Assembly (NCBI RefSeq): GCF_001983935.1
Contig: NZ_CP017641.1
Location: 3,162,001-3,226,000, forward strand
Direction: 5' to 3'
Origin: Fuerstiella marisgermanici
Lineage (GTDB): Bacteria; Planctomycetota; Planctomycetia; Planctomycetales; Planctomycetaceae
Length of the DNA: 64,000 nt
Shown here piece after piece: positions 1 through 64,000 of this stretch. A program made the translations under genes and the position numbers. Under the pieces are notes generated by a model. The model worked only from the letters and a program-made list of their open reading frames with translations. It was not told where the DNA came from and did not search any database. Positions within the stretch are counted from its first letter, which is position 1. Each line of letters starts with the position of its first letter.

Positions 1-617
1 TCTCCATCGTGGATGATCGGACTCGTGAGTTTCAGGTGAAGTGAATCCAGTTCTGGAGAATCCAATTGCCAGGCGGTGCCACTGCGAAATGAACCCCCAG
101 CGTAGTACGGCGACACATGTTTGAACTCGAGCTTTTCGGCATCCCACGTCGCCAAATTGCACATGATCATGATCGTTTCGTGATCTGCATCAATGCCTGC
201 TTTTTCAAGAACAGGCAGGCACTCGCGCCGGATCTCATTGCCCGATTCTCGACCGTAGTGAGCCGTTGGGTGAACGCCGCGTACCGCGTGTAAAACAAGT
301 TGCTGGTCCTCACCAAATTGTAGTCCGATGGTGCGTCCCGCGAACCCAAAACGCTCCATCTCACGCAGATAGAAAGCCCGGATGTGACGCATGATCCGCG
401 TCAACCGCTGCTCGTAGTTTGCAGGAAACTCGCGATCACCGGGAGTCCAGCACACCAGATGCAAGTACCGGTCACCCGGTTCTGGCTGATCGGCGTGCCA
501 CGTGTCCAAAATTTCTCGAGCCGCCGCCGCCTGTTCCCGTTCCGCCGCAAGGGCCGCTCCGAGCGAAAACGAATTCGTGGCGCACACTGCAACAAATGCA
601 AAAAGCATGACCTTCAT
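1..617 (-). CDS. Secreted protein of unknown function (3' end beyond the window)
   Basis: I read an open frame on the reverse strand from ATG at 617 to the window edge without a stop. The protein starts MKVMLFAFVAVCATNSFS, a plausible signal peptide ending near an Ala-rich stretch (residues 20-30). The mature part includes the motifs HLVCWTPGDREF, RIMRHIRAFYLREMERFGF and SPYYAGGSFRSGTAWQLDS, which look like conserved protein rather than shadow sequence. I do not recognise the family with confidence. A secreted hydrolase is possible, but the diagnostic part may lie past position 1. The start overlaps the stop of the upstream PTPS-like gene by one base (TAATG), so the two are probably translationally coupled. 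A second ATG three codons in is an alternative start. Confidence 0.7.
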   Translation of the reverse strand, partial: MKVMLFAFVAVCATNSFSLGAALAAEREQAAAAREILDTWHADQPEPGDRYLHLVCWTPGDREFPANYEQRLTRIMRHIRAFYLREMERFGFAGRTIGLQFGEDQQLVLHAVRGVHPTAHYGRESGNEIRRECLPVLEKAGIDADHETIMIMCNLATWDAEKLEFKHVSPYYAGGSFRSGTAWQLDSPELDSLHLKLTSPIIHDG

Positions 618-1120
618 TAAACAGCTCCAACGGGTAATGTCACAGTAGCCCACTGACCGAAGTTTTCTTCGACGCTGACCTTTAGCGATGTCACATTTCT
701 GACGGACGCCAAATCCAGCGCTGTCATGAGTTGTTGGCCGATCAGTCTGGCAATCAGTTCTGCGGTCGTGTTTTCCAGCGGCAGAATCGCACAGTCTTCG
801 ACGGGAAACACCCAACGGCGTTCTTCAAATCTGGCCGTCACTTCTCGACCGTCGTCGCTGGTTTGCACGGTGATGCTGTCGTGACGATCGGGCAACAGCA
901 CCTTATGGTCCAGTTCGTTCACAATGCTTTGGCACGCATCGCGCATGGCGATGAAATCAAACACGTAATGGTTTTCATCCAGGTGCCCCGCGATCGACAC
1001 ATCCAGCCGCCAGTTGTGGCCATGCAAACGTTCACAGATGTTGCCGTTAAACGTGATGAAATGAGCGGCGCTAAAGACGAGTGAATCTTTGGTTACGCAG
1101 GCTTCGAATGTTTCAGTCAT
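617..1120 (-). CDS. 6-pyruvoyl-tetrahydropterin synthase / QueD-like protein
   Basis: The 167-residue protein has the zinc-binding pattern of the PTPS/QueD fold: His20 in FSAAHF and His33/His35 in LHGHNW, with the candidate catalytic Cys29 in NICERLHGH. The family turns dihydroneopterin triphosphate into 6-pyruvoyl- or 6-carboxy-tetrahydropterin, feeding biopterin, folate or queuosine pathways. Which reaction this member performs cannot be read from sequence. Its length is slightly above the usual 120-150. It overlaps the upstream CitG-like gene by 8 bases and the downstream secreted-protein gene by 1 base, so the three form a likely operon. No queC, queE or folE neighbour is visible. An inferred alternative is a role in a modified pterin such as tetrahydromethanopterin, which planctomycetes can carry. 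Confidence 0.85.
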   Translation of the reverse strand: MTETFEACVTKDSLVFSAAHFITFNGNICERLHGHNWRLDVSIAGHLDENHYVFDFIAMRDACQSIVNELDHKVLLPDRHDSITVQTSDDGREVTARFEERRWVFPVEDCAILPLENTTAELIARLIGQQLMTALDLASVRNVTSLKVSVEENFGQWATVTLPVGAV

Positions 1121-1997
1121 GGATAAACATCAGTTCGTTGGTCAGTTCGTTGAATCGGCAATGCCCGTTCCGTAGCGCGGCGAAAAAGAGGGCTGCGATC
1201 ATATCGGCTGTTGTTCCCGGATTGCGACGGTTGCCGTCGAGTTTCAGAAAACGGTCGAGTTGCATGTAGACGGGATCGGTGCCAGCCTGATGAGGCCAGC
1301 CGGAATCGACCACCTGTTGAGCCAGATTCTGCGCCTCATCCGAAATGTCCTTTCCGCATTTGCGAGCGATCAAGGAATCTCCAAATTCGGCCAAAAGCCG
1401 GACAGCTAACCACGCGGCTCGATACTGAAATTTGCCATCCCACTTCGCCGTCTGCAGCAGCAACGGCAGACCGACGTGCAGTACGTCGTGAAAACCGTTG
1501 GTGTATTGGGCTGCAATGAGGTCCCGATCGGCCGCGAGCTTCATGCACGCTCGAAGATCGATTGTTGGTTGCGAGTCGACGTCCTGAGTTTCGGCGTTTC
1601 CCAGACCACCGGGCGATGCACGTTGGATTGCTCGGTAGGTCAGGACAGCATCTTCAACGCTGAGTTGCTTCAGCACGTCTTCGATGCCGTCTTCAAGTAA
1701 CGTGTCTTCCGGCACCGCAGCCAGTGGAGTCAGCAACAGAATGATGCCGAGGTTCGTGTTGTGATCGACAACACGCTGAGTCGCTGCAACGGCCTGCAGA
1801 ATGGTCTGCCCGATTGTTGCCGCAGATACATCCGCGATCACGGGTGCGATCGCTTTGGCTGACGCGACAAAGTCGTCGGCTGTGGCGTTTGCAAAACTGT
1901 GGGCGGGCGAAACGTTGCCGGGCTTAACGGCAGACACTTCGGCGACACAGGCGTTTTGCACGCAGGTTCGCAGGCGAGTTTTCCAGGTGTTAGACAT
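1113..1997 (-). CDS. CitG-like triphosphoribosyl-dephospho-CoA synthase family protein
   Basis: The 294-residue protein matches the CitG/MdcB (COG1767) family: an N-terminal VSAVKPGNVSP block (about residues 20-32) followed by HSF and an all-helical body with NTNLGIILLLTPLA (about 79-93). CitG makes the prosthetic-group precursor of citrate or malonate lyase, but no citDEF or mdc genes lie here. Homologues of this family also occur in tetrahydromethanopterin-linked C1 gene islands of methylotrophs and planctomycetes. The PTPS-like partner immediately downstream (8-base overlap) makes a pterin- or C1-related role a reasonable inference. The start at 1997 is the first ATG of a frame with good family agreement. 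The assignment to family is firm; the substrate is unknown. Confidence 0.8.
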   Translation of the reverse strand: MSNTWKTRLRTCVQNACVAEVSAVKPGNVSPAHSFANATADDFVASAKAIAPVIADVSAATIGQTILQAVAATQRVVDHNTNLGIILLLTPLAAVPEDTLLEDGIEDVLKQLSVEDAVLTYRAIQRASPGGLGNAETQDVDSQPTIDLRACMKLAADRDLIAAQYTNGFHDVLHVGLPLLLQTAKWDGKFQYRAAWLAVRLLAEFGDSLIARKCGKDISDEAQNLAQQVVDSGWPHQAGTDPVYMQLDRFLKLDGNRRNPGTTADMIAALFFAALRNGHCRFNELTNELMFIHD

Positions 1998-2065
1998 AAA
2001 TCAGGCCGCGGCGTAAACCGGTGGATTCGTGCAGGGCGAACAAAAAAGGTTCGCCGAGAACACAA

Positions 2066-2096
2066 GAAGCCCGGCTTTTCGAAAAAGCCGGGCTTC
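2066..2096 (-). terminator. Intrinsic terminator-like hairpin after ilvB
   Basis: A perfect 14-bp inverted repeat, GAAGCCCGGCTTTT with its complement, has a 3-base loop. It lies 29 bases past the ilvB stop. The stem is GC-rich at its core and A/T-rich at the loop side; there is no long T run. It separates ilvB from the CitG-like gene. A near copy sits after parB at 31639-31673. Confidence 0.7.
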
Positions 2097-2125
2097 GGAA
2101 GTGACATCATGAATCGGATTGCGGG

Positions 2126-3916
2126 CTATTCCAGAATCATATCCTTCACCGATTTTCCGCCGGGGATCATCGGCAGTACGTGTTCCTGGTAAACGCAGAT
2201 CACGTCCAGCAGGTACGGCCCGTCGTGTTCCAGCATTTCTTTCAGAGCCGCAGGGAACTCAGCCTTACTTCGGACTCGTCGCGACTTCACGCCATACCCT
2301 TCGGCAATCTTTACGAAGTTAGGATAGGTGTCGTCTGGCTGCGAACCATCGCCATCGCCGAGTGCTTCCGGATGATCGGCCGGGCCGAGGTACGTGTGAG
2401 CTCGGCGACCTTCCATGAAGCGGTCTTCCCACTGAGTCACCATGCCGAGGTGCTGATTGTTCAGCAGCAGGATCTTCACGGGCAGTTTTTCGCAGGTGAG
2501 TGTCGCCAGTTCCTGAATGTTCATCTGGAAGGAACCGTCGCCATCGATATCGATGCACAGCGAATCGGGTTGAGCCGCCTGCATGCCCATCGCCGTCGGC
2601 AGGCCAAAGCCCATCGTTCCAAGTCCGGAACTGCTGAGCCAGTGACGAGGCTTGTCGAATTTATAGAACTGAGCCGCCCACATTTGATGCTGGCCGACGC
2701 CAACCGCGACGTAGGGATCTTTGTCCTTTGTCTGGTTGTACAGTTCTTCGATCGCCCACTGCTGCAGAATGTTGTCACCGTCGTCGCGATAAGAGAGCGG
2801 GTACTTCTTCTTCCAGCCCGCAATCTTTGTTCGCCATTCAGTGATGTCTGGAATATCGCTGTCTGTCAGCGCTTTGTTCAGCGCGACCAGCATTTCCTTC
2901 AGGTCTGCGTTGATGGGAATGTGAGCTTCTTTGTTCTTGTGGATTTCGGACGGATCGATATCCACGTGAACAATCTTGCCGTGCTTGGCGAATTCTTCCA
3001 GCTTGCCGGTCACTCGGTCATCGAAGCGAACTCCAAAGGCCAGCAGCAGGTCGGATTCTTCCACTGCATAGTTGGCGTAAGCTGTTCCATGCATGCCCAG
3101 CATGTGCAGCGACTGCTCATGTTCGCCCGGAAACGCGCCGAGTCCCATAACAGTCATCGCCACCGGAATGCCAGTCCGCAGCGCGAATTCTCGCAGGTCG
3201 TCAGACGCTTCGCTTTGAATGCATCCACCACCGACGTAAAGCACGGGCCGCTTTGAACGCCGGATCGCCGCAACGACCTGGCTAATCTGTTCCGGAGCTG
3301 CCTTTCGAATCTCCGGACGATAACCGGGTAGCTTGAACGGCGGATCAAAGTCAACTTCGTCGCGTGGCAGCGTCGCCAGTTGAACGTCTTTCGGGATATC
3401 GATCAGCACGGGGCCCGGCCGACCGGTTTCCGCGATGTAGAACGCTTCTTTGACGATGCGAGCCACGTCCTTGATGTCGGTGATCAGGTAGTGGTGCTTG
3501 GTGATGGCTCGGCACACTTCCACCATCGGCGTTTCCTGAAACGCGTCGGTACCGATCAGCGCCTGAGGCACCTGGCCGGTGATGGCGACCATCGGCACAC
3601 TGTCCAGCTTGGCGTCGGCGATGCCAGTCACCAGGTTGGTGGCTCCGGGACCACTTGTCGCCATGCAGACGCCCGCTCGGCCGGTTGTGCGAGCCACCCC
3701 CTGAGCGGCAAAGCTTCCGCCCTGTTCGTGTCGTGGCAAAATGGTGCGGATGCGGTCACGAGCAGCTCGCAACGCCTGGTGGAGAGGCATGCTGGCTCCG
3801 CCCGGATAGGCGAATACAAAATCCGCCTTCATGCGGATCAGCATCTCAACCAGGATTTCCGCCCCGGCGATGGTTTCAACAGATTTGTCTTGTTCTACGG
3901 TTGCCAACGAAATCAC
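2126..3916 (-). CDS. ilvB: Acetolactate synthase, large (catalytic) subunit
   Basis: This 596-residue ThDP enzyme condenses two pyruvates, or pyruvate and 2-ketobutyrate, in the first common step of Val/Leu/Ile synthesis. It has the N-terminal [13 protein letters not shown] block, catalytic Glu64 in PRHEQGG, the [15 protein letters not shown] segment, and the ThDP/Mg motif GDGSFQMN...NN (about residues 455-485). Length and domain order (Pyr, middle, PP) are those of AHAS large subunits. No ilvN regulatory subunit or ilvC lies next to it, while ilvD is 7 kb upstream on the same strand, so the pathway is dispersed. A hairpin follows its stop. The roughly 700 bases upstream hold no convincing gene, and I saw no leader peptide or T-box. 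Confidence 0.95.
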
Positions 3917-4626
3917 CCTGTTTGCTCAAGCTGAAAAACCACCGCGAGACGCGATAGTTTGCGGTAAACGGACCTACGAAACCGGTTCACGAACCGCGAA
4001 CCCGGCCAGATTCCAATATCGTCGGCAGTGTACGGTCGAAATCGCCAGAAGTCGACCAAAGTCCTGCCAAAACCGGGGTAGTGCGGGGACCGCCCCGCTG
4101 CGGGTTGGCGTGGCGTGCGTTTCAGCGGGGTGGAACCGGAATCGCCGACGTCATTTCCGTTGGTCGGCCCGTAGGCGACGGCGAACAGCGATGGGCATGC
4201 TTTCGAGCCGGAAAAACGCTGAGTTTTTTGCGGTTTGGCGACTCGATCGGCCGGCTCTTCCGACTTTGATTTAGGCCGCATAATCGACGGTCCCGCATTT
4301 GGGGTAAGCCACCCTTCAGCATCCCGGGAACAGCCGGTTCACCTGCCTTCCCGTTTTCCCTATTCGGATCCGATTCCAAACGGAACAGGACGCCGCAGCC
4401 CCTAGCACGGACACGCCACGCAATCCCGCGCGCCCCGAAAAACAGCGAAGACAAGATGAAGCCCGAAAAGTTCGGGGCATGGCATCCTCAGCCGCCGGAA
4501 AAACGCGAAATGGCTGCTTAGCGGCTACAGCGAATCTCGCTGGCTTGTGGCCGCGGAGAAAGCTTTTCGGACGATGAGGGCTGTTTCCCACGCGCCCGAA
4601 CGGCCCACAGCAAGAGGGAAACTGCT
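3917..4626. other. Gene-poor spacer upstream of ilvB
   Basis: About 700 bases lie between ilvB and the GT-C-like gene. Open frames here are Arg/Pro/Ser-rich, overlap on both strands and show no start context, so I take them as noise. The ilvB promoter should lie in the part nearest 3917; I could not identify boxes. Confidence 0.5.
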
Positions 4627-6615
4627 CTAAGGGGCAGCGTCACCGATGGGGCGAAAGCGTAAGTCGTTGGGATCGAAAACGTACAGCGTTCGATCCGGAA
4701 ACTCCTGACGGAGGTCCTGAATTTCCTGGTCCGTGGCAGGTCGTCGACAGATAAGGACCGGCCCCTGTAGATCCGGCGGATTGATGACGTAGCTTAGCTG
4801 AGGATCGGTGTCTCGTTCGTCAACAAGGACCAGCGCTGGCTTCTGCATGGACTCGCTGCGGACGGCGTTGTTGAAGTACGCGAACCGGGTGCGGGAAAAC
4901 GCCTGCTCCTGGATCGCGGCAGACGCCTTTGATGTGTCCCCGAATTCCGGTAGCGAGACCCACCCCGGCAACAGACTCACGCCAACAAACATTCCCGTCC
5001 ACGCAACAGCCAAACGCGGCGACGTGCGCTGGCTAACTGTTGTCGTAGCGTCGGCGATGCCAACGGCTGTCAACATCAGCATCAGCGGAGCCGTTTCGAA
5101 GACGTAATGCCAGTGCATGATTCCGTCGAACCAATAGGGAACGTGCACCGCATGCAGGCACACGGTTGCCCCCGCCAGTAACTTTAATCCCGTTGCTGTC
5201 GCGATTCGATTCCCAGCGTTGTCGCCGACCGACAGATCGTTGCGTGAAGTAGAAGCATCACCTGGTCGTGATCCTGATCGTGATTTCAGAAGTCGGCCGC
5301 TGATGATCACGGCAAACAGAATCGGAACCGACGACAACGACCAGAACAGGCTGTACCGCAACCGCGACCACACATTGCGCATGGCCTCAGCCGGCGTGAG
5401 GTTCTTTGCCCATTCGTTGTATTTCTGAATCGCAGGCGGACCGGGCACTTCGGACGCCTCATCCCCGTTGCCGAATCCGTAGCGATGTCGAGGCGTGTAG
5501 CGATCGGTGTATTCCTGGTAGGCTGTGCGAGTCCACCGCCCCGTGGCATCGTGGTTCAGGATCGCCAGCGCTGCGAATCCGCAAATAAGCGGCACTGCAA
5601 ATCCTGCGATCAGGCGACGGTGAACCGCGAAGGCGTCTGCGGAAATTCTTCGACTGCGGACGAGCGAGTACACCAACCAGATTCCGAATGGCAGACCGAA
5701 CCCCGCCGCCGTCATCGGGCGCCCCAACATTGCGAGCGTCAGCGCAGTACCGGCCACAAACGCCCATCGCAGTTTTAGTGTGGCCATCATCCGTAGAAAG
5801 CCGCACAGAAAGACACTCAGCGCCAGCATCGTGGGATGATGAGCCAACAGTAAATTGCTGAAGATGGCGAGTCCCGGACTCACGGCAATCAGAAACCCGG
5901 CCAGCAGCGATACCGACCGCGACATGAAGTGGCGCATCGACAGATAAAAGAAAGCCGCCGCGAGTCCGCCAGCCAGCCAGTGACCCCAAAACGGATGTCC
6001 GAAGGCTTCGAAAGGAGCAATCCACAGGCCCGTCCATGGGAAATAGCGACTGACCGTGCGGTCTTCGTTCAGTACATGAAACTGATGAAACAGATCAGGA
6101 CGAACCGTCGCTGGCGGGTAAGAAAGTCGCCCTTGCAGAAAGGTTCTGGCCTGCAGCAAATAGCTGTACTCATCGTGATAAGCCGGCGGAAGGTCGGCGA
6201 ACGCAATATTTTGCGCGCCCTGATCAGTCTGCACGTCAATCGGTCGGCTGCCGATCCACCAACTGCAGCAAACCGAAATCGCGCACACGACGGCGCAGTC
6301 GAAAATCGTTTTCGACACGCTGTGCGAACGTGGCGCAGCCGTGGCCTGCGCTGGAGCTGTTTTGCGAGGTCTGTCAGAACGCCCCCGCCAGACCAGAATC
6401 GGCAGCAGCAACAGCACGACAAACGGAAGCGTGGTTTCCATGTCCCAGTACAGCAGGAAGGTGGTCAGGCTGCCGCCATCTTCCATGATGCTTCGCAGCC
6501 TCAACGCTTCCAGCCATCCGCAGCCCCCCAGACACACGGCTGCTGCCGCCCACAGCCAGCGCCAGCGGGATGTGGAATCCGAGGTGTCATCGGGATCTGG
6601 CATTGCCATCGTCAC
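4627..6615 (-). CDS. Multi-pass membrane protein, GT-C glycosyltransferase-like
   Basis: The 662-residue protein has roughly a dozen hydrophobic segments, the first near residues 20-40. An acidic loop motif, YHDEYSYLLQARTFLQG (about 145-162), sits before the third segment, as in ArnT/PMT-type GT-C transferases, where acidic residues at that place bind the polyprenyl-phosphate sugar donor. The C-terminal part (about residue 560 on) is soluble and ends with a small alpha/beta region containing VLVDERDTDPQLSYV. I infer transfer of a sugar from a lipid carrier at the outer face of the membrane; donor and acceptor are unknown. It starts 8 bases after the stop of the GspE-like gene, so the two are likely cotranscribed. 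ATGs two and four codons downstream are alternative starts. Confidence 0.65.
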   Translation of the reverse strand: MTMAMPDPDDTSDSTSRWRWLWAAAAVCLGGCGWLEALRLRSIMEDGGSLTTFLLYWDMETTLPFVVLLLLPILVWRGRSDRPRKTAPAQATAAPRSHSVSKTIFDCAVVCAISVCCSWWIGSRPIDVQTDQGAQNIAFADLPPAYHDEYSYLLQARTFLQGRLSYPPATVRPDLFHQFHVLNEDRTVSRYFPWTGLWIAPFEAFGHPFWGHWLAGGLAAAFFYLSMRHFMSRSVSLLAGFLIAVSPGLAIFSNLLLAHHPTMLALSVFLCGFLRMMATLKLRWAFVAGTALTLAMLGRPMTAAGFGLPFGIWLVYSLVRSRRISADAFAVHRRLIAGFAVPLICGFAALAILNHDATGRWTRTAYQEYTDRYTPRHRYGFGNGDEASEVPGPPAIQKYNEWAKNLTPAEAMRNVWSRLRYSLFWSLSSVPILFAVIISGRLLKSRSGSRPGDASTSRNDLSVGDNAGNRIATATGLKLLAGATVCLHAVHVPYWFDGIMHWHYVFETAPLMLMLTAVGIADATTTVSQRTSPRLAVAWTGMFVGVSLLPGWVSLPEFGDTSKASAAIQEQAFSRTRFAYFNNAVRSESMQKPALVLVDERDTDPQLSYVINPPDLQGPVLICRRPATDQEIQDLRQEFPDRTLYVFDPNDLRFRPIGDAAP

Positions 6616-6623
6616 GCCATGTT

Positions 6624-7973
6624 CTATGACTGCGGACGCGGCCGAGGTCGTCGCCCTTTGGGGCGACGTCCCCGTGGCGGAGCGAAGACTCGCTGAACTT
6701 CTTCCAATGAAGTCTTACCTTCCGCAACCAGACGCAATGCGTCTTTCTGAATGGTCCTCATCCCATCCGACGACATCTGCTGTTTGATTGCGTCCGGTTC
6801 GGCTCCAGCAAGGACGACGTCCTTCATGCCTTCGGTCATTTCGAGCAGTTCGAACGCCGCTGTCCTGCCATGGTACGGTACGCCATCGCAATCGGCACAC
6901 AATTCCTCAACCGTCGGAGCATCCTCGTCCTCCGGATCAGGCGGCGCGGGAGCCCGGTACAAAACCGTTGTCTCTGGCGGCAGCGAGAGACGTTTCAGCA
7001 ATTGCGGGTTGGGTCGGAACGCTTGTTTACAGTCGTCACAAAGCGTGCGAATCAGTTTCTGAGTCACCACGCCGCGCAGGTGTTGAGCGACCGCTTCTGT
7101 TCCCACCCACTCGATCAGTTGTTTGATCGCCTCGGCAGGCGTCCGTCCGCCGATTTCCGCCACAAAACACAGCCGGTCAGCAAACGTGAACATCGTTTGC
7201 ACAACGGCCGGATCCGTCAGCTTACCCATGTAGATAATGTCGGCTTCGCGGCGAATGATCCGGTCCAGGCTCAGTTCCAGATCGTGGCCTTCTTCGCCTT
7301 CGTAGTCGGTAACGTTAATCAGTTCTTTATTACCAACGTCCGCCAGATTGAACACTGAATACAAATACGGATCGACGCAGTGCAGCGCGCAGATGGAGAG
7401 CGACGTCACGCCTGTTTCGGGCGGTCCACAGGCCAGAATGATGCCCTTCGAATCTTCCGTAAAGCTGCGAAGTTTTTTCGACAGATCTTCCGGCATCCCG
7501 ACCGACGCCGGCTTCAGATACGTGATCTTGGGGTTTTCAACTCGAATGCGCAACCGTTCGACACCCGGCTTTAACGGCACGAAGTCGGTGTAGAGTTCGT
7601 AGCGAGTGCCATCAAATTCGGCGTTGATTCCGCCGGACTGCGGCGCGGTGCGTTCCTGCGGATTCAGCCCCGCCAGGACCTTGGTCATCTGAATCAAAGC
7701 AATCCCGCGTTGACCGGGAAGTGCGCCGGCAGGATACGGAATTCCGTCGACAACAAACCGAATGGCGATCCGCCCCTGAGTCGGTTCCAGCAGAATGGTG
7801 TGGGCTCGGCGAGCCAGACCATCCGAGATCATGCGTTTGACCTGAACCAGAGCGGCTTTGACGAGGCGCGGATTCTTTTTCAGGTTGGCTTCACGACCGA
7901 ACATCGGGCCTTGAAACAGGACCTGCTCTGTATCTTCGTACTCTTCGTCACCTTCGTCGTCGCCTTGTCCCAC
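6624..7973 (-). CDS. GspE/PilB-family ATPase-like protein with degenerate nucleotide site
   Basis: The 449-residue protein follows the GspE/PilB/PilT secretion-ATPase layout: an N-terminal PAS-like half with VVDGIPYP (about 74-81), an ATPase half, and a zinc tetracysteine region (C312xxC315 and C359xxC362). The Walker A position reads GPPETGVTS (183-191), with Val189 where the invariant Lys should be. The Walker B/Asp-box position reads IIYMGKLTD (246-254), with Lys where the usual Glu of GEIRD stands. It probably does not hydrolyse ATP in the canonical way. No pilin, PilC/GspF or secretin gene is adjacent. The C-terminus is a strongly basic Arg/Pro/Gly tail. It lies between a phosphodiesterase gene (120-base gap) and a membrane glycosyltransferase-like gene (8-base gap). 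Confidence 0.85.
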   Translation of the reverse strand: MGQGDDEGDEEYEDTEQVLFQGPMFGREANLKKNPRLVKAALVQVKRMISDGLARRAHTILLEPTQGRIAIRFVVDGIPYPAGALPGQRGIALIQMTKVLAGLNPQERTAPQSGGINAEFDGTRYELYTDFVPLKPGVERLRIRVENPKITYLKPASVGMPEDLSKKLRSFTEDSKGIILACGPPETGVTSLSICALHCVDPYLYSVFNLADVGNKELINVTDYEGEEGHDLELSLDRIIRREADIIYMGKLTDPAVVQTMFTFADRLCFVAEIGGRTPAEAIKQLIEWVGTEAVAQHLRGVVTQKLIRTLCDDCKQAFRPNPQLLKRLSLPPETTVLYRAPAPPDPEDEDAPTVEELCADCDGVPYHGRTAAFELLEMTEGMKDVVLAGAEPDAIKQQMSSDGMRTIQKDALRLVAEGKTSLEEVQRVFAPPRGRRPKGRRPRPRPQS

Positions 7974-8093
7974 AGGTTTTTCCTTCGGCTATGATTGACT
8001 TATGTTGTCGGGCAAACAGTCTCTGGTTGGGTGAATATTCTGACACCACATTCCGCGCCGCATTGTGATGAAGCATACGCCGAATGGCCAGAG

Positions 8094-9500
8094 TCACGCG
8101 CCGAATTGCAGATCCAGGATCAAATCTCGCACGTCTTTCGCGTGAATATCGTCACGTTCCGCTCGTCCATTGTTGCACACGAACACCGGGCCGTCAGATT
8201 CCATTCGGTCGGCATCCGGCAAACGACCGTGACTGCCTTTGACAATCGATGCATCCAGACCGATCAGGTCCATGTAGTAGCGGAAACCAGCCAGTTTGCG
8301 AGCCAACCTGCGAGCCACCTTTAACTTTGGAAACGGAATTGTCGGATCCACAAACAATTCCACCGGGTCGTACCCCGGTTTCCGATGAATGTCGACCGTG
8401 CGAGCGTAGTCCGGGGCGAGTTGATCGTCCTGCCAGAAGTAATATGTAAACCACGCGTCTACCGCACTCACCGCCACGAGGTCTCCGCTGCGTGAGTGAT
8501 CGATGCCGAATCCTGCCTGCTGACTTCGACCCAGCACGGCTTCTACCCCATCGAGCTTCGTCAACACAGACCGCACCTGTTGCAGCTTCGCAGCGTCGTT
8601 CACATAAACATGAGCAACCTGATGATCGGCGACGGCAAAGGCGGCTGAAGCCCCCGCGTCCAGCGTTTCCCAGCCAAGCGATTCGCGACGCACGGCCAGC
8701 AATCCCGCATCACGCAACGCTCGGTTGATGTGAATCGGTTTCGTCACCTGTGTGATGCCGTACTCCGACAACACAATCACGTCCGCATCGCGTTGTTTTG
8801 CGGCATCGATGATTTTTCCAGCTTCAACATCAACCGCGCGAATGTCGTCGGCAATCGCCGGATCGTCCGGTCCTAAGCGTTGAAGGTTGTAGTCCAGATG
8901 CGGCAGGTACACGAGCGTCAGCGACGGATCCTGCTGCGTGAATATCTCAACGCTGCTGTCAGCGATCCACGCCGAACTTTTAATATCCGCCGTCGGTCCC
9001 CAAAAATTGAACAGCGGAAACTTGCCCAGCCTGGCCTGCAACGAATCTCGCAGATCAGCAGGATGACTGTAGATATCCGGAATCTTGCGTCCGTCGGCAG
9101 GGTACGACGGCCGCGGCGTCACAGACCAGGCGACGTCGGCGTACATGTTGTACCACCAGAACATCTTCGCCGTGGTGTGCGCGGCATCACGTTGTCGAGC
9201 GGTCTGGAAGACTTTTTCAGCGTCGATCAGGTGGTTCGACTGCTTCCAGAACATCACTTCCGCAAGGTCGCGAGCATACCAGCCATTGCCGACGATGCCG
9301 TGTTCAGCGGGCATCGCACCGGTCAGCATTGTTGCCTGTACAGAACACGTGACGGCAGGCAGCACGGTCTGCATCGGGCGACCGAAACCTTGTTGCATCA
9401 GCGACCGAATGTTCGGCGTGTTGTCACCGATCATGTCCCATATTAGGCCCACGACATTGATGACAACCAACTGGCGATGAGAACGATTGGGATCAGTCAT
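8094..9500 (-). CDS. Alkaline-phosphatase-superfamily nucleotide pyrophosphatase/phosphodiesterase
   Basis: The 468-residue protein belongs to the type I phosphodiesterase/NPP group. It has VVINVVGLIWD at the N-terminus, then VTCSVQATMLTGAMPAEHGIVGNGW (residues 50-74), where Thr51 is the likely nucleophile and Asn72 the substrate-contacting residue. Further metal-site segments are VYLPHLDYNLQ, SEYGITQV, AVADHQ and SHGRLPD near the C-terminus. No signal peptide is seen. The NVVGL variant of the first motif is shared, from memory, with the phosphodiesterase of ebo-type gene clusters, but no other ebo gene is here. It begins 3 bases after the sulfotransferase stop and precedes the GspE-like gene. 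Substrate unknown; cleavage of a phosphodiester in a lipid or nucleotide metabolite is the general expectation. Confidence 0.85.
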   Translation of the reverse strand: MTDPNRSHRQLVVINVVGLIWDMIGDNTPNIRSLMQQGFGRPMQTVLPAVTCSVQATMLTGAMPAEHGIVGNGWYARDLAEVMFWKQSNHLIDAEKVFQTARQRDAAHTTAKMFWWYNMYADVAWSVTPRPSYPADGRKIPDIYSHPADLRDSLQARLGKFPLFNFWGPTADIKSSAWIADSSVEIFTQQDPSLTLVYLPHLDYNLQRLGPDDPAIADDIRAVDVEAGKIIDAAKQRDADVIVLSEYGITQVTKPIHINRALRDAGLLAVRRESLGWETLDAGASAAFAVADHQVAHVYVNDAAKLQQVRSVLTKLDGVEAVLGRSQQAGFGIDHSRSGDLVAVSAVDAWFTYYFWQDDQLAPDYARTVDIHRKPGYDPVELFVDPTIPFPKLKVARRLARKLAGFRYYMDLIGLDASIVKGSHGRLPDADRMESDGPVFVCNNGRAERDDIHAKDVRDLILDLQFGA

Positions 9501-9503
9501 AAA

Positions 9504-10679
9504 TTACGACGCCGACGACGTAGCTTCCTTTTCAGAAGCGGGCGCTGCGGTCACTTCCGGCTTGTCGTAGCCGAAGCGGTCGAAGGCCGGCTTCAATTCG
9601 TTGTACACGCGATCCACCCAGTACGGGTCGTCGTTGAATTCGTTCTTCTTATAACGTTTCAGCGATTCCACCTGCGGTTCAAGTTCCTTCTCCAGCGCTT
9701 CGAAGCCGGGAAGGTCGAGTCCCGCATAGGCTTTTCGCAGCACGCCAATCGGGTCCTGTTCCAGTTCTTCGTAACAGATTTCGTGACGGTGCTCTTCAGG
9801 AACCAGCAGGCGATCACGTTCGTACTTTTCGAAGCCGAATTTGTACGATTCAATCACCTGCTCTTCGTTGCCATCAAACACGCTGCGTCCCAGCGTGTTT
9901 TCTTCAATCATCCGCCGCCGCAGGTGCAGGGCAGAACGAAAAATGTTGTACGGGTTGCGGTGGATGTACAAGAACCGAGCGTCAGGGAATAGCTCTAACA
10001 ATTCCGGAATGCGATACGTGTGAAACGGCGACTTCATCATAATCCGTTTCGGTGACGTAAAGGTCAGCTTTTTCACCAGCAGCGCCAACGAATCCTTCCA
10101 GCGTTGACGTTCCTCGGGCTCCAGTCGCTCAAAGTCCAATGCCTTCCAGAAGTGCGAAAAGTCGGTCGGGTGAGACAGCAAATTGATGGGCGACACGTTG
10201 CTCATGATGCACAGAGAAACGTCGTCTTCCTGCGGCGCGTCCCAATGAACCGACATGTTGTCCATCGGGCGATTCTTAGGGACAAACGGAGCCGTCAGCT
10301 TAGTGACGGCTTTTTCCGTCAGTAGAAAGTGCCACGGAAAGAGAGCTCGGTACAGGCCCAGATGTTGAAACTGTGGATCGTGGCTGAGCAGGTTTTGCAG
10401 CAGCGTGGTTCCACTGCGCCAATAGCCGAAGACAAACAGCGGCGGATGCTCAACCTTCGTTTCGCGAACACGTTTCCCATAGACCAGCGATTCGGCCCGC
10501 TTCATCACGGAATTGAACACGCCCGAAACCGGCAGACTCAGGATGCGGCCAAGGCGACTCCAATGCAGCGACGGCTTCGACCGAAAAAGTCGCCACAGCC
10601 CGGAGCATGACATTCCGTGCCAAATCAACAGGCCACCCTGGGAGTGCTTCGCGGCTTTGGTGGTTTTCCTTGTGCTCAT
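9504..10679 (-). CDS. PAPS-dependent sulfotransferase
   Basis: The 391-residue protein has the two PAPS-binding signatures of the family: the 5'-phosphosulfate loop GYWRSGTTLLQNLL (residues 85-98) and the 3'-phosphate motif LYIHRNPYNIFRSALHLRRR (about 220-239). The segment PKRIMMKSPFHTYRIPELLELFP precedes the second motif, as in the bacterial sulfotransferase_3 type. It should transfer sulfate from PAPS to a hydroxyl on a glycan, lipid or small molecule. The last ~25 residues are Ala/Ser/Glu-rich and probably disordered. The downstream phosphodiesterase gene starts 3 bases after its stop, indicating coupling. Planctomycetes often carry many sulfotransferases alongside sulfatases; none of the latter is seen here. 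Confidence 0.9.
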   Translation of the reverse strand: MSTRKTTKAAKHSQGGLLIWHGMSCSGLWRLFRSKPSLHWSRLGRILSLPVSGVFNSVMKRAESLVYGKRVRETKVEHPPLFVFGYWRSGTTLLQNLLSHDPQFQHLGLYRALFPWHFLLTEKAVTKLTAPFVPKNRPMDNMSVHWDAPQEDDVSLCIMSNVSPINLLSHPTDFSHFWKALDFERLEPEERQRWKDSLALLVKKLTFTSPKRIMMKSPFHTYRIPELLELFPDARFLYIHRNPYNIFRSALHLRRRMIEENTLGRSVFDGNEEQVIESYKFGFEKYERDRLLVPEEHRHEICYEELEQDPIGVLRKAYAGLDLPGFEALEKELEPQVESLKRYKKNEFNDDPYWVDRVYNELKPAFDRFGYDKPEVTAAPASEKEATSSAS

Positions 10680-10793
10680 AATCTTGGTGCGTTCCCGCAG
10701 CGTCCGGCGCTGTACGTCTGACTTCGGCGGTCGGCAGCATGCCCATCCTCAAAGGATGACATACGTGTCCCGTCCATGTCGCAAAAGGGCTGA

Positions 10794-10811
10794 TCGGGAC
10801 AATCGTCCCGA
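10794..10811. repeat. Perfect inverted repeat between sulfotransferase and ilvD genes
   Basis: TCGGGAC and its complement are separated by AATC (7-bp stem, 4-base loop). It lies about 87 bases past the ilvD stop, with no T run directly after it on either strand. It could be a weak ilvD terminator or a dispersed intergenic hairpin. Confidence 0.45.
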
Positions 10812-10897
10812 ACTACATTAGTCTGAGCAGGACAAGCGTCCAACCCGTGTTTGGCAAATTTTCGCCAGTCGCTCTGTTCGCTACGGCGAGGACTGAA

Positions 10898-12586
10898 TCA
10901 TTCGTCAGTCACACACCCTTCTGACGCAGACTTCACTGTCTTGATGTACTTGTAGAGTGTACCTCGCGTGGCTTTGTACGGCGGTGCGGTCCACGACTTC
11001 CGCCGACTCGCAAAGTCCTCTTCGGATAGATTCACGTTGATTTCGTTGGCTTCCGCATCAACTGTCACGATGTCGCCATTTTGTAGCAGACCAATCGGTC
11101 CGCCCACCTGAGCTTCCGGCGTAATATGGCCCACGATAAATCCGTGCGAACCGCCACTAAATCGGCCGTCCGTCATCAAGGCCACATGATCACCCAGACC
11201 TGCTCCAATGATGGCGGAAGTCGGGGTCAACATCTCCGGCATGCCGGGGCCTCCCTTGGGCCCTTCGTAGCGAATGATGACAACGTCGCCCTTCTGGATT
11301 TCGTTGTTTTCCAGGCCCTTCAGCATGTCTTCTTCAGAATCGTAGCACCGCGCAGGCCCGCTGAATTTCAATCCTTCTTTGCCCGTGATCTTGGCGACGG
11401 AACCTTCCGGAGCCACGTTGCCTCGCAAAATACGAAGATGCCCCGTCGCTTTGATCGGCTTTTCGATAGGCTGAATGATTTCCTGACCTTCTGCAAGACC
11501 ATCCAAATCGGCCAGGTTTTCGCCCAGCGTTTTTCCGGTCACCGTCATGCAGTCGCCGGTGATGTAGTTCTTTTCCAGCAGGTACTTCAAAACGGCCGGA
11601 GTTCCCCCCACTGAATGCAGGTCTTCCATCACAAACCGTCCGCTGGGCTTCAGGTCGGCAATAAATGGAACTCGGTCGCTCACCTTCTGGAAGTCGTCAA
11701 GCGTCAAAGGCACGTCCACCGATCGAGCCATCGCAATTAGGTGCAGCACGGCATTTGTCGAACCACCCAACGCCATCACGGTGACCATGGCGTTTTCGAA
11801 TGCTTCGCGCGTCATGATGTCGCGGGGCTTGATGTCTTTTTCCAGCAGGACTTTGATGGCGGCCCCCGCGTTGAAGCATTCCTTCAACTTGTCTGGGTCT
11901 TCGGCCGGAATCGACGAGCTATAAGGCAGACTCATGCCCATCGCTTCAATCGCTGACGACATCGTATTCGCCGTGTACATCCCGCCACACGCTCCGGCAC
12001 CCGGACAGCTTTTGCGGACGATTTCTTTACGCTCATCGTCGTTGATCGATTCGGCCAGATACTGTCCGTACGACTGAAACGCAGAAACGATGTCCAGCTT
12101 GTCACCCTTCGCCGTACAACCCGCTCGAATCGTGCCGCCGTAAACCATCAGTGACGGCCGATTCAGACGCCCCATGGCGATGATGCAACCGGGCATGTTC
12201 TTGTCGCACCCAGGCAGCGAAATATTGGCGTCGTACCACTGTCCGCCCATCACGGTTTCGATGCTGTCGGCGATCAAATCGCGCGACTGCAACGAATACG
12301 ACATGCCTTCGGTGCCCATCGAAATCCCATCGCTGACGCCTATGGTGTTAAACCGCAGGCCAATCAACCCGGCCGCTTCGATGCCTTCTTTGACCTTTGC
12401 CGCCAGGTCCAGCAGATGCATATTGCAACTGTTGCCCTCATACCAGACGCTCGAAATGCCCACTTGAGCTTTGTTCATGTCTTCAGGAGACATGCCCGTC
12501 GCATAAAGCATGGCCTGAGAAGCGCCCTGCGAACGTGGTTGAGTGATCCGGCTGCTGTATTTGTTCAGTTGAGTCATCGAAGTCAA
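10898..12586 (-). CDS. ilvD: Dihydroxy-acid dehydratase
   Basis: This 562-residue IlvD/Edd-family enzyme dehydrates 2,3-dihydroxy-isovalerate and -methylvalerate to the 2-keto acids of Val/Leu and Ile synthesis. The Fe-S ligands are in their usual places: Cys54 in EGNSCNMH, a Cys in [11 protein letters not shown] (about 125-135) and one in [14 protein letters not shown] (about 198-210). Mg-site and catalytic segments such as [18 protein letters not shown] and [14 protein letters not shown] are present. The size and motif spacing suggest the [2Fe-2S] short form. A second ATG three codons in could also be used. It stands alone between gene-free spacers of 218 and 332 bases. Confidence 0.95.
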
Positions 12587-12918
12587 TTGGCAGTTTGGGT
12601 GAGGAGATTATTGGGAAGGAAGTTGTGTGGTTCGGGACAGATGGCAAAACCAGATGTGGGACGCTGGTGACGCGAACAAACTCGCCGCACCAGCCCCGTC
12701 CGCCCTCGAAAGTGGTGAATCACTCGCGTGTGCTCACGGAGGCCATGCGTTTTGGCCTTTCTGAGGCCAATCGCGGCTCAAGAACCCACTCGCCGTCGAT
12801 TGTCTATTCGCCGTACTCACGCCAGAGAATACCTGACGAAACGCAGGAACTCGACCGATACCACGTCCAAATCGCAGTTTGCCATGCTTCCCGGCGAAGT
12901 GAGAATTGCAAAAACTGC
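12587..12918. other. Spacer upstream of ilvD
   Basis: About 330 bases lie between the DUF2237 gene and ilvD. I see no convincing coding frame, RNA or repeat. It should contain the ilvD promoter. Confidence 0.5.
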
Positions 12919-13317
12919 CTAGTCTTCCTCACCGGGAGACGGAGCCGGCGCTTCGTTGGCATCCAGACCATATTCCAGCAGCGTGTCCATCGAAATGTGT
13001 TCAATCGCGGACATGTGAGTCGCTTTCAGCAGCAATTTCGGGGCCATTCCGGCTTCCAATGCCTCAAGCCAGCGAGGCAGGCACAGGCACCAGCGATCAC
13101 CGGGCTGCACGCCAGGAAACTGGTATTCCGGAATGGGTGTGGAAAGATCGTTGCCAGCCGCCTTCGAAAATTCCAGAAACTCGGCCGTCATTTCCGCACA
13201 GACCGTGTGCATGCCATGGTCGTCGCCGCACGTGTCGCAGGTTCCCGTACGGAAGAATCCTGTCACCGGATCCGACGAACACACCACCAGATCGCCGCCA
13301 AATACATTCTTAGCCAT
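12919..13317 (-). CDS. DUF2237 family protein
   Basis: The 132-residue protein matches the DUF2237 pattern along its whole length: NVFGGDL at the start, TGFFRTGTCDT, HTVCAEMTAEFLEF, GNDLSTP, FPGVQPGDRWCLCLPRWLEA and LKATHMSAIE. Several Cys and His residues are conserved in the family, suggesting metal or redox chemistry, but the function is unknown. The last ~18 residues are an acidic Glu/Pro/Ala tail. It stands alone, reverse strand, facing the forward ExeA-like pair across a 329-base divergent spacer. Confidence 0.85.
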   Translation of the reverse strand: MAKNVFGGDLVVCSSDPVTGFFRTGTCDTCGDDHGMHTVCAEMTAEFLEFSKAAGNDLSTPIPEYQFPGVQPGDRWCLCLPRWLEALEAGMAPKLLLKATHMSAIEHISMDTLLEYGLDANEAPAPSPGEED

Positions 13318-13646
13318 GTCGATTCTCTTCCCCTGGCCCCAGCTTCACCGGGCCTGCCTCCCCAAAATCACGGAAGACACCTGCGAAACACGAGCGTTCG
13401 CGGGGGCCTGTCCCAATTTTGTGAGGCGCTGATTTTGATCGGCTGATTCCGCCGAATTAGCAGAACCGTCAAGTTCATTCCAACCGGACGCCGATTGTAT
13501 CTGATGGGGGAACCGTATCGCCATTCATTCATGCCGTTTTGCCGAACGGTCGCCGCGATGACAGCGACGGTACCGGAACGAACGCGACGACTCAGGAACC
13601 AGCGTTCGTCCGGCAACAAAGACGCAGTCCGGTCGGGGACAGGATC
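13318..13646. other. Divergent intergenic region
   Basis: These 329 bases separate the reverse DUF2237 gene from the forward gene at 13647 and must hold promoters for both. No clear boxes or repeats were recognised. An in-frame upstream extension of the forward gene to 13539 exists but has no ribosome-binding site or family support. Confidence 0.4.
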
Positions 13647-14291
13647 ATGGACAGAAGAAACAAGACATCTGTAGCCGCAAAGTTTTCGCTCGCGGGCCTG
13701 TCGCGACGGCGCAAAATTGCGGCCGTGATATTGCTGGTTTTGCTGGGAGCAGCAATATCAGACACCGGCACCCCCGACACCGACGCAACCATTTCACAAA
13801 ACGAACACGGCACGTCCCACACGGACATGGACGAAATCTCAGCCCTGCTGGACGTGTTTAACGAAGAACAAGACGGCTCAACCGCTGAACGCACTCCAAC
13901 GGAGCCCGACCCCGTTCACAACACGACGGCCGTCACGCACTTTGACCAGGCCGATCAATCACCCGGCCTGCTGACTATCCCGCCCGCAGCGACCTCCGCA
14001 GTGACCACCACCACGAGCACCGCAGCCGAATCGCCGTTTCAGAACGTTTCGCAATCCGCAGACTATCCGGTCGACTCCACTTCGACAGAAGAACTGTCCG
14101 CAGACGACGAAACCGCCCTCGATCTAATCCTGCCAGATCCCGACGTCGCCACAACCATCGAAGACGATGCGTTTGAACCCGAAGCACCGCCGTCACAAAT
14201 CATTGTTCGTCCGGCGGGATCACGACCGACCACCAGCAAGCCGTCACGGACATCCATTCGCTTCACCGGCACCATCTACCCCGTTCAATAG
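13647..14291 (+). CDS. Single-pass membrane protein with Thr/Pro/acidic-rich outer domain
   Basis: The 214-residue protein has a basic N-terminus (MDRRNKTSVAAKF), one hydrophobic segment (IAAVILLVLLGAAI, about residues 24-38), and a long low-complexity region rich in Thr, Ser, Pro, Asp and Glu that is probably disordered and extracytoplasmic. It ends with a short ordered-looking tail, SIRFTGTIYPVQ. I chose the ATG at 13647 because it follows a GGGGACAGG stretch and places the signal-anchor at the N-terminus. The ExeA-like ATPase gene follows after 14 bases, so the pair is probably one operon. By analogy with ExeA-ExeB of Aeromonas, this could be the membrane partner, but no sequence similarity to ExeB is apparent to me. 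Function unknown. Confidence 0.65.
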   Translation: MDRRNKTSVAAKFSLAGLSRRRKIAAVILLVLLGAAISDTGTPDTDATISQNEHGTSHTDMDEISALLDVFNEEQDGSTAERTPTEPDPVHNTTAVTHFDQADQSPGLLTIPPAATSAVTTTTSTAAESPFQNVSQSADYPVDSTSTEELSADDETALDLILPDPDVATTIEDDAFEPEAPPSQIIVRPAGSRPTTSKPSRTSIRFTGTIYPVQ

Positions 14292-14305
14292 ACACAGAGA
14301 ACAGC

Positions 14306-15121
14306 ATGTACGAAACCTATTGGAATCTCAGCCGCAAGCCGTTTGGTTATCGAGTTGCGGTCGACGACTTGTATCGTTCGAAAGCCGTTCAGTCTGCCGC
14401 GCTGCGCCTGCGCTATTGCATCGACAACAATGCCGGGGCCGCTCTGTTGCTGGGAGCATCCGGTCTCGGCAAGTCTAGTTTGGTGCAGCTATTGAAAGCC
14501 GATGGAACAGAACTGCGACCGTTCGTCCACGTCGCCTTTCCCCGCCTTTCGCCGTCGGAATTGACTCGCGCTGTCGCCTGCGAACTGCTGCAGCAGGACA
14601 ACGTAGAAGACCTGCCGACTGACGTGCTGCTGGTCAAACAGTACAACTGTTTGTTAAAGCATGCGAAGCAGGGAAACCATCCCGTCATCGTCTTCGACGA
14701 AGCTCACCTGCTAAGCAACGACACTCTTGATGAAGTCGTTCTGCCGCTCTTGAATCTGGCGGACACAGACTACGGCTTACAGTTTTCCGTCATCCTTGTC
14801 GGCCAGGCCGTGCTGGGATCTCACATCGCCAGAAACGCGCAACTGCGAGAACGCATCGCCGTAACGGCAACCATGCACGGGCTCTCTGAAAACGAAACGG
14901 CCGACTACATTCGCACTCGTCTGGCCGACGCCGGTTGCGAACGAGAGATCTTCACGGACGAGGCCATCTCAGCCGTGATGAATCTAAGCGGCGGCAACCC
15001 ACGCCGCATCAACCGCCTCTGCGACATGGCACTGCTGGTCGGCTATTCGGATCAGGCTCAACGAATCGAAGGCACAGACATCGAAGCCCTCGCCACCGAA
15101 ATCTTACCCGCCGCCGCCTGA
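14306..15121 (+). CDS. ExeA/GspA-like AAA ATPase
   Basis: The 271-residue protein starts MYETYWNLSRKPFGY, the typical opening of ExeA-type (GspA) and phage MuB/TniB-related AAA ATPases. It carries Walker A GASGLGKSS (about residues 53-61), Walker B HPVIVFDEAHLL (about 125-136), a sensor region SVILVGQ and an arginine-finger-like segment ARNAQLRERI. A C-terminal helical lid has GGNPRRINRLCD (about 229-240). ExeA uses ATP to help insert the secretin through peptidoglycan. This protein lacks the C-terminal peptidoglycan-binding domain of full-length ExeA, and no secretin is nearby. The Thr/Pro-rich membrane protein just upstream is the likely partner. Confidence 0.85.
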   Translation: MYETYWNLSRKPFGYRVAVDDLYRSKAVQSAALRLRYCIDNNAGAALLLGASGLGKSSLVQLLKADGTELRPFVHVAFPRLSPSELTRAVACELLQQDNVEDLPTDVLLVKQYNCLLKHAKQGNHPVIVFDEAHLLSNDTLDEVVLPLLNLADTDYGLQFSVILVGQAVLGSHIARNAQLRERIAVTATMHGLSENETADYIRTRLADAGCEREIFTDEAISAVMNLSGGNPRRINRLCDMALLVGYSDQAQRIEGTDIEALATEILPAAA

Positions 15122-15644
15122 GTATCGAATTCCACTAAATCGCCCCTTGTGAGAACCGGAGCAACATGTATGGCTAGGGTTGGAACGAGGAACGAGTGGA
15201 ACCCCCGGGGCTTCCTTCGCTTCGCTCGACAACGTAGAAATCGCACTCGGCGCATTACGACGGGACCGAAGCTCGCTGAGTTTGGGGCGATACGGTGGAT
15301 ATGCTCGATCATGGATGTTCGCTTGAATGATGCGTCCGCGGTCTACCGCGCGGACATTGCTCGCTGGGCGGTGCAATTGCTGAACGATTCGAGATCTGTA
15401 GTCGAACGAGTAGGCTCGTACTTCGCAGCCCGGCACCGCTGGCGCGCATCGAGTTGGCGTGCAGATCGATTTAACAGTAGAATCATTTGCTTAGCGTTGT
15501 GGACCTTCATCTCATGTCTTTCTGTGGCAATGGCATGACGAATATCAACACCATCCGGCCGAGTTGCGGCCGGTCCATATTCGCATTGATCATCAACCGC
15601 CACAACCAGCTAAGGTCGGCGTTATGCCCGTGGAACTGATGCTC
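15122..15644. other. Spacer with one perfect hairpin
   Basis: About 520 bases after the ExeA-like gene. Open frames on both strands here are Arg-rich and lack start signals. The one clear structure is a perfect inverted repeat at 15555-15573 (CCGGCCG, loop AGTTG, CGGCCGG) without a T run. Confidence 0.45.
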
Positions 15645-15866
15645 ATGAACCTCCAATCTCTGAACAAAATTTGCTTCACAATCTGCATTGTCTGCATTGT
15701 TCTTGGGACTGTCCTGTCATTGGCAATGATCTGGGGCGAAGTCAGAGGCAACTCGTTTGTGTGGAAGTCGTGGTTGACATTAGGAGTGCTCTTCCTTGCA
15801 TCTGCACTGACGCTTAGCGTGAGCAAGACATTGGGCGGGCGGACTGGATCCGGCAACAATGAGTGA
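15645..15866 (+). CDS. Small two-span membrane protein
   Basis: A 73-residue protein starting MNLQSLNKICF, with two hydrophobic segments (about residues 9-30 and 42-60) joined by a short polar loop, GEVRGNSFVWKS. I chose the ATG at 15645 because GGAA lies nine bases upstream; ATGs at 15639 and 15624 are in frame but have poorer spacing. The amphipathic, Trp-flanked segments look like a real membrane protein, and I think similar small proteins occur in other planctomycetes. Function unknown. It is isolated between gene-poor spacers. Confidence 0.55.
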   Translation: MNLQSLNKICFTICIVCIVLGTVLSLAMIWGEVRGNSFVWKSWLTLGVLFLASALTLSVSKTLGGRTGSGNNE

Positions 15867-16380
15867 CACCGGGTTCGTACGGTAGTGCTGAGGACGCCAT
15901 TCTACAGAACGAACAGCACCCAAAAGCGCAGGCTTAACTCGACACCGTTCGCTGTGTTAAGACGGCAGGGTGGCACTATTGATGGTGTGTGTCGATGAGA
16001 ATTTGTGGTGTGCCACTGGTCCGGCCAAGTGGCACGCAGCGAAGTGGGAACGCTGGTCTGAAGCCACTGTTGGACTCGGGAATTTTGCTGCGGTGCGATA
16101 TGATTGAGGTGGCCAGTTGGCGCCGCCTGCGAGGCACGGGGAAATTGCTTCGGTCCTCGCCTTCACGCTTCTTCCGATTCCCCGAGCTCTCCGGCCGCCG
16201 AAGTCCAGGACTTCCATTCAGGCCACCGCCAGGTAAACTCAAGGGCATCCACGCGTCGCCACTGATGGCCTCGCCGCACAACCAATTCGCCATTGTGGCA
16301 ACCCGAGTCTTGGTCGGGCTGTTTCCAAGTTTCGGCGCCGCTCGCCACGCCCGGTCGTTATCTCATTAAAGGCAGTTAAA
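15867..16380. other. Spacer with GTGCCACT hairpin
   Basis: About 510 bases without a convincing gene. It contains an inverted repeat at 16010-16035: GTGCCACT and AGTGGCAC flank a 10-base loop. Open frames on both strands overlap and look random. The region may hold the promoter of the gene at 16381. Confidence 0.4.
16010..16035. repeat. Inverted repeat GTGCCACT...AGTGGCAC
   Basis: A perfect 8-bp stem with a GG/CC step inside the loop. The sequence resembles dispersed GTGCCACTGG-type hairpins that I recall from planctomycete intergenic regions; that resemblance is from memory and unchecked. Confidence 0.4.
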
Positions 16381-16893
16381 ATGAAGTTGTTTTTCGCGGT
16401 TGGCGTGATCTGCGTAGGGGCTCTTTGCGTTGGTGCTTCACGACCAGAAGCAGGTTACTCACGGGCTGAATTTCAGGTGGTGCAAGAAATTGCGAACACC
16501 AAAGTCACTCTTCTTCAGATTTCTCGTGTTACTGCATTCACGCGCCAGTCGAATGAAAATGAAACAGAATTCCGGGAATTCACACCCGGCGTTGAGGTGA
16601 TTTATCTTGTTGAACAGATTGACAATGGGCCTAACGCGGAAGCTCATCATGGTACTGCGCAAGTTCTTGAAAACGGCACACCATTGCAACCAGCAGAAGG
16701 CATAGTCTCGGGCGGTGCTGGAAGCATGGAAACTTACTCAAGCTCCATGCACATCAACGGATCTGATGTGCCACGCGTAGACGACTCCGCACGCGCCAGG
16801 ATTGTTCGAGACTACATACGGGGTGTTGTTCCCAAAGGACCAACAGTGGACCTGCGGCTTCAAATTGTAGGCGGATTGCGCGACATTGGATAA
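16381..16893 (+). CDS. Secreted protein of unknown function, 3' end replaced by IS sequence
   Basis: The 170-residue frame begins MKLFFAVGVICVGALCVGAS, a clear signal peptide, followed by a beta-rich region with FQVVQEIANTKVTLLQISRVTAF and GVEVIYLVEQIDNGP. No known domain was recognised. The left end of the ISAs1-family element begins near 16868, so about the last eight residues (from roughly residue 163) are encoded by insertion-sequence DNA. The natural C-terminus is therefore probably lost. The protein may still be made, or this may be a pseudogene. The fragment is not in frame with the WD40 gene beyond the element. Confidence 0.6.
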   Translation: MKLFFAVGVICVGALCVGASRPEAGYSRAEFQVVQEIANTKVTLLQISRVTAFTRQSNENETEFREFTPGVEVIYLVEQIDNGPNAEAHHGTAQVLENGTPLQPAEGIVSGGAGSMETYSSSMHINGSDVPRVDDSARARIVRDYIRGVVPKGPTVDLRLQIVGGLRDIG

Positions 16894-18124
16894 GATGGTA
16901 TAGATGGCAACCTTCAGTGTCAGTGTGATGTTTCACGCTGCTATGTGTGCTGAAATGTTTGAGCCGCGAAAGGATTCCTGCCATGCCTTTGTCCACCAGT
17001 TTTGTCGATCATTTCTCTGATGTTACGGATCCAAGGCGCGGTGAGCCGGTCTATCCGCTTCAAAATATTCTGTTCATTGCAGTCTGTGCTGTGATCAGTG
17101 GCGCGGATGATTTTGTCGCGATTGCGAAGTTTGGCAGAACGAAACGAGATTGGTTTGCGAAGTATCTCGATCTGTCCGCAGGGATTCCGTCGCACGATCG
17201 TTTCAACGCCATCCTCGCTCTGATTCGTCCTGCAGAATTTGAAAAGTGCTTACTGAATTGGATCACTTCTCTGCAGAAAATCAGTGACGGACAAATCATC
17301 GCGATCGATGGTAAGACACTCCGTCGCAGCTATGACAAAGCCAGTGGCAAGTCGGCCATCCACATGGTCAGTGCATGGGCCACAGCCAATCATATCAGTC
17401 TCGGGCAAGTCGTCGTCGATGCGAAGAGTAATGAGATTACGGCGATTCCCAAACTGCTGGAATTGATCGAGGTTTCCGGTGCTTTAGTGACGATTGACGC
17501 CATGGGTTGCCAAACGGAAATCGCGTCGAAGATTGTCGACGCAGAGGCGGACTATTGTCTTGCCGCGAAAGGCAATCAGCCCACGCTACACGCAGGTCTC
17601 GTCGCGTTCTTCGCCGACCATTTGGAAGATGACTTTGCACGCTGTCCGGTGCGACGATTTGAAACGAAAGAAAACACCGGCGGCCGCGAAGATTTGCGAC
17701 AGTATCTGATCTGTCGTGCGCCGGAGGATCTTCCGGACGCACATCGCTGGAAGAACCTGAAGGCGATCGGGATCGCGATCAACAACACTCTCCGCGACGG
17801 CAAAATGTGCATCGGCATCCGCTATTACATTTTAAGCCGTTATGTCTCCGGCCGTCGTTTCGCCGAAGCTGTGCGGAGCCATTGGGGTGTCGAGAACAAT
17901 TTGCATTGGCAACTGGACGTCACTTTCCAGGAAGATCAATCGAGGATCCGCAAAGGCCACGCAGATATGAACTTCAGCATCCTTCGCCGCACGGCGTTGA
18001 GTCTTCTGAAAAACGAATCCACAGCCAAGGTGGGGATCAAAAACAAAAGACTCAATGCTGCCTGGGATGAGACATACCTCGCGAAAGTCCTGTTCGGCAA
18101 ATGACTTAACGTGCAATCCCCCTG
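16868..18124 (+). mobile_element. ISAs1-family insertion sequence
   Basis: The element contains one transposase gene and is bounded by imperfect inverted repeats: left TAGGCGGATTGCGCG from 16868, right (read inward) CAGGGGGATTGCACG ending at 18124, with 12 of 15 matches. Its length of about 1.26 kb fits ISAs1 elements. I find no direct repeat flanking the ends (left flank ...CTTCAAATTG, right flank GACATCGCTA). This suggests recombination or deletion after insertion. It sits between two genes that both appear cut at its ends. Confidence 0.75.
16983..18104 (+). CDS. ISAs1-family transposase
   Basis: The 373-residue transposase begins MPLSTSFVDHFSDVTDPRR, matching the H-repeat/ISAs1 N-terminal domain, which usually has an FxxxxDPR motif. 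The DDE core is visible as IAIDGKTLRRS, VTIDAMGCQTEIA, YCLAAKGNQPTL and a C-terminal block HWGVENNLHWQLDVTFQEDQSR containing the final Glu. Length and motif spacing look complete, with no stop or frameshift, so the enzyme could be active. I chose the ATG at 16983 over the earlier frame opening at 16947 because family members start at this point. Confidence 0.9.
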   Translation: MPLSTSFVDHFSDVTDPRRGEPVYPLQNILFIAVCAVISGADDFVAIAKFGRTKRDWFAKYLDLSAGIPSHDRFNAILALIRPAEFEKCLLNWITSLQKISDGQIIAIDGKTLRRSYDKASGKSAIHMVSAWATANHISLGQVVVDAKSNEITAIPKLLELIEVSGALVTIDAMGCQTEIASKIVDAEADYCLAAKGNQPTLHAGLVAFFADHLEDDFARCPVRRFETKENTGGREDLRQYLICRAPEDLPDAHRWKNLKAIGIAINNTLRDGKMCIGIRYYILSRYVSGRRFAEAVRSHWGVENNLHWQLDVTFQEDQSRIRKGHADMNFSILRRTALSLLKNESTAKVGIKNKRLNAAWDETYLAKVLFGK

Positions 18125-19907
18125 GACATCGCTATCGAACCTGAAATCGTTTGCTGGGCACCGCCATTCGGTTTCGGTTCTGGCTTATGGCCCGCAAAGC
18201 TCCCTGATCGCGTCTGGTGACACGGGCGGCGAAATTCGTATCTGGGATACTAAAAACGCGAACCAGGAACCCCTGTACCGAGTACTTGCCGGGCATACCG
18301 ACGAAATCTCAATGTTGAAATTCAATGCTGATTCGTCACGGCTCCTTTCGGCAAGCGAAAGTGACCGCACTGTCCGAGTCTGGGACGTCCTCGCCGAACG
18401 GGAACTGGAGATGATCTCGTCCACAAGTTGCAAAAATTTGTCGTGGGTGCCCGGACAGCAAAGACTGATTTTGGCGACCGGGCTCTTGAATCCAGACAGC
18501 GTTGGTGGAGTTGGTTTCCAGACGCTAACGACTGTCCAGTTTCTGGGAACGGAAGCGACAACGATAGGCCATTCGATCGACGGGAAGACGAGAGTGACGT
18601 TAGATTCGCAAGGCAACTCCGAAAATCGTGATATCGCTGTGTGGTACCCCGCCGCACCACATGTGGTCGATGCATTTGGAAAGGGGATAGAGCTGACTGC
18701 CCTCACAGCGGATCGCAGTGGTGCATTGACTGCGACGAAGGACGGATCTCTGGCGTTGTGGGACATTCAGACGGGCAAGGAGACGGGACGGCTTGTAGAC
18801 CGGAGTCTCGTTATAGAGCGGACGAGGTTTCCACGCTTCACAACTCTGGCAATTTCACCCGATGGCAAGTTTGCAGCATCCGCCACAAAGGACAAACACT
18901 TGCAGTTCTGGCGATTGCCGGATCTACCAATGCCAAAGGGGCAGTTGCGGCGATTTGACGTCTACGAAACCGTGCACGTAGTTAACTTTTCATCAGACGG
19001 TAAATCAGTGGCTGCGGGCTGCAGAACGGGAATCAAATACAGAAACCTCGACGAAAAGAGAGTCTACACCTACGAAGACGTGATTAATGTCAAGCAACCT
19101 GTGACCGCATTGGCTTCCACAGGGGACGGCCACGGGTATGCATTTGCAACTGGCCTGCCGCGAAGTCAGAGCAACTTTCTTGCCGTGCAACTTCTACCGC
19201 GCTGGCGACGCAACAGTTTTGGCCGCACGATTAAGAAAAGCCAAGGCCATACTGACGCAATCACTGGAGTCGTTCTCCTGGATAACGACAGGCAGATGCT
19301 GTCCGGATGCCGTGATGGAACACTGCGGTTCTGGTCCGTCGATTCAGGTATGGAGCTCGACGCGATTGACGTAGATATTCCTATCAACAGTATTGCAAGA
19401 TCGCCAGATGGCCGTCGACTTCTGGTCGCTGGTGATGATAGCGCCGTCCGCGTATTCGACTTGGAAACCAAAGTCGAATTGGCGGTGCTTTCGGGGCATT
19501 CATTCCTTGTTCAACAGGTGAGTTGGTCGCCGGACGGTGCATACTTTATATCCGCGGGCGGCGACGGCAGCGTGCGGGTGTGGAACGCTGAGACACTGCA
19601 GACTGTTCATGTACTGACGGGACACGAGGATCGCGTGAACTCCGCCAGGCTAACGAATTACGGACGTTTCGCCGTAACTGGCGGCGAAGATGGTACGGTT
19701 CGCTACTGGGATGTCGTTGCCAGGCAGGAGATTGCCGTGTTTCGCGGACACACTGGACCAGTACTATCTATTGACGTCAATACACTTGGGACCAGAGCCG
19801 TCTCCGGAGGCCTCGATCGCACGATTCGTGTATGGAGCCTCGACAGGGCGGCCTGGAATTCTGTAGGCGACCGAATAGAGCAAGAGCCCACAGAAGAAGT
19901 CCCATGA
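18111..19907 (+). CDS. WD40-repeat protein, N-terminus probably truncated by IS
   Basis: The 598-residue frame holds WD40 repeats from its first residues to its last, with repeat endings such as GEIRIWD, RTVRVWD, GSLALWD, GTLRFWS, SAVRVFD, GSVRVWN, GTVRYWD and RTIRVWS. It is probably one or two beta-propellers acting as a protein-interaction scaffold. The only start is GTG at 18111, inside the right end of the ISAs1 element and without a Shine-Dalgarno sequence. The first four or five residues are IS-derived and the propeller begins abruptly. The original gene probably extended upstream. Its stop overlaps the ATG of the next gene (ATGA), so the two are translationally coupled. Confidence 0.8.
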   Translation: MQSPWTSLSNLKSFAGHRHSVSVLAYGPQSSLIASGDTGGEIRIWDTKNANQEPLYRVLAGHTDEISMLKFNADSSRLLSASESDRTVRVWDVLAERELEMISSTSCKNLSWVPGQQRLILATGLLNPDSVGGVGFQTLTTVQFLGTEATTIGHSIDGKTRVTLDSQGNSENRDIAVWYPAAPHVVDAFGKGIELTALTADRSGALTATKDGSLALWDIQTGKETGRLVDRSLVIERTRFPRFTTLAISPDGKFAASATKDKHLQFWRLPDLPMPKGQLRRFDVYETVHVVNFSSDGKSVAAGCRTGIKYRNLDEKRVYTYEDVINVKQPVTALASTGDGHGYAFATGLPRSQSNFLAVQLLPRWRRNSFGRTIKKSQGHTDAITGVVLLDNDRQMLSGCRDGTLRFWSVDSGMELDAIDVDIPINSIARSPDGRRLLVAGDDSAVRVFDLETKVELAVLSGHSFLVQQVSWSPDGAYFISAGGDGSVRVWNAETLQTVHVLTGHEDRVNSARLTNYGRFAVTGGEDGTVRYWDVVARQEIAVFRGHTGPVLSIDVNTLGTRAVSGGLDRTIRVWSLDRAAWNSVGDRIEQEPTEEVP

Positions 19908-22900
19908 GTAAGACACCAGCGGACCACATCAGCGTGCAGCGACGTTTTATAAATCCGCGCCGAGTCGGAATATGGATCTTTATAACGCTTTTGTGCGCAC
20001 TCACCATATGGCAGTGGCGAGCGCGCAGTGATCACGGGGAAGCCATGCAACAACTGGCCGATGCACTCCGCGAAGTCGACAGGGCAACGCGAACGGAATT
20101 TACGCTCGCCGAGGCAGAAGCAATGCTGAATTCATCTGCACGGGTCGGGCCGATTCAACAATCGGACGAAACGATGGTTGCGCATCGCTGGAGAGGACCT
20201 TTCCGCAGTTACACGATTCGGCTGCGTATTGATGCTGATGGCCAGGTTGTTTCATTCGATTCGGAGTCCATAATCCCGGATCCTGTCTCAACGCAGACCC
20301 TAGCTGACAATCTTTCTACGGATGATCTTGAGATTCGGCATCGCAATAAGATTTTCTCCGACATTGACTTGATGATCGAAACGGCCAAGGTGCCAACTCC
20401 CGGCGGACCAGGTCGAAAAGCAAATGCCCGCGTTCGTGAAATGCTTGCCGGGGATCTCATCGATCCATTTGCACCAGTTGCCGACACGATCGTGCAGTCG
20501 GAATTTGTGAAGCAGCGAATTGATTGGTACCGCCGTCAATGGCTGGATAGTTTTCGCCAACATTCGCAGAAGAAGCCACAGTGGTCGGAACTAGCCGAAT
20601 CGTTTCTTGCTACGGCAGCGGATGAAGTTGGGGCGAACGGATTCAACCGCGCCGTTGAGGAACGAATGGAATCCGCGATCACAGACTTGATCAAGGCAGA
20701 ATGTGACGATCCACTTGTACTTGTCGTTATGCAACAACTGAGGCATAGTGGCCGCCGATACTACTTTAAAGCCCCCGCCGGCCTTATCGATTCATTCTAC
20801 AGTTCCAGCTACCCCGCCAACGTCGCATGGCTGGCTGCATATCCTGGGTTTGATGCAAGGGAACTGCTTCGGCTGCAGGCGATGCAAGCACCGGACGGGG
20901 CGAAGCCCAAGCACGATCTGCTAACCGTCGACGACCCGATCCAGATGCGAATTCTCTATGGGCGCCTTGCGGGAGACACCGACATTTCCCTGCAACATGG
21001 AGATTCAGAATTTGAGCGCCAGACCGATTTGCCGCTCGTGCTGGCGACTCAGAATCCATCTCCCTGGTTGCAGCACATGCTACTGGCATCGATCAAACTG
21101 GCCGGGCAAGATTGGGACATGGCACGGGCCTGTCTGCGGAATGGCTGGTATGTTATGCGAACGAATCCCGAAGCACCCGGGCAGCTTTTTGCACTAAACG
21201 CTTTGCACCATCAGTTTGACGGAGATTCGGTACCGACGAGCGCGAAGGAAGTTGACCTCTGGTTCTCACTAACCACTCAGGCACAGGTTGACTACCCGCC
21301 ATTGTATGTTGCGAACCGGAATTGGTTGTACCGAAAGCATGGCGCTTCCTACCGTCTGATGATGGAATATGCCGAGCGGTGTCTTGCGACGAAGCGTTTC
21401 GACACGGACATTCCATTGCAGTTTTTGCGAGTCATCCAAGAGCTTGCGTATCACGCCAATCGTGACAGAGGAGTCCCGACGCGGATGCGTTCACGCCAAC
21501 ACTATGCAACGCCGTCGATCCATGCAGGTCTGCAGAAGCTGGTCCGCGGCTATGAGTCGCGCACGGACCTGACCTGGCTGAAGCACTACTTGTGTTGCTC
21601 GGCATATCTGACCGGTCAGTTTGACGAAGCGGTCGCTCTCCTGAAGGAATCAGACATGCAGTTGAATCCGGACGTGATTGTGGAGTGCCAGGTGACACCA
21701 CAGGAAATCCAGCAGGCCTCTGTAGACTGGCAACAACCGTTTCAGCCTTGCTTTCAGAAATCGGTCTGCCAATTGGGCTTCGTTGAAGGCGGGAATTCGC
21801 TGATCTGTCTGGACCGAAACGGAGTGGCCTACCGGCTAAACACATCGTCGGGAGCCATTGAAGGCAGGTCGTCTGCAGACGACAACTTGCTCGTGGTTTC
21901 AGCAGCAACGGACGGCCCCAACCTCGTCGCATACGACAGCAATGAAACGGCATCGATTCGAGACCTGAAAACATTCGGCCTGGTCCGAAAACTATCGCTT
22001 AGCGGTGACAACGCCCGGATGTACGCGGTGGCTGGCAGAAAGGAATATTGGTTCACGACCCATGACAACGCTGATGGCAGTGGGATTACGATTACGCCAC
22101 ACCGACTCAACGATGGATCGGCGGAACCGGGCTTCGCAGCACCGCACGTTTACGCGATGCAGTTCGATATCGCCGCCCGGGAACGGCGGATCGCATTCAT
22201 CGGTGTACTGCTAAATCCAGTTACCGGGCAGAATGAAGCACATGCCGACGTGTGGAACCAGGATAGCGGAGAGCGCATACTGACCATTCAGCCGTTTACA
22301 GCAGGAACGGAGCAAGTTGCCATTTCCGCAGACGGAGCGATCCTTGCTGTGTCAGGAGCTGACTGGCAGGCCTATTCTGACACGGGGGGCTGTTTTCTCC
22401 GGGAGTCCTCCGTGAAACTTGTCGATATCAGTACCCGAATTGTGAGGACTGAACTGAAGCATCCCGGCACGGTGTCCACTCTGATGTTTCTTGACGAACA
22501 TAGCCTTCTGGCCACTGGCTGCGCAGATGGTATCGTGAGGCTATGGAATTCAGTCACTGGCGAATTGGTCACCAGGTTCATCGGACATAGCCGAGGCGTG
22601 TGTTCACTGGCCTGGCTGCCTGAGAAGAACAAGCTTGCGTCGAGTGATGAAGAAGGCCGCATCCGACTTTGGAGTGTCGATGGCTCATCGAAACAGCTCC
22701 AGATTTCCCTCAATTCATGGGCATTCGGCACCTTGACCCGAATCGACATGGATCCTGAAACGCAGGATCTGCTGACCGAAAGCAGGGAAGAAGGGGCGTT
22801 ACGGTGGCTCGCGAAGTCAAATTATCAGACTCATCAACCGGCATCCAAGGGCCCTTGGCAATGGACGTCAAAGAACGAGTGCCTTGTGGTCCGCAGTCCG

Positions 22901-23656
22901 AGGGTGAGCAGAGATGAAAGCATAGAATCACAGCAAAAGCCCTGGGCGGTGCAGATTCTGAATGCTGACACCGAGCAGGAAATACAAACCATCAAGGTGG
23001 TCTCGAAGGAATTCGTCAAGGCTGTCATTTTTCCGTACGGCGACTCGGCGGTGACCACCGGAACTTCTGCAACCATCTGGAACTTGCGGACCGGAGAACC
23101 CTGGCCGTGGGGAATCCTGACCGGTCACCATGGCGTTGTCAGTCACATCAGCTTGTCCAAGAACGGGCGACGGCTCGCAACAACCTGCCGCCTGCCGAAA
23201 CCGGAAGTCTGCATATGGGAACTACCGGAGGACTTTAATGATCCCAAAGCAAAGGCAAGGCTCGTTTTACAGTTTGAACCGAAGCTAGCCCTCAGTTACC
23301 ACGAAGGTGCGACACTTTCGCCGAGCGGCAGTGAATTCCTGATCCCAAATTCCAGCAAGTCCAGCCAGCTATGGGACGTTGCAACCGGAAAACTGCGGGG
23401 GGCTGTGGATGGGCGATCTGCTTCGTTTTCTCCGGACGGAACACGTTTTGTAGTTGAGGACAGCGATGTAGGTGCCGTCGTGTACGACACCGTTACGCTC
23501 AAGCCGGTCAAAAGCATACCAGTGTATGGTGGTCGTCCGCACCTTCTGCGTTGGGGGACTGACGGCTCCAGAATCTATTTCTCGGTCTGCGGTGTGGTGT
23601 CTGCGATCGACTTAAAGGCTGGCACCGACTTACTACGCGCAGCACCCGACCGGTAG
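19904..23656 (+). CDS. Membrane-anchored protein with large middle domain and C-terminal WD40-like propeller
   Basis: A 1250-residue protein starting MSKTPADHISV, with one membrane segment (about residues 20-38: RVGIWIFITLLCALTIW). A helical middle region of about 550 residues has TPR-like character (SIKLAGQDWDMARACLRNGW). The C-terminal ~620 residues contain WD40-like repeats, for example GIVRLWNSVTG, GRIRLWSVDG and TGKLRGAVDGRSASFSPDG. The start is set by the ATGA overlap with the preceding WD40 gene; an earlier in-frame opening at 19832 lies inside that gene. The N-in topology is inferred from the Arg-rich stretch before the segment. No catalytic domain is seen. The pair looks like a soluble plus a tethered propeller acting together. 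Function unknown. Confidence 0.75.
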   Translation: MSKTPADHISVQRRFINPRRVGIWIFITLLCALTIWQWRARSDHGEAMQQLADALREVDRATRTEFTLAEAEAMLNSSARVGPIQQSDETMVAHRWRGPFRSYTIRLRIDADGQVVSFDSESIIPDPVSTQTLADNLSTDDLEIRHRNKIFSDIDLMIETAKVPTPGGPGRKANARVREMLAGDLIDPFAPVADTIVQSEFVKQRIDWYRRQWLDSFRQHSQKKPQWSELAESFLATAADEVGANGFNRAVEERMESAITDLIKAECDDPLVLVVMQQLRHSGRRYYFKAPAGLIDSFYSSSYPANVAWLAAYPGFDARELLRLQAMQAPDGAKPKHDLLTVDDPIQMRILYGRLAGDTDISLQHGDSEFERQTDLPLVLATQNPSPWLQHMLLASIKLAGQDWDMARACLRNGWYVMRTNPEAPGQLFALNALHHQFDGDSVPTSAKEVDLWFSLTTQAQVDYPPLYVANRNWLYRKHGASYRLMMEYAERCLATKRFDTDIPLQFLRVIQELAYHANRDRGVPTRMRSRQHYATPSIHAGLQKLVRGYESRTDLTWLKHYLCCSAYLTGQFDEAVALLKESDMQLNPDVIVECQVTPQEIQQASVDWQQPFQPCFQKSVCQLGFVEGGNSLICLDRNGVAYRLNTSSGAIEGRSSADDNLLVVSAATDGPNLVAYDSNETASIRDLKTFGLVRKLSLSGDNARMYAVAGRKEYWFTTHDNADGSGITITPHRLNDGSAEPGFAAPHVYAMQFDIAARERRIAFIGVLLNPVTGQNEAHADVWNQDSGERILTIQPFTAGTEQVAISADGAILAVSGADWQAYSDTGGCFLRESSVKLVDISTRIVRTELKHPGTVSTLMFLDEHSLLATGCADGIVRLWNSVTGELVTRFIGHSRGVCSLAWLPEKNKLASSDEEGRIRLWSVDGSSKQLQISLNSWAFGTLTRIDMDPETQDLLTESREEGALRWLAKSNYQTHQPASKGPWQWTSKNECLVVRSPRVSRDESIESQQKPWAVQILNADTEQEIQTIKVVSKEFVKAVIFPYGDSAVTTGTSATIWNLRTGEPWPWGILTGHHGVVSHISLSKNGRRLATTCRLPKPEVCIWELPEDFNDPKAKARLVLQFEPKLALSYHEGATLSPSGSEFLIPNSSKSSQLWDVATGKLRGAVDGRSASFSPDGTRFVVEDSDVGAVVYDTVTLKPVKSIPVYGGRPHLLRWGTDGSRIYFSVCGVVSAIDLKAGTDLLRAAPDR

Positions 23657-23664
23657 GGAGCTGG

Positions 23665-23704
23665 ATTTGTTTTTTTGGGGGGGGACTGAGCTTAGGAAGC
23701 TCAG
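23665..23704. terminator. Hairpin between convergent genes, with T and G runs
   Basis: A perfect 8-bp inverted repeat, CTGAGCTT-AGG-AAGCTCAG (23686-23704), lies between the ends of the forward WD40 gene and the reverse gene at 23869. It is preceded by T7 and G8 homopolymer runs (23670-23684). No T run follows the stem on either strand, so terminator activity is uncertain. Confidence 0.4.
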
Positions 23705-23868
23705 AACGAGGCAGTTGCTGGCACGTCTCCACGTGTCGGTGACGTGTGGCATTGAACAAACTTCGTGGTAGTTTTCGAAGACACAGGCAGCAGGGGGATT
23801 TCGAGATGGCATCAGCTCTTCAGATCGACTGGCAGGGATGCTGGGTGTCGCCGGGTGTTTGTTTCCGG

Positions 23869-25962
23869 TCACTCCACAATCGTCGCCAGTTTCGCCGTAG
23901 GCAGGCGTCGTTGAATGGTTGCGTAGTATGTCAGCAGCGGCTGGCGTAGACCCTGCTTTGAAAGGTCCTCAACCAGCTGACGATTTCGTAGGCTGCAATT
24001 TGCCACTCGTCGCCATATCCGCATCGCGTCCTCGTGGTCGCCCTGAACGGCCGCAATTGTCGCAATCCGTCCCAGCCACTGAGGAGTTTCTGACGAAGTG
24101 AGACGTGCATTGGCCAAACCGAAGATCGCGTCTGCTTTGCGCCAATCTTTCAAGGCGAGGTACGATTCCAAAAGCGTGAAGTTTGCCTTCCGGCGAACGT
24201 CGTTATCCGTTGTTTTCTTTGCGGCATGGACAAGCGACCGAACGGATCGTTGAGTCTGCTTGATTCGGTTGAGAACCCATCCAAGCGTGGCTGCTCTTGA
24301 TGCATCCGCATCATCAGCAAGCGCGAGTTGTTCGGCATGCGTGCAATGGGCGTCCAGAGACTGTGGTCGTGCCGCTTGAAGCATTCGCCACAGCAGGCGT
24401 TCTTCGGTATGCCCCCATTCTTCGCGTCGGGACAGCCAGCCCCACAGTACGTCCTGGTTTGTGTTGACGTACTTTGCCAAATCGAATGCCATCGACCTTG
24501 CGGCTCCTTCCGATGATGCAGAATCGGCGGGCGCTTCTTTCATCTCTGAAAGCAACAATTTCACCGCTTCAGCATGTCGATCCTGTTGAATCAGGAATCT
24601 CGTCAGATCACCCAACAGCCACCGTCGCATGTCCGCTTTCCCTTTGCCACGAGTTGGTCCAGCAGGCTTGCACAACTCCAGGCCACGTCGCAAGGCGGAT
24701 TCCTGCTCCTTCACCTCGCCCCGACCTCGGAAATACGTAGCTCGTTTCCGCCAGTACTTTGGATCGTCCCTGTTTTCCGGTTCCTGCTCGCGAATGCGAC
24801 CTTCAATCACGTGAGCTCCCGATGCGGCCTGCACCATCCCGGAAAGGTGCAGGTTCAGTGGCAGGTCATTGTTTTGCCGCATCTCGGCCGCTTTGACCAT
24901 CACCGCCTGTGACTCATCAGCCTTACCCAGTTTGAGTAGGCACGCCGCTAGTTCTTCCAGCAATGTGACGGCAAAGAATATTCGGCCTCTTTCGACCGGC
25001 ATACCGACACCCTGACCTCCACCGTAAAGCCGCATGAGTTCATCAGCAGTGACGTTCGTTTCTATCGCGCGACGCAGGAATGCTTCGGCCGGAACCGGCT
25101 GTTGGAGACCCACTAACAGGGACGCAATCGTTCTCTGGTCAGTTGCCTGCGCAGGTCGACATACCTTTGCCATCCAGTTCAATGACTTCGGCATGGCTTG
25201 CGACTCAATAAAGCGTACGGTGTCCAGCGATTTGAGATACTCAATCGACAACGAGGCGTTCTTAGGCTCAACTCGCACTGCGGCTTCCAGTTTCTTCAGT
25301 TCAGCCGAGGCTCTGCCCATCTCAGCAAGCTGTTGCAATCGCAACCGCCGCCAAAAATCAATCGGCCGCGTTGGCTCGAAATGCGTGTCCCACTGGCCGT
25401 CGTCGTCGGGGCCTTTACGATCCGTCGCAGCTTGATCGTACGCACGAACTGATTCCACCCGCGCATCGAGCCACGCGATCAACTGCTCGTCAGTCCACAG
25501 TGGCTGATCGCCGGCTCGATAATGTTGCAGCAAACGGTTGTCCAGCGAAAAGTCATGAATCTGCGGAGCGAACGTTTCCACCAATACCCGAGCAACGTCC
25601 CATGCCTTGTGATCGTCCGTGGCCTGGTGATAGATGCCGTTGAGTAGATGAAGCGACACGTCTGGATTCAGTCGGCGGAGCGTCTGCAGCGCGTCACTGG
25701 CTTCATCGTCGAGCGCAGCTCGCATGCAGATATCGATTTTAATGATCGCCGCACGAGGCGTTTTCGGTTCGCTTTGTAGCAGCTCCGAAGCCCAGTCGAC
25801 CAGATTCTTTTCCTCAGTGACAAGCTGCCGAGCAACGCTGTTGTCAATTTCCCACCAATCGAGTTCTTCGGCGGAAGCATGTGAACTAATTGGCGTGCCA
25901 ACGGGCAGCTGTACGGTCAACACAACTACCGTAGACAGCAAGCATTTCGTTACCGATAACAT
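23869..25962 (-). CDS. Secreted helical-repeat (TPR-like) protein
   Basis: The 697-residue protein has an N-terminal signal peptide (MLSVTKCLLSTVVVLTVQLPVG, cleavage near the Ala-Ser-Ala at about residue 30). A long all-helical body follows, with TPR-like repeats such as ACLLKLGKADESQAVMVKAAEM, AVKLLLSEMKEAPADS and AVQGDHEDAMRIWRRVANC. No catalytic motif was seen. Such repeat proteins usually act as periplasmic or surface scaffolds. It is convergent with the WD40 pair, whose membrane protein also has a helical repeat region; a shared role is possible but unsupported. Start ATG at 25962; the 200 bases upstream have no gene. Confidence 0.7.
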   Translation of the reverse strand: MLSVTKCLLSTVVVLTVQLPVGTPISSHASAEELDWWEIDNSVARQLVTEEKNLVDWASELLQSEPKTPRAAIIKIDICMRAALDDEASDALQTLRRLNPDVSLHLLNGIYHQATDDHKAWDVARVLVETFAPQIHDFSLDNRLLQHYRAGDQPLWTDEQLIAWLDARVESVRAYDQAATDRKGPDDDGQWDTHFEPTRPIDFWRRLRLQQLAEMGRASAELKKLEAAVRVEPKNASLSIEYLKSLDTVRFIESQAMPKSLNWMAKVCRPAQATDQRTIASLLVGLQQPVPAEAFLRRAIETNVTADELMRLYGGGQGVGMPVERGRIFFAVTLLEELAACLLKLGKADESQAVMVKAAEMRQNNDLPLNLHLSGMVQAASGAHVIEGRIREQEPENRDDPKYWRKRATYFRGRGEVKEQESALRRGLELCKPAGPTRGKGKADMRRWLLGDLTRFLIQQDRHAEAVKLLLSEMKEAPADSASSEGAARSMAFDLAKYVNTNQDVLWGWLSRREEWGHTEERLLWRMLQAARPQSLDAHCTHAEQLALADDADASRAATLGWVLNRIKQTQRSVRSLVHAAKKTTDNDVRRKANFTLLESYLALKDWRKADAIFGLANARLTSSETPQWLGRIATIAAVQGDHEDAMRIWRRVANCSLRNRQLVEDLSKQGLRQPLLTYYATIQRRLPTAKLATIVE

Positions 25963-26169
25963 CAGCGACTCCTTGTAGCCGAGCCATCTTAACCAGCAAC
26001 TCCAGTCGCTGCCAGAATAACCACGAGACGCGGTGCAGCTACCGACCTGAATAGACCAGCCGTTTTAGTTTCGATGCCTGAACCCAACTCGCCCCATGAA
26101 CTCGCTGCTGCGGGTTCGCTTACGGGCTGCTGATTTCGTTGTATCGGTGGCATTGTGCCGCCGCCTGCA

Positions 26170-27045
26170 TCATGGGCGCAGGCAGTTTCGGCCGGCGGTC
26201 TTTGCGGCTAGTGTTTGGCGGCTGACGCTTTCCAGTAGTTGTTGGCGGGACTGGTGTTCGGCGTTTTGTTGGGCGACTCCGATGCTCATCGTAACGTGGA
26301 ATGGTATGCCGGCCGTTGATTCGAATTGTGTGCGTTCAACGGATTCGCGAAGGCGTTCCAGGATCCTGCGTGCATTAGTCAGGTTGGTGTTTCTGAGGAC
26401 TACCAGGAACTCTTCACCGCCGTAGCGGCCGACCCAGTCTGTTGAACGGATGTTCGCTTTGATGATCGAGCACACTTGTTTCAGAACGCGATCTCCGGTC
26501 GGCCAGCCGTGGGCTTTATTGACGTCGCCAAAGTTGTCGATATCGATCAGGCCGACAGACAGTGAGATTGAACCGCAGCCTGCAGCCTGTACGTCTGATT
26601 CCAGTTGGCGGTCCAGGTAGCGGCGGTTGCGCACCTGCGTGAGCGAATCGGTGGTCGCGTGGTGCTTCAATTCCATAATCAACTCACGCCTTCGTTTCGA
26701 AGCCGTGAGTTGGCTGGTCTTTCTGGCGGCATTCATGTGCAGCCGACAGATGCGGTATTCGATCAAACTCCACGGGCTGCCGACGAGGCAAAGGTCGTCA
26801 CCTTCTCGCAATAGCTGGGTGGCCGTTACAATCTGATTGTTGTCGGAAATCAACAGTGTTGGCGCGGCGATACATTGCCGACTATCCTCATTTCCCAACT
26901 CATTTATTTCGGGGAAAACATCCCGTACAAGAACATCATACGGTTTCTCGACGTTGCCAGGTTCATGAATTCGTAGTAGCGGCGAAGTGGAAGGCGGCTG
27001 TTTGGAACGCCAGCAGACTTCGATTGGTTCGGGCAGAGAGAACAT
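26170..27045 (-). CDS. Diguanylate cyclase (GGDEF domain)
   Basis: The 291-residue protein has an N-terminal region of about 125 residues of unknown type, a short helical linker (KRRRELIMELKHHATTDSLTQVRNRRYLD) and a GGDEF domain. The catalytic motif reads GRYGGEEF (about residues 203-210), with GLIDIDNFGDVNKAHG upstream for Mg and GTP binding, so it should make cyclic-di-GMP. No RxxD inhibitory site is visible five residues before the motif. The usual final ADxALYxAK element is altered to SVSRQTLAAKTAGRN. It has no membrane segment. The HDOD gene lies 344 bases upstream on the same strand and may belong to the same signalling module. Confidence 0.85.
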   Translation of the reverse strand: MFSLPEPIEVCWRSKQPPSTSPLLRIHEPGNVEKPYDVLVRDVFPEINELGNEDSRQCIAAPTLLISDNNQIVTATQLLREGDDLCLVGSPWSLIEYRICRLHMNAARKTSQLTASKRRRELIMELKHHATTDSLTQVRNRRYLDRQLESDVQAAGCGSISLSVGLIDIDNFGDVNKAHGWPTGDRVLKQVCSIIKANIRSTDWVGRYGGEEFLVVLRNTNLTNARRILERLRESVERTQFESTAGIPFHVTMSIGVAQQNAEHQSRQQLLESVSRQTLAAKTAGRNCLRP

Positions 27046-27389
27046 TGTGGGCCGTTAAGCTTGAGTACTGGTTTGGGTGTCACAGAACTTGTCTGCAGCA
27101 ACAACCCAAGCATAGCACGCGACTTGCCACATTTCTTCCGCGAACAATGCTGTGTCGCGCATGTTGAATATGAGAAACGGCTCAGACTCGTATTCCCGAC
27201 CGAGCATGTTGCAAGAAGGCAACATTCAGTCAGTGGCAACAACGGGTGTGGGGGCAACAGCGCGGAAGTTAGTCATCGCGTAATCGCGCCCGCTCAAGCG
27301 TCGATCGACTGGCCGCCAATTCTAAATGGCGTCGTGCTTACGGCTGACGCTGCGCCGGCGTTGTCAGGCGACATCCGCAGTGGACGCCA
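27046..27389. other. Spacer between GGDEF and HDOD genes
   Basis: About 340 bases. No coding frame with a start context, no repeat and no hairpin with a T run was found. Confidence 0.4.
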
Positions 27390-28253
27390 TCAGTCGAAAA
27401 GGTCGAGAAGTTGTTGAAAGCGATCCTGACTGGCCTTGGCGATCGACTGATAGGTCTGGTCATCTACACCGAGCGCCATAATGGCATCGGCTACGGACTC
27501 CAGAGTGTCGATCGATACGTCAGGGTGACCATCATTCTCCAGAGCAATCTGGTTGGCCAAAATCACGCCGTTCCACAGGTCCTGTTCCCAGTCTGGCGGA
27601 TTGTGGTGGTTCTGGATAGCCATGGAAATCTCTTCCGGCAGCTTCCAGTGTCGCGTGACCACTGCGCCGGCGAGGGCATGGTCCACGCCGAGAATCTCAC
27701 GTTCGGCATCGATAGAACAACGGCCGGGGTGAGTCGCTAAAAATTCAGCCATCAAGGCTGATCGCTCGGGAGTCAGGTGCCGGGCTAAAATCAGTTTTCC
27801 GAAATCATGCAACAGCGCGGCTGCACTCAGGCCCGATCCAAACTTTGCAACACGCCGAGCTGCCAGTTCCTCTGCCGCGGCAACGCTGGCCACGCAATGA
27901 CGCCAATAGCTTTGTGTTGTTAGTCCGAATGCGGACAAATCAGCTTCGGCTGGTGGTTTCCCCGTCGTTGACAGTGCCAATGTGAGGATGGTGCCGGATC
28001 CGAGTCGCACGATCGCGTCGCCAACGGTTGCCGCAGGCCGAAATATGCCGCACGCTGCAGAATTGGCTAGTCGCAGAAGTTTTGCGGTGAGGACTGGATC
28101 GAGCGCAATAACTTTGATCAGCTCACTGACTTCGAACATCGGATCGCCCAGAATATCGATAATTCGGGACGTTGTGTTCGCCAGGGGCGGAAGTTCGCGC
28201 GCAGTAGCGGCCAATGCCTCAGCAGATAGCCGCGATGACTGAAAGCGTATCAT
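27390..28253 (-). CDS. HDOD-domain signalling protein
   Basis: The 287-residue protein matches the HDOD (HD-related output) domain: LPPLANTTSRIIDILGDP at the start, VIALDPVLTAKLLRLANSA (about 48-66), AIVRLGSGTILTLALS, AALLHDFGKLILA (about 146-158) and a C-terminal AIQNHHNPPDW. HDOD proteins bind partners or nucleotides and regulate c-di-GMP, chemotaxis or stress pathways. An HD pair (His-Asp in LLHDFGK) is present, but the full phosphodiesterase HD signature is not evident. It precedes the GGDEF gene on the same strand. No receiver or membrane domain is attached. Confidence 0.85.
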   Translation of the reverse strand: MIRFQSSRLSAEALAATARELPPLANTTSRIIDILGDPMFEVSELIKVIALDPVLTAKLLRLANSAACGIFRPAATVGDAIVRLGSGTILTLALSTTGKPPAEADLSAFGLTTQSYWRHCVASVAAAEELAARRVAKFGSGLSAAALLHDFGKLILARHLTPERSALMAEFLATHPGRCSIDAEREILGVDHALAGAVVTRHWKLPEEISMAIQNHHNPPDWEQDLWNGVILANQIALENDGHPDVSIDTLESVADAIMALGVDDQTYQSIAKASQDRFQQLLDLFD

Positions 28254-28517
28254 AGTGCGAACTCAAGGTATGCGATTGCAATGATTGAACGCCGTGCCGC
28301 TCACTTCAAAGTACTCCACAAAAATGTCTCCGCGCACGACCTCTATATCTACACAATCGACGTTCGGCTCACTTAGTGTTTTGAAAGAGCGTTAACTTTA
28401 GCCAAGTTGGCGGGACTTCCCGCCCAACCCTGCCCTGCGTAATTGCAGCAGCCCTCAAGCTCGTGGCTGGCACTATGTACATGGGGAAAAACGAGCGGGA
28501 GGTTTCCCGTCCACGAG

Positions 28518-30281
28518 TCATTCAGGATCAGAAGGTATTTCAATCACGGTTTCTTCGAGCGCATCGTGAGGCGTTCCCGAAATCGCCGTATCGTCTTCTG
28601 TCATGCTTTCATCACTGGCGACGGTTATAAGCGTTGACGCCTGGTCGGCAGCCCCCGTGTGCAAAGGCCGTTGCTGCCACCATTCTTCCGCCTTCGCCCA
28701 AGTCCAGCTTCGTGCGTTAGGAAGGTCTTCGAGGGCTTTCAGCATTTCATCGGGGTCGGAAAACCGATCTTTGGGATCTTTCTGCAGGCACTTCAGAACG
28801 ACGGCCTCAAGTTCCGGACTGGCTTCAACTCCGATGTCAGCAAATGCGGGAGGCGGCTGCGTGGCGTGCGCGATCACCAACTGGGGAACATTCTGCAGAT
28901 CGAAGGGCGGTCTGCCTGCCAGAATATAACAAGCAGTTGCACCGAGTGAGTACAGGTCACCGCGACTGTCCGGCGATTGGCCTTTTGCCTGTTCGGGACA
29001 CATGTAGCGCGGCGACCCCTGAAGTTGGTCCGAATTTGCGAGTTCAGGCCGATTGTCCGAATTCAGTGGACGCACAAGGCCGAAGTCCAGCAACTTGACG
29101 ACGTCGAACCGTTCGCCAACGTGCGCGAGAAAGATGTTGCTTGGCTTGATGTCGCGATGCACAAGTCCGTGAGCCGCTGCTTCGCGCAGAGCACTGCAAA
29201 CCTGCCTGAGGATAAAGATAACTCGTTCTTCCGGCATTGGGCCGTGCTTTCGAACAACCTGGCTGAGGTTGCAGCCGTGCAAGTGTTCCATCACATAAAA
29301 GAAAGTGCCTTCTGCGGTCTGTCCGTAGTCGAAAACCTGCACGGTGTTCCAGTGAGTGAGCGTGGCCGTCGCCTGGACTTCTCGTTCGAACCGACTGAGC
29401 ATGACTGGATTTTCTGACATGTCCGCTCGAATCACCTTCACTGCGCAAAGTCGTTTAAGCAGTCGGTGTTCGGCCAGATAAACGTCCCCCATTCCTCCAC
29501 TGCCGATTTTTTCGCGAAGGCGGTACTGGCCCAGCTGTTCCGCCTTCAGTGCTCGATTGCGCCAACGATTCATGATGGCGGTGCCGTAGATTGCGCAGCC
29601 AGCACCAACGGCCAGTGCCAGAAGGTTGCCGGAAAATACGCCGCTGGCCGTAACGTGACTCTGCCGAAAATCGCGGACGGCCCGCATGGATGATTCGTTC
29701 ATTCCGATCACGAAGCCTGGCGTGACTGCCATCAGAAACACCATCACCGCCGCTCGCCCTGGCGTGTTGGGAATAAACATTCCATAGATCATCATCAGCC
29801 CGAAGGTGGCAATGATTTGGTCTTTGACAGCCGCCACAAACGACACTGCCGTAAACGTGATGTCTTCTGCCGATTGAGGCGTCAGCATGGTGAGTTGATT
29901 TAACTGGTTGTAAAGCTGCACGCCCAACTGCAGCGACATACCCAGAAAGATGCCTGTTTCAACGGAGCGCAGCCAAAAATATGACGTCGTCCGCGGACTG
30001 TACAGCCAGGCCGAAGCGACAAGCAGCGCTGTTAAAATAACTCCATCGAGAGGCACAGCCGAACCGTGCAGAATCAGGGAACGGATCGTAAACGCGCCCT
30101 TGGCCAATAGTAACACCGTTGCGGCTGCGCGGATGCGGCGACGCAGCAGTGCCTGATCGGCCGTTTCGCTAACGCTGGAATCGGTTTCTGCAAACCGCAG
30201 TCGCGCTTGGTTGGCTCGAAACGTGATCAGTTCGGACAGCGACTGGTAGATTCGGGCCAGCAGCCCGAGCGCGGGTTTCAT
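28518..30281 (-). CDS. Membrane-bound Ser/Thr protein kinase
   Basis: The 587-residue protein has an N-terminal part with about five or six hydrophobic segments (roughly residues 50-235), then a complete Pkn2-like kinase domain: GSGGMGDVY (about 258-266), catalytic Lys in CAVKVI, HRDIKPSN (about 378-385), DFG in LLDFGLVRP and APE-equivalent MCPEQAKG. The short C-terminal tail has Ser/Thr-Asp-rich segments. This order, membrane part first, is unusual; most bacterial kinases of this group put the kinase at the N-terminus. It starts 15 bases after the stop of the PQQ-propeller gene, which may provide the extracytoplasmic partner. Substrates unknown. Confidence 0.88.
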   Translation of the reverse strand: MKPALGLLARIYQSLSELITFRANQARLRFAETDSSVSETADQALLRRRIRAAATVLLLAKGAFTIRSLILHGSAVPLDGVILTALLVASAWLYSPRTTSYFWLRSVETGIFLGMSLQLGVQLYNQLNQLTMLTPQSAEDITFTAVSFVAAVKDQIIATFGLMMIYGMFIPNTPGRAAVMVFLMAVTPGFVIGMNESSMRAVRDFRQSHVTASGVFSGNLLALAVGAGCAIYGTAIMNRWRNRALKAEQLGQYRLREKIGSGGMGDVYLAEHRLLKRLCAVKVIRADMSENPVMLSRFEREVQATATLTHWNTVQVFDYGQTAEGTFFYVMEHLHGCNLSQVVRKHGPMPEERVIFILRQVCSALREAAAHGLVHRDIKPSNIFLAHVGERFDVVKLLDFGLVRPLNSDNRPELANSDQLQGSPRYMCPEQAKGQSPDSRGDLYSLGATACYILAGRPPFDLQNVPQLVIAHATQPPPAFADIGVEASPELEAVVLKCLQKDPKDRFSDPDEMLKALEDLPNARSWTWAKAEEWWQQRPLHTGAADQASTLITVASDESMTEDDTAISGTPHDALEETVIEIPSDPE

Positions 30282-30296
30282 GTGAGTGGAACTTAT

Positions 30297-31520
30297 TTAG
30301 TTGCGAGGCAATTCAACACACACCAATCGGCCGGCGGCATTGCGACCGTAAACCTTACCATTGAGCAGCACGGGCACCGTCCAGCAGCGACCCGTCAGGA
30401 ATTTTGATCGAGCCAATTCTTCAAAACTTTCGCCAGATGCCTTCGCCACGACCAGCTCACCTTTTTCGCTCAGGATCAGCAACTTCTCATCTGCGACCAT
30501 CAGCGAACCACAGCCAAGGCCTCGCTGCTTCCACTTCACGTCGCCCGTATCAAAGTCCATGCAGGTGAGCGTGACGACGCGGCCGAGGTTGGAATTGCCA
30601 TCCATGCCGTACAAATTCCCGTTCAGCAGAATGCTGTTATTGAAATGGTTTCGCATCTGTTTATTGGAATAGATTTCCTTCAGTGCTTTGCCATTGAATT
30701 CAAACAATCCACAGCCAACGTTGTACCCCGTCGAAATGTAGATCCTGTTGCCGTAGATGATAGGCGTGGTGGAATTTGTGCGAAACGGTGATTTCCACGG
30801 CGTGAACGCAACTTCAGTTGCGTCGTCGCTGCGGCTAATGCGCAGTCCGTCACAATCGAGGCTTGCCAGCAAACTTTCGCCATCGTGGGTGAAGGAACGG
30901 ACGGCTCCATAGCCGGCCGTATGTTTATCTGTCTGCCACAATTTTTTGCCACTAAGCTTATCGAAAGAAACGATCCGGCCGCCCTGCAGAATTAACTGCT
31001 TGCCGAGAATCAAGGGCGACGAATTGAAGCCCCATTCATGCAGTGGGACACCGAGTTCCTGTTGCAGGTTCTGTTCCCAAACGACCTTGCCCGTCTTACG
31101 CTGCAGACAGATCAACCGACCATCAACGCTTAGCGTGTACACATATTCGCCATCGATCGTTGGAGTTGCTCCGGGGCCACCTTCGTATAGGTTGGCATTC
31201 AATTCTGCTGGATAGCTGTGCGACCAGACGACTGTTCCATCGTCCGCGTTCAAGCACCAAACCGTTTCTTTGCCGTCGGCGTGGCCCATTGAGTAAAGCA
31301 ACCCGTCGACAATACTGACGGAACTAAACCCGGTACCAATTTCCTTCGACCACCGCACAGGCAGCCCGTCTTGGGGCCAATCTGTTGACCATCCACTTTC
31401 AGCCGAGACGCCGTTAAGGGTAGGTCCCATCCAGTTGGGCCAGTCGGCGGCCTGAAGAGGCACGGTCAGGCATGCGACAAAGACGGCGATGATTGAGGTC
31501 GTTTTTTGAATGGTGTGCAT
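30297..31520 (-). CDS. Secreted PQQ-like beta-propeller protein
   Basis: The protein of about 407 residues begins MHTIQKTTSIIAVFVACLTVPLQAADWPNW, a signal peptide with an AxA-type cleavage site. It then shows repeated propeller blades, for example ADGKETVWCLNADDGTVVWSH, GRLICLQRKTGKVVWEQ and KLSGKKLWQTDKH, of the PQQ_2/BamB-like type. Catalytic residues of a quinoprotein dehydrogenase were not seen, so it is likely a binding or scaffold protein outside the cytoplasm. I use the ATG at 31520; a longer frame from 31577 would bury the signal peptide. The membrane Ser/Thr kinase gene follows 15 bases downstream, suggesting a functional pair. Confidence 0.8.
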   Translation of the reverse strand: MHTIQKTTSIIAVFVACLTVPLQAADWPNWMGPTLNGVSAESGWSTDWPQDGLPVRWSKEIGTGFSSVSIVDGLLYSMGHADGKETVWCLNADDGTVVWSHSYPAELNANLYEGGPGATPTIDGEYVYTLSVDGRLICLQRKTGKVVWEQNLQQELGVPLHEWGFNSSPLILGKQLILQGGRIVSFDKLSGKKLWQTDKHTAGYGAVRSFTHDGESLLASLDCDGLRISRSDDATEVAFTPWKSPFRTNSTTPIIYGNRIYISTGYNVGCGLFEFNGKALKEIYSNKQMRNHFNNSILLNGNLYGMDGNSNLGRVVTLTCMDFDTGDVKWKQRGLGCGSLMVADEKLLILSEKGELVVAKASGESFEELARSKFLTGRCWTVPVLLNGKVYGRNAAGRLVCVELPRN

Positions 31521-31638
31521 GTGGTAATTATACAGAAATATCGGCGGCTGTCGGCCTTGTTCAAGCGAAAGGGGCAATGGAGCGTCCCGACTCGCAACTG
31601 GTTGGTGGTCGAGGAGTTTTTATACAGCTGCAAACGAA

Positions 31639-31673
31639 AAGAAGCCCGGCTTTGGTGAAAAGCGGGGCTTCTT
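31639..31673 (-). terminator. Terminator-like hairpin after parB
   Basis: A 15-bp inverted repeat with one mismatch (AAGAAGCCCGGCTTT against AAAGCGGGGCTTCTT) and a 5-base loop begins 35 bases past the parB stop. It nearly duplicates the ilvB terminator at 2066-2096. Confidence 0.6.
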
Positions 31674-31707
31674 AAGGTGTGGTCTGTTGGACAGCTGGGC
31701 TCGCGAA

Positions 31708-32664
31708 CTAACCCGCGTTGCGTAGCTGGCCGACAATGCGTTCGAAGTCGTCGTTAGAACCAAAATGGATCACGATCTGACCGCTATCCTGCTTCTTCAG
31801 TTTCACTTCCACTTTCGCCGCCAGCTTTTCACGAAGACTGTCCTGCAAAGAAATGACGTGCGGCGTCAGTTCCGGCTTTGCTGATTGTTGCTGAGGTGTC
31901 TCGTTGCCCTGAGGTGCGGGCTGTTCGGCTGGTCCCTTCAGGATCGCTCGCACTGCTTCTTCTGTTTTGCGAACGGAAAGCTGCTGTTCCTGAACCTGCT
32001 TGGCAAGTTCCACTTGAGCGTCCGCTGGCAACGCCAACAGAGCTCGCGCGTGGCCGCCGGAAATACGTTCCTGGCGGACAGCGGTTTGAACTTCTTCGGG
32101 CAGTTCCAGCAACCGTAGCATGTTGCTGATCGTCGACCGGTTCATGCTCAGCTGTTTGCCGAGTTCTTCGATCGTGCCTCCGAAACGTTCGAGGTATTCC
32201 TTAAACGCGACCGCCTTTTCGATGACGTTCAGGTCTTCGCGTTTCAGGTTTTCTTCGATTGCCGCTTCGCAAACCTGCTGATCTTCCAGCACGACAACGC
32301 GACACGGAATTGTTTCCAAACCGACTTGTCGAGCGGCTCGCCAGCGACGTTCGCCGGCGATCAGCTGATAATTGTCCCCGTTGGCTCGTACCAGCAGCGG
32401 TTGCAAAACGCCATGTTTGCGAACGCTTTCCGCGAGTTCGTCGATCGCTTTCTGATCGAATTCACGGCGCGGCTGGAACGGATTGCGTTCGATGAGCTCA
32501 ACACTCACTTCGTCCTGTTCGGGCGAATGCAGCTTGATTGCCGGTGCGGCCTCGCTTCCCGAATGAGGGTTGCTGCCGAGTAGTGCATTCAGGCCGCGAC
32601 CAAGTCGACGCTTCATCGGCGACTGATCGGACTCGGGTACTGAAACGGTCTGCTGTTCTTCCAT
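31708..32664 (-). CDS. parB: Chromosome-partitioning protein ParB
   Basis: The protein of about 318 residues has the usual ParB order: a KRRLGRGLNALLG opening, the NPFQPRREFD and GERRWRAARQVGL CTP/NTPase boxes (with IAGERRWRA the arginine box), the helix-turn-helix region LGKQLSMNRSTISNMLRLLELP, and a C-terminal dimerisation part after a Pro/Gln-rich linker. ParB binds parS sites and spreads along DNA to drive chromosome segregation. I chose ATG 32664; ATG 32616 (MKRRLGRGL) is also plausible. The ORF opening at 32754 adds a Cys/His-rich leader with no family support. No parA and no perfect parS were found in the window. Confidence 0.92.
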   Translation of the reverse strand: MEEQQTVSVPESDQSPMKRRLGRGLNALLGSNPHSGSEAAPAIKLHSPEQDEVSVELIERNPFQPRREFDQKAIDELAESVRKHGVLQPLLVRANGDNYQLIAGERRWRAARQVGLETIPCRVVVLEDQQVCEAAIEENLKREDLNVIEKAVAFKEYLERFGGTIEELGKQLSMNRSTISNMLRLLELPEEVQTAVRQERISGGHARALLALPADAQVELAKQVQEQQLSVRKTEEAVRAILKGPAEQPAPQGNETPQQQSAKPELTPHVISLQDSLREKLAAKVEVKLKKQDSGQIVIHFGSNDDFERIVGQLRNAG

Positions 32665-32825
32665 GGCGTCGTTCTCTGCGATAACCGAGTAAGGCTTGGC
32701 AGCACCAGCATGACGGCTGGTGACGTGCGGGTCACACGCATGATATCGACACAACCCGCGCAGCCGATTCAGTCGTTAGAACGCCTTAACGGTCTGGTAA
32801 GATAGGACGTCTTTTCCGGCTGCTG

Positions 32826-34037
32826 TCAATTAACCACTTGGCGATTTCCAACTTGCTGCACAGGGGCGCGGTTCGCTGGAGCACCGGCGACCGGCTTGTT
32901 CATCCGGACGGCTGCTGCCGTCTGGGGCTTGTTGTAAATCACCATTTTGAAGGCTTTGACGCCGTTCAACGGTGTACCACCCTTGGGATCCTGCGCACGG
33001 ACGTGATACGTGTCGGTCTGCTTTGGAGCCGGACCGCCGTCAATTTTGCTGATGGACTCCGCCGGAATGCCGACGGAAAGCAGCAGCTTTGTGGCCACGT
33101 CGTGAGGCATGCCGATCACGTTGGGCACGGTTGCCAAACCAGGTTCTTTTTCTTTGGCGGACGGTGCTGGCTGATCCTGTCCCGGCTGAATGACGTGAAT
33201 TTTGTAGTCTCGCGGCAACTTGGGATCCCACGGGTTCTTGCCGAGCAACTTCTCAATCAGTCCGTTCTTATTCACTTCCATATCCTGGAAGGCGTAGTGC
33301 GTGGCTTTCGTTCCCGCTGGATTCACCAGCTTCACATCATTGGGCAGCCATGTTTCTGTGTTCAACATCACATCTGCCTTACTCCAGTTTTGAGCATCTC
33401 CGCGTGTAAGCGGCGTGGCTTCGATCCAAACGAATGTGCGCGCTGGGCGAAAGTCCCGCTTAATAGTCATCGCAAATCGCTTCACGGCATCCTGCGGAGG
33501 CAGGCCGAACAAAAACGGCAGCGGGCTGTTCATAATTCCCTGACCGCGATTTTCCGGCGGAAGATTGACGACACGAGCCTCTTTCTTGGGGTCATCAATG
33601 TCGAAAACTCTGGCTCCGTCGCAAATCCAGCGCTCCGGATCGTCTGATTTCAACTGGAACGGCTTGCCGTCTTTGGTCCGTTCGACCTTAGTTTGAGTCT
33701 TACGTTTTTCGAGGATGTCGTCGGTGATGTTGACTCCCACCACGTCGATGCGGCCCTTGTCGGGAGCTTCGTACCAGAATTCACCTGTCGCCAGCTTTTC
33801 GATTCCGAACGTGTAGTCGTACGACCGGCGCTGGTGTTTCCCATGCAGCTTTTTGACGCCTTTGCTGCCGTCGGCCCATTGGCCCAACAGCACCCACAAC
33901 TCTCTCGACACCTGCGTCTTCGCGGCTGGCTGTCGACCATCGGGTTCCTGAGCCGTTAAGACTCTGCCGGATGCACTGAATGCAACCAGAACCAAAAACG
34001 AAGTAGTAACGACAGTGGTAGTGTTGAAACGGAGCAT
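32826..34037 (-). CDS. Secreted TIGR03009-type protein with PASTA-like C-terminal domain
   Basis: The 403-residue protein has a signal peptide (MLRFNTTTVVTTSFLVLVAFSASG) and a central domain typical of the planctomycete TIGR03009 family: SYDYTFGIEKLATGEFWYEAPDKGRIDVVG, PERWICDGARVFDID, NSPLPFLFGLPPQDA and FVWIEATPL. This lipoprotein-carrier-like fold suggests binding of a lipid or hydrophobic ligand. Residues about 305-370 (VPNVIGMPHDVATKLLLSVGI...AQDPKGGTPL) resemble a PASTA domain, known to bind peptidoglycan stem or beta-lactam ligands. The remaining tail is Ala/Pro-rich. It lies 161 bases before parB on the same strand. Confidence 0.75.
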   Translation of the reverse strand: MLRFNTTTVVTTSFLVLVAFSASGRVLTAQEPDGRQPAAKTQVSRELWVLLGQWADGSKGVKKLHGKHQRRSYDYTFGIEKLATGEFWYEAPDKGRIDVVGVNITDDILEKRKTQTKVERTKDGKPFQLKSDDPERWICDGARVFDIDDPKKEARVVNLPPENRGQGIMNSPLPFLFGLPPQDAVKRFAMTIKRDFRPARTFVWIEATPLTRGDAQNWSKADVMLNTETWLPNDVKLVNPAGTKATHYAFQDMEVNKNGLIEKLLGKNPWDPKLPRDYKIHVIQPGQDQPAPSAKEKEPGLATVPNVIGMPHDVATKLLLSVGIPAESISKIDGGPAPKQTDTYHVRAQDPKGGTPLNGVKAFKMVIYNKPQTAAAVRMNKPVAGAPANRAPVQQVGNRQVVN

Positions 34038-35010
34038 CGGACTCCTTCCGATGGAAGTATTCGAAGGCGGAAAATCGGACTCGTGGTATCAACAATCAGC
34101 GATCCTTCGCCTGCTGACCACCAGCCGGCACCCCACTTGAGGCGCAATGATGTTCCGACCGTAAGTGACGACGGAACGGCCTTATAATAGGTGACGGAAA
34201 TCGCGGGAATACCGAATTCGAAATGCATCCTGGATCGGTAACCGACGTTTACAAACTGCGCAAGCTGGGAAGGGCAGAAAGTGCGAGTCGGTTGTTTAGA
34301 CCGGCAATATCTGCGGGATGCGGTGTGGTCAGCGTAGTGACGCACAGCTCGAATTTCTGTTTGCACACGACAATTGGCATCAGAGAGGTCAACTCACAGG
34401 CCGTAGGTGGGTGTGTCCAAACACGTGTCGGCGGTCTTTCTGCAACTTCTCAGGCTGCCGTTTCCACGGTACAAAAGCGATTTTGCCTGCGTCTCTTGCT
34501 CTTATGGTGCTGTTTCCGTGCGTGAACGGCGGCGAAACCAAATGTCCAACTGGCCAGGAAATTTTGTCGAAATGCCAAGCCGTCGAACCAATTGGTGTTT
34601 TTCGAAGCGAATGTTGGTCACATAAGGTGATGCGTGTGAACAACTTACGACGCCGCACGGAAATTCTCTCCCAAATCTAAAAGAACCCGGTAAACTTCCC
34701 GAACCACTGTGACGTTTGTGATGTCATAGCGGCATGGCAGAGATTTTCGAAAGACTCCGCCATATTTTTTTTTAGTCAGGCCAGTGGCCTCAAAGCACTC
34801 ACCCCGCTTTGCTCTCCCAACGGGTGACTGAACTTTCGGGTTGTTGTTTTCTGATGTGAGCCACGCTTACAGCAGAGACACCGGAAGTTTCTCACAGTTC
34901 GGCGAATCGCATGTGCATTCGCCAAATCAGCGTCGTGACAAACGCGACGCAACGCAATGGACCGTACTTGCCCTCATCGGGCGCGGGACGACTTACAGGA
35001 AGGCAGAACA
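34038..35010. other. Gene-poor region with TATAAT-like box and orphan terminator
   Basis: Nearly 1 kb with no convincing protein gene. It contains a perfect TATAAT at 34183-34188 without a clear -35 box, and a forward intrinsic terminator at 34734-34773. Short forward frames in between are Cys/Arg-rich and have no ribosome-binding sites. A noncoding transcript of about 580 bases is one reading. Confidence 0.45.
34734..34773 (+). terminator. Intrinsic terminator without an assigned gene
   Basis: The stem TGGC/GAG with CTC/GCCA (7 pairs plus one mismatch, 34735-34762) is followed by a run of nine T residues (34765-34773). The orientation is forward, but no convincing forward gene ends upstream of it. 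Confidence 0.6.
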
Positions 35011-35319
35011 ATGCTGCTTACAAACACAACGATTACTCAGACCACCACCGCAACCGTTGCCGCCGGCAATGCGATTGTGAGCGGCGTCGAGTCACGTGGT
35101 TGTTTTGCCTGTCCCGCACATATTGCAGACCAACCATCCGAGATGTCGGTGGCGAAACGCATAAGCGTCCGCCGCGAACGGCGCTCCGGAAGAGTCCTGC
35201 CAGCGATGTATTTGAGTCATTCGAAGTCGTGGCAACAGCCATGGCTAAGTGAGCTCAAACCGCTACAGGCCAAACCGGAAGTCCTACTCGGACTCGCGTT
35301 GGGCTTAAGTCTTAGCTGA
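35011..35319 (+). CDS. Possible small protein
   Basis: A 102-residue frame, MLLTNTTITQTTTATVAAG..., begins at an ATG preceded by AGGAAGGCAG, a good ribosome-binding site at 7-9 bases. The N-terminus is Thr/Ala-rich, the middle is Arg-rich and the C-terminus is Leu-rich (EVLLGLALGLSLS). No family was recognised. It lies in an otherwise empty stretch 302 bases before the ECF sigma factor gene. The start signal is the main support, and it may not be a real gene. Confidence 0.35.
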   Translation: MLLTNTTITQTTTATVAAGNAIVSGVESRGCFACPAHIADQPSEMSVAKRISVRRERRSGRVLPAMYLSHSKSWQQPWLSELKPLQAKPEVLLGLALGLSLS

Positions 35320-35621
35320 AGCGACAACCTCAGCCTCCCGTCAGTCTCTGACGAAATCTGATTCGCTTCACCGCCAGACCTCAGCCTGCCGGACCGGACA
35401 CTTGTTCCGCGTCTTCGTGTGCTTTGGTTTTCGACGGCTTTGACTTTGCTTCCGCCATCTTTCGGCGACCGGCAATTTCTCGCCTTCGTTTGGCTGTCTG
35501 CAATTTCTCTGTGCTCTGATCATCTTTTTCGTCCCGGTACGAAACCGGACATCGATCGAGCGTTCTTGTACGGTTCCACACCGACGGCAGTGCCGTCTTC
35601 CAGACATGGAGTCTGAATATC

Positions 35622-36173
35622 ATGTCTCCTGACACAATTTTCAACATCGTTGTTCGCGCTCAAGCGGGCGATACGGGTGCCTTTGGTCAGCTTTTTGAGC
35701 ACTTCCAGTCTCGCGTGTTCGGAATCGCCATGCAGCGATTGCGGAACACGGCGGAAGCTGACGAAGTTACTCAGGAAGTTTTTCTGCGAGCGTTCCGGAA
35801 GCTGGCTCAGTTGAAGGAACCGGCTGCGTTTGCGGGCTGGCTGTGCCAGATTGCAACTCGGCTTTCCATCAACCGAGCTGTCCGACGTCCGCCGGAAACG
35901 GCCTGCGAACCTGCTTCGTTTGAAGTTTCGCAGCAGTCACCTGATACGGCGGCTAACGACCTGATGCAGTTGGAAGATGCCGAACAGCTTCGCGATGGTT
36001 TGGATCGTCTTGGCGATCTGGACCGACGCACGCTGATGGCCTTCTACTTCGACGGTCAGTCGTTGAAGGAAATGAGCGTCGTGTTTGACAGCCCGATCGG
36101 CACGATCAAGCGACGTCTGCACACAGCTCGACATCGTCTGCACGACGTGCTGACAACAATGCAGCCCGCCTGA
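35622..36173 (+). CDS. ECF-type RNA polymerase sigma factor
   Basis: The 183-residue protein has sigma-70 region 2 (FGQLFEHFQSRVFGIAMQRLRNTAEADEVTQEVFLRAFRKL, residues about 22-62) with the DEVTQEVF core for -10 recognition. Region 4 (LDRRTLMAFYFDGQSLKEMSVVFDSPIGTIKRRLHTARHRLHDVL, about 130-178) carries the -35-binding helix-turn-helix. Regions 1.1 and 3 are absent, as in ECF factors. No anti-sigma factor follows; instead a strong terminator lies 30 bases downstream, so it is monocistronic. Regulation is probably by a distant partner. I see no match to its own target promoter. Confidence 0.92.
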   Translation: MSPDTIFNIVVRAQAGDTGAFGQLFEHFQSRVFGIAMQRLRNTAEADEVTQEVFLRAFRKLAQLKEPAAFAGWLCQIATRLSINRAVRRPPETACEPASFEVSQQSPDTAANDLMQLEDAEQLRDGLDRLGDLDRRTLMAFYFDGQSLKEMSVVFDSPIGTIKRRLHTARHRLHDVLTTMQPA

Positions 36174-36202
36174 ATGTCTCTGACAACTGGCGGTGAGAAA
36201 TG

Positions 36203-36235
36203 ACGCGGCGGGAAGAAATTCTCGTCGCGTTTTTT
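36203..36235 (+). terminator. Intrinsic terminator of the ECF sigma factor gene
   Basis: The inverted repeat ACGCGGCGGGAA against TTCTCGTCGCGT has mostly Watson-Crick pairs and a short GAAA loop. It is followed by TTTTTT. It begins 30 bases after the sigma-factor stop, in the right orientation. Confidence 0.8.
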
Positions 36236-36601
36236 CGTTTCGTGAGCGTTCGATCAATCCGTATCGGAGAGTCGCCGAACCGTTCGGCTGGTTCGACGGG
36301 CGGGAAGCCGACCTGATGTGATGTACTGGCGGCAGCATGAGATCTTGAATTGTGCAGCTGCGATTGGCGCCGGATGGGCCGACAGCAGCGTGCGCCACGG
36401 GATTTGCTGCCGCCCCGTCGAGGCTTTTCGCTCAGGGAAACGCATTTTTCGTCGGCTGACGCCCTCCGGGCTAAAAACCAGGCATAGCCCCCGCGTGGCA
36501 ACAGACTCACTCCTTTGCCGCCACTTCAACCTTTCCATATTCCGCGACGTAAATCGGGTCAGTGGGAGGTCAACTGGCGGGAGGACTCGGCGACATTAAT
36601 T
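36236..36601. other. Spacer between sigma factor and carB
   Basis: About 365 bases between convergent genes. Open frames are Arg-rich on both strands and unsupported. No carB terminator hairpin with a T run was found. Confidence 0.4.
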
Positions 36602-39600
36602 CTACGAACGTCGGGCAGCCGCAGCCCATTCCTGCAGAGACTTCACCTTCAGGTCCGGCTGTTTTGCCAGTGCTTCCAAAGCGTCGACGACGGCAAGGCA
36701 ACCTGGCACGGTGGTGACGCAGGGAACTCCGTGAGTCACCGAAGCGGCTCGAATACGACCTTCGTCGGTGCGAGCTCCTTTGCCGCTGGGCGTGTTGAAG
36801 ATGAATTGGATTTCCTGGTTGGCCAGGGTATCCAGCACGTTCGGTCGCCCTTCCTGCAGTTTCTTTACGACGTCGACGTCCAGGCCGGCTTCACGAAAGA
36901 CTCGCGCCGTGCCCGCCGTGCAGACAACACTAAAGCCCAGCGCCAGAAGTCGTCGCGCGGGTTCGATCATTTTGTCTTTCGCAGCCGCCGCCATGCTGAT
37001 GAAAATGCGGCCGCTGGATGGCAGGTTCGCTCCGGCTGCCGTTTGAGACTTCGCGAAGGCGGTGGCAAAGTCGCTGTCGATACCCATGACTTCGCCCGTC
37101 GAACGCATTTCCGGGCCGAGCACGATGTCGACGCCGAAGAAGCGGCTGAACGGGAACACGCTTTCCTTCACGCTGGTGTGTTCTGGTACAATTTCCGAGG
37201 TGACTCCCTGATCCGGCAGCGACACTCCTGTCATGGCTTTCGCCGCGATTTTCGCCAGTGACCGGCCTGTGGCCTTCGACACAAATGGCGATGTCCGACT
37301 GGCTCGCGGATTGACTTCCAGAATGTAAACCGTGTGCTGGTCGCCATCGCATTTGACGGCAAACTGGATATTCATCAGGCCACACACGTGTAGCTCTTTG
37401 GCCAGAGCATCCGTGGCAAGTCGGATTTCGTTCAACACACTTTCCGGCAGCGAATGAGGCGGCAGCACGCTGGCTGAATCGCCCGAATGCACGCCCGCTT
37501 CTTCGATGTGTTCCATGATTCCGCCGACAACCGTGTTAGTTCCGTCGGCGACAGCGTCGACGTCGACTTCGATCGCGTCTTCGAGAAACCGGTCGATCAG
37601 GACGGGCTTGTCCGGAGACACATCGACGGCTTCCGTCATATATCGCACAAGCGACTTCTGGTCGTAGCAGATTTCCATCGCTCGCCCGCCCAGCACGTAA
37701 CTCGGCCGCACCAGAACGGGGAAGCCAATGCGATCAGCGGCCGCTCGAGCACCTTCCGTGTTTGTGGCGAGTCCGTTCGGCGGCTGACGCAGGTTGAGTT
37801 TCTCCAGAATCGCCTGAAAGCGTTCGCGGTCTTCCGCCGCGTCGATCATGTCGGGCGACGTGCCGATGATGTTCACTCCGGCAGCTTCCAAACCGCGAGC
37901 CAGGTTCAATGGCGTTTGGCCACCAAACTGTACGATGACGCCGTCCGGCTGCATGCGGTCGCAGATGTTCAGCACGTCTTCGATGGTCAGCGGTTCGAAG
38001 AACAGATAGTCAGATGTGTCATAGTCGGTCGAAACCGTTTCCGGATTCGAGTTAACCATGATGCTTTCGATGCCCAGTTCTTCCAACGCGAACGCGGCCT
38101 GGCAACAGCAGTAGTCAAATTCGATTCCCTGGCCGATTCGATTGGGGCCGCCGCCCAGAATCATGATGCGTGGTTTGCCAGGTTCTTTCGCTGGTGTTTC
38201 GTCTTCCTGTTCGTAGGTTGAATAGTAGTACGGGGTGTACGCTTCGAATTCGGCCGCACATGTGTCGACCTGCTTAAAGGTCGCTTCGATGCCGAGTTCT
38301 TTGCGGTGCCGACGGACTTCCACCTGAGATGTGTCCCACCAGAAGGCGAGTTGTGCGTCGGAAAAGCCGTTTTGTTTGGCGCGGCGGATTAATTCCGGCG
38401 ACGCGTCGGCAATGCGGTCAACTTCGCGAATCTGTTCTTCGAGCTTCACAAGCTGCTGCAGATTGCGCAGGAACCACGGATCGATGTCGGTTGTGTCGTG
38501 AATCTTTTCGACGGACATGCCGTGCTTCAGCGCGTATCGAATGTAAAACACCCGTTCTTCATTCGGCGTTGATAGTTTGCTGATGATGTCGTCTTCGGAA
38601 GGCTGCCGGTCGGTGCCCCACAGATCCTTCTTGCCGCCGCCGAGGCCGAAGTGACCGATTTCCAGACCCCGCAATGCCTTCTGGAAGGATTCGCGAAACG
38701 TGCGGCCAATCGCCATGGTTTCGCCGACGGACTTCATCTGTACGGTCAGCGTTGGATCGGCTTCAGGGAACTTTTCGAAGGTCCAGCGAGGGATCTTGGT
38801 GACGACGTAGTCGATGGTCGGTTCGAAGCATGCCAGTGTTTCGCGAGTAATATCGTTGGGGATTTCGTCCAGCCGATAACCGACAGCCAGTTTCGCAGCG
38901 ATCTTGGCGATTGGAAATCCGGTCGCCTTTGACGCCAGCGCGCTGGAACGGCTGACTCGCGGATTCATTTCGATAATCGTCATGCGCCCCGTGTCGGGGT
39001 TGATGGCGAACTGCACGTTCGAACCACCCGTTTCGACACCGATTTCCCTCATGCACGCCAGCGTGGCGTCTCGCATGAGTTGATATTCTTTGTCGGAAAG
39101 CGTTTGAGCGGGCGCGACGGTGATGGAGTCGCCGGTGTGGACGCCCATCGGATCGAAGTTTTCAATGGCACAGATGATGACCGCGTTGTCCGCGCAGTCA
39201 CGCATCACTTCCATTTCGTATTCTTTCCAGCCCAGAATCGATTCTTCCAGCAACACTTCCGTGATTGGCGAAAGCGACAGTCCCTGGCGGATCATGTTGT
39301 CGAATTCGTCGCGGTTGTAGGCGATGCCGCCGCCGGTTCCGCCCAGTGTAAAGCTGGCTCGAATGATGATCGGCAGCCCGATCTCGTCCACGGCCGCTCG
39401 AGCTTCTTCGATGTTGTGACAGGTGAAACTCTTGGGAACGTCCAGGCCGATCTTGATCATGGCCTGCTTAAATTCTTCGCGGTCTTCAGCTTTCTGAATG
39501 ACGTCGCGTTTGGCCCCGATCATTTCGCAGCCGTATTTTTCCAGCACGCCGTTCGCGGCCAGATCCATTGCGGTGTTCAGGCCGGTTTGCCCGCCGAGCG

Positions 39601-39865
39601 TCGGCAGCAGAGCACAGGGGCGCTCTTTTTCGATGATCTTTTCTACGTATTGCCACGTGATCGGTTCGATGTACGTGCGATCGGCGGTGTCCGGGTCCGT
39701 CATGATGGTGGCGGGGTTGGAATTCACCAGCACCACTTCATAGCCTTCTTCGCGAAGGGCTTTGCAGGCCTGAGTGCCGGAATAGTCGAATTCGCAGGCT
39801 TGTCCAATAACGATGGGGCCGGATCCGATGATCAGAATCTTCTTGATGTCGTCACGACGTGGCAC
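36602..39865 (-). CDS. carB: Carbamoyl-phosphate synthase, large subunit
   Basis: The 1087-residue protein has full CarB length and order: two homologous halves, each with a PreATP-grasp motif ([21 protein letters not shown] at residues 10-30; [19 protein letters not shown] near 570) and an ATP-grasp domain. Between them lies an oligomerisation domain, and a C-terminal MGS-like allosteric domain follows ([18 protein letters not shown] to the end). It makes carbamoyl phosphate from bicarbonate, ATP and ammonia channelled from CarA, for arginine and pyrimidine synthesis. carA is not adjacent. The gene stands alone with 233 bases upstream that hold no gene. Confidence 0.97.
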
Positions 39866-40098
39866 GGAGGAACTTTCGAGGCGTGTTTTCAGGCGAAGCG
39901 ATGTCTTCAGTGCGCGAGTCCTGCGTTGGGACGCGCAAAATTTCGAGAAGATTAACAGCTAATTTCGGGCGTTCAAGAAGCCGGGCGGACTGGTCTGAGA
40001 AATAGGGAACCACGGGACGCGTTTCTTTCGTTAGAGAGTCAATTTCTCTACAGTTTGGCAGCGTAAGCATGTAAAGACCGGCTACGAAGGGGCAACCG

Positions 40099-41055
40099 TT
40101 GACTCAAAAAATCATTATTGATGCAGATCCAGGGATCGGCGACGCACTCGCGATTTTGACAGCATTGGTCGATCCGTCTCTGGAAGTGGTGGGCCTGACG
40201 GCGACTGCAGGGACTGTATCTGGAATTCAGGCGACTCGAAACCTGCAGTACCTGATCGAACTCGTCGATCCCCTTAAACGCCCTCGCATTGGTGAATGTG
40301 GCCGCGGGAGTGCCGTTGTGGGCGTGTCGACCGACGAAACTCAAACACGCCACAGCTACTGTGGACGTCACGGATTAGGTGATCTGGAAGTCAGTGTGCC
40401 GGATTTGCACAACCGACGCGATTCCGCCAAGCTGATTGTCGAACTCGTCCAGGAATTTCCTCACGAAGTGAGACTGCTGACCTTAGGGCCACTCACGAAC
40501 CTCGCGACTGCCATTGAACTCGACCCGGAACTGCCATCTTTGTTGGAAGCCGCGATTTGTCTGGGCGGCACAAATACGGCGCCCGGAGACGTGTCCGCGG
40601 TGGCGGAATTCAATATCTGGTGCGATCCGGAATCCGCCGCGATGGTCTTTGAATCAGACATTCCTCGGATCGCGGTGCCGCTGGACGTAAGCGGTTCGGC
40701 GATGCTGACCTTTGAAGACGTCGATGTGCTGACGGAACTGATCAGCGGTACCAGGCACGATGAAGTGCTGTCTTCGATGCTGCAGTTTTCGCTGCGAGCC
40801 AACCATCAGCTCGCAATGGAAGGCATCCCCCTGCACGGCGTGGTCGCATTGGCGGTTGCTGCCAAAGCAGAAGCGTATTCACTGGAAGCTGCACGAGTCG
40901 ACGTCGAAACCAGTGGCGAGCTGACTCGCGGCATGACGGTGGTTGACCGTCGTCCGGGCTATAAAGGCCAGACAAATGTTGACCTCGTGTCATCAGTCGA
41001 CGAGCTGGGTGTCGTTGATTACTTTTCACGAAGCCTGCGACGGGTTGCGGGATGA
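40099..41055 (+). CDS. Nucleoside-hydrolase (IUNH) family protein with altered calcium-site residues
   Basis: The 318-residue protein fits the inosine-uridine nucleoside hydrolase fold: IIIDADPGIGDALAI at the start, LLTLGPLTNLATAIELDP (about 129-146), a GG(T)N loop (CLGGTNTAPGDVSAVAEFNIWCDP) and GIPLHGVVALA near residue 246. The usual N-terminal DxDxxxDD here reads DADPGIGD, losing one Asp. The C-terminal PLHD ligand position reads PLHG, losing the Asp that normally binds Ca2+. Activity or substrate may therefore differ. The start is TTG with GAAGGGG 6-12 bases upstream. It is convergent with the metallophosphoesterase gene, which ends 24 bases away. Confidence 0.82.
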   Translation: MTQKIIIDADPGIGDALAILTALVDPSLEVVGLTATAGTVSGIQATRNLQYLIELVDPLKRPRIGECGRGSAVVGVSTDETQTRHSYCGRHGLGDLEVSVPDLHNRRDSAKLIVELVQEFPHEVRLLTLGPLTNLATAIELDPELPSLLEAAICLGGTNTAPGDVSAVAEFNIWCDPESAAMVFESDIPRIAVPLDVSGSAMLTFEDVDVLTELISGTRHDEVLSSMLQFSLRANHQLAMEGIPLHGVVALAVAAKAEAYSLEAARVDVETSGELTRGMTVVDRRPGYKGQTNVDLVSSVDELGVVDYFSRSLRRVAG

Positions 41056-41079
41056 TGTTCAACTTCGATTCAACGCCGC

Positions 41080-42279
41080 TTAGATTTCTACTTCCAACAG
41101 CGTAATCTCCGGACGGCAGTTCCAACGCAGCAGATCCTTCGCCCCCACACCGCGCGAAACGTGCATCACAAGACCTTTGTGCTCAAACATCCCCCCCGCG
41201 TACTGCACTCCGTAGATGCTGGGTGTGTAAACAGGGCCGATGATGGGCAGCACCACCTGCCCTCCATGATTGTGGCCGCAAAGCATGAGGTCGAAGTCGT
41301 TCGCCACCGCGTAGTCACGCTGGTCTGGAGCGTGGCTAAGCAACAGCCGGAGATCTTCGCCAGATGGCGGTGAGACGGCCGGATTGACGCCCATCCAGGG
41401 AGCTTCCGTGCCTGCCAGCAACACGCGGACGCCGTCGAATTCGACTTCCTCAGCGCGTTCAGAGACGTCGACCCAACCGGTGGCGGCGATCGCGTTGCGG
41501 ATTTCGTCGGGCTGCAGATTCCAATCGTGATTCCCCAAAATGAAGTAACCAGGAGCCACCTCCGCCAGCTTTTGGAACATGTCGACAGCCGCTGGCAGTA
41601 AGCGGGCTTCATCTAACAGGTCGCCTGTGAACACAAACAGGTCTGGCTTCATGTCACTAAGCTGCTGAATCACGATTCGGTGGAATTCCGGTCCTGGTGT
41701 GCCGACAAAATGCACGTCCGTGAAATGAGCCACCTTCAGCCGCTTTTTGCCCCGGTCGGCGTCTGGCGATGCTTTGCCAGATCGTTGCGACAGTCGAAGC
41801 TGCTTGCGGTTGGATTCGAGCTGATAAATCTGATTCCTGGGAAAGCTGGCGAACACTGAATCCGCTTCACCGATGACTTGCTGACGTTTCTCTTCGTCCG
41901 AGCCCGCAAGTGCCAGGCAGTCGATGTGCTCAGAATCCGTCGCCACCAACTGCACGGGACTCGATCGAAAATTCCACCGCAGGCTGCTACCGATCAGCGG
42001 AACGACGCCCAAAATCGTGATCAGCAGGATTCCCTGAATCGCTGCCGACTGGTCAGAAATGTGGCCTCCGTACAGCAATCCCTGCTCACCCAGCCCCGCA
42101 TATGCCAATATGAACGGGGGAAAGCACAGGATTCCGACGTCGTGGAATCGGCGAACGCGCAGCAATTCGTCATGCCGGTAACGTTGAGCGTGATGGCGGT
42201 TGATGAAGATCACCCACAACTCGGCGTTGCCTATACAGGCAAGTGCCAAAATTGCGAGTCCCGAGATCGAAAACGTCAC
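41080..42279 (-). CDS. Membrane-anchored metallophosphoesterase
   Basis: The protein has an N-terminal membrane part with about three hydrophobic segments, a charged linker, then a calcineurin-like phosphoesterase domain of the YkuE/LpxG type. Its metal-site motifs are complete: HFTDVHFVG, FTGDLLDE, LGNHDW, LLSHAPD and CGHNHGGQV. It probably cleaves a phosphomonoester or pyrophosphate in a lipid or nucleotide at the membrane; UDP-diacylglucosamine or phosphatidylglycerophosphate-type substrates are known for relatives. I chose the GTG at 42279 because GGAAGG lies upstream at good spacing. A TTG at 42312 would add eleven charged residues without support. Confidence 0.82.
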   Translation of the reverse strand: MTFSISGLAILALACIGNAELWVIFINRHHAQRYRHDELLRVRRFHDVGILCFPPFILAYAGLGEQGLLYGGHISDQSAAIQGILLITILGVVPLIGSSLRWNFRSSPVQLVATDSEHIDCLALAGSDEEKRQQVIGEADSVFASFPRNQIYQLESNRKQLRLSQRSGKASPDADRGKKRLKVAHFTDVHFVGTPGPEFHRIVIQQLSDMKPDLFVFTGDLLDEARLLPAAVDMFQKLAEVAPGYFILGNHDWNLQPDEIRNAIAATGWVDVSERAEEVEFDGVRVLLAGTEAPWMGVNPAVSPPSGEDLRLLLSHAPDQRDYAVANDFDLMLCGHNHGGQVVLPIIGPVYTPSIYGVQYAGGMFEHKGLVMHVSRGVGAKDLLRWNCRPEITLLEVEI

Positions 42280-42535
42280 TTCGCCGAACCTTCCGTGATC
42301 AATTCTGCACAAGGGCCTGCCCCCTGCCGCATTGTTGAGTGACCACTCAGACGAAAAATTGGCTGGAACTCTTTCCCAAAGGGGCAGACCCGCTCGTTAT
42401 TACTGTAAAATCCGAATGGCATCTGCTATGCTCCGCGGCTTGGCTGTTTCCCTGCGGGATGCGGTCGTGCTGTCACAGATGCACCTTCCGGACCGGCGCT
42501 GGTCCCTCTTTATATCACATCGGAATTTGTTGGAC

Positions 42536-43012
42536 ATGGGTAAGAGCCGCCTAAGTAAACGTCGCGAAGTGGAAGCAGCGGAAGAGCTGGAAAAATCGTC
42601 GCCCGCCAAAGCCAAAAAGAAGAAGAAAGCGGCTAAGAAAAAGGCCACGACCAGCCGCGCGCGAAAAAAGAAGGCCGACACACCCGCTCGACGGCGAATT
42701 GTCTGGGTTGTCTATAGCAGCACAATGCGCGAAGAAGGTCGGTTTCTGTACCACGAGCGTGACAAGGCCGAAGAAAAACTGAATACGCTGCTGGCCAAAG
42801 GCAAGCGACGCTACTTTATTCAGCCGATCAAGGAACCATTGGATGCCGAAGGTAACCCAATGATTCCCGATGAAGAAGAACCGAAAAAGCCAGTCAAGGC
42901 GGCGCCTGCACCTGAGGCCGACGCTGATTCGGAAGTTGACGCGGACGCTGATGATGAGGTCGATGCTGACGTCGAACCCGTCGAAGCGGATGCTGCCAGC
43001 GACGACGATTGA
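42536..43012 (+). CDS. Charge-segregated Lys-rich / Asp-Glu-rich protein
   Basis: The 158-residue protein begins MGKSRLSKRREVEAAEELEK. An Ala/Lys-rich basic region (about residues 20-50) follows, with runs such as AKKKKKAAKKKATTSR. A short ordered core (RIVWVVYSSTMREEGRFLYHERDKAEEKLNTLLAKGKRRYFIQPIKEP) comes next, and then an Ala/Pro/Asp/Glu acidic tail. The basic part resembles bacterial histone-H1-like tails, so nucleic-acid binding is possible; the core could be a small RNA- or protein-binding fold. I chose ATG 42536; the frame opens at 42332 but the added part has no protein character. The ECF sigma factor gene follows 79 bases later. Confidence 0.65.
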   Translation: MGKSRLSKRREVEAAEELEKSSPAKAKKKKKAAKKKATTSRARKKKADTPARRRIVWVVYSSTMREEGRFLYHERDKAEEKLNTLLAKGKRRYFIQPIKEPLDAEGNPMIPDEEEPKKPVKAAPAPEADADSEVDADADDEVDADVEPVEADAASDDD

Positions 43013-43091
43013 CCTGTTCGAAGTGACTCGCGGAAGTGTTTCCGTTCGGTCACTTCAATGGCCTGCAGCTTTGCTGCACCTGAGGCGTTTC

Positions 43092-43691
43092 ATGTCTTCT
43101 CAAGCAAACCAGCCCAGTGGCAATGAACGGTTTCAAGAGCTGCTCGAAAGAGTGGCTGAGGGAGATGATTCGGCCACTGAGACGCTGATTGCCGAGTACG
43201 GCGACCACATCATGCGAACCGTGCGCAGACGGATGCATCGAGGCGTCCGCGACAGGTTTGACTCGGAAGACTTTACCCAAGCCGTCTGGGCCTCATTTTT
43301 CGGCAACCTTTCGGCGGTTCGCCGGATGAATTCCGAGCTGGAACTGGCCGGTTTTCTTGGCCGCATGGCGGCGAACAAAGTGATCGACGCCGGTCGACGC
43401 CACCAGGTCCGCCGCGAACGGAGTGCTGCTTCAGACGCGCTGCCCTACGTGACAACTGATAATCGCCGCCGGGTCACTCAGCCGACCCCAAGCCAGTTCG
43501 CCGTCGCCAACGAACGCTGGGACCAAATTAGCGGCGACGAAGACAATCAACACCGCCGGCTGCTGGCCATGTTACGGTCTGGATCGTCACGAATTGAGAT
43601 TGCTGAGGCCCTTGGGGTCTCTGAGCGTCATGTGCGACGGATGCTGGCACGAATTTCGGAAAAATCGCCCTCGCAGGATGATTCTGCGTAA
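43092..43691 (+). CDS. ECF-type sigma factor (planctomycete group)
   Basis: The 199-residue protein has region 2 (ELLERVAEGDDSATETLIAEYGDHIMRTVRRRM...DRFDSEDFTQAVWASFF, residues about 15-78), with DSEDFTQAVW in place of the usual DxxQEVF. Region 4 (SGSSRIEIAEALGVSERHVRRMLARI, about 162-188) is a clear helix-turn-helix. The divergence in region 2 is typical of planctomycete ECF groups that sit next to Ser/Thr kinases. A kinase gene (44056) follows on the same strand after 364 bases. I chose ATG 43092 as the first start inside the family-like part; the longer frame overlaps the Lys-rich gene. Confidence 0.85.
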   Translation: MSSQANQPSGNERFQELLERVAEGDDSATETLIAEYGDHIMRTVRRRMHRGVRDRFDSEDFTQAVWASFFGNLSAVRRMNSELELAGFLGRMAANKVIDAGRRHQVRRERSAASDALPYVTTDNRRRVTQPTPSQFAVANERWDQISGDEDNQHRRLLAMLRSGSSRIEIAEALGVSERHVRRMLARISEKSPSQDDSA

Positions 43692-44055
43692 CTTCCGTAA
43701 GCTGGGGCAGAGAACAGTCTGGCGGTTCAGATCCACTTAGCTCCTTTCTGCGCTATTCCGAATTCCGTCGCGACATGCCGGTCTCTGCAATGCAAAAAGC
43801 TGAGGTCTTGGGTGAGCGGCAGTCGGTCGGTTGCTGGTCACGTTCGTCGTAGGCGGACTATTTTCCGTACGCCGCCTAAGCGGCGACTCGGTAGTGTTTT
43901 TTTATACACGTATTCAGTTGTTGGTTTCCGGCGCTGACAGTTCCGGAGCCGATTGCTATTTTCCTGTCAAGCTGGACAATCCAGTTGCCAGGAACCGAAG
44001 CTGAGCCCCAAAGCGACGCATCGCTGGTTGACGTTTGATTTCAGGTACTTTGTCA
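43692..44055. other. Leader region between sigma factor and kinase genes, with competing hairpins
   Basis: A hairpin CGCCGC-CTAA-GCGGCG (43870-43885) precedes a T7-8 run (about 43897-43903) by ten bases. An upstream TAGGCGG (43850-43856) can pair instead with CCGCCTA (43872-43878), which would break the first hairpin. This could be a terminator or attenuator. No small gene was recognised. Confidence 0.4.
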
Positions 44056-46509
44056 ATGAATCTGGCAACCTCGAAACCGCAATCCGATACGCAGCCAAAC
44101 CCGGATGCTCACAGTTCGGCCAAGGTGATCGTGGAACGTCTGCTCAAGCTGCCAGACCGAGAACCGTTTTCTGCGGCTGAATTCATTCAGCAGTATCCGG
44201 AACTGGATCAATACCGGAGTTGCGTGCTGGACCTGGTCTACGAAGAATTTTGCCGCCGTCGCGAGCAGGGCACGCCAGTCCAGCCGTCTGTGTTTGCTCG
44301 ACAGTATCCGGCCGTCGAGCAATCGTTTTTTCGAGTACTCGAATTCGACCAGATCCTGCAGGCGCACCCTTCGCTGGTTGACCACGTCCCGGACGAACAC
44401 TGGCCGCGGGAAGGTGAGGAATTCTGCGGGTTCGAATTGGTGGAGCAAATCGGCCGTGGTGCGATGTCGCGCGTGTTCGTCGCCCAGCAACCGGGACTCG
44501 GCATGCGTACGGTCGTAGTCAAGGTTTGTGCGCGAGGGCAACGTGAGGCCGATCTGCTGGCTCGACTGGAGCATCGCAGCATCGCGCCGATCCATAGCAT
44601 TCACAAAGATGCAGAAACGGGCCTTTCCACAATCTGCATGCCGTACCAGACTCGGGTAACGATGCATCAATTGGCCGAATGGCTGCTTGCGGCAGAGATT
44701 CGCCGGGACGACGATGCGGCGACGGAGGACACCAGCACCAGAAGCACGGCCCACCTTCGTGGTGCCGATGTGCGTTCCGAAATACAGCGGCTAAACGACG
44801 ACCCACGGTTGGTGCCGGACACGGATGAAAACGCGTTCGGTGGACGCTATTCAGTCCAGGACACCGATTCTTTAGGCACCGTGATTCTAAAATGGGGTGT
44901 GCAGCTTGCGACCGCGTTGGCGCATGCTCACCAAAAAGACGTGCTGCATTGCGACGTGAAGCCCGGCAATGTCTTGCTACTGCAGAATCTTTCCGCCAGC
45001 CTGCTGGACTTCAATCTGGCATCGTCAACAGAAGACGCGGCCGGACTCGCTGGTGGCACGCTGCCGTATATGGCTCCCGAACAGCTTCAGTTCCTGATCC
45101 GCGCAGAGTTGGATCAGGAATCGAGCAACGGTGACGACGCGGGCGACATTGGTGGGCAGCTTCCGGGTTTGTCGTACGACGAGTCACTTCGCGAAGAGTT
45201 CCGTTCAGATTGCGGCGACTGGCCGGCCGCCAGTGAACAAACGGATGTGTTCGGCCTGTCTGCAACACTGTGGCACATGGCGACTGGCGAACCACCGTTT
45301 GGTGTGGGCGTCGACAGCCCTCTGCGATGCATGGCGGCCTTGTCCGTCCTGGAACAGCAAAGGACTGGCGTCAGCGAAGATGGCTTGCTGCGAGTACAGC
45401 AAGTGTTGCCAGCACCTTTCGTCGCAGTCTTGCAGAAGGGGCTAGCCGTCAACCCCGCTGAACGCCATATCGACGCAACAGACTTCGCGAACGAACTAAA
45501 GGCGGTTTTGGAAAGCGAATTGCAATCCGCCGCTCCTGAAGCTCCTCGACGGCGGCGACGAGTACTCTCGTATGCAGTTCCTGTCGCGTTAAGTGTTTGC
45601 GCGATTGGCGCGGTGAACTTTTTGCAGAACGCCAGTGGACCCACGAGGCAGCGCGGTCATCTTCCGTTAATGGACATGCACCCGCAGGAACGCACGTCAA
45701 CATTGGCGCCTGTGCAATCGGCGCGCGAAATGATCCACCGAGGAGATCTGCACGAAGCAATGGAGGTTCTCACGCCGTGGCTTGACTCTGATATCGGTGC
45801 CCGATTTTTGGACCTGTATTGCCGTACTCGCCTGCTGCCAAGCATGATGCTGCGGAAGGAATCGGCGGAAGTGGATCCGTCGCTAACGGGCATCGTTGTA
45901 AAATGGCAGGCCGTCCGAGACGAATGGCTCCATCTTTCCGAACAGGAGCTATTTCAAAGCGAGGCCGACATTAACCTGGCTTACGTGTGCATGGAATTTG
46001 GCACGAAGTCGAGTTTCGAAGTGGCTCGCAAACATATCGATCGAGCGGCCGGACACGGTCTGTCGGACGACTCTGTTACACAATTGCAGTCGCTGTTGCA
46101 CGCCGTTGTCGACAGTGATCCAACCTTCGTATTGAACCTGTCGGACGACGTCCGTTCAGTCATTCTTAATCGGGGCACTCGCGGCGAAATGCTGGCGTAT
46201 GTGAAGCTGCTTGCTCACGGATTGGAACCGGCACGACCAGAACTGCGGCCGCAGGTTGAATTGAGGCTTCGAGAATTTTTGTCGACGGTGTGTTCAACAA
46301 GCGGCTTACGCATTGAACCACACGCTCTGTCGCCTCTCGTACATCCCACGTTGAAGATGGACCCAGTACTGAAAGACCGAGTGTTTGCCAACTTCGTCAC
46401 GCAGACATCGACTCCTCCAGAAAACCGCCTGGGGGCCGTCCTGCGACTGCCGCTTGCCAGCGACCTGGACAATGAACATTCAGTCGTATCGCTGGACACT
46501 CAGCTTTAA
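44056..46509 (+). CDS. Ser/Thr protein kinase-like protein with atypical HCD and DFN motifs
   Basis: The 817-residue protein has an N-terminal helical region (about 1-120), a kinase domain (about 128-485), a membrane segment (about 510-530: LSYAVPVALSVCAIGAVNF) and a C-terminal helical TPR-like part. The glycine loop is GRGAMSRVF and the Lys is in VVVKVC. The catalytic loop reads HCDVKPGN, with Cys for the Arg of HRD, and the metal motif reads DFN for DFG. Asp of the loop and Asn of KPGN are kept, so activity is possible but not typical. A 35-residue acidic insert (RRDDDAATEDTS) splits the N-lobe/C-lobe region. ATG 44056 is used; a TTG seven codons earlier is possible. The preceding ECF sigma factor may be its target. 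Confidence 0.85.
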   Translation: MNLATSKPQSDTQPNPDAHSSAKVIVERLLKLPDREPFSAAEFIQQYPELDQYRSCVLDLVYEEFCRRREQGTPVQPSVFARQYPAVEQSFFRVLEFDQILQAHPSLVDHVPDEHWPREGEEFCGFELVEQIGRGAMSRVFVAQQPGLGMRTVVVKVCARGQREADLLARLEHRSIAPIHSIHKDAETGLSTICMPYQTRVTMHQLAEWLLAAEIRRDDDAATEDTSTRSTAHLRGADVRSEIQRLNDDPRLVPDTDENAFGGRYSVQDTDSLGTVILKWGVQLATALAHAHQKDVLHCDVKPGNVLLLQNLSASLLDFNLASSTEDAAGLAGGTLPYMAPEQLQFLIRAELDQESSNGDDAGDIGGQLPGLSYDESLREEFRSDCGDWPAASEQTDVFGLSATLWHMATGEPPFGVGVDSPLRCMAALSVLEQQRTGVSEDGLLRVQQVLPAPFVAVLQKGLAVNPAERHIDATDFANELKAVLESELQSAAPEAPRRRRRVLSYAVPVALSVCAIGAVNFLQNASGPTRQRGHLPLMDMHPQERTSTLAPVQSAREMIHRGDLHEAMEVLTPWLDSDIGARFLDLYCRTRLLPSMMLRKESAEVDPSLTGIVVKWQAVRDEWLHLSEQELFQSEADINLAYVCMEFGTKSSFEVARKHIDRAAGHGLSDDSVTQLQSLLHAVVDSDPTFVLNLSDDVRSVILNRGTRGEMLAYVKLLAHGLEPARPELRPQVELRLREFLSTVCSTSGLRIEPHALSPLVHPTLKMDPVLKDRVFANFVTQTSTPPENRLGAVLRLPLASDLDNEHSVVSLDTQL

Positions 46510-46665
46510 TTCACGCCCCACCAAAATGCGAGCACCCATTCATCGTGGGTGGCTGGGGGCGGACTAAGCGAAGCGAAGGAATACCCAGAGGTTCTGCTTC
46601 GTACACCGCCGGCGATCGAAACTGAGCGAAGCCACTGGCATCTCACGCTTGTCGGTCCGTGCCGC

Positions 46666-47997
46666 TTAATCGAATACCGATTCACGGGACCATGCGGATT
46701 CATCGTCCTGCCAGACGGCGTCGTCAGATGGGACACTCATTTCCCAAACCGAATCGACGGGCGAAGGCGAATCTTCCGCCGGATGTTCGGGAAGATCGTA
46801 GACTGCCGAAGCGTCGGATTCGATGGCAGCGTGGTCCGCTGATACCGTACCTCGTTCCGGGATCAGCAGAATGCCAGGACAGATCACTTCGCGGCCCTTC
46901 ACCTTGACTGAAATTCGCGGCCACGTCGAAGACTGAGTTAACTGTTCGTTGGCAGACGGCAGACATAAAACCGTATCACCAACCAGCGCCGGCCCAACCG
47001 ACGGGTGCCAGAACATTGGCACGGGCGCTTCCAGTTGGTGATCCGAATCCGGCGTCAGCTGCACTTCGCTGGGGCTGTAGCCGATGACGCTGGCTTGATC
47101 CGCTTTTTGCCATTCGCCCGCCATCTCGAATTTTTCATAGATGCGATGAATCTTCTTCCATACATCGGCCAAAGCTTCGCCGTGGCGAGAAAAGAACAGC
47201 CCGGTGGCGTGAACGAGTGTCGCTTTCTGAAACGCCGCCAACAGATTTTGTGGCACGGAATGCAGGCAAATCGTGCGAGTCACTCCGACGTGCAGTCCCC
47301 AACGTCGAGCCACGCAGGAAATCACGGCGTAGTTTTTGATGGGCTGGTCGCCGAACGTCCAGTGTCGGTAACGTTCGTTGCGCCCATCGGCACAGACTTG
47401 TATTCGCGCTGCAGCAACCGTTCGCTTTAACAGTCGGTGACTGACTTCAGCAGCGACCTCTGATTCTGTCGCGTTGACTTTCAAGTGATGCCCGGTCGCT
47501 TCGACGGCATGGACGGCCACTTTGCTAAGAGTCTTCAGCCGATCTGTTTCGAGGTTTGTCAGCGGCAGGCGAAGAGCACGAATCGCACGCCGCGCGGATT
47601 TCGTCCCGCCCGCGTTTCGGTCGCTGATGACCTTTCGACCGCGGCACAAATCGGCCACCAGTTCACTGTGCGGCTGAAACCACTCACGCTGCTTCAGTTG
47701 AAAGCCCAAAGCGAAGGCTTCACGTTCAAAGATCTGTGCAGAATCGACTGAGTTCGTCGCGAACAACCGAGCATCCGGCGTCACAAAGACGCTGTTGGCG
47801 CATTCTTCGGTTGAACAGCGGCTCATATCACCACCAGCAGTGAACCACGCAATATTGGCGGGATCCTGCAGCAACACGGCGTGTGCTCCGGTCGCTTTCA
47901 GCAGGTTTCGCACGCGGTCGTGTTTGAGTTCGACATCTTCCAGACGCGCGGCATCCTGGACCAGCAAACGCGTTGGACGGTGTTCTTCCCCATTCAT
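46666..47997 (-). CDS. M24/creatinase-like protein lacking metal ligands
   Basis: The protein of about 443 residues follows the creatinase/Xaa-Pro peptidase layout: an N-terminal creatinase-like domain (RVRNLLKATGAHAVLLQDPANIAWFTAGGD) and a pita-bread-like C-terminal half. Where M24 enzymes have Asp-x10-Asp (LDxGAxxxGYxSDxTRT), this reads SCVARRWGLHVGVTRT, losing both Asp. The GHGIG His is also absent. It is probably not a peptidase; a ligand-binding or structural role is more likely. The acidic C-terminal tail (ESDASAVYDLPEHPAEDSPSP) looks disordered. I start at ATG 47997; the frame upstream to 48405 overlaps the divergent gene and is not protein-like. Confidence 0.7.
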   Translation of the reverse strand: MNGEEHRPTRLLVQDAARLEDVELKHDRVRNLLKATGAHAVLLQDPANIAWFTAGGDMSRCSTEECANSVFVTPDARLFATNSVDSAQIFEREAFALGFQLKQREWFQPHSELVADLCRGRKVISDRNAGGTKSARRAIRALRLPLTNLETDRLKTLSKVAVHAVEATGHHLKVNATESEVAAEVSHRLLKRTVAAARIQVCADGRNERYRHWTFGDQPIKNYAVISCVARRWGLHVGVTRTICLHSVPQNLLAAFQKATLVHATGLFFSRHGEALADVWKKIHRIYEKFEMAGEWQKADQASVIGYSPSEVQLTPDSDHQLEAPVPMFWHPSVGPALVGDTVLCLPSANEQLTQSSTWPRISVKVKGREVICPGILLIPERGTVSADHAAIESDASAVYDLPEHPAEDSPSPVDSVWEMSVPSDDAVWQDDESAWSRESVFD

Positions 47998-48271
47998 ACA
48001 GCTTTGCCTCTGGTCCCCGCACAACGGCGGCTGAGTTTCAACGTGGTCTCGAATAGAAGCAACGGCCCCTGCTTCTTCCCGCTCCTGAATAGTAACGCGA
48101 GAAACGCCGCTTTGCCGACCGTAAAAATGTTGTTGCCGCGAATATTTGCTTCCAATGCGGATTTCATGCACGATTTGCGGCCTGGACCTTGTCAAACTGA
48201 GTTTCGCTGCAAACCTGCAAGGTTCAGATTTTGTTAAGCGGCACGCCTCATAAACCAACTTAGCTGACAGT

Positions 48272-48784
48272 ATGGCTCGTATTGAAGAAGACAAAGAAGA
48301 CCTGATGGTCGACGCCACGGCATTGGTGCATCGAGCCGAATTTGTCCGAACAGACGATGAAGGTGCGCCGCACACATGGCATATTGTGACCATCGGTTTT
48401 CGCAAGGACGACAGTCTCAGCGTCTACTTCGATCAGGACCCGTTTTACCAGTTCGATGCAAGCGGCCTGCTGCGTCGAGCTCTCGAAGACAGCTTACTGC
48501 TCCGCAGTCAAACAGACACGCTGGCGAAACTTCACCGAGCCCGTTCTGATGCTTCAACGACGTTGTTGCGTGAAGACTTATCGCCTGAGCAATTGGAAGC
48601 ATTCCGACAGCGAATGCGGACTTACGTGGAAGAACTCGTCGCGCTGCTGGCCGACGGCAAACTGGATCGTCGGCGCGTTGTCTCTGACGATAACGCCCTG
48701 AACCAGCGTGTTGTTGAAGCGCTCAGACAGGTGCTTTCACAAAAGGACCCGTTTCTATCGAAGGCGATCCGGCAGCGACGTTAG
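48272..48784 (+). CDS. Conserved hypothetical protein
   Basis: The 170-residue protein starts MARIEEDKEDLMVDATALVHRAEF. It has a beta-rich first half (HTWHIVTIGFRKDDSLSVYFDQDPFYQFD) and a helical second half (LSPEQLEAFRQRMRTYVEELVALLADGKL) ending in a basic SKAIRQRR. I do not recognise a named domain; it looks like a planctomycete-conserved family. It is divergent from the M24-like gene (274 bases apart) and followed after 127 bases by the cytochrome/PSD1 gene. Confidence 0.65.
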   Translation: MARIEEDKEDLMVDATALVHRAEFVRTDDEGAPHTWHIVTIGFRKDDSLSVYFDQDPFYQFDASGLLRRALEDSLLLRSQTDTLAKLHRARSDASTTLLREDLSPEQLEAFRQRMRTYVEELVALLADGKLDRRRVVSDDNALNQRVVEALRQVLSQKDPFLSKAIRQRR

Positions 48785-48911
48785 CTCAACTGAGATCCAG
48801 GCTGGTTGATTCATCTCTCGTTTTCACGTGCCTCAAACGCAAGATCCTTGTAACCTGAGGACTGTAGACCGCGATCTGTTTAACGCACGACTTTAGGAAC
48901 GCCGATCCGCA

Positions 48912-51900
48912 ATGAATCTCACCTATTCAAAAGACGGTCAATCCGCGACGAGCCGGTTGCCTCTGCTGTTCAGCCGCGTCCTCGCTGGGTTGCTGTTGAT
49001 TTGTGCAACTGGTGACTCGCAAAGCCGTGCAAACGACCGCCCGATAAACTTTGGTCGCGATGTGTACCGAGTTCTCCAGCAGGCGTGTATTGAATGTCAC
49101 GGACCAGCGCGGCAGGAAGGGGAACTGCGTCTTGATACTTTGCACCACCTGGAGAGTTCCGGAACGGTCGTACCGAGCAAGCCCGACGACAGCGAACTGC
49201 TGAGGCGAATCAGCCTTCCCAAAGGTCACGACGAGATCATGCCGGCGATCGGTGAGCCGCTCACTAAATCGCAAGTCGATGGTATCCGCCGCTGGATCGT
49301 TGAAGGTGCCATTTGGCCGAAGGATTTTGAAGCCGGAATGCACTGGGCGTATATGCAGCCCAAACGCCCGGTCGCGCCGCAGCTTAATGATTCCAACTGG
49401 CCGCGCAATGACATCGATCGGTTTGTGCTGGCGAGGCTGAAAGAAGCGGGCCTCAATCCTGCCCGCGAAGCGGCGCCAGAAACGCTTGTTCGTCGACTCT
49501 ATCTTGACCTGATCGGACTGCCGCCGACTCCGGACGTTGTCTCCGCATTTGTTGCCGATCCGTCTGACGCGGCCTATGAGAAATTGGTAAGCGACCTGCT
49601 GGCCCGGCCGCAGTTTGGAGAGCGCTGGGCGCGGCCTTGGCTCGACCTGGCTCGCTACGCCGACTCGCACGGTTTTCAGCGAGACAATCTGCGCGACATT
49701 TGGGCGTATCGCGACTGGGTGATCAAAGCGTTAAACGCAGATATGCCATTCGATCGTTTCACCATCGAACAAATCGCGGGCGACCTGCTACCCAACGCGA
49801 CTGAAGATCAGAAGATCGCGACCGGCTTTCATCGCTGCACGCCCACAAACGTCGAAGCCGGCTCGCTTCCGGAAGAAACCCGAGTTGAGCAGGTGATTGA
49901 TCGCGTCAACACGACAGGCGCCGTCTGGCTGGGCTCAACACTGGAATGTGCTCAATGCCACGACCACAAATACGATCCCTTCAGCCAGAAAGACTATTAC
50001 CGCCTGCTGGCATTCTACAACAGCACAGAAGCCGAAGCGGATCGTGCGGACCCGAAGAAACCCAGCAGCATTGAGTTTCGTGGGCCGGACATGGCACTGT
50101 CTGATCCGGTGCGTGAGGCGGAAATTGCAAAGCTCAACCAGCAGAAGCAAAACCTGGAAGACAAGTTGCAGACACGCCGGAAGCAGATGGCAGAATCGCT
50201 CGCCGATTGGTCCACCGAATTCGCGGCCAGTCTGAAAGATGCCCCGCAGACGCACTTGATGGAGGTGGTCGACTTTCAATCGCAGGGAACGACAGATCGT
50301 TACGACATTCTGCCGGACGGTTCTGTTCTGATAGTCGGCGACGACCCGCCGCCTACGGACGAATACGTGGTGACGATTCTAACTGACGTCAGTGAAATCT
50401 CAGCCATTCAACTGGAAGCACTCACCCACAAATCGCTGCCCGGCACCGGCCCCGGACGAGGTGACTCGCAACGCACAAACTTTGTGCTGAACCGTTTTAA
50501 AGCCAGCGTCGTAGCGGGGGAGGATCAGGCCGAGCAACCGTTGGAGTTCTCCACCGCCACGGCCGACTTTTCGCAGAAAGGCTGGGACGTCACGGGAGCA
50601 CTCAGCGACAAACCCAAAACTGGCTGGGCCATCGCGCCTCAGTTTAAAAAGTTGCATCGAGCTCAGTTTATCCTGGCTCAGCCATTGTCGCTGCCTTCGC
50701 CCACAACACTTCGTATCACGCTGACTCACGACTTCGGCTCCGCCCGCTCGATCGGACGTTTGCGGCTTTCGGCCATGACAGGCAACGTCAATATGAAGTC
50801 CGTCTCTGCCGAACTAGCGACGGCCGCAACCAAACCGTCGACTGAATGGACGAAGGTCGATCGTAAGACTTTGTTCGACTACCGAGTGAAGTTTGACACG
50901 GAGTCGCAGGAACTGAATTCCCAAATTGCAGCCGTCGATAAACAGCTGGAAGAACATAAACCAGACACAACGCTGGTGATGATTGAACTGGACAAGCCAC
51001 GCTCATCCTACGTTTTCGATCGCGGCGACTATCGCAACAAAGGTGAGTCTATCGAACGCGGTACGCCCGGTTTTCTACATACGCTGAATGCCAATCGCCC
51101 CAACCGTTTGGACCTCGCGCGATGGCTTGTTGATCCGGCGAATCCGTTGGTGGCACGAGTCACCGTCAACCGCTGGTGGAGCGAACTGTTTGGCCGCGGC
51201 ATTGTCGCAACGCCGGAGGACTTTGGCATCAAAGGCGAATACCCGACTCACCCCGATCTGCTTGACTGGCTGGCCGTGGAACTGGTTGAAAACGGCTGGT
51301 CGATGAAACACCTTCTGCACACAATCGTCACGTCCGCAACCTATCGGCAATCGTCGAAGGTCACGTCGGAATTGCTGGCGGTAGATGACCAGAACAAATT
51401 GCTGGCTCGTGGAGCCCGCTTTCGGATGGATGCCGAAATGATTCGCGACTACATGCTGTCAGCGGGCGGGTTGCTGGACCTGCAGCAGTTTGGTCCGCCG
51501 ATCCGACCGTTCCAGCCAAACGGAATCTGGTCGAAGGTTGGTGGCACGGCCTATGACTACAAGGTCAGTCCCGGCACAGAACGGTATCGCCGAGGAATCT
51601 ACGTTGTGTTGAAACGCGGTGCGCCGTACCCCAGCTTCATCAATTTCGACGCGACCGCTCGCCTTGCCTGCACCGTCCAACGGTCGCGCACCAATACGCC
51701 ACTTCAGGCGTTGACGCTGCTTAACGATCCGGTTTATGTTGAGGCCGCGACGGCGTTGGCAAAACGCACCCTGCTGGAACGTTCTGCAGCATCCACCGCC
51801 GAACAACTCACGTACGCCTTCCGGCTTTGCACAGCCCGGCGCCCCACCGAATCGGAACTCAGCGTGCTAACGGACCTGCTTGAAACTCAGAAAAGCATTA

Positions 51901-52046
51901 AGCGGGAAGCTCTATCCGCTGACAAACCGCCTTCTGCGGCGGATGAAACACAACCGCCCGCCGGAGTCACGGCGGCTGATTTCAAAGCGTGGACGGACGT
52001 CACGACGACGTTGCTGAACCTGCACGAAACGATCACGCGAAACTGA
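48912..52046 (+). CDS. Planctomycete cytochrome-c / DUF1549 / DUF1553 protein
   Basis: The 1044-residue protein has a signal-peptide-like segment (LLFSRVLAGLLLICATGDSQSRA, about residues 18-41). A c-type heme site CIECH follows at about 57-61, in the PSCyt1-type domain RDVYRVLQQACIECHGPARQ. DUF1549 (about 150-360: NDIDRFVLARLKEAGL...RRLYLDLIGLPPTP...DLARYADSHGFQRD) and C-terminal DUF1553 (about 730-1010: NRLDLARWLVDPANPLVARVTVNRWW...TPLQALTLLNDP) complete the layout. Such proteins are abundant in planctomycetes, usually paired with a DUF1501 gene; none follows here. They are thought to act in the periplasm, possibly in polysaccharide or electron-transfer reactions, but the reaction is not established. 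Confidence 0.92.
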   Translation: MNLTYSKDGQSATSRLPLLFSRVLAGLLLICATGDSQSRANDRPINFGRDVYRVLQQACIECHGPARQEGELRLDTLHHLESSGTVVPSKPDDSELLRRISLPKGHDEIMPAIGEPLTKSQVDGIRRWIVEGAIWPKDFEAGMHWAYMQPKRPVAPQLNDSNWPRNDIDRFVLARLKEAGLNPAREAAPETLVRRLYLDLIGLPPTPDVVSAFVADPSDAAYEKLVSDLLARPQFGERWARPWLDLARYADSHGFQRDNLRDIWAYRDWVIKALNADMPFDRFTIEQIAGDLLPNATEDQKIATGFHRCTPTNVEAGSLPEETRVEQVIDRVNTTGAVWLGSTLECAQCHDHKYDPFSQKDYYRLLAFYNSTEAEADRADPKKPSSIEFRGPDMALSDPVREAEIAKLNQQKQNLEDKLQTRRKQMAESLADWSTEFAASLKDAPQTHLMEVVDFQSQGTTDRYDILPDGSVLIVGDDPPPTDEYVVTILTDVSEISAIQLEALTHKSLPGTGPGRGDSQRTNFVLNRFKASVVAGEDQAEQPLEFSTATADFSQKGWDVTGALSDKPKTGWAIAPQFKKLHRAQFILAQPLSLPSPTTLRITLTHDFGSARSIGRLRLSAMTGNVNMKSVSAELATAATKPSTEWTKVDRKTLFDYRVKFDTESQELNSQIAAVDKQLEEHKPDTTLVMIELDKPRSSYVFDRGDYRNKGESIERGTPGFLHTLNANRPNRLDLARWLVDPANPLVARVTVNRWWSELFGRGIVATPEDFGIKGEYPTHPDLLDWLAVELVENGWSMKHLLHTIVTSATYRQSSKVTSELLAVDDQNKLLARGARFRMDAEMIRDYMLSAGGLLDLQQFGPPIRPFQPNGIWSKVGGTAYDYKVSPGTERYRRGIYVVLKRGAPYPSFINFDATARLACTVQRSRTNTPLQALTLLNDPVYVEAATALAKRTLLERSAASTAEQLTYAFRLCTARRPTESELSVLTDLLETQKSIKREALSADKPPSAADETQPPAGVTAADFKAWTDVTTTLLNLHETITRN

Positions 52047-52080
52047 GTGGCCGATCCACTGGCGCTAAGACTTCTTGTCC

Positions 52081-52106
52081 AAAGTGTTTCGATTACGAAA
52101 CATTTT
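52081..52106 (+). terminator. Weak hairpin after the cytochrome/PSD1 gene
   Basis: AAAGTGTTTCG pairs with CGAAACATTTT across an ATTA loop (11 pairs including one G-U), 34 bases past the stop. The stem is AT-rich with only a TTTT tail, so it is a weak terminator or an operator-like palindrome. It is not a parS site: the spacing is two bases too long. Confidence 0.35.
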
Positions 52107-52319
52107 CGTCGCTCGTGTGGCGAAATGTGGACGCAAGAAAAATGTCACATTCGCGGCTGAAAATTAAGTATTCGGCGTAACGCGTTTGTTGGAAGGCACT
52201 TAAGGCGGTGTTGGAAAACCCCACCGAAAAGCGTCTTTTCCTGGATCGCTCTTTGCATTTGGGTTGGGCTCCCCTCGAAGCATCGAAGCAACGAGCACCT
52301 ATGCAGGATGATCCACACG

Positions 52320-52796
52320 ATGATGAACCGGAAAAAGCGGCAGCGACTGAAAATTGAATCGGACGGACACACAGCCTTCGTGGGTCTGGACGACATCGAA
52401 ATCTGGGACGGTGCCGATCTCGCGCTGTTGCGCGAAATTCTCGGCGAACTGATTGGGCAGGATCAGTACCGTGTCATTGGCATCAATCTGCATTCCGTAA
52501 AGTACATCCCCAGCGGCTTTTTCGGCATGCTGTACGAATGGTACGAGGACGGCATCCGAATTCTGCTCCGAGAACCTCAGCCAAACGTAGAACAGATGCT
52601 GTGGTTTCGTATGTTCTTCACACGCGAATCTGACAATACGTATTGCCTGAACGACGAAGCCGTCCGCCATCACACGCCCGGCCAGCAGGTAGAATACCAC
52701 AAACGCGAGTTCACCGGCGAAGTCGCTGAAAACGGCGAAGAGATGATCGAAATCGACGAACTGCCTCACTTCGATCCGGAACCAGCCGCGAGCTGA
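52320..52796 (+). CDS. STAS-like protein
   Basis: The protein of about 158 residues has a single domain resembling STAS/anti-sigma antagonist folds: TAFVGLDDIEIWDGADLALLREILGELI (residues about 15-45) then YRVIGINLHSVKYIPSGFFGMLYEWYEDG (about 50-80), with the Ser of IPSGFF at the place of the phosphorylated Ser in antagonists. The C-terminal third is acidic and unknown. It could bind a kinase or anti-sigma partner. The start is ATG 52320, with AGGATG about 10 bases upstream; the next codon is also ATG. It stands 258 bases before the alpha/beta hydrolase gene. Confidence 0.6.
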   Translation: MMNRKKRQRLKIESDGHTAFVGLDDIEIWDGADLALLREILGELIGQDQYRVIGINLHSVKYIPSGFFGMLYEWYEDGIRILLREPQPNVEQMLWFRMFFTRESDNTYCLNDEAVRHHTPGQQVEYHKREFTGEVAENGEEMIEIDELPHFDPEPAAS

Positions 52797-53053
52797 TCTT
52801 TCGCTGAACGTCCATACTCGTGGGAACTCCAGATGCCGCTGTTCATGTGCGGCTGGAGGCCCCAATCAGACTGCAGTGAATACTTCAGGCATAAACCCAG
52901 CAGTTGCCAACCCGCGTAGAATTTGCTGTCCGTTTACGAAGCTCGACCGTACCTGTAAACTATGGTTTCAGGGCGATGTTTGGTCGTAAGACGCGGTCTG
53001 GTCGACATCGCATCACCACAGCTTCGAAAACGTTCTACGCGGATCTCTTCATC

Positions 53054-53953
53054 ATGCGGATTCTGGTGCTGCTGACAGCAGCTTTGCCGTTCTTCGCGAT
53101 CACTGATGCGCCCTCTGTCCGCGGCGACGAAACGGATTCGGTGACGGTTCGCCGCGACCTGACCTACGCATCCGTCGATGGCAAGCCGTTGAAGCTGGAC
53201 TTGTACGTTCCAAAAGCAGCCAGCAAGCCACCGCTTGTCGTCTGGATTCATGGCGGTGGCTGGCGAGCGGGGTCGAAGAAGTCGCCGGCCCTCATGGAAG
53301 TCACGAAGCACGGATACGCTCTGGCCAGCATCGACTACCGATTTGCGCAACAAGCCATTTTTCCGGCTCAAATCCACGACTGCAAGGCGGCCGTACGTTG
53401 GCTGCGAGCTCATGCCGACGAATACGGCTACGACGGGAACTGGATCGCAGTGGCGGGCAGTTCTGCGGGCGGGCATCTGGCGTTATTGTTGGGCGTTTCG
53501 GGCGACACAGACAAGCTGGATGGCGAGGTCGGTGAACATCTTGACCAGTCGTCGAAGGTGCAAGCCGTCATCGACTATTTCGGCCCATCCGATTTCGTGC
53601 TGCGTGGTAAGACACAGCCCGATCGAGCCTACAGCGAACTGTCCGGCAGCTTTGACTTGCTGGGCGGCCCGGTCAATGGCAGGCCGACGCCTGAAGCAGA
53701 AGCCTACGCCAGCCCGGCCACGTACGTCTCGGCCAACGATCCGCCGCTGTTGATTTTCCACGGCGACAAAGACGAAGTCGTTCTGATGGATCAAAGTCAG
53801 CGAATTGAAAAGCTGTATCACCATACGAAGCTGGACGCCACGCTGGTTGTCGTGGACGGTGCTGGTCACGGCGGCCGCAGATTTTTTCGAGGCGACTATT
53901 TTGAAACGGCGGTGAAGTTTCTGAACGAACACCGTCCGAAAGAAGTTCAATAA
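53054..53953 (+). CDS. Secreted alpha/beta hydrolase (BD-FAE/esterase-like)
   Basis: The protein of about 299 residues begins [26 protein letters not shown], a signal peptide. It shows the oxyanion motif HGGGW, the nucleophile motif GSSAGGH, a catalytic Asp in FHGDKDEVV and His in GAGHGG. This is the carboxylesterase/acetyl-xylan-esterase-like group often seen in planctomycetes, expected to cleave acyl groups from glycans or small esters outside the cytoplasm. I chose ATG 53054 because it gives the signal peptide; the frame opens 50 codons earlier with Arg-rich noise. The SDR gene follows after 45 bases, so it may head the run to 57529. Confidence 0.88.
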
Positions 53954-53998
53954 TCCCTACCTTGAGGCGCGACCTCATAGAAACGTTTGTAGAAAACC

Positions 53999-54811
53999 AT
54001 GAGTAACGATTTGTTTGACCTGAGTAATGATGTGGCCGTCGTCATCGGCGGAACCGGTACACTGGGCGGTTCTATGGCGAGCGCGCTGGCTTCCAGCGGA
54101 GCTCGCGTGGCCATCCTGGGACGCAGCGAAGAACGCGGCGCGGCTCGCGTGAAGGAAATTGAAGCCGCAGGCGGCACGGCCATGTTCCACGCCGCCGATG
54201 CGCTGGATCCGGATTCTCTTGTGGCCGCGCGAGATGCCATCAACAACCAGCTTGGCCCTGTCAGCATCCTGCTCAGCGCGGCCGGCGGAAATCGACCGGA
54301 CGCAACGTTGCCACCCGGTTCTAATTTCTGCACCTTGCCGCGCGAAGCCTGGAATGAAGTCTTCGACTTGAATCTGGTCGGCGGATCGTTGCTGCCGTCG
54401 CAGGTGTTTGGCGAAACCATGCTGGCCGAAGGTCGTGGCAGCATTATCAACGTTGCGTCGATGGCCGGCATGATTCCGCTGTCGCGCGTCGTCGCGTATT
54501 CGGCGGCGAAAGCCGCCGTGTTGAATCTCACGCAGTTCCTGGCTCGCGAATGGGCAACCAAAGGCGTGCGAGTCAACGCGATCAGCCCCGGCTTCTTTCC
54601 AGCCGAACAAAACAAAGCGTTGCTGTTTAACGAAGACGGCAGCTACACAGAACGTGGCGGCCAGATTATCGGCCACACTCCAATGGCGCGGTTCGGTTCG
54701 GCAGAAGAATTGTCCGGAGCTGTCGTCTGGCTGGCTTCACAGAAGGCGTCCAGTTTTGTGACGGGGCAGAATATCGTCGTGGACGGAGGCTTCATTTCGA
54801 CGACGATTTAG
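53999..54811 (+). CDS. SDR-family oxidoreductase
   Basis: The 270-residue protein is a classical short-chain dehydrogenase: VVIGGTGTLGGSMA (cofactor Gly motif, about 15-28), ALDPDS, LLSAAGGN (NAG-equivalent), the active-site Ser in NVASMAG and YSAAK (Tyr-x3-Lys), and a C-terminal SSFVTGQNIVVDGGF. The sequence GGNRPDATL and the overall length resemble sugar-acid reductases of the D-mannonate/fructuronate type, but this is a weak inference. NADP or NAD preference cannot be decided. It lies 45 bases after the hydrolase and 12 bases before ispD. Confidence 0.88.
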   Translation: MSNDLFDLSNDVAVVIGGTGTLGGSMASALASSGARVAILGRSEERGAARVKEIEAAGGTAMFHAADALDPDSLVAARDAINNQLGPVSILLSAAGGNRPDATLPPGSNFCTLPREAWNEVFDLNLVGGSLLPSQVFGETMLAEGRGSIINVASMAGMIPLSRVVAYSAAKAAVLNLTQFLAREWATKGVRVNAISPGFFPAEQNKALLFNEDGSYTERGGQIIGHTPMARFGSAEELSGAVVWLASQKASSFVTGQNIVVDGGFISTTI

Positions 54812-54823
54812 CGAAAGAACGCC

Positions 54824-55564
54824 ATGTCGAAATTTGCAGTCATCATCCCGGCGGCCGGCGAGAGTTCACGGTTTCGTGGATTTCGCCGCAAGAAGCCCTT
54901 CGTGGAATTGAAGGGCCGAGCCATCTGGCTGCGCACCGTGGACCACTTCATTAACCGCGACGACGTTTCTGAAGTGGTGCTGGTGCTGGCCAAAGACGAT
55001 CTGGAAGAATTTCGTGAGCGGTTCCAGCCGAACCTCACGTTCATGAACATTCACATCGCCGAAGGTGGAGCGACGCGCGCAGACAGCGTGCAAAACGGGA
55101 TAGCGGCTCTAACAAAACCCGCCGACTACATTGCTGTTCACGACGCTGCTCGGCCACTGCTCACCAAAGCGTGGATTTCGGAATTGTTCGAAACGGCCAT
55201 GCGAAAGCAGGCCGTTATTCCGGCGGTCGCCGTCAGCAGCACCGTGAAGAAGGTCGATGATTCGGGTAGAATTCAGCAGACCATCGACCGCACGCATCTC
55301 ATGCTGGCTCAAACACCGCAGGTCTTTCGAACAGAGATTCTCAAGAACGCCTATCAACAGGCAGAGACGGCTTCTGGTTTTACGGATGAAGCGTCACTGG
55401 TGGAAGCCACCGGCCAGCCAGTGTTTGTCCATGAAGGCTGGCCAGCGAACATTAAGATCACCACAAAACAGGACTTCGACCTGGCCGAAGCTCTGCTGGC
55501 ATCGCTGCCGACGGACGCCGGTCTGCCGGGGTTGCATCCTTTCTCTGAAGATCGATTCAGCTAA
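54824..55564 (+). CDS. ispD: 2-C-methyl-D-erythritol 4-phosphate cytidylyltransferase
   Basis: The 246-residue protein joins CTP and MEP to CDP-ME in the non-mevalonate isoprenoid pathway. Family motifs are VIIPAAGESSRFRG (nucleotide loop, residues 6-19), KKPFVELKGRAIW, EGGATRADSVQNG (about 80-92), AVHDAARPLL (about 104-113) and the C-terminal NIKITTKQDFDLAEALL. The nucleotide loop has AGESSR instead of the common AGxGxR. Length is normal. It is 12 bases after the SDR gene and 9 bases before the zinc-finger membrane protein gene, so it is embedded in an operon with no obvious isoprenoid theme. Confidence 0.92.
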   Translation: MSKFAVIIPAAGESSRFRGFRRKKPFVELKGRAIWLRTVDHFINRDDVSEVVLVLAKDDLEEFRERFQPNLTFMNIHIAEGGATRADSVQNGIAALTKPADYIAVHDAARPLLTKAWISELFETAMRKQAVIPAVAVSSTVKKVDDSGRIQQTIDRTHLMLAQTPQVFRTEILKNAYQQAETASGFTDEASLVEATGQPVFVHEGWPANIKITTKQDFDLAEALLASLPTDAGLPGLHPFSEDRFS

Positions 55565-55573
55565 CACAACAAT

Positions 55574-57529
55574 ATGTCCGTCACGATCCACTGCCCGAAA
55601 TGTTCGTCCGGTTTGAAGCTGCCAAGCCGTAAGCTGCTCGGCCGCAAAGGAAAGTGTCCGAAGTGTCAGCACCGGTTTGTTCTGAAAGAACCGGAAGAAG
55701 TCGAATTGGAATTGGCCGAACCAGAATCGCCCGCCACACCTCAAACGCCGCAAGTCGGCACGTCGGCGAAATGGGTACCGGACGAACCCGCGGCGCCCGT
55801 ATTCTCTCTGGCCAACGACGGGCCGGTGCCGAAATCAAAGCCCGGAAAGTTTCCCGTCAACGAGCCTCCTGCAGCGGACTCATCGTTCAACTTTGCCGAT
55901 GTCGCCACCGCCGCGTCAGCTATTTCAACCGAATCTTCGGATGCAGCCAGTGAATCGGTGACCAGCCGCATTCGCAATCGACGCAAAAAACGCCGCACGG
56001 GCCCTATCGCTGTGGGTGTCGGGACCGCGCTGCTGGCGTTCTGCCTGCTGGGACTTTGGTGGCAACAGAATTCACAAACGGCGGACGACGCTGCAGCAAG
56101 CAAACAACCGCCGCAGGTGAACGTGCAGCTTGAGCAGGAAACTCAGCAACTGGCGGCTGAAAACGAAGACGCTAAGTCGATCAGCCCGACTCACGGTGAA
56201 CCGGTCACCGTGCAGTACATGCCCTTCACGCCACACCTTGTGTTTCACATTCGCCCGGCGGATGTCTGGTCGAATAATCGGTCCATGAAAGAGTTCATTG
56301 CCGCATTGGGTGACCCCGGCTTCGGTCGTTGGCTGCACGATTCCATATTGAACCTTACGAAGTTCGAACCCACCGAAATCGAAGAACTCACCATCGGCAT
56401 CAACTTTGGAGCCAGAACGGCAACACCAGACGTGGCGGCTGTTGTGCGGCTGACCGCCGAACAGTCGGAAGTCGAATTGCAGCGTGACCGATTCGCCGCG
56501 CGCCGCCGGCCGGACCCGACGGTGAAGATGTTTCAAACGAATGAGTTCAACTACCTGCTGGTCGACAACAAAACGTTTGTGGTGGCACCAGCAGCGCTGA
56601 CGGACGAACTCACCGAAGCTCTTACGTTTTCTTACCGGCCGTCCCTGCAACTGGAATCACTGCTAAAGGAAAGCGATCGTCAAAGACAGGCGACGCTGCT
56701 GTTTGACGTTGCGAACATCGATACCCACCGCGAGTACATTTTCAATCAGGATCTGCAGACGCTGGCGGATCAGTTTGTGCTGTGGTTTGGCAACGACGTG
56801 CAAACGGTAAGCTGGAGTTTCCATTTGTCGCCGGAACATCTTTATATGGAGACTCTGCTGCGACACGCCAATGACAGCTCACCGCGGAAAGTGAAGCGAT
56901 ACATCAGCGGACAACTGGAAGACCTTCCGCAGACTCTGGCCGCTGCCGTTCGCTTTATGAAGCCGCCGACAATTGGCTACCGCGAAATGATCGGTCGTTT
57001 TCCCGCCATGATGAAAGCCACCGCGCTGGGAACTCGCAGCTTTGTCGGCTCCGACCACGTTCGGCTGCTGACGTTCCTGCCTCGCAAAGCCGCCCCCAAT
57101 CTGGCGGCCGCATCGTTGTTCACATGGAATCAATCTCTGGTGACGGATTTCGACGGCCCAGCCCCGCTGGCGTCTTCCGGCAAGAAGTTGCCCGACAAAA
57201 TTATCGATCGCTTGCAGATGCCGGTCTACATCGACTTCCGAGGCACACCGCTCCAGGAAGCGCTGGCTTACATCGGTGAAGAAATCCAAACGCCATTCGA
57301 CATCAACGGCGACGGCCTGAAGCAGGTGGCGTTAACGCAAAATATGCGGCAGACACACAACCTCGGCGAAGTGCCAGCCATGGCGGCTCTGCACGCGATT
57401 GTGTCAAACCCGGACTATCGCAACGCGATGGTGTTGAGTATCGACGAAGCGGCAAAAAAAATCATCGTCACCTCTCGCCCAGCCGCCGAAGCAGCCAGCC
57501 TGCCGATCCTGGACACGGCTCCAAAGTGA
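55574..57529 (+). CDS. Membrane protein with N-terminal MJ0042-type zinc ribbon and C-terminal STN-like segment
   Basis: The 651-residue protein starts with a zinc ribbon (CPKCSSGLKLP...GKCPKCQHRF, residues 8-35). A Pro/Ala-rich disordered linker and one membrane segment (about 146-162: GPIAVGVGTALLAFCLLGLWW) follow, then a long extracytoplasmic part. The last ~90 residues (IDFRGTPLQEALAYIGEEIQTPFDINGDGL...NAMVLSIDEAAKKIIVTS) resemble the secretin/TonB short N-terminal (STN) domain, which binds partner proteins. A cytoplasmic zinc ribbon with an outer domain suggests coupling across the membrane; function unknown. It starts 9 bases after ispD. Confidence 0.78.
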   Translation: MSVTIHCPKCSSGLKLPSRKLLGRKGKCPKCQHRFVLKEPEEVELELAEPESPATPQTPQVGTSAKWVPDEPAAPVFSLANDGPVPKSKPGKFPVNEPPAADSSFNFADVATAASAISTESSDAASESVTSRIRNRRKKRRTGPIAVGVGTALLAFCLLGLWWQQNSQTADDAAASKQPPQVNVQLEQETQQLAAENEDAKSISPTHGEPVTVQYMPFTPHLVFHIRPADVWSNNRSMKEFIAALGDPGFGRWLHDSILNLTKFEPTEIEELTIGINFGARTATPDVAAVVRLTAEQSEVELQRDRFAARRRPDPTVKMFQTNEFNYLLVDNKTFVVAPAALTDELTEALTFSYRPSLQLESLLKESDRQRQATLLFDVANIDTHREYIFNQDLQTLADQFVLWFGNDVQTVSWSFHLSPEHLYMETLLRHANDSSPRKVKRYISGQLEDLPQTLAAAVRFMKPPTIGYREMIGRFPAMMKATALGTRSFVGSDHVRLLTFLPRKAAPNLAAASLFTWNQSLVTDFDGPAPLASSGKKLPDKIIDRLQMPVYIDFRGTPLQEALAYIGEEIQTPFDINGDGLKQVALTQNMRQTHNLGEVPAMAALHAIVSNPDYRNAMVLSIDEAAKKIIVTSRPAAEAASLPILDTAPK

Positions 57530-57790
57530 CTGGCAAGGGCAGGCCCCCGCCTGCCGCGAAACACTGGTGCATCGAAATGTTACACAGAAGCCTGACCTAC
57601 AAGCTATGTGCAGGAAACCATACAAGACCACCCCCCCCAACAGAAACGTCAATTTTCCAGTTTGGTTCGTCGTGAATAGAAATTTCGTTTATTTATTTCG
57701 CCAACCGTGCTGTGTTACACTGGTTGACCTAAGAAGCAAATCGAGGAACATCCAGGCCCTAAGCTGAAGGTAGGAGAGAAGAAGAAAGAC
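57530..57790. other. Spacer with GC-rich hairpin
   Basis: GGCAGG and CCTGCC (57538-57555) form a stem nine bases after the stop of the zinc-finger protein gene, without a T run. A C8 run lies near 57633. No gene was recognised. Confidence 0.35.
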
Positions 57791-58705
57791 GTGCGTCGCC
57801 CGACGATTATTTTTGCAAAGCATGTCGTTCTCTGGGAGGGCAAAGAAGTGATGACATGGGAGCAGATGCTTAACCGTCTCAAGGGCTGGCGCAAGGACAT
57901 TCGCGTACTTCCCCGCATTTACCAGACGTCAGGGCATACCAAGGGGGCTGACGGAAAATTCAATGGCAGTTCGAACAGAATACTTGAGGCCGTAGGTCCT
58001 CAGGAGTTCACAATGATGTCGTTCGTACAGGGCGTAAAGAATGAATTATACGACAGTACCCGCATACAAGCAGACCTTGCTCGAAAATCAGGCACTGAAC
58101 TACGTGGCAAACTAACGCTGCCATCATCCGCCGCCGCGGCCGGTGCTCAAATTGTTGTGCTGCCCAAGGGACGCTGGGGCAACCTTAATTTGAGCCAATC
58201 GACATTTGCCAATCCCGTTGACGAGGTCTGTAGCTACGCAAAAGAAAGTGGTGAATTTGAAATCCACGTCGACGCGGCAGAATATGACATCGGGTTCTTC
58301 CACAAAGAGGGCTACCTGGTTGTCAAGGGACCACTCAAACACACTGCGGAATACAAGCTGCAGCCATGGCAGAGAATCACGCTTACAACCAAAGACTGGC
58401 CCGACGACCAAAAGGACGAAGTTTGGATACGCCCCGAAGGAACCAGTCCACCATGCCCCGGTTTCTCGCTGGCATGGTTGCACGGCAAACGCCGAACTGT
58501 GACATTGAATGTACCTGTCGGCATAGGGAAAACGACTCAGCTATACAGCCCAAACGGCGGCGGGGGCGCTGTCACCGGGGGAACCACGCGGCTCGTAATT
58601 CGCCCTGGAGAACCTCAGACAATCGCCTTGCCCGCAATGACAGACGAACAACGTGCCGCCGGCAAAAGGAAATGGGAAGGTTTCCTCAGCGAACCGCAGG
58701 AATGA
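57791..58705 (+). CDS. C-terminal remnant of a larger protein (ExbD-like and carboxypeptidase-regulatory-like segments)
   Basis: The 304-residue frame opens without a proper start: GTG at 57791 continues backwards in frame for 22 codons (IEEHPGPKLKVGEKKKDV) to a stop at 57725. The first ~70 residues (PTIIFAKHVVLWEGKEVMTWEQML) resemble the ExbD-like insert found in planctomycete membrane proteins. Residues about 100-125 (GTELRGKLTLPSSAAAAGAQIVVLPKG) resemble a carboxypeptidase-regulatory-like beta sandwich. It reads like the C-terminal part of a longer protein, such as an M56/BlaR1-type sensor, whose 5' part is gone. Probably a pseudogene at the edge of the IS-rich region. Confidence 0.5.
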   Translation: MRRPTIIFAKHVVLWEGKEVMTWEQMLNRLKGWRKDIRVLPRIYQTSGHTKGADGKFNGSSNRILEAVGPQEFTMMSFVQGVKNELYDSTRIQADLARKSGTELRGKLTLPSSAAAAGAQIVVLPKGRWGNLNLSQSTFANPVDEVCSYAKESGEFEIHVDAAEYDIGFFHKEGYLVVKGPLKHTAEYKLQPWQRITLTTKDWPDDQKDEVWIRPEGTSPPCPGFSLAWLHGKRRTVTLNVPVGIGKTTQLYSPNGGGGAVTGGTTRLVIRPGEPQTIALPAMTDEQRAAGKRKWEGFLSEPQE

Positions 58706-59427
58706 TAGACTGCCTCAGGCAAGACTGAAGCCAGAGTCGCAACGTGTATGAGTTGCCGTGCGGCCTTAGGCTGCCTTACGACACCGAACGTTCGCTCACA
58801 AGAAGCGTAGATTTCAAGTGCTGGTCGACTCCGCACTTGCGGGAACGGTCTGCGATCGAAGGTGAGCAACGGCCATGTCCGACAGTTTTTGACGCAAGTT
58901 CGTTCAGCGTTGCTTTGTTGCGGTCCGCCTCAACCAACAATTTCTTCGGCCGAACGTTCACAACCATTGGGGCTGTGAGTCTTTGAGTCAGCTTGCTTCT
59001 TCGGCCTATATCCCGCCGACTGTGCTGTTCCAATAATAATACGTCTACCGACCGGCTTGCAAAGTCTGCACCGCTGGACAGACCGTCTTGCCGGCTGTCG
59101 GTACAACACTTCGGGACGCTTGCGGTTCCGCATTAGCCGGCGTCGTTCGTCGTCGGCGACATTTGTCGCCTTCTCCTGTCTTTCTGCCGTGGCTGGCGGA
59201 ATCGTTTGCTAGCCACGCGGATGATTTGAGTCGGTTTTTTAACGGCCTGGAAGGTCGCTGGCCGATCGGTTTTTGGCTTGGGCGCTTCGGTGTCTGGTGG
59301 ATTTCGCCAGTCGCTGGGCAGCGAAAACAGCGTGCAAAGCTATTAGACACCATTGGGCTCGGCCGCTTTGGCACGACAGATGCATCCCACTGAGTACAGC
59401 TAACAGACTCAGAAAAGGAGTAGCATC
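58706..59427. other. Spacer with perfect palindrome and strong ribosome-binding site
   Basis: About 720 bases with no convincing gene. A perfect palindrome, GGCGACA-TT-TGTCGCC, lies at 59155-59170. AAAAGGAG at 59414-59421 is the ribosome-binding site of the gene at 59428. Confidence 0.4.
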
Positions 59428-60237
59428 ATGAATGCCAGAATCAAACGACGCGTACGTGCCAGCCTTGTGGCCAGCGCCCTGGCCAGCGGAATCATCATTC
59501 TGACGGCGTTCGGCATGATGACCGCACTACGCGGAGGCACAAGAACGACCGCCACACCGAGTGAAGCGACTGCGGCAGCCGCCATCACTGAAGTTTCATT
59601 GTCGGGCGACATCACGAAGCTCACTGATGACAGCTTCGAGTTAAAAGATGCGGACTCGAAGGTTCAGACGGTGACTGTGGACGACGACACCATCTATACA
59701 CTCGACGGCAGCGAAGCGTTGTTCTCAAGCTTGAAGGTGGGCCATACGGTAAGCGTCCAGCTCAAACCAGATAGCGACAAAACGGTCGCGAAATCGGTAG
59801 ACGCCACCAGTCGCGTGGACGGGCAATGTGACGAAGCGATACGTTCGTCTACCGCTCCACATTCATCGCGAGTGGCAAACTCGTCGTCGTACAACCGTTC
59901 TCGAGCTCTGGCCCCTCACATTGCAATCGCTGAGGGGCAACCGACTTGCCCCACGAACGTCTGCCTCAGCCGTCGCCCGTCAAGATCTTGCTATTGTTGG
60001 GCTTGGACGCTGCAAAGCCCGACGAGGCTTAAACTGCCGAGTGATGCCTTCTCAGAGTTCCGGAAAACGCTCAGCGTACTCGGATTCCAGAGCCTGCAGA
60101 CCGTGATCTTCCTACAGCAAAACCTCCGCCTAGATCAGATCCAGAATCGCGTCGGAACTATCGGTGATGTGCGAATACTCTGCCACGAGTGTAGCTGTCC
60201 ATTTCAGCTTGGAGACTGGTCTTTTTCTGTCGGTTAG
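59428..60237 (+). CDS. DUF5666-like membrane-anchored protein with aberrant 3' part running into IS66
   Basis: The first ~130 residues look real: a signal-anchor (MNARIKRRVRASLVASALASGIIILTAFGMM), then a domain like DUF5666 (DITKLTDDSFELKDADSKVQTVTVDDDTIYTLDG...LKVGHTVSVQL). The start has a very good ribosome-binding site. From about residue 133 the frame becomes Ser/Arg/Cys-rich (RSSTAPHSSRVANSSSYNRSR) and continues into the IS66 left end at 60191, stopping at 60237. The natural end is probably lost by deletion or frameshift near 59825, so the annotated tail is not functional sequence. The gene may still make its N-terminal domain. Confidence 0.55.
   Translation: MNARIKRRVRASLVASALASGIIILTAFGMMTALRGGTRTTATPSEATAAAAITEVSLSGDITKLTDDSFELKDADSKVQTVTVDDDTIYTLDGSEALFSSLKVGHTVSVQLKPDSDKTVAKSVDATSRVDGQCDEAIRSSTAPHSSRVANSSSYNRSRALAPHIAIAEGQPTCPTNVCLSRRPSRSCYCWAWTLQSPTRLKLPSDAFSEFRKTLSVLGFQSLQTVIFLQQNLRLDQIQNRVGTIGDVRILCHECSCPFQLGDWSFSVG
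60130..60190 (-). pseudogene. 3' remnant of a reverse-strand gene cut by IS66
   Basis: Joining the IS66 flanks and removing one target copy restores an open reverse frame across the junction (GAGGCACTCGTGGCAGAG), reading ALVAEYSHITDSSD... and ending at TAG 60130-60132. It is out of phase by one with the remnant at 61771-61957, so the gene was already damaged or the match is chance. Confidence 0.35.
60182..60190. repeat. Target-site duplication of IS66, left copy
   Basis: GCCACGAGT directly precedes the left inverted repeat and is repeated at 61762-61770. IS66 elements normally duplicate 8 bp; the ninth base may be chance. Confidence 0.85.
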
Positions 60238-61761
60238 ATTTTGATACGACAGGTGGATGGACACGGATGTCAGTCAGATCATCGCTGTGGAAGTGAAGCA
60301 GCTTGTGCTTAGCCTGCAGCGTGAGGTTGCGGAGCTGCGGGACGAGAACCGGCGGCTGCGTGATCGGATTGAAGAGCTCGAAGGTAAGAACCCCACAGAG
60401 CGACTCGACGAGGCGTTTTCGGTGACGGCGGAAGAGAGACGCCGCGCTGAAACGGGCCGCCGAAAAGGTCGCAAAAAACAATCCTCGGCGCGTCGCGGTC
60501 GTCGCACAACCGAGCAGAAAGCGGACAACGCCGAACGACGCGAACTCATTCTGCCGGAAGGTTACAACGTCGCAGAGTGCCGTTTCGTTCGGGAACGTTT
60601 CGTCTGGAGAGTGATCAACGGCCAAGCCGTGCAGGTCGTCTATGAAATCTATCACGGCCCCAACGGCGAGAAATCCGAAATTCCGGGCGTGTGGCCGCGG
60701 TCCGAATTCGGCATTGAAGTTCATATCGCGCTGGCTCGCATTGTGACCATCACGGGACTGTCGATCGACAAGACGTGTGCATTGATTGAATTCTTCTGGA
60801 ATCTGCCGCTCGGCAAATCCCAGGCGGACGCTCTGTTGAATCAACTGGCACGGCGTTGGGAACAGGAATTCGAATCTCTGTGTGACCTGATGGCGTTCAG
60901 TGCGATTGTGCATGCAGACGAAACCAGTTGGAGTATCAACAGCGTGTGGGCTTTTTTGTCGGAGAAGGCGCGCGTGCTGATCTTCGGATGCCGCAAAGAC
61001 GGCGACACACTGGCTCAGATCCTGTCGAAAGAATTGTTTGGAGGCGTGCTTGTTTCGGACGATGCGGCCGTGTACCGAGGTTTCAGTCACGCACAGAAAT
61101 GCTGGGCTCACCTGCTGCGGAAGGCCATCCGTCTGACGCTGCTGAAGCCGGACAACGAAGAGTACCAGCGACTGCTCGACGGCCTGCTGGAAATTTTCTA
61201 CGCGGCCAAACGCCACGCCGCCGATGGTCGTCTTGGCGATGCCGGTCGTGCGGCGAAGGTCGATGAACTTGATAACACGCTGGCGGCTCTGCTGGTGCGT
61301 TACTGCGCCGAGGATTCCGATGTTCGGGCGGCCGACTTCGGCAAGGATTTTGACAACCTGGTCTCAGAACTGATTCGGCTGATGACGGAAGAGGAGTTGT
61401 TTTGTTTTGTGACAAGCCCGGCCGCGCCAGCAACGAACAACGAAGCGGAACGCAGTCTTCGCGGCGCGGCCATGGACCGTCGCACAGGTCGAACGAGCAA
61501 AACATCGAAGGGAGCCCGTCGCCGCAGCATTCTTACAAGCGTCCTGGAATCGCTGAATCTCCATCTGAAAACACCAACGCTCAGTTCCGTGGTGGCCGAG
61601 GTCATGACGTGGCAGCAGGATGGATTCAGTCTGTTTGATCGACTGAAACTTGAAGTCGGCCTGACCTCCGCGCCGCCCGGTCAGTCGCGACTGTCCAAAC
61701 TCGTCCCCGCCAACTGAACACCACACCTCACGCTGCGCACCACGCGGAAATGGACAGCTAC
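60191..61761 (+). mobile_element. IS66-family insertion sequence (complete, 1571 bp)
   Basis: The element is bounded by a perfect 15-bp inverted repeat (GTAGCTGTCCATTTC at 60191-60205; complement ending at 61761) and flanked by a 9-base direct repeat, GCCACGAGT. It carries one intact transposase gene and no tnpA/tnpB accessory genes, as in the single-gene IS66 subgroup. The clean ends and duplication point to a recent insertion. Confidence 0.93.
60257..61717 (+). CDS. IS66-family transposase
   Basis: The 486-residue transposase has an N-terminal leucine-zipper-like coiled coil (QREVAELRDENRRLRDRIEELEG, residues about 20-42), a basic linker (RRKGRKKQSSARRGRR) and the IS66 DDE core: Asp in VHADETSW, Asp in VLVSDDAAVYRG and Glu in NNEAERSLRG near residue 400. 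The CWAHLLRKA segment is typical of the family. The reading frame is intact and the full IS ends are present, so it could be active. A long antisense frame lies opposite it and is a shadow. Confidence 0.92.
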   Translation: MDTDVSQIIAVEVKQLVLSLQREVAELRDENRRLRDRIEELEGKNPTERLDEAFSVTAEERRRAETGRRKGRKKQSSARRGRRTTEQKADNAERRELILPEGYNVAECRFVRERFVWRVINGQAVQVVYEIYHGPNGEKSEIPGVWPRSEFGIEVHIALARIVTITGLSIDKTCALIEFFWNLPLGKSQADALLNQLARRWEQEFESLCDLMAFSAIVHADETSWSINSVWAFLSEKARVLIFGCRKDGDTLAQILSKELFGGVLVSDDAAVYRGFSHAQKCWAHLLRKAIRLTLLKPDNEEYQRLLDGLLEIFYAAKRHAADGRLGDAGRAAKVDELDNTLAALLVRYCAEDSDVRAADFGKDFDNLVSELIRLMTEEELFCFVTSPAAPATNNEAERSLRGAAMDRRTGRTSKTSKGARRRSILTSVLESLNLHLKTPTLSSVVAEVMTWQQDGFSLFDRLKLEVGLTSAPPGQSRLSKLVPAN

Positions 61762-61770
61762 GCCACGAGT
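61762..61770. repeat. Target-site duplication of IS66, right copy
   Basis: The second copy of GCCACGAGT, immediately after the right inverted repeat. Confidence 0.85.
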
Positions 61771-61957
61771 GCCTCTACGGCAACCTGATCTCAATTCCCC
61801 CACCGCTGCTGAGCTCGTCCAAGACGTGATCAAGGTGTCTGGGATTGCCACGCATGAATATGATGTGGTCCGGTCGCAATCGTTTGGGCGACAACAAACA
61901 GATAGCCCTGCAATTTCTGATTGTTGGAATTCGTGTTAAGCTATCGTCAAATGCGAG
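61771..61957 (-). pseudogene. Gene remnant trapped between IS66 and IS256 elements
   Basis: The reverse frame, with protein-like content (PDHIIFMRGNPRHLDHVLDE, then LSSGGGIEIRLP), begins only at the inverted repeat of the IS256 element (61960) and ends next to the IS66 right end (TAG near 61775). Both ends of the original gene appear to be lost or separated. No family was recognised. Confidence 0.4.
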
Positions 61958-61959
61958 CA

Positions 61960-63392
61960 ATTGTCAAATGTTGTGTTTTGGGTTTTTGATTTAGGCGGCG
62001 ATATCATCCTGCATGATTCCGTCTTTGAAGGAACGTCCTTCGATGACGAGTGTGATCTTTTCGTGGCAGTTGAGTCGTCTCCATTTCTTCGATGCTGACT
62101 GAGCCAGCTTGAACATCATCGCTAAGCTCGCCCGTCTTGTTCCGCTGCCTTTGGTCTTGCGGTGACGAAGGCGGATCGTCGCGAAGGTGGATTCGATCGG
62201 GTTGGTTGTCCGCAAGTGGCTCCAGTGTTCGGCCGGGAAATCGTAGAACGTCAGCAGCTCGTCGCGGTCCTTCTTCAGGCAATCGCAAGCCGCTGCATAC
62301 TTCGCACCGTACTTTTCAATGAATTTATCGAACGCTTTGTTCGCATCGTCCTTCGTTTCTGCCTGCCAGATTTCGTGCAGGTCGCCTTTCGCTTTGGGTT
62401 GAACGCTCTTAGGCATCTTGTTGAGAACATTGGCCGTCTTGTGAACCCAACAGCGTTGTTCACGAGTCTCGGGGAATACTTTGCGGATCGCGGCCCAGAA
62501 GCCAAGCGCACCATCGCCAACGGCAACCTTCGGTGACAATTGCAGGCCACGTTGCTTCAAGTCGACCAGTAACTCGCACCAGCTCTGCTCGCTCTCGCGG
62601 TAACCGTCCAGCACCGCGATCAATTCTTTCTGGCCTTCCGGCGTAGCCCCCATCAGCACCAGCAAACACTGCTTTTTATTGGCGTCATCCTCCAGTCGGA
62701 CCTTCGCGTGAATGCCGTCGGCCCAGATGTAAACGTACTGCTTGTTCGATAGATCCCGCTTGCTCCAGTCATCGTATTCGCTGCACCACTGATCCTTGAG
62801 CCGGCAAACCACGTTGGGACTCAGCCCGGCGGCCCGCTCGCCGACGAGCGACTGCAACGCCTCGTTGAAGTCACCCGTGGAAATTCCTTTGAGGTAAAGC
62901 CAGGGGATGAGTTCTTCAATGGCCTTCGTTTTTCGCAGATAGCTCGGAAGCACGCTTGGCGAGAAAGCCACCCGTTTTTCGCGATCAGGATCGTTGTCGC
63001 GGACACGCCCCTGAGTGACCGGAATCGCTCCGGCACCGGTGAGGATGTCCCGCTCCGGAAGGCTTCCGTTCTTGACGACCAGTCGCCGGCCGTGCTCGTC
63101 AGTCCGATCCGCATGCATGGCGACGAACGCATCCACCTCGGCATCGACTGCGGTTTGTAGCATCCGCCTGGCTCCCTCACGGACAATCTCGTCGAGCGGA
63201 CTTCGCTCGTCGAACTGAGCCCGAAAGGAAATCACTTCGGGATCGAGCGCTTGACCCACTGGCACTTTGGTTCGGTCTGTTTTAGTCTTGCTCATAGCGT
63301 ATTCCTTTGCCCACTTCGGGCCGTTGGAGAGGAGAAGTTCCAACAGGATGCGCCACCTTTCTCATTCACTCAAGAACACAACTTTCGACAAT
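61960..63392 (-). mobile_element. IS256-family insertion sequence
   Basis: Imperfect inverted repeats flank the transposase gene: ATTGTCAAATGTTGTGTTTT from 61960 and, read inward from 63392, ATTGTCGAAAGTTGTGTTCT (17 of 20 identical). The length of about 1.43 kb fits IS256. No direct repeat was found outside the ends (TGCGAGCA left, ACCTCCCA right), so flanking DNA may have been rearranged. Confidence 0.8.
61991..63295 (-). CDS. IS256-family (mutator-type) transposase
   Basis: The 434-residue transposase starts MSKTKTDRTKVPVGQALDPE and has the mutator-type DDE core: Asp in YIWADGIHAKVR (about residue 193), Asp in KVAVGDGALGFWAAI (about 259), the RCWVHKTANVL signature and Glu in TNPIESTFATIRLRHRKTKG (about 370). 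The frame is intact. I chose ATG 63295; sixteen extra codons up to 63343 (MELLLSNGPKWAKEY) have no family support. The C-terminus runs to TAA/TAG at 61991 just inside the IS end. Confidence 0.92.
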   Translation of the reverse strand: MSKTKTDRTKVPVGQALDPEVISFRAQFDERSPLDEIVREGARRMLQTAVDAEVDAFVAMHADRTDEHGRRLVVKNGSLPERDILTGAGAIPVTQGRVRDNDPDREKRVAFSPSVLPSYLRKTKAIEELIPWLYLKGISTGDFNEALQSLVGERAAGLSPNVVCRLKDQWCSEYDDWSKRDLSNKQYVYIWADGIHAKVRLEDDANKKQCLLVLMGATPEGQKELIAVLDGYRESEQSWCELLVDLKQRGLQLSPKVAVGDGALGFWAAIRKVFPETREQRCWVHKTANVLNKMPKSVQPKAKGDLHEIWQAETKDDANKAFDKFIEKYGAKYAAACDCLKKDRDELLTFYDFPAEHWSHLRTTNPIESTFATIRLRHRKTKGSGTRRASLAMMFKLAQSASKKWRRLNCHEKITLVIEGRSFKDGIMQDDIAA

Positions 63393-63469
63393 ACCTCCCA
63401 ACGGGAACGACGTGTCCTATTCGGAGCGTTAGCTCCAATCGGCTGGCGGGCCGTCCCGCCCCGCCCCGC

Positions 63470-64000
63470 CTACCAGTAGCCCCACTGTTGAGTCGACATG
63501 ACGTACAGCCCCAGCAGTAGATTGGCGACGGCGTGCATCAGCACGCACGCGGACAGGCTTTTGGTTTTCACGGCCACGCCGTACGCCAGCAGGCCGTAGA
63601 AGGTGGCTCCGAAATAGTCGACTGGAGCGTGAGCCAGCACAAACAAAGCTGTCACGACCACAAGGCTTAGCTTATGAAAAGTGCCGAAGGGAACCTGCCA
63701 GTAATCGCCGTCCATGTCGGCCACAAACCGCATCAGGAATCCTCGCCAGAAGATCTCTTCCACCAGCGGCACCACCAGCACCAGTCGAGCGAACCGGAAC
63801 AGCACTGTCGCCCAATACCAGCCCGGTCCGTATGCCGATACTGCCGACGGATCGAAGCCGTCAGATCGATCAGCGAAGCCGACGTACTTCCACCAGCCTT
63901 CCGACAGTTCAAGTGATCGAAACAGAAACCCGGGCGCGAGCCAAACCACGATGCCCAGCACTCCGGCGGCCGAGGCCAGTAGCCAGCCTGTGTGAGGCCG
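63470..64000 (-). CDS. CPBP/CAAX-prenyl-protease-related membrane protease (5' end beyond the window)
   Basis: The open reverse frame continues through the window edge without a stop, so the N-terminus is missing. The visible part (at least 176 residues) has several membrane segments and the three CPBP motifs: EEIFWRGFL (EExxxR), FVLAHAP, and a final His in LMHAVANLLLG. The ending MSTQQWGYW and overall order fit the TIGR03008-type CAAX-protease-related family, which often accompanies exosortase/PEP-CTERM systems. No exosortase is visible here. It lies 78 bases from the IS256 right end. Confidence 0.82.
   Translation of the reverse strand, partial: RPHTGWLLASAAGVLGIVVWLAPGFLFRSLELSEGWWKYVGFADRSDGFDPSAVSAYGPGWYWATVLFRFARLVLVVPLVEEIFWRGFLMRFVADMDGDYWQVPFGTFHKLSLVVVTALFVLAHAPVDYFGATFYGLLAYGVAVKTKSLSACVLMHAVANLLLGLYVMSTQQWGYW

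Follow-up and report, generated by a model that had tools for sequence, protein, structure and literature searches.

The window, the whole 64,000-nucleotide stretch of DNA analysed here, carries on its reverse strand a gene (6624..7973) encoding a 449-aa protein with a predicted GspE/PilB assembly-ATPase fold and without an N-terminal membrane region. Its start codon is GTG, with AAGGA about 10 bases upstream. On the same strand it is flanked downstream by the gene of a GT-C-like membrane protein (4627..6615) and upstream by those of a type I phosphodiesterase (8094..9500, PF01663) and a sulfotransferase (9504..10679, PF13469). The genes are collinear, 120 and 8 bases separating the ATPase-like gene from its two immediate neighbours, and the GT-C-like call scores under its threshold (PMT_2, 24.4 bits, cut-off 26.1). 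Elsewhere in the window, on the forward strand (14306-15121), an AAA protein like the XrtA/PEP-CTERM-associated ATPase TIGR03015 is encoded (136 bits, below the cut-off of 324.5).

The GspE/PilB-like character named in the original prediction was borne out. The protein matches PF00437 (T2SSE) at 112 bits against a cut-off of 24.9 (E 3.4e-32), its sequence matches solved PilF, GspE and PilB chains, and an AlphaFold2 model built with 24 rows (mean pLDDT 76.7) has the N2-CTD fold, aligning over 368 residues with PilB 5tsh_C (Z 28.0, rmsd 7.1) and also with GspE 4ksr_A (Z 27.2). The tip of the P-loop (187-189) is modelled with a pLDDT below 50, and all NCBIfam equivalog cut-offs for GspE, PilB and TfpB lie far above the protein's scores. 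It had also been taken to be of normal size, which proved wrong: the nearest active relatives have about 570-670 aa, and the window protein, lacking the N-terminal membrane region that they have, is shorter. A simple hydropathy rule places membrane segments at the N-terminus of none of the 24 pseudo-ATPase rows. There we found instead the clade-specific motif EQVLFQGP (7905..7928, reverse strand), whose Phe20 and Gly22 occur in all 68 sequences having the region.

For the motif analysis, 69 distinct orthologues, among them that of the window and one partial sequence, were aligned with 61 canonical relatives, the latter left from 64 non-orthologue matches after three without Lys at the aligned column were dropped; the table of invariant sites used the 44 full-length canonical sequences. 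All motifs below lie on the reverse strand. The former Walker A motif reads GPPETGVTS (7401..7427), with Val189 (7407-7409) in place of Lys, as had been read from the letters. Orthologues with intact motifs were sought as evidence against a pseudo-ATPase, and not one of the 69 has the Walker A Lys (Val in 43, Thr in 12, Leu in 5, Ile in 3, Ser in 3, Ala in 2 and Arg in 1); chance can be discarded because the residue is lost in every sequence. The P-loop residues Gly183, Gly188 and Thr/Ser190 are unchanged in all 69. The segment MGKLTD (7212..7229) does have Lys251 (7221-7223) for Glu, but the label "Asp box" given to it was mistaken: it is the former Walker B motif, GEIRD in active relatives, and the true former Asp box is LADVGNKEL (7320..7346; EDPVEY-type in active relatives), with its first Glu in 1/69. 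Published work on Myxococcus PilB assigns E391 to Walker B (PMC5544727), and its match to the Glu site of the window protein is our reading by motif. The Walker B Glu is present in three orthologues, Pro being the commonest residue there (55/69) and Lys occurring in four. The expected recurrence of the substitutions therefore holds for the catalytic losses and fails for the identical Lys; judged from the alignment, the loss of the Glu is the conserved trait, and the Lys replacing it is not itself conserved. Neither His of the former His box, VAEIGGRT (7140..7163), is present in any orthologue, and Glu273 has been gained in 68/69 at a position that is Thr in canonical relatives. Any of the five catalytic residues is found in only 3/69. 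Arg at position 128, conserved in canonical relatives, is present in 15/69, and position 144 is Arg or Lys in 57/69. The zinc tetracysteine also described at the outset is indeed there, as CDDC (7029..7040) and CADC (6888..6899), and all four Cys of this putative zinc module occur in 68/69 orthologues. The sole orthologue read without all four is that of G025 (L081).

A 24-row profile searched against genomes from the class found an orthologue at no less than 413 bits in 84 of the 84 genomes of the window's family (counted from the listing by hand, with 112 genomes without a match taken as outside the family), and nothing above 285 bits in the other 213. In a phylum-wide draw, the 27 of 392 genomes matching at E 1e-95 or better all belong to the same family, and neither search found an orthologue outside it (Planctomycetaceae). 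A separate genome set gave orthologues in 34/36 family genomes, G015 and G026 having none. The nearest named relatives are from Fuerstiella sp. assemblies (76-77% over the alignment), placed by NCBI in the Planctomycetaceae. Nine genes from the genus and its closest kin were compared in 36 pairs; dS was below 1 in three of these, with dN/dS of 0.054, 0.072 and 0.073 (dS was 1.7 or more in the other pairs), and pN/pS was lowest, 0.18, in the zinc region. Sequence comparison thus indicates that the predicted two-domain fold, the putative zinc module and the P-loop glycine frame are kept under purifying selection, and the assignment of the protein as a conserved, family-wide pseudo-ATPase of known fold is well supported.

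The flanking genes were compared across 56 loci, made up of the window and two sets of 25 and 30, in which some genomes occur twice under different ids. The phosphodiesterase gene lies beside the orthologue in 21 loci and the sulfotransferase gene in three, two of them from the same species, and the GT-C-like protein has no homologue near the other 55; the same neighbours thus do not recur, contrary to what had been anticipated. Upstream, dapA is found instead in 16 loci; a MutS-like gene lies downstream in 12, and an FGE-type gene is present in 10 (all three names are readings of translations). The operon-like run originally described is present, with the GT-C-like member sub-threshold, but its value as a clue does not survive the comparison: the neighbours change between clades and therefore give no pointer to the function of the pseudo-ATPase.

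No pilus or secretion genes lie beside the pseudo-ATPase gene in the window, and across the 56 loci the orthologues showed no adjoining PilT-like or CvpA-like cluster. GspF-like genes are close by only in G011 and G024, where the filament-type genes lie downstream of a CNNM gene that itself follows the pseudo-ATPase gene. A GspF-like F1-F2-F3 locus was rejected as the partner, since in most genomes a canonical ATPase of about 400 aa belongs to it; in G011, G018 and G022 a canonical gene of similar size occurs elsewhere in the genome. The adjacency of that locus to the pseudo-ATPase gene is therefore treated as a local rearrangement. A T2SS-like locus (L118:3105-12787, at about 1.82-1.83 Mb of the window's genome; also L119-L137) contains a small canonical ATPase, three GspF-like genes and small pseudopilin-like and DUF1559-like genes; there is a resemblance, and a resemblance only, to Plim_0410-0401, a secretion locus described for P. 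limnophila (PMC10632474). An orphan GspF/PilC-like gene without an ATPase beside it (L230:9590-10633; 5142589-5143629 of its own genome) was found in 35/36 family genomes, G012 being the one without it. As a candidate partner it was set aside as uninformative, since other families have it without the pseudo-ATPase, as do G015 and G026.

By score and by tree, the nearest canonical relatives are membrane-anchored PilB-like ATPases encoded in a conserved gene run of hisF, PilT-like ATPase, PilB-like ATPase and CvpA-like protein (example loci are L106:7328-11270, L109, L211 and L212). Two of the CvpA-like proteins were tested, one matching PF02674 at 30.3 bits and the other, at 27.3, falling just under the cut-off of 29.3. 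Two or more membrane segments precede residue 260 in 22/24 of the operon ATPases (same hydropathy rule), of which Pfam recognised the ATPase part alone. The PilT-like gene is present in 58/58 genomes, and its product has intact motifs in 21/21 loci read (one truncated row excluded). The PilB-like operon copies are less uniform: 15/24 have canonical motifs and 9/24 are degraded, which is not a rate, the genomes having been picked partly for scores. Five copies lack the Walker A Lys (G039, G044, G048, G053 and G056); those of G041, G054 and G079 have it and have lost the His-box His and the Walker B Glu, and the G040 copy has both the Lys and the Glu and has lost the His-box His. The G056 copy (L210) was outside the tree and the first motif table, and its motifs were read separately.

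In the tree, the pseudo-ATPases form one clade (100/100) inside the PilB-like subfamily, whose own branch has 100/99 support. On this phylogenetic evidence the window protein descends from the planctomycete membrane-anchored PilB-like ATPases. The degraded operon copies group with the pseudo-ATPases of the window clade at 94/67 and 96/87, and the alternative, uniting the pseudo-ATPases with the canonical copies of their own family, is weakly rejected (AU p 0.028). Because the branches are long, a choice between a single old loss and several separate losses would not be firm. The wider pattern, in which several families show catalytic loss at a single operon position, most deserves further attention.

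The window's genome, a single contig of 8.92 Mb, contains 14 T2SSE-like matches; of those that pass the cut-off, the window gene scores lowest. It retains hisF and the PilT-like gene at about 6.42 Mb; in the stretch that follows, neither a PilB-like ATPase gene nor a CvpA-like one was recognised, and the next frame is transposase-like, as its translation reads. It appears that the canonical operon ATPase was lost from the genus and its sisters and the pseudo-ATPase retained. A single match only is found in 15/84 family genomes, and 13 of these 15 belong to the high-scoring group that includes the window.

Taken together, we favour with moderate confidence an explanation in which a type IV filament motor has a fixed, apo-like pseudo-ATPase as its partner in docking or signalling. 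The protein would fold and assemble like PilB/GspE and, by analogy with a PilB mutant discussed below, may be locked in an apo-like state. It could dock on the type IV filament machine through its zinc module and the clade-specific N-terminal LFQG motif, the latter a candidate docking site, and would act there as an ATP-independent scaffold, brake or signal, not by pulling. Its likeliest active partner would be the PilT-like motor, the choice being made because of ancestry, as operon neighbour of the nearest relatives; that is the one ground for it. The suggestion of a pseudo-ATPase repurposed as a scaffold or regulator is thus upheld in its first half, and the role can reasonably be inferred. 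Against a filament-motor role, no gene order links the pseudo-ATPase to the PilT-like motor, G015 and G026 have the PilT-like gene without an orthologue, G011 retains another canonical ATPase elsewhere, and in the G025 orthologue all four Cys are gone. Separately, we noticed the pseudo-ATPase and PilT-like genes about 17 and 26 kb apart on the same contig in two genomes (G017 C67 and G035 C41), which could be chance.

A type IV filament motor is nonetheless a more likely partner than the window neighbours. A scaffold of the local sulfotransferase, phosphodiesterase and GT-C run, unrelated to filament machines, would suit the close collinear spacing and the phosphodiesterase genes adjoining the orthologue in several relatives; with the sulfotransferase at three loci, the GT-C-like protein in the window only and dapA instead in 16, we consider it very improbable. 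Still less can be said for decay into a relic, local mutation or sequencing error. The altered motifs taken alone would fit such an origin, which is refuted by the absence of the Walker A Lys from every orthologue, by the dN/dS of 0.05-0.07 and by the presence of the gene throughout the 84 family genomes; we give it practically no credence.

The remaining readings concern what the protein does with its P-loop and with whom it assembles. With its glycines and Thr kept, the P-loop could still bind some ligand; using the P-loop frame and non-standard residues, the protein might hold a nucleotide or a different phosphate ligand and work either as a sensor of that ligand or as an NTPase of an unusual kind. 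Besides the invariant P-loop positions, the basic residue at 144 and the Glu273 gained in the former His box are compatible with this, but with the Walker A Lys and the His-box His never present, the Asp-box and Walker B Glu in one and three sequences, Arg at 128 in a minority and the P-loop tip poorly modelled, it seems to us unlikely. Harder to credit is a mixed hexamer in which the pseudo-ATPase tunes the firing pattern of an active PilB/GspE-type ATPase from the same cell. The fold is identical in kind to that of PilB, and G000 has several canonical assembly ATPases; the next best G000 match, however, is only 27% identical to the pseudo-ATPase, and the nearest canonical relative is absent from the window's genus and sisters, which retain the pseudo-ATPase.

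Type IV filament motors are usually described as active ATPases. A selected, family-wide pseudo-ATPase of the GspE/PilB fold would show an ATP-independent job for this fold, as a Myxococcus PilB mutant hints, and would offer a natural system for separating docking and signalling from power. An unchanging PilT-like motor with a degraded PilB-like neighbour would allow a test of whether a filament machine can run on a retraction-type motor alone. More tentatively, and with considerable doubt, we suggest a planctomycete filament-like envelope machine with a universal PilT-type motor, whose PilB-like partner has repeatedly turned into a dead structural or signalling subunit. In several families this would have happened at its place in the hisF-PilT-PilB-CvpA run, and in Planctomycetaceae by family-wide fixation of a pseudo-ATPase free in the cytosol; such a type IV filament system would manage without an active assembly ATPase of its own.

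Compared with known systems, the window protein shares with the GspE/PilB assembly ATPases (PF00437; EpsE, PilB, PilF) the two-domain fold, the tetracysteine and the structural glycines and arginines; unlike them, it lacks the residues of ATP chemistry and an N-terminal membrane or N1-type domain, and in the window its gene lies away from pilus and secretion genes. From the planctomycete PilB-like operon ATPases it differs in having no membrane segments and in its position outside the PilT-like/CvpA-like slot. Among the titles and abstract openings listed by searches of open-access literature, none described a natural pseudo-ATPase of the GspE/PilB family or the hisF-PilT-PilB-CvpA operon. The PilT/PilU retraction ATPases have the superfamily fold in common with the window protein (Z about 20-22) but lack its tetracysteine module, and EpsE function is reported to require zinc coordination (PMC5061722). 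The closest functional precedent would be the Walker A mutant K327A of Myxococcus xanthus PilB, which resembles apo PilB, does not support motility and still drives exopolysaccharide production, in a pilA deletion more strongly than active PilB does (PMC5544727). By analogy, absence of ATPase activity combined with a signalling role may be common to both proteins, but the Myxococcus variant is a laboratory mutant of an active motor, whereas the loss in the window protein is natural and family-wide.
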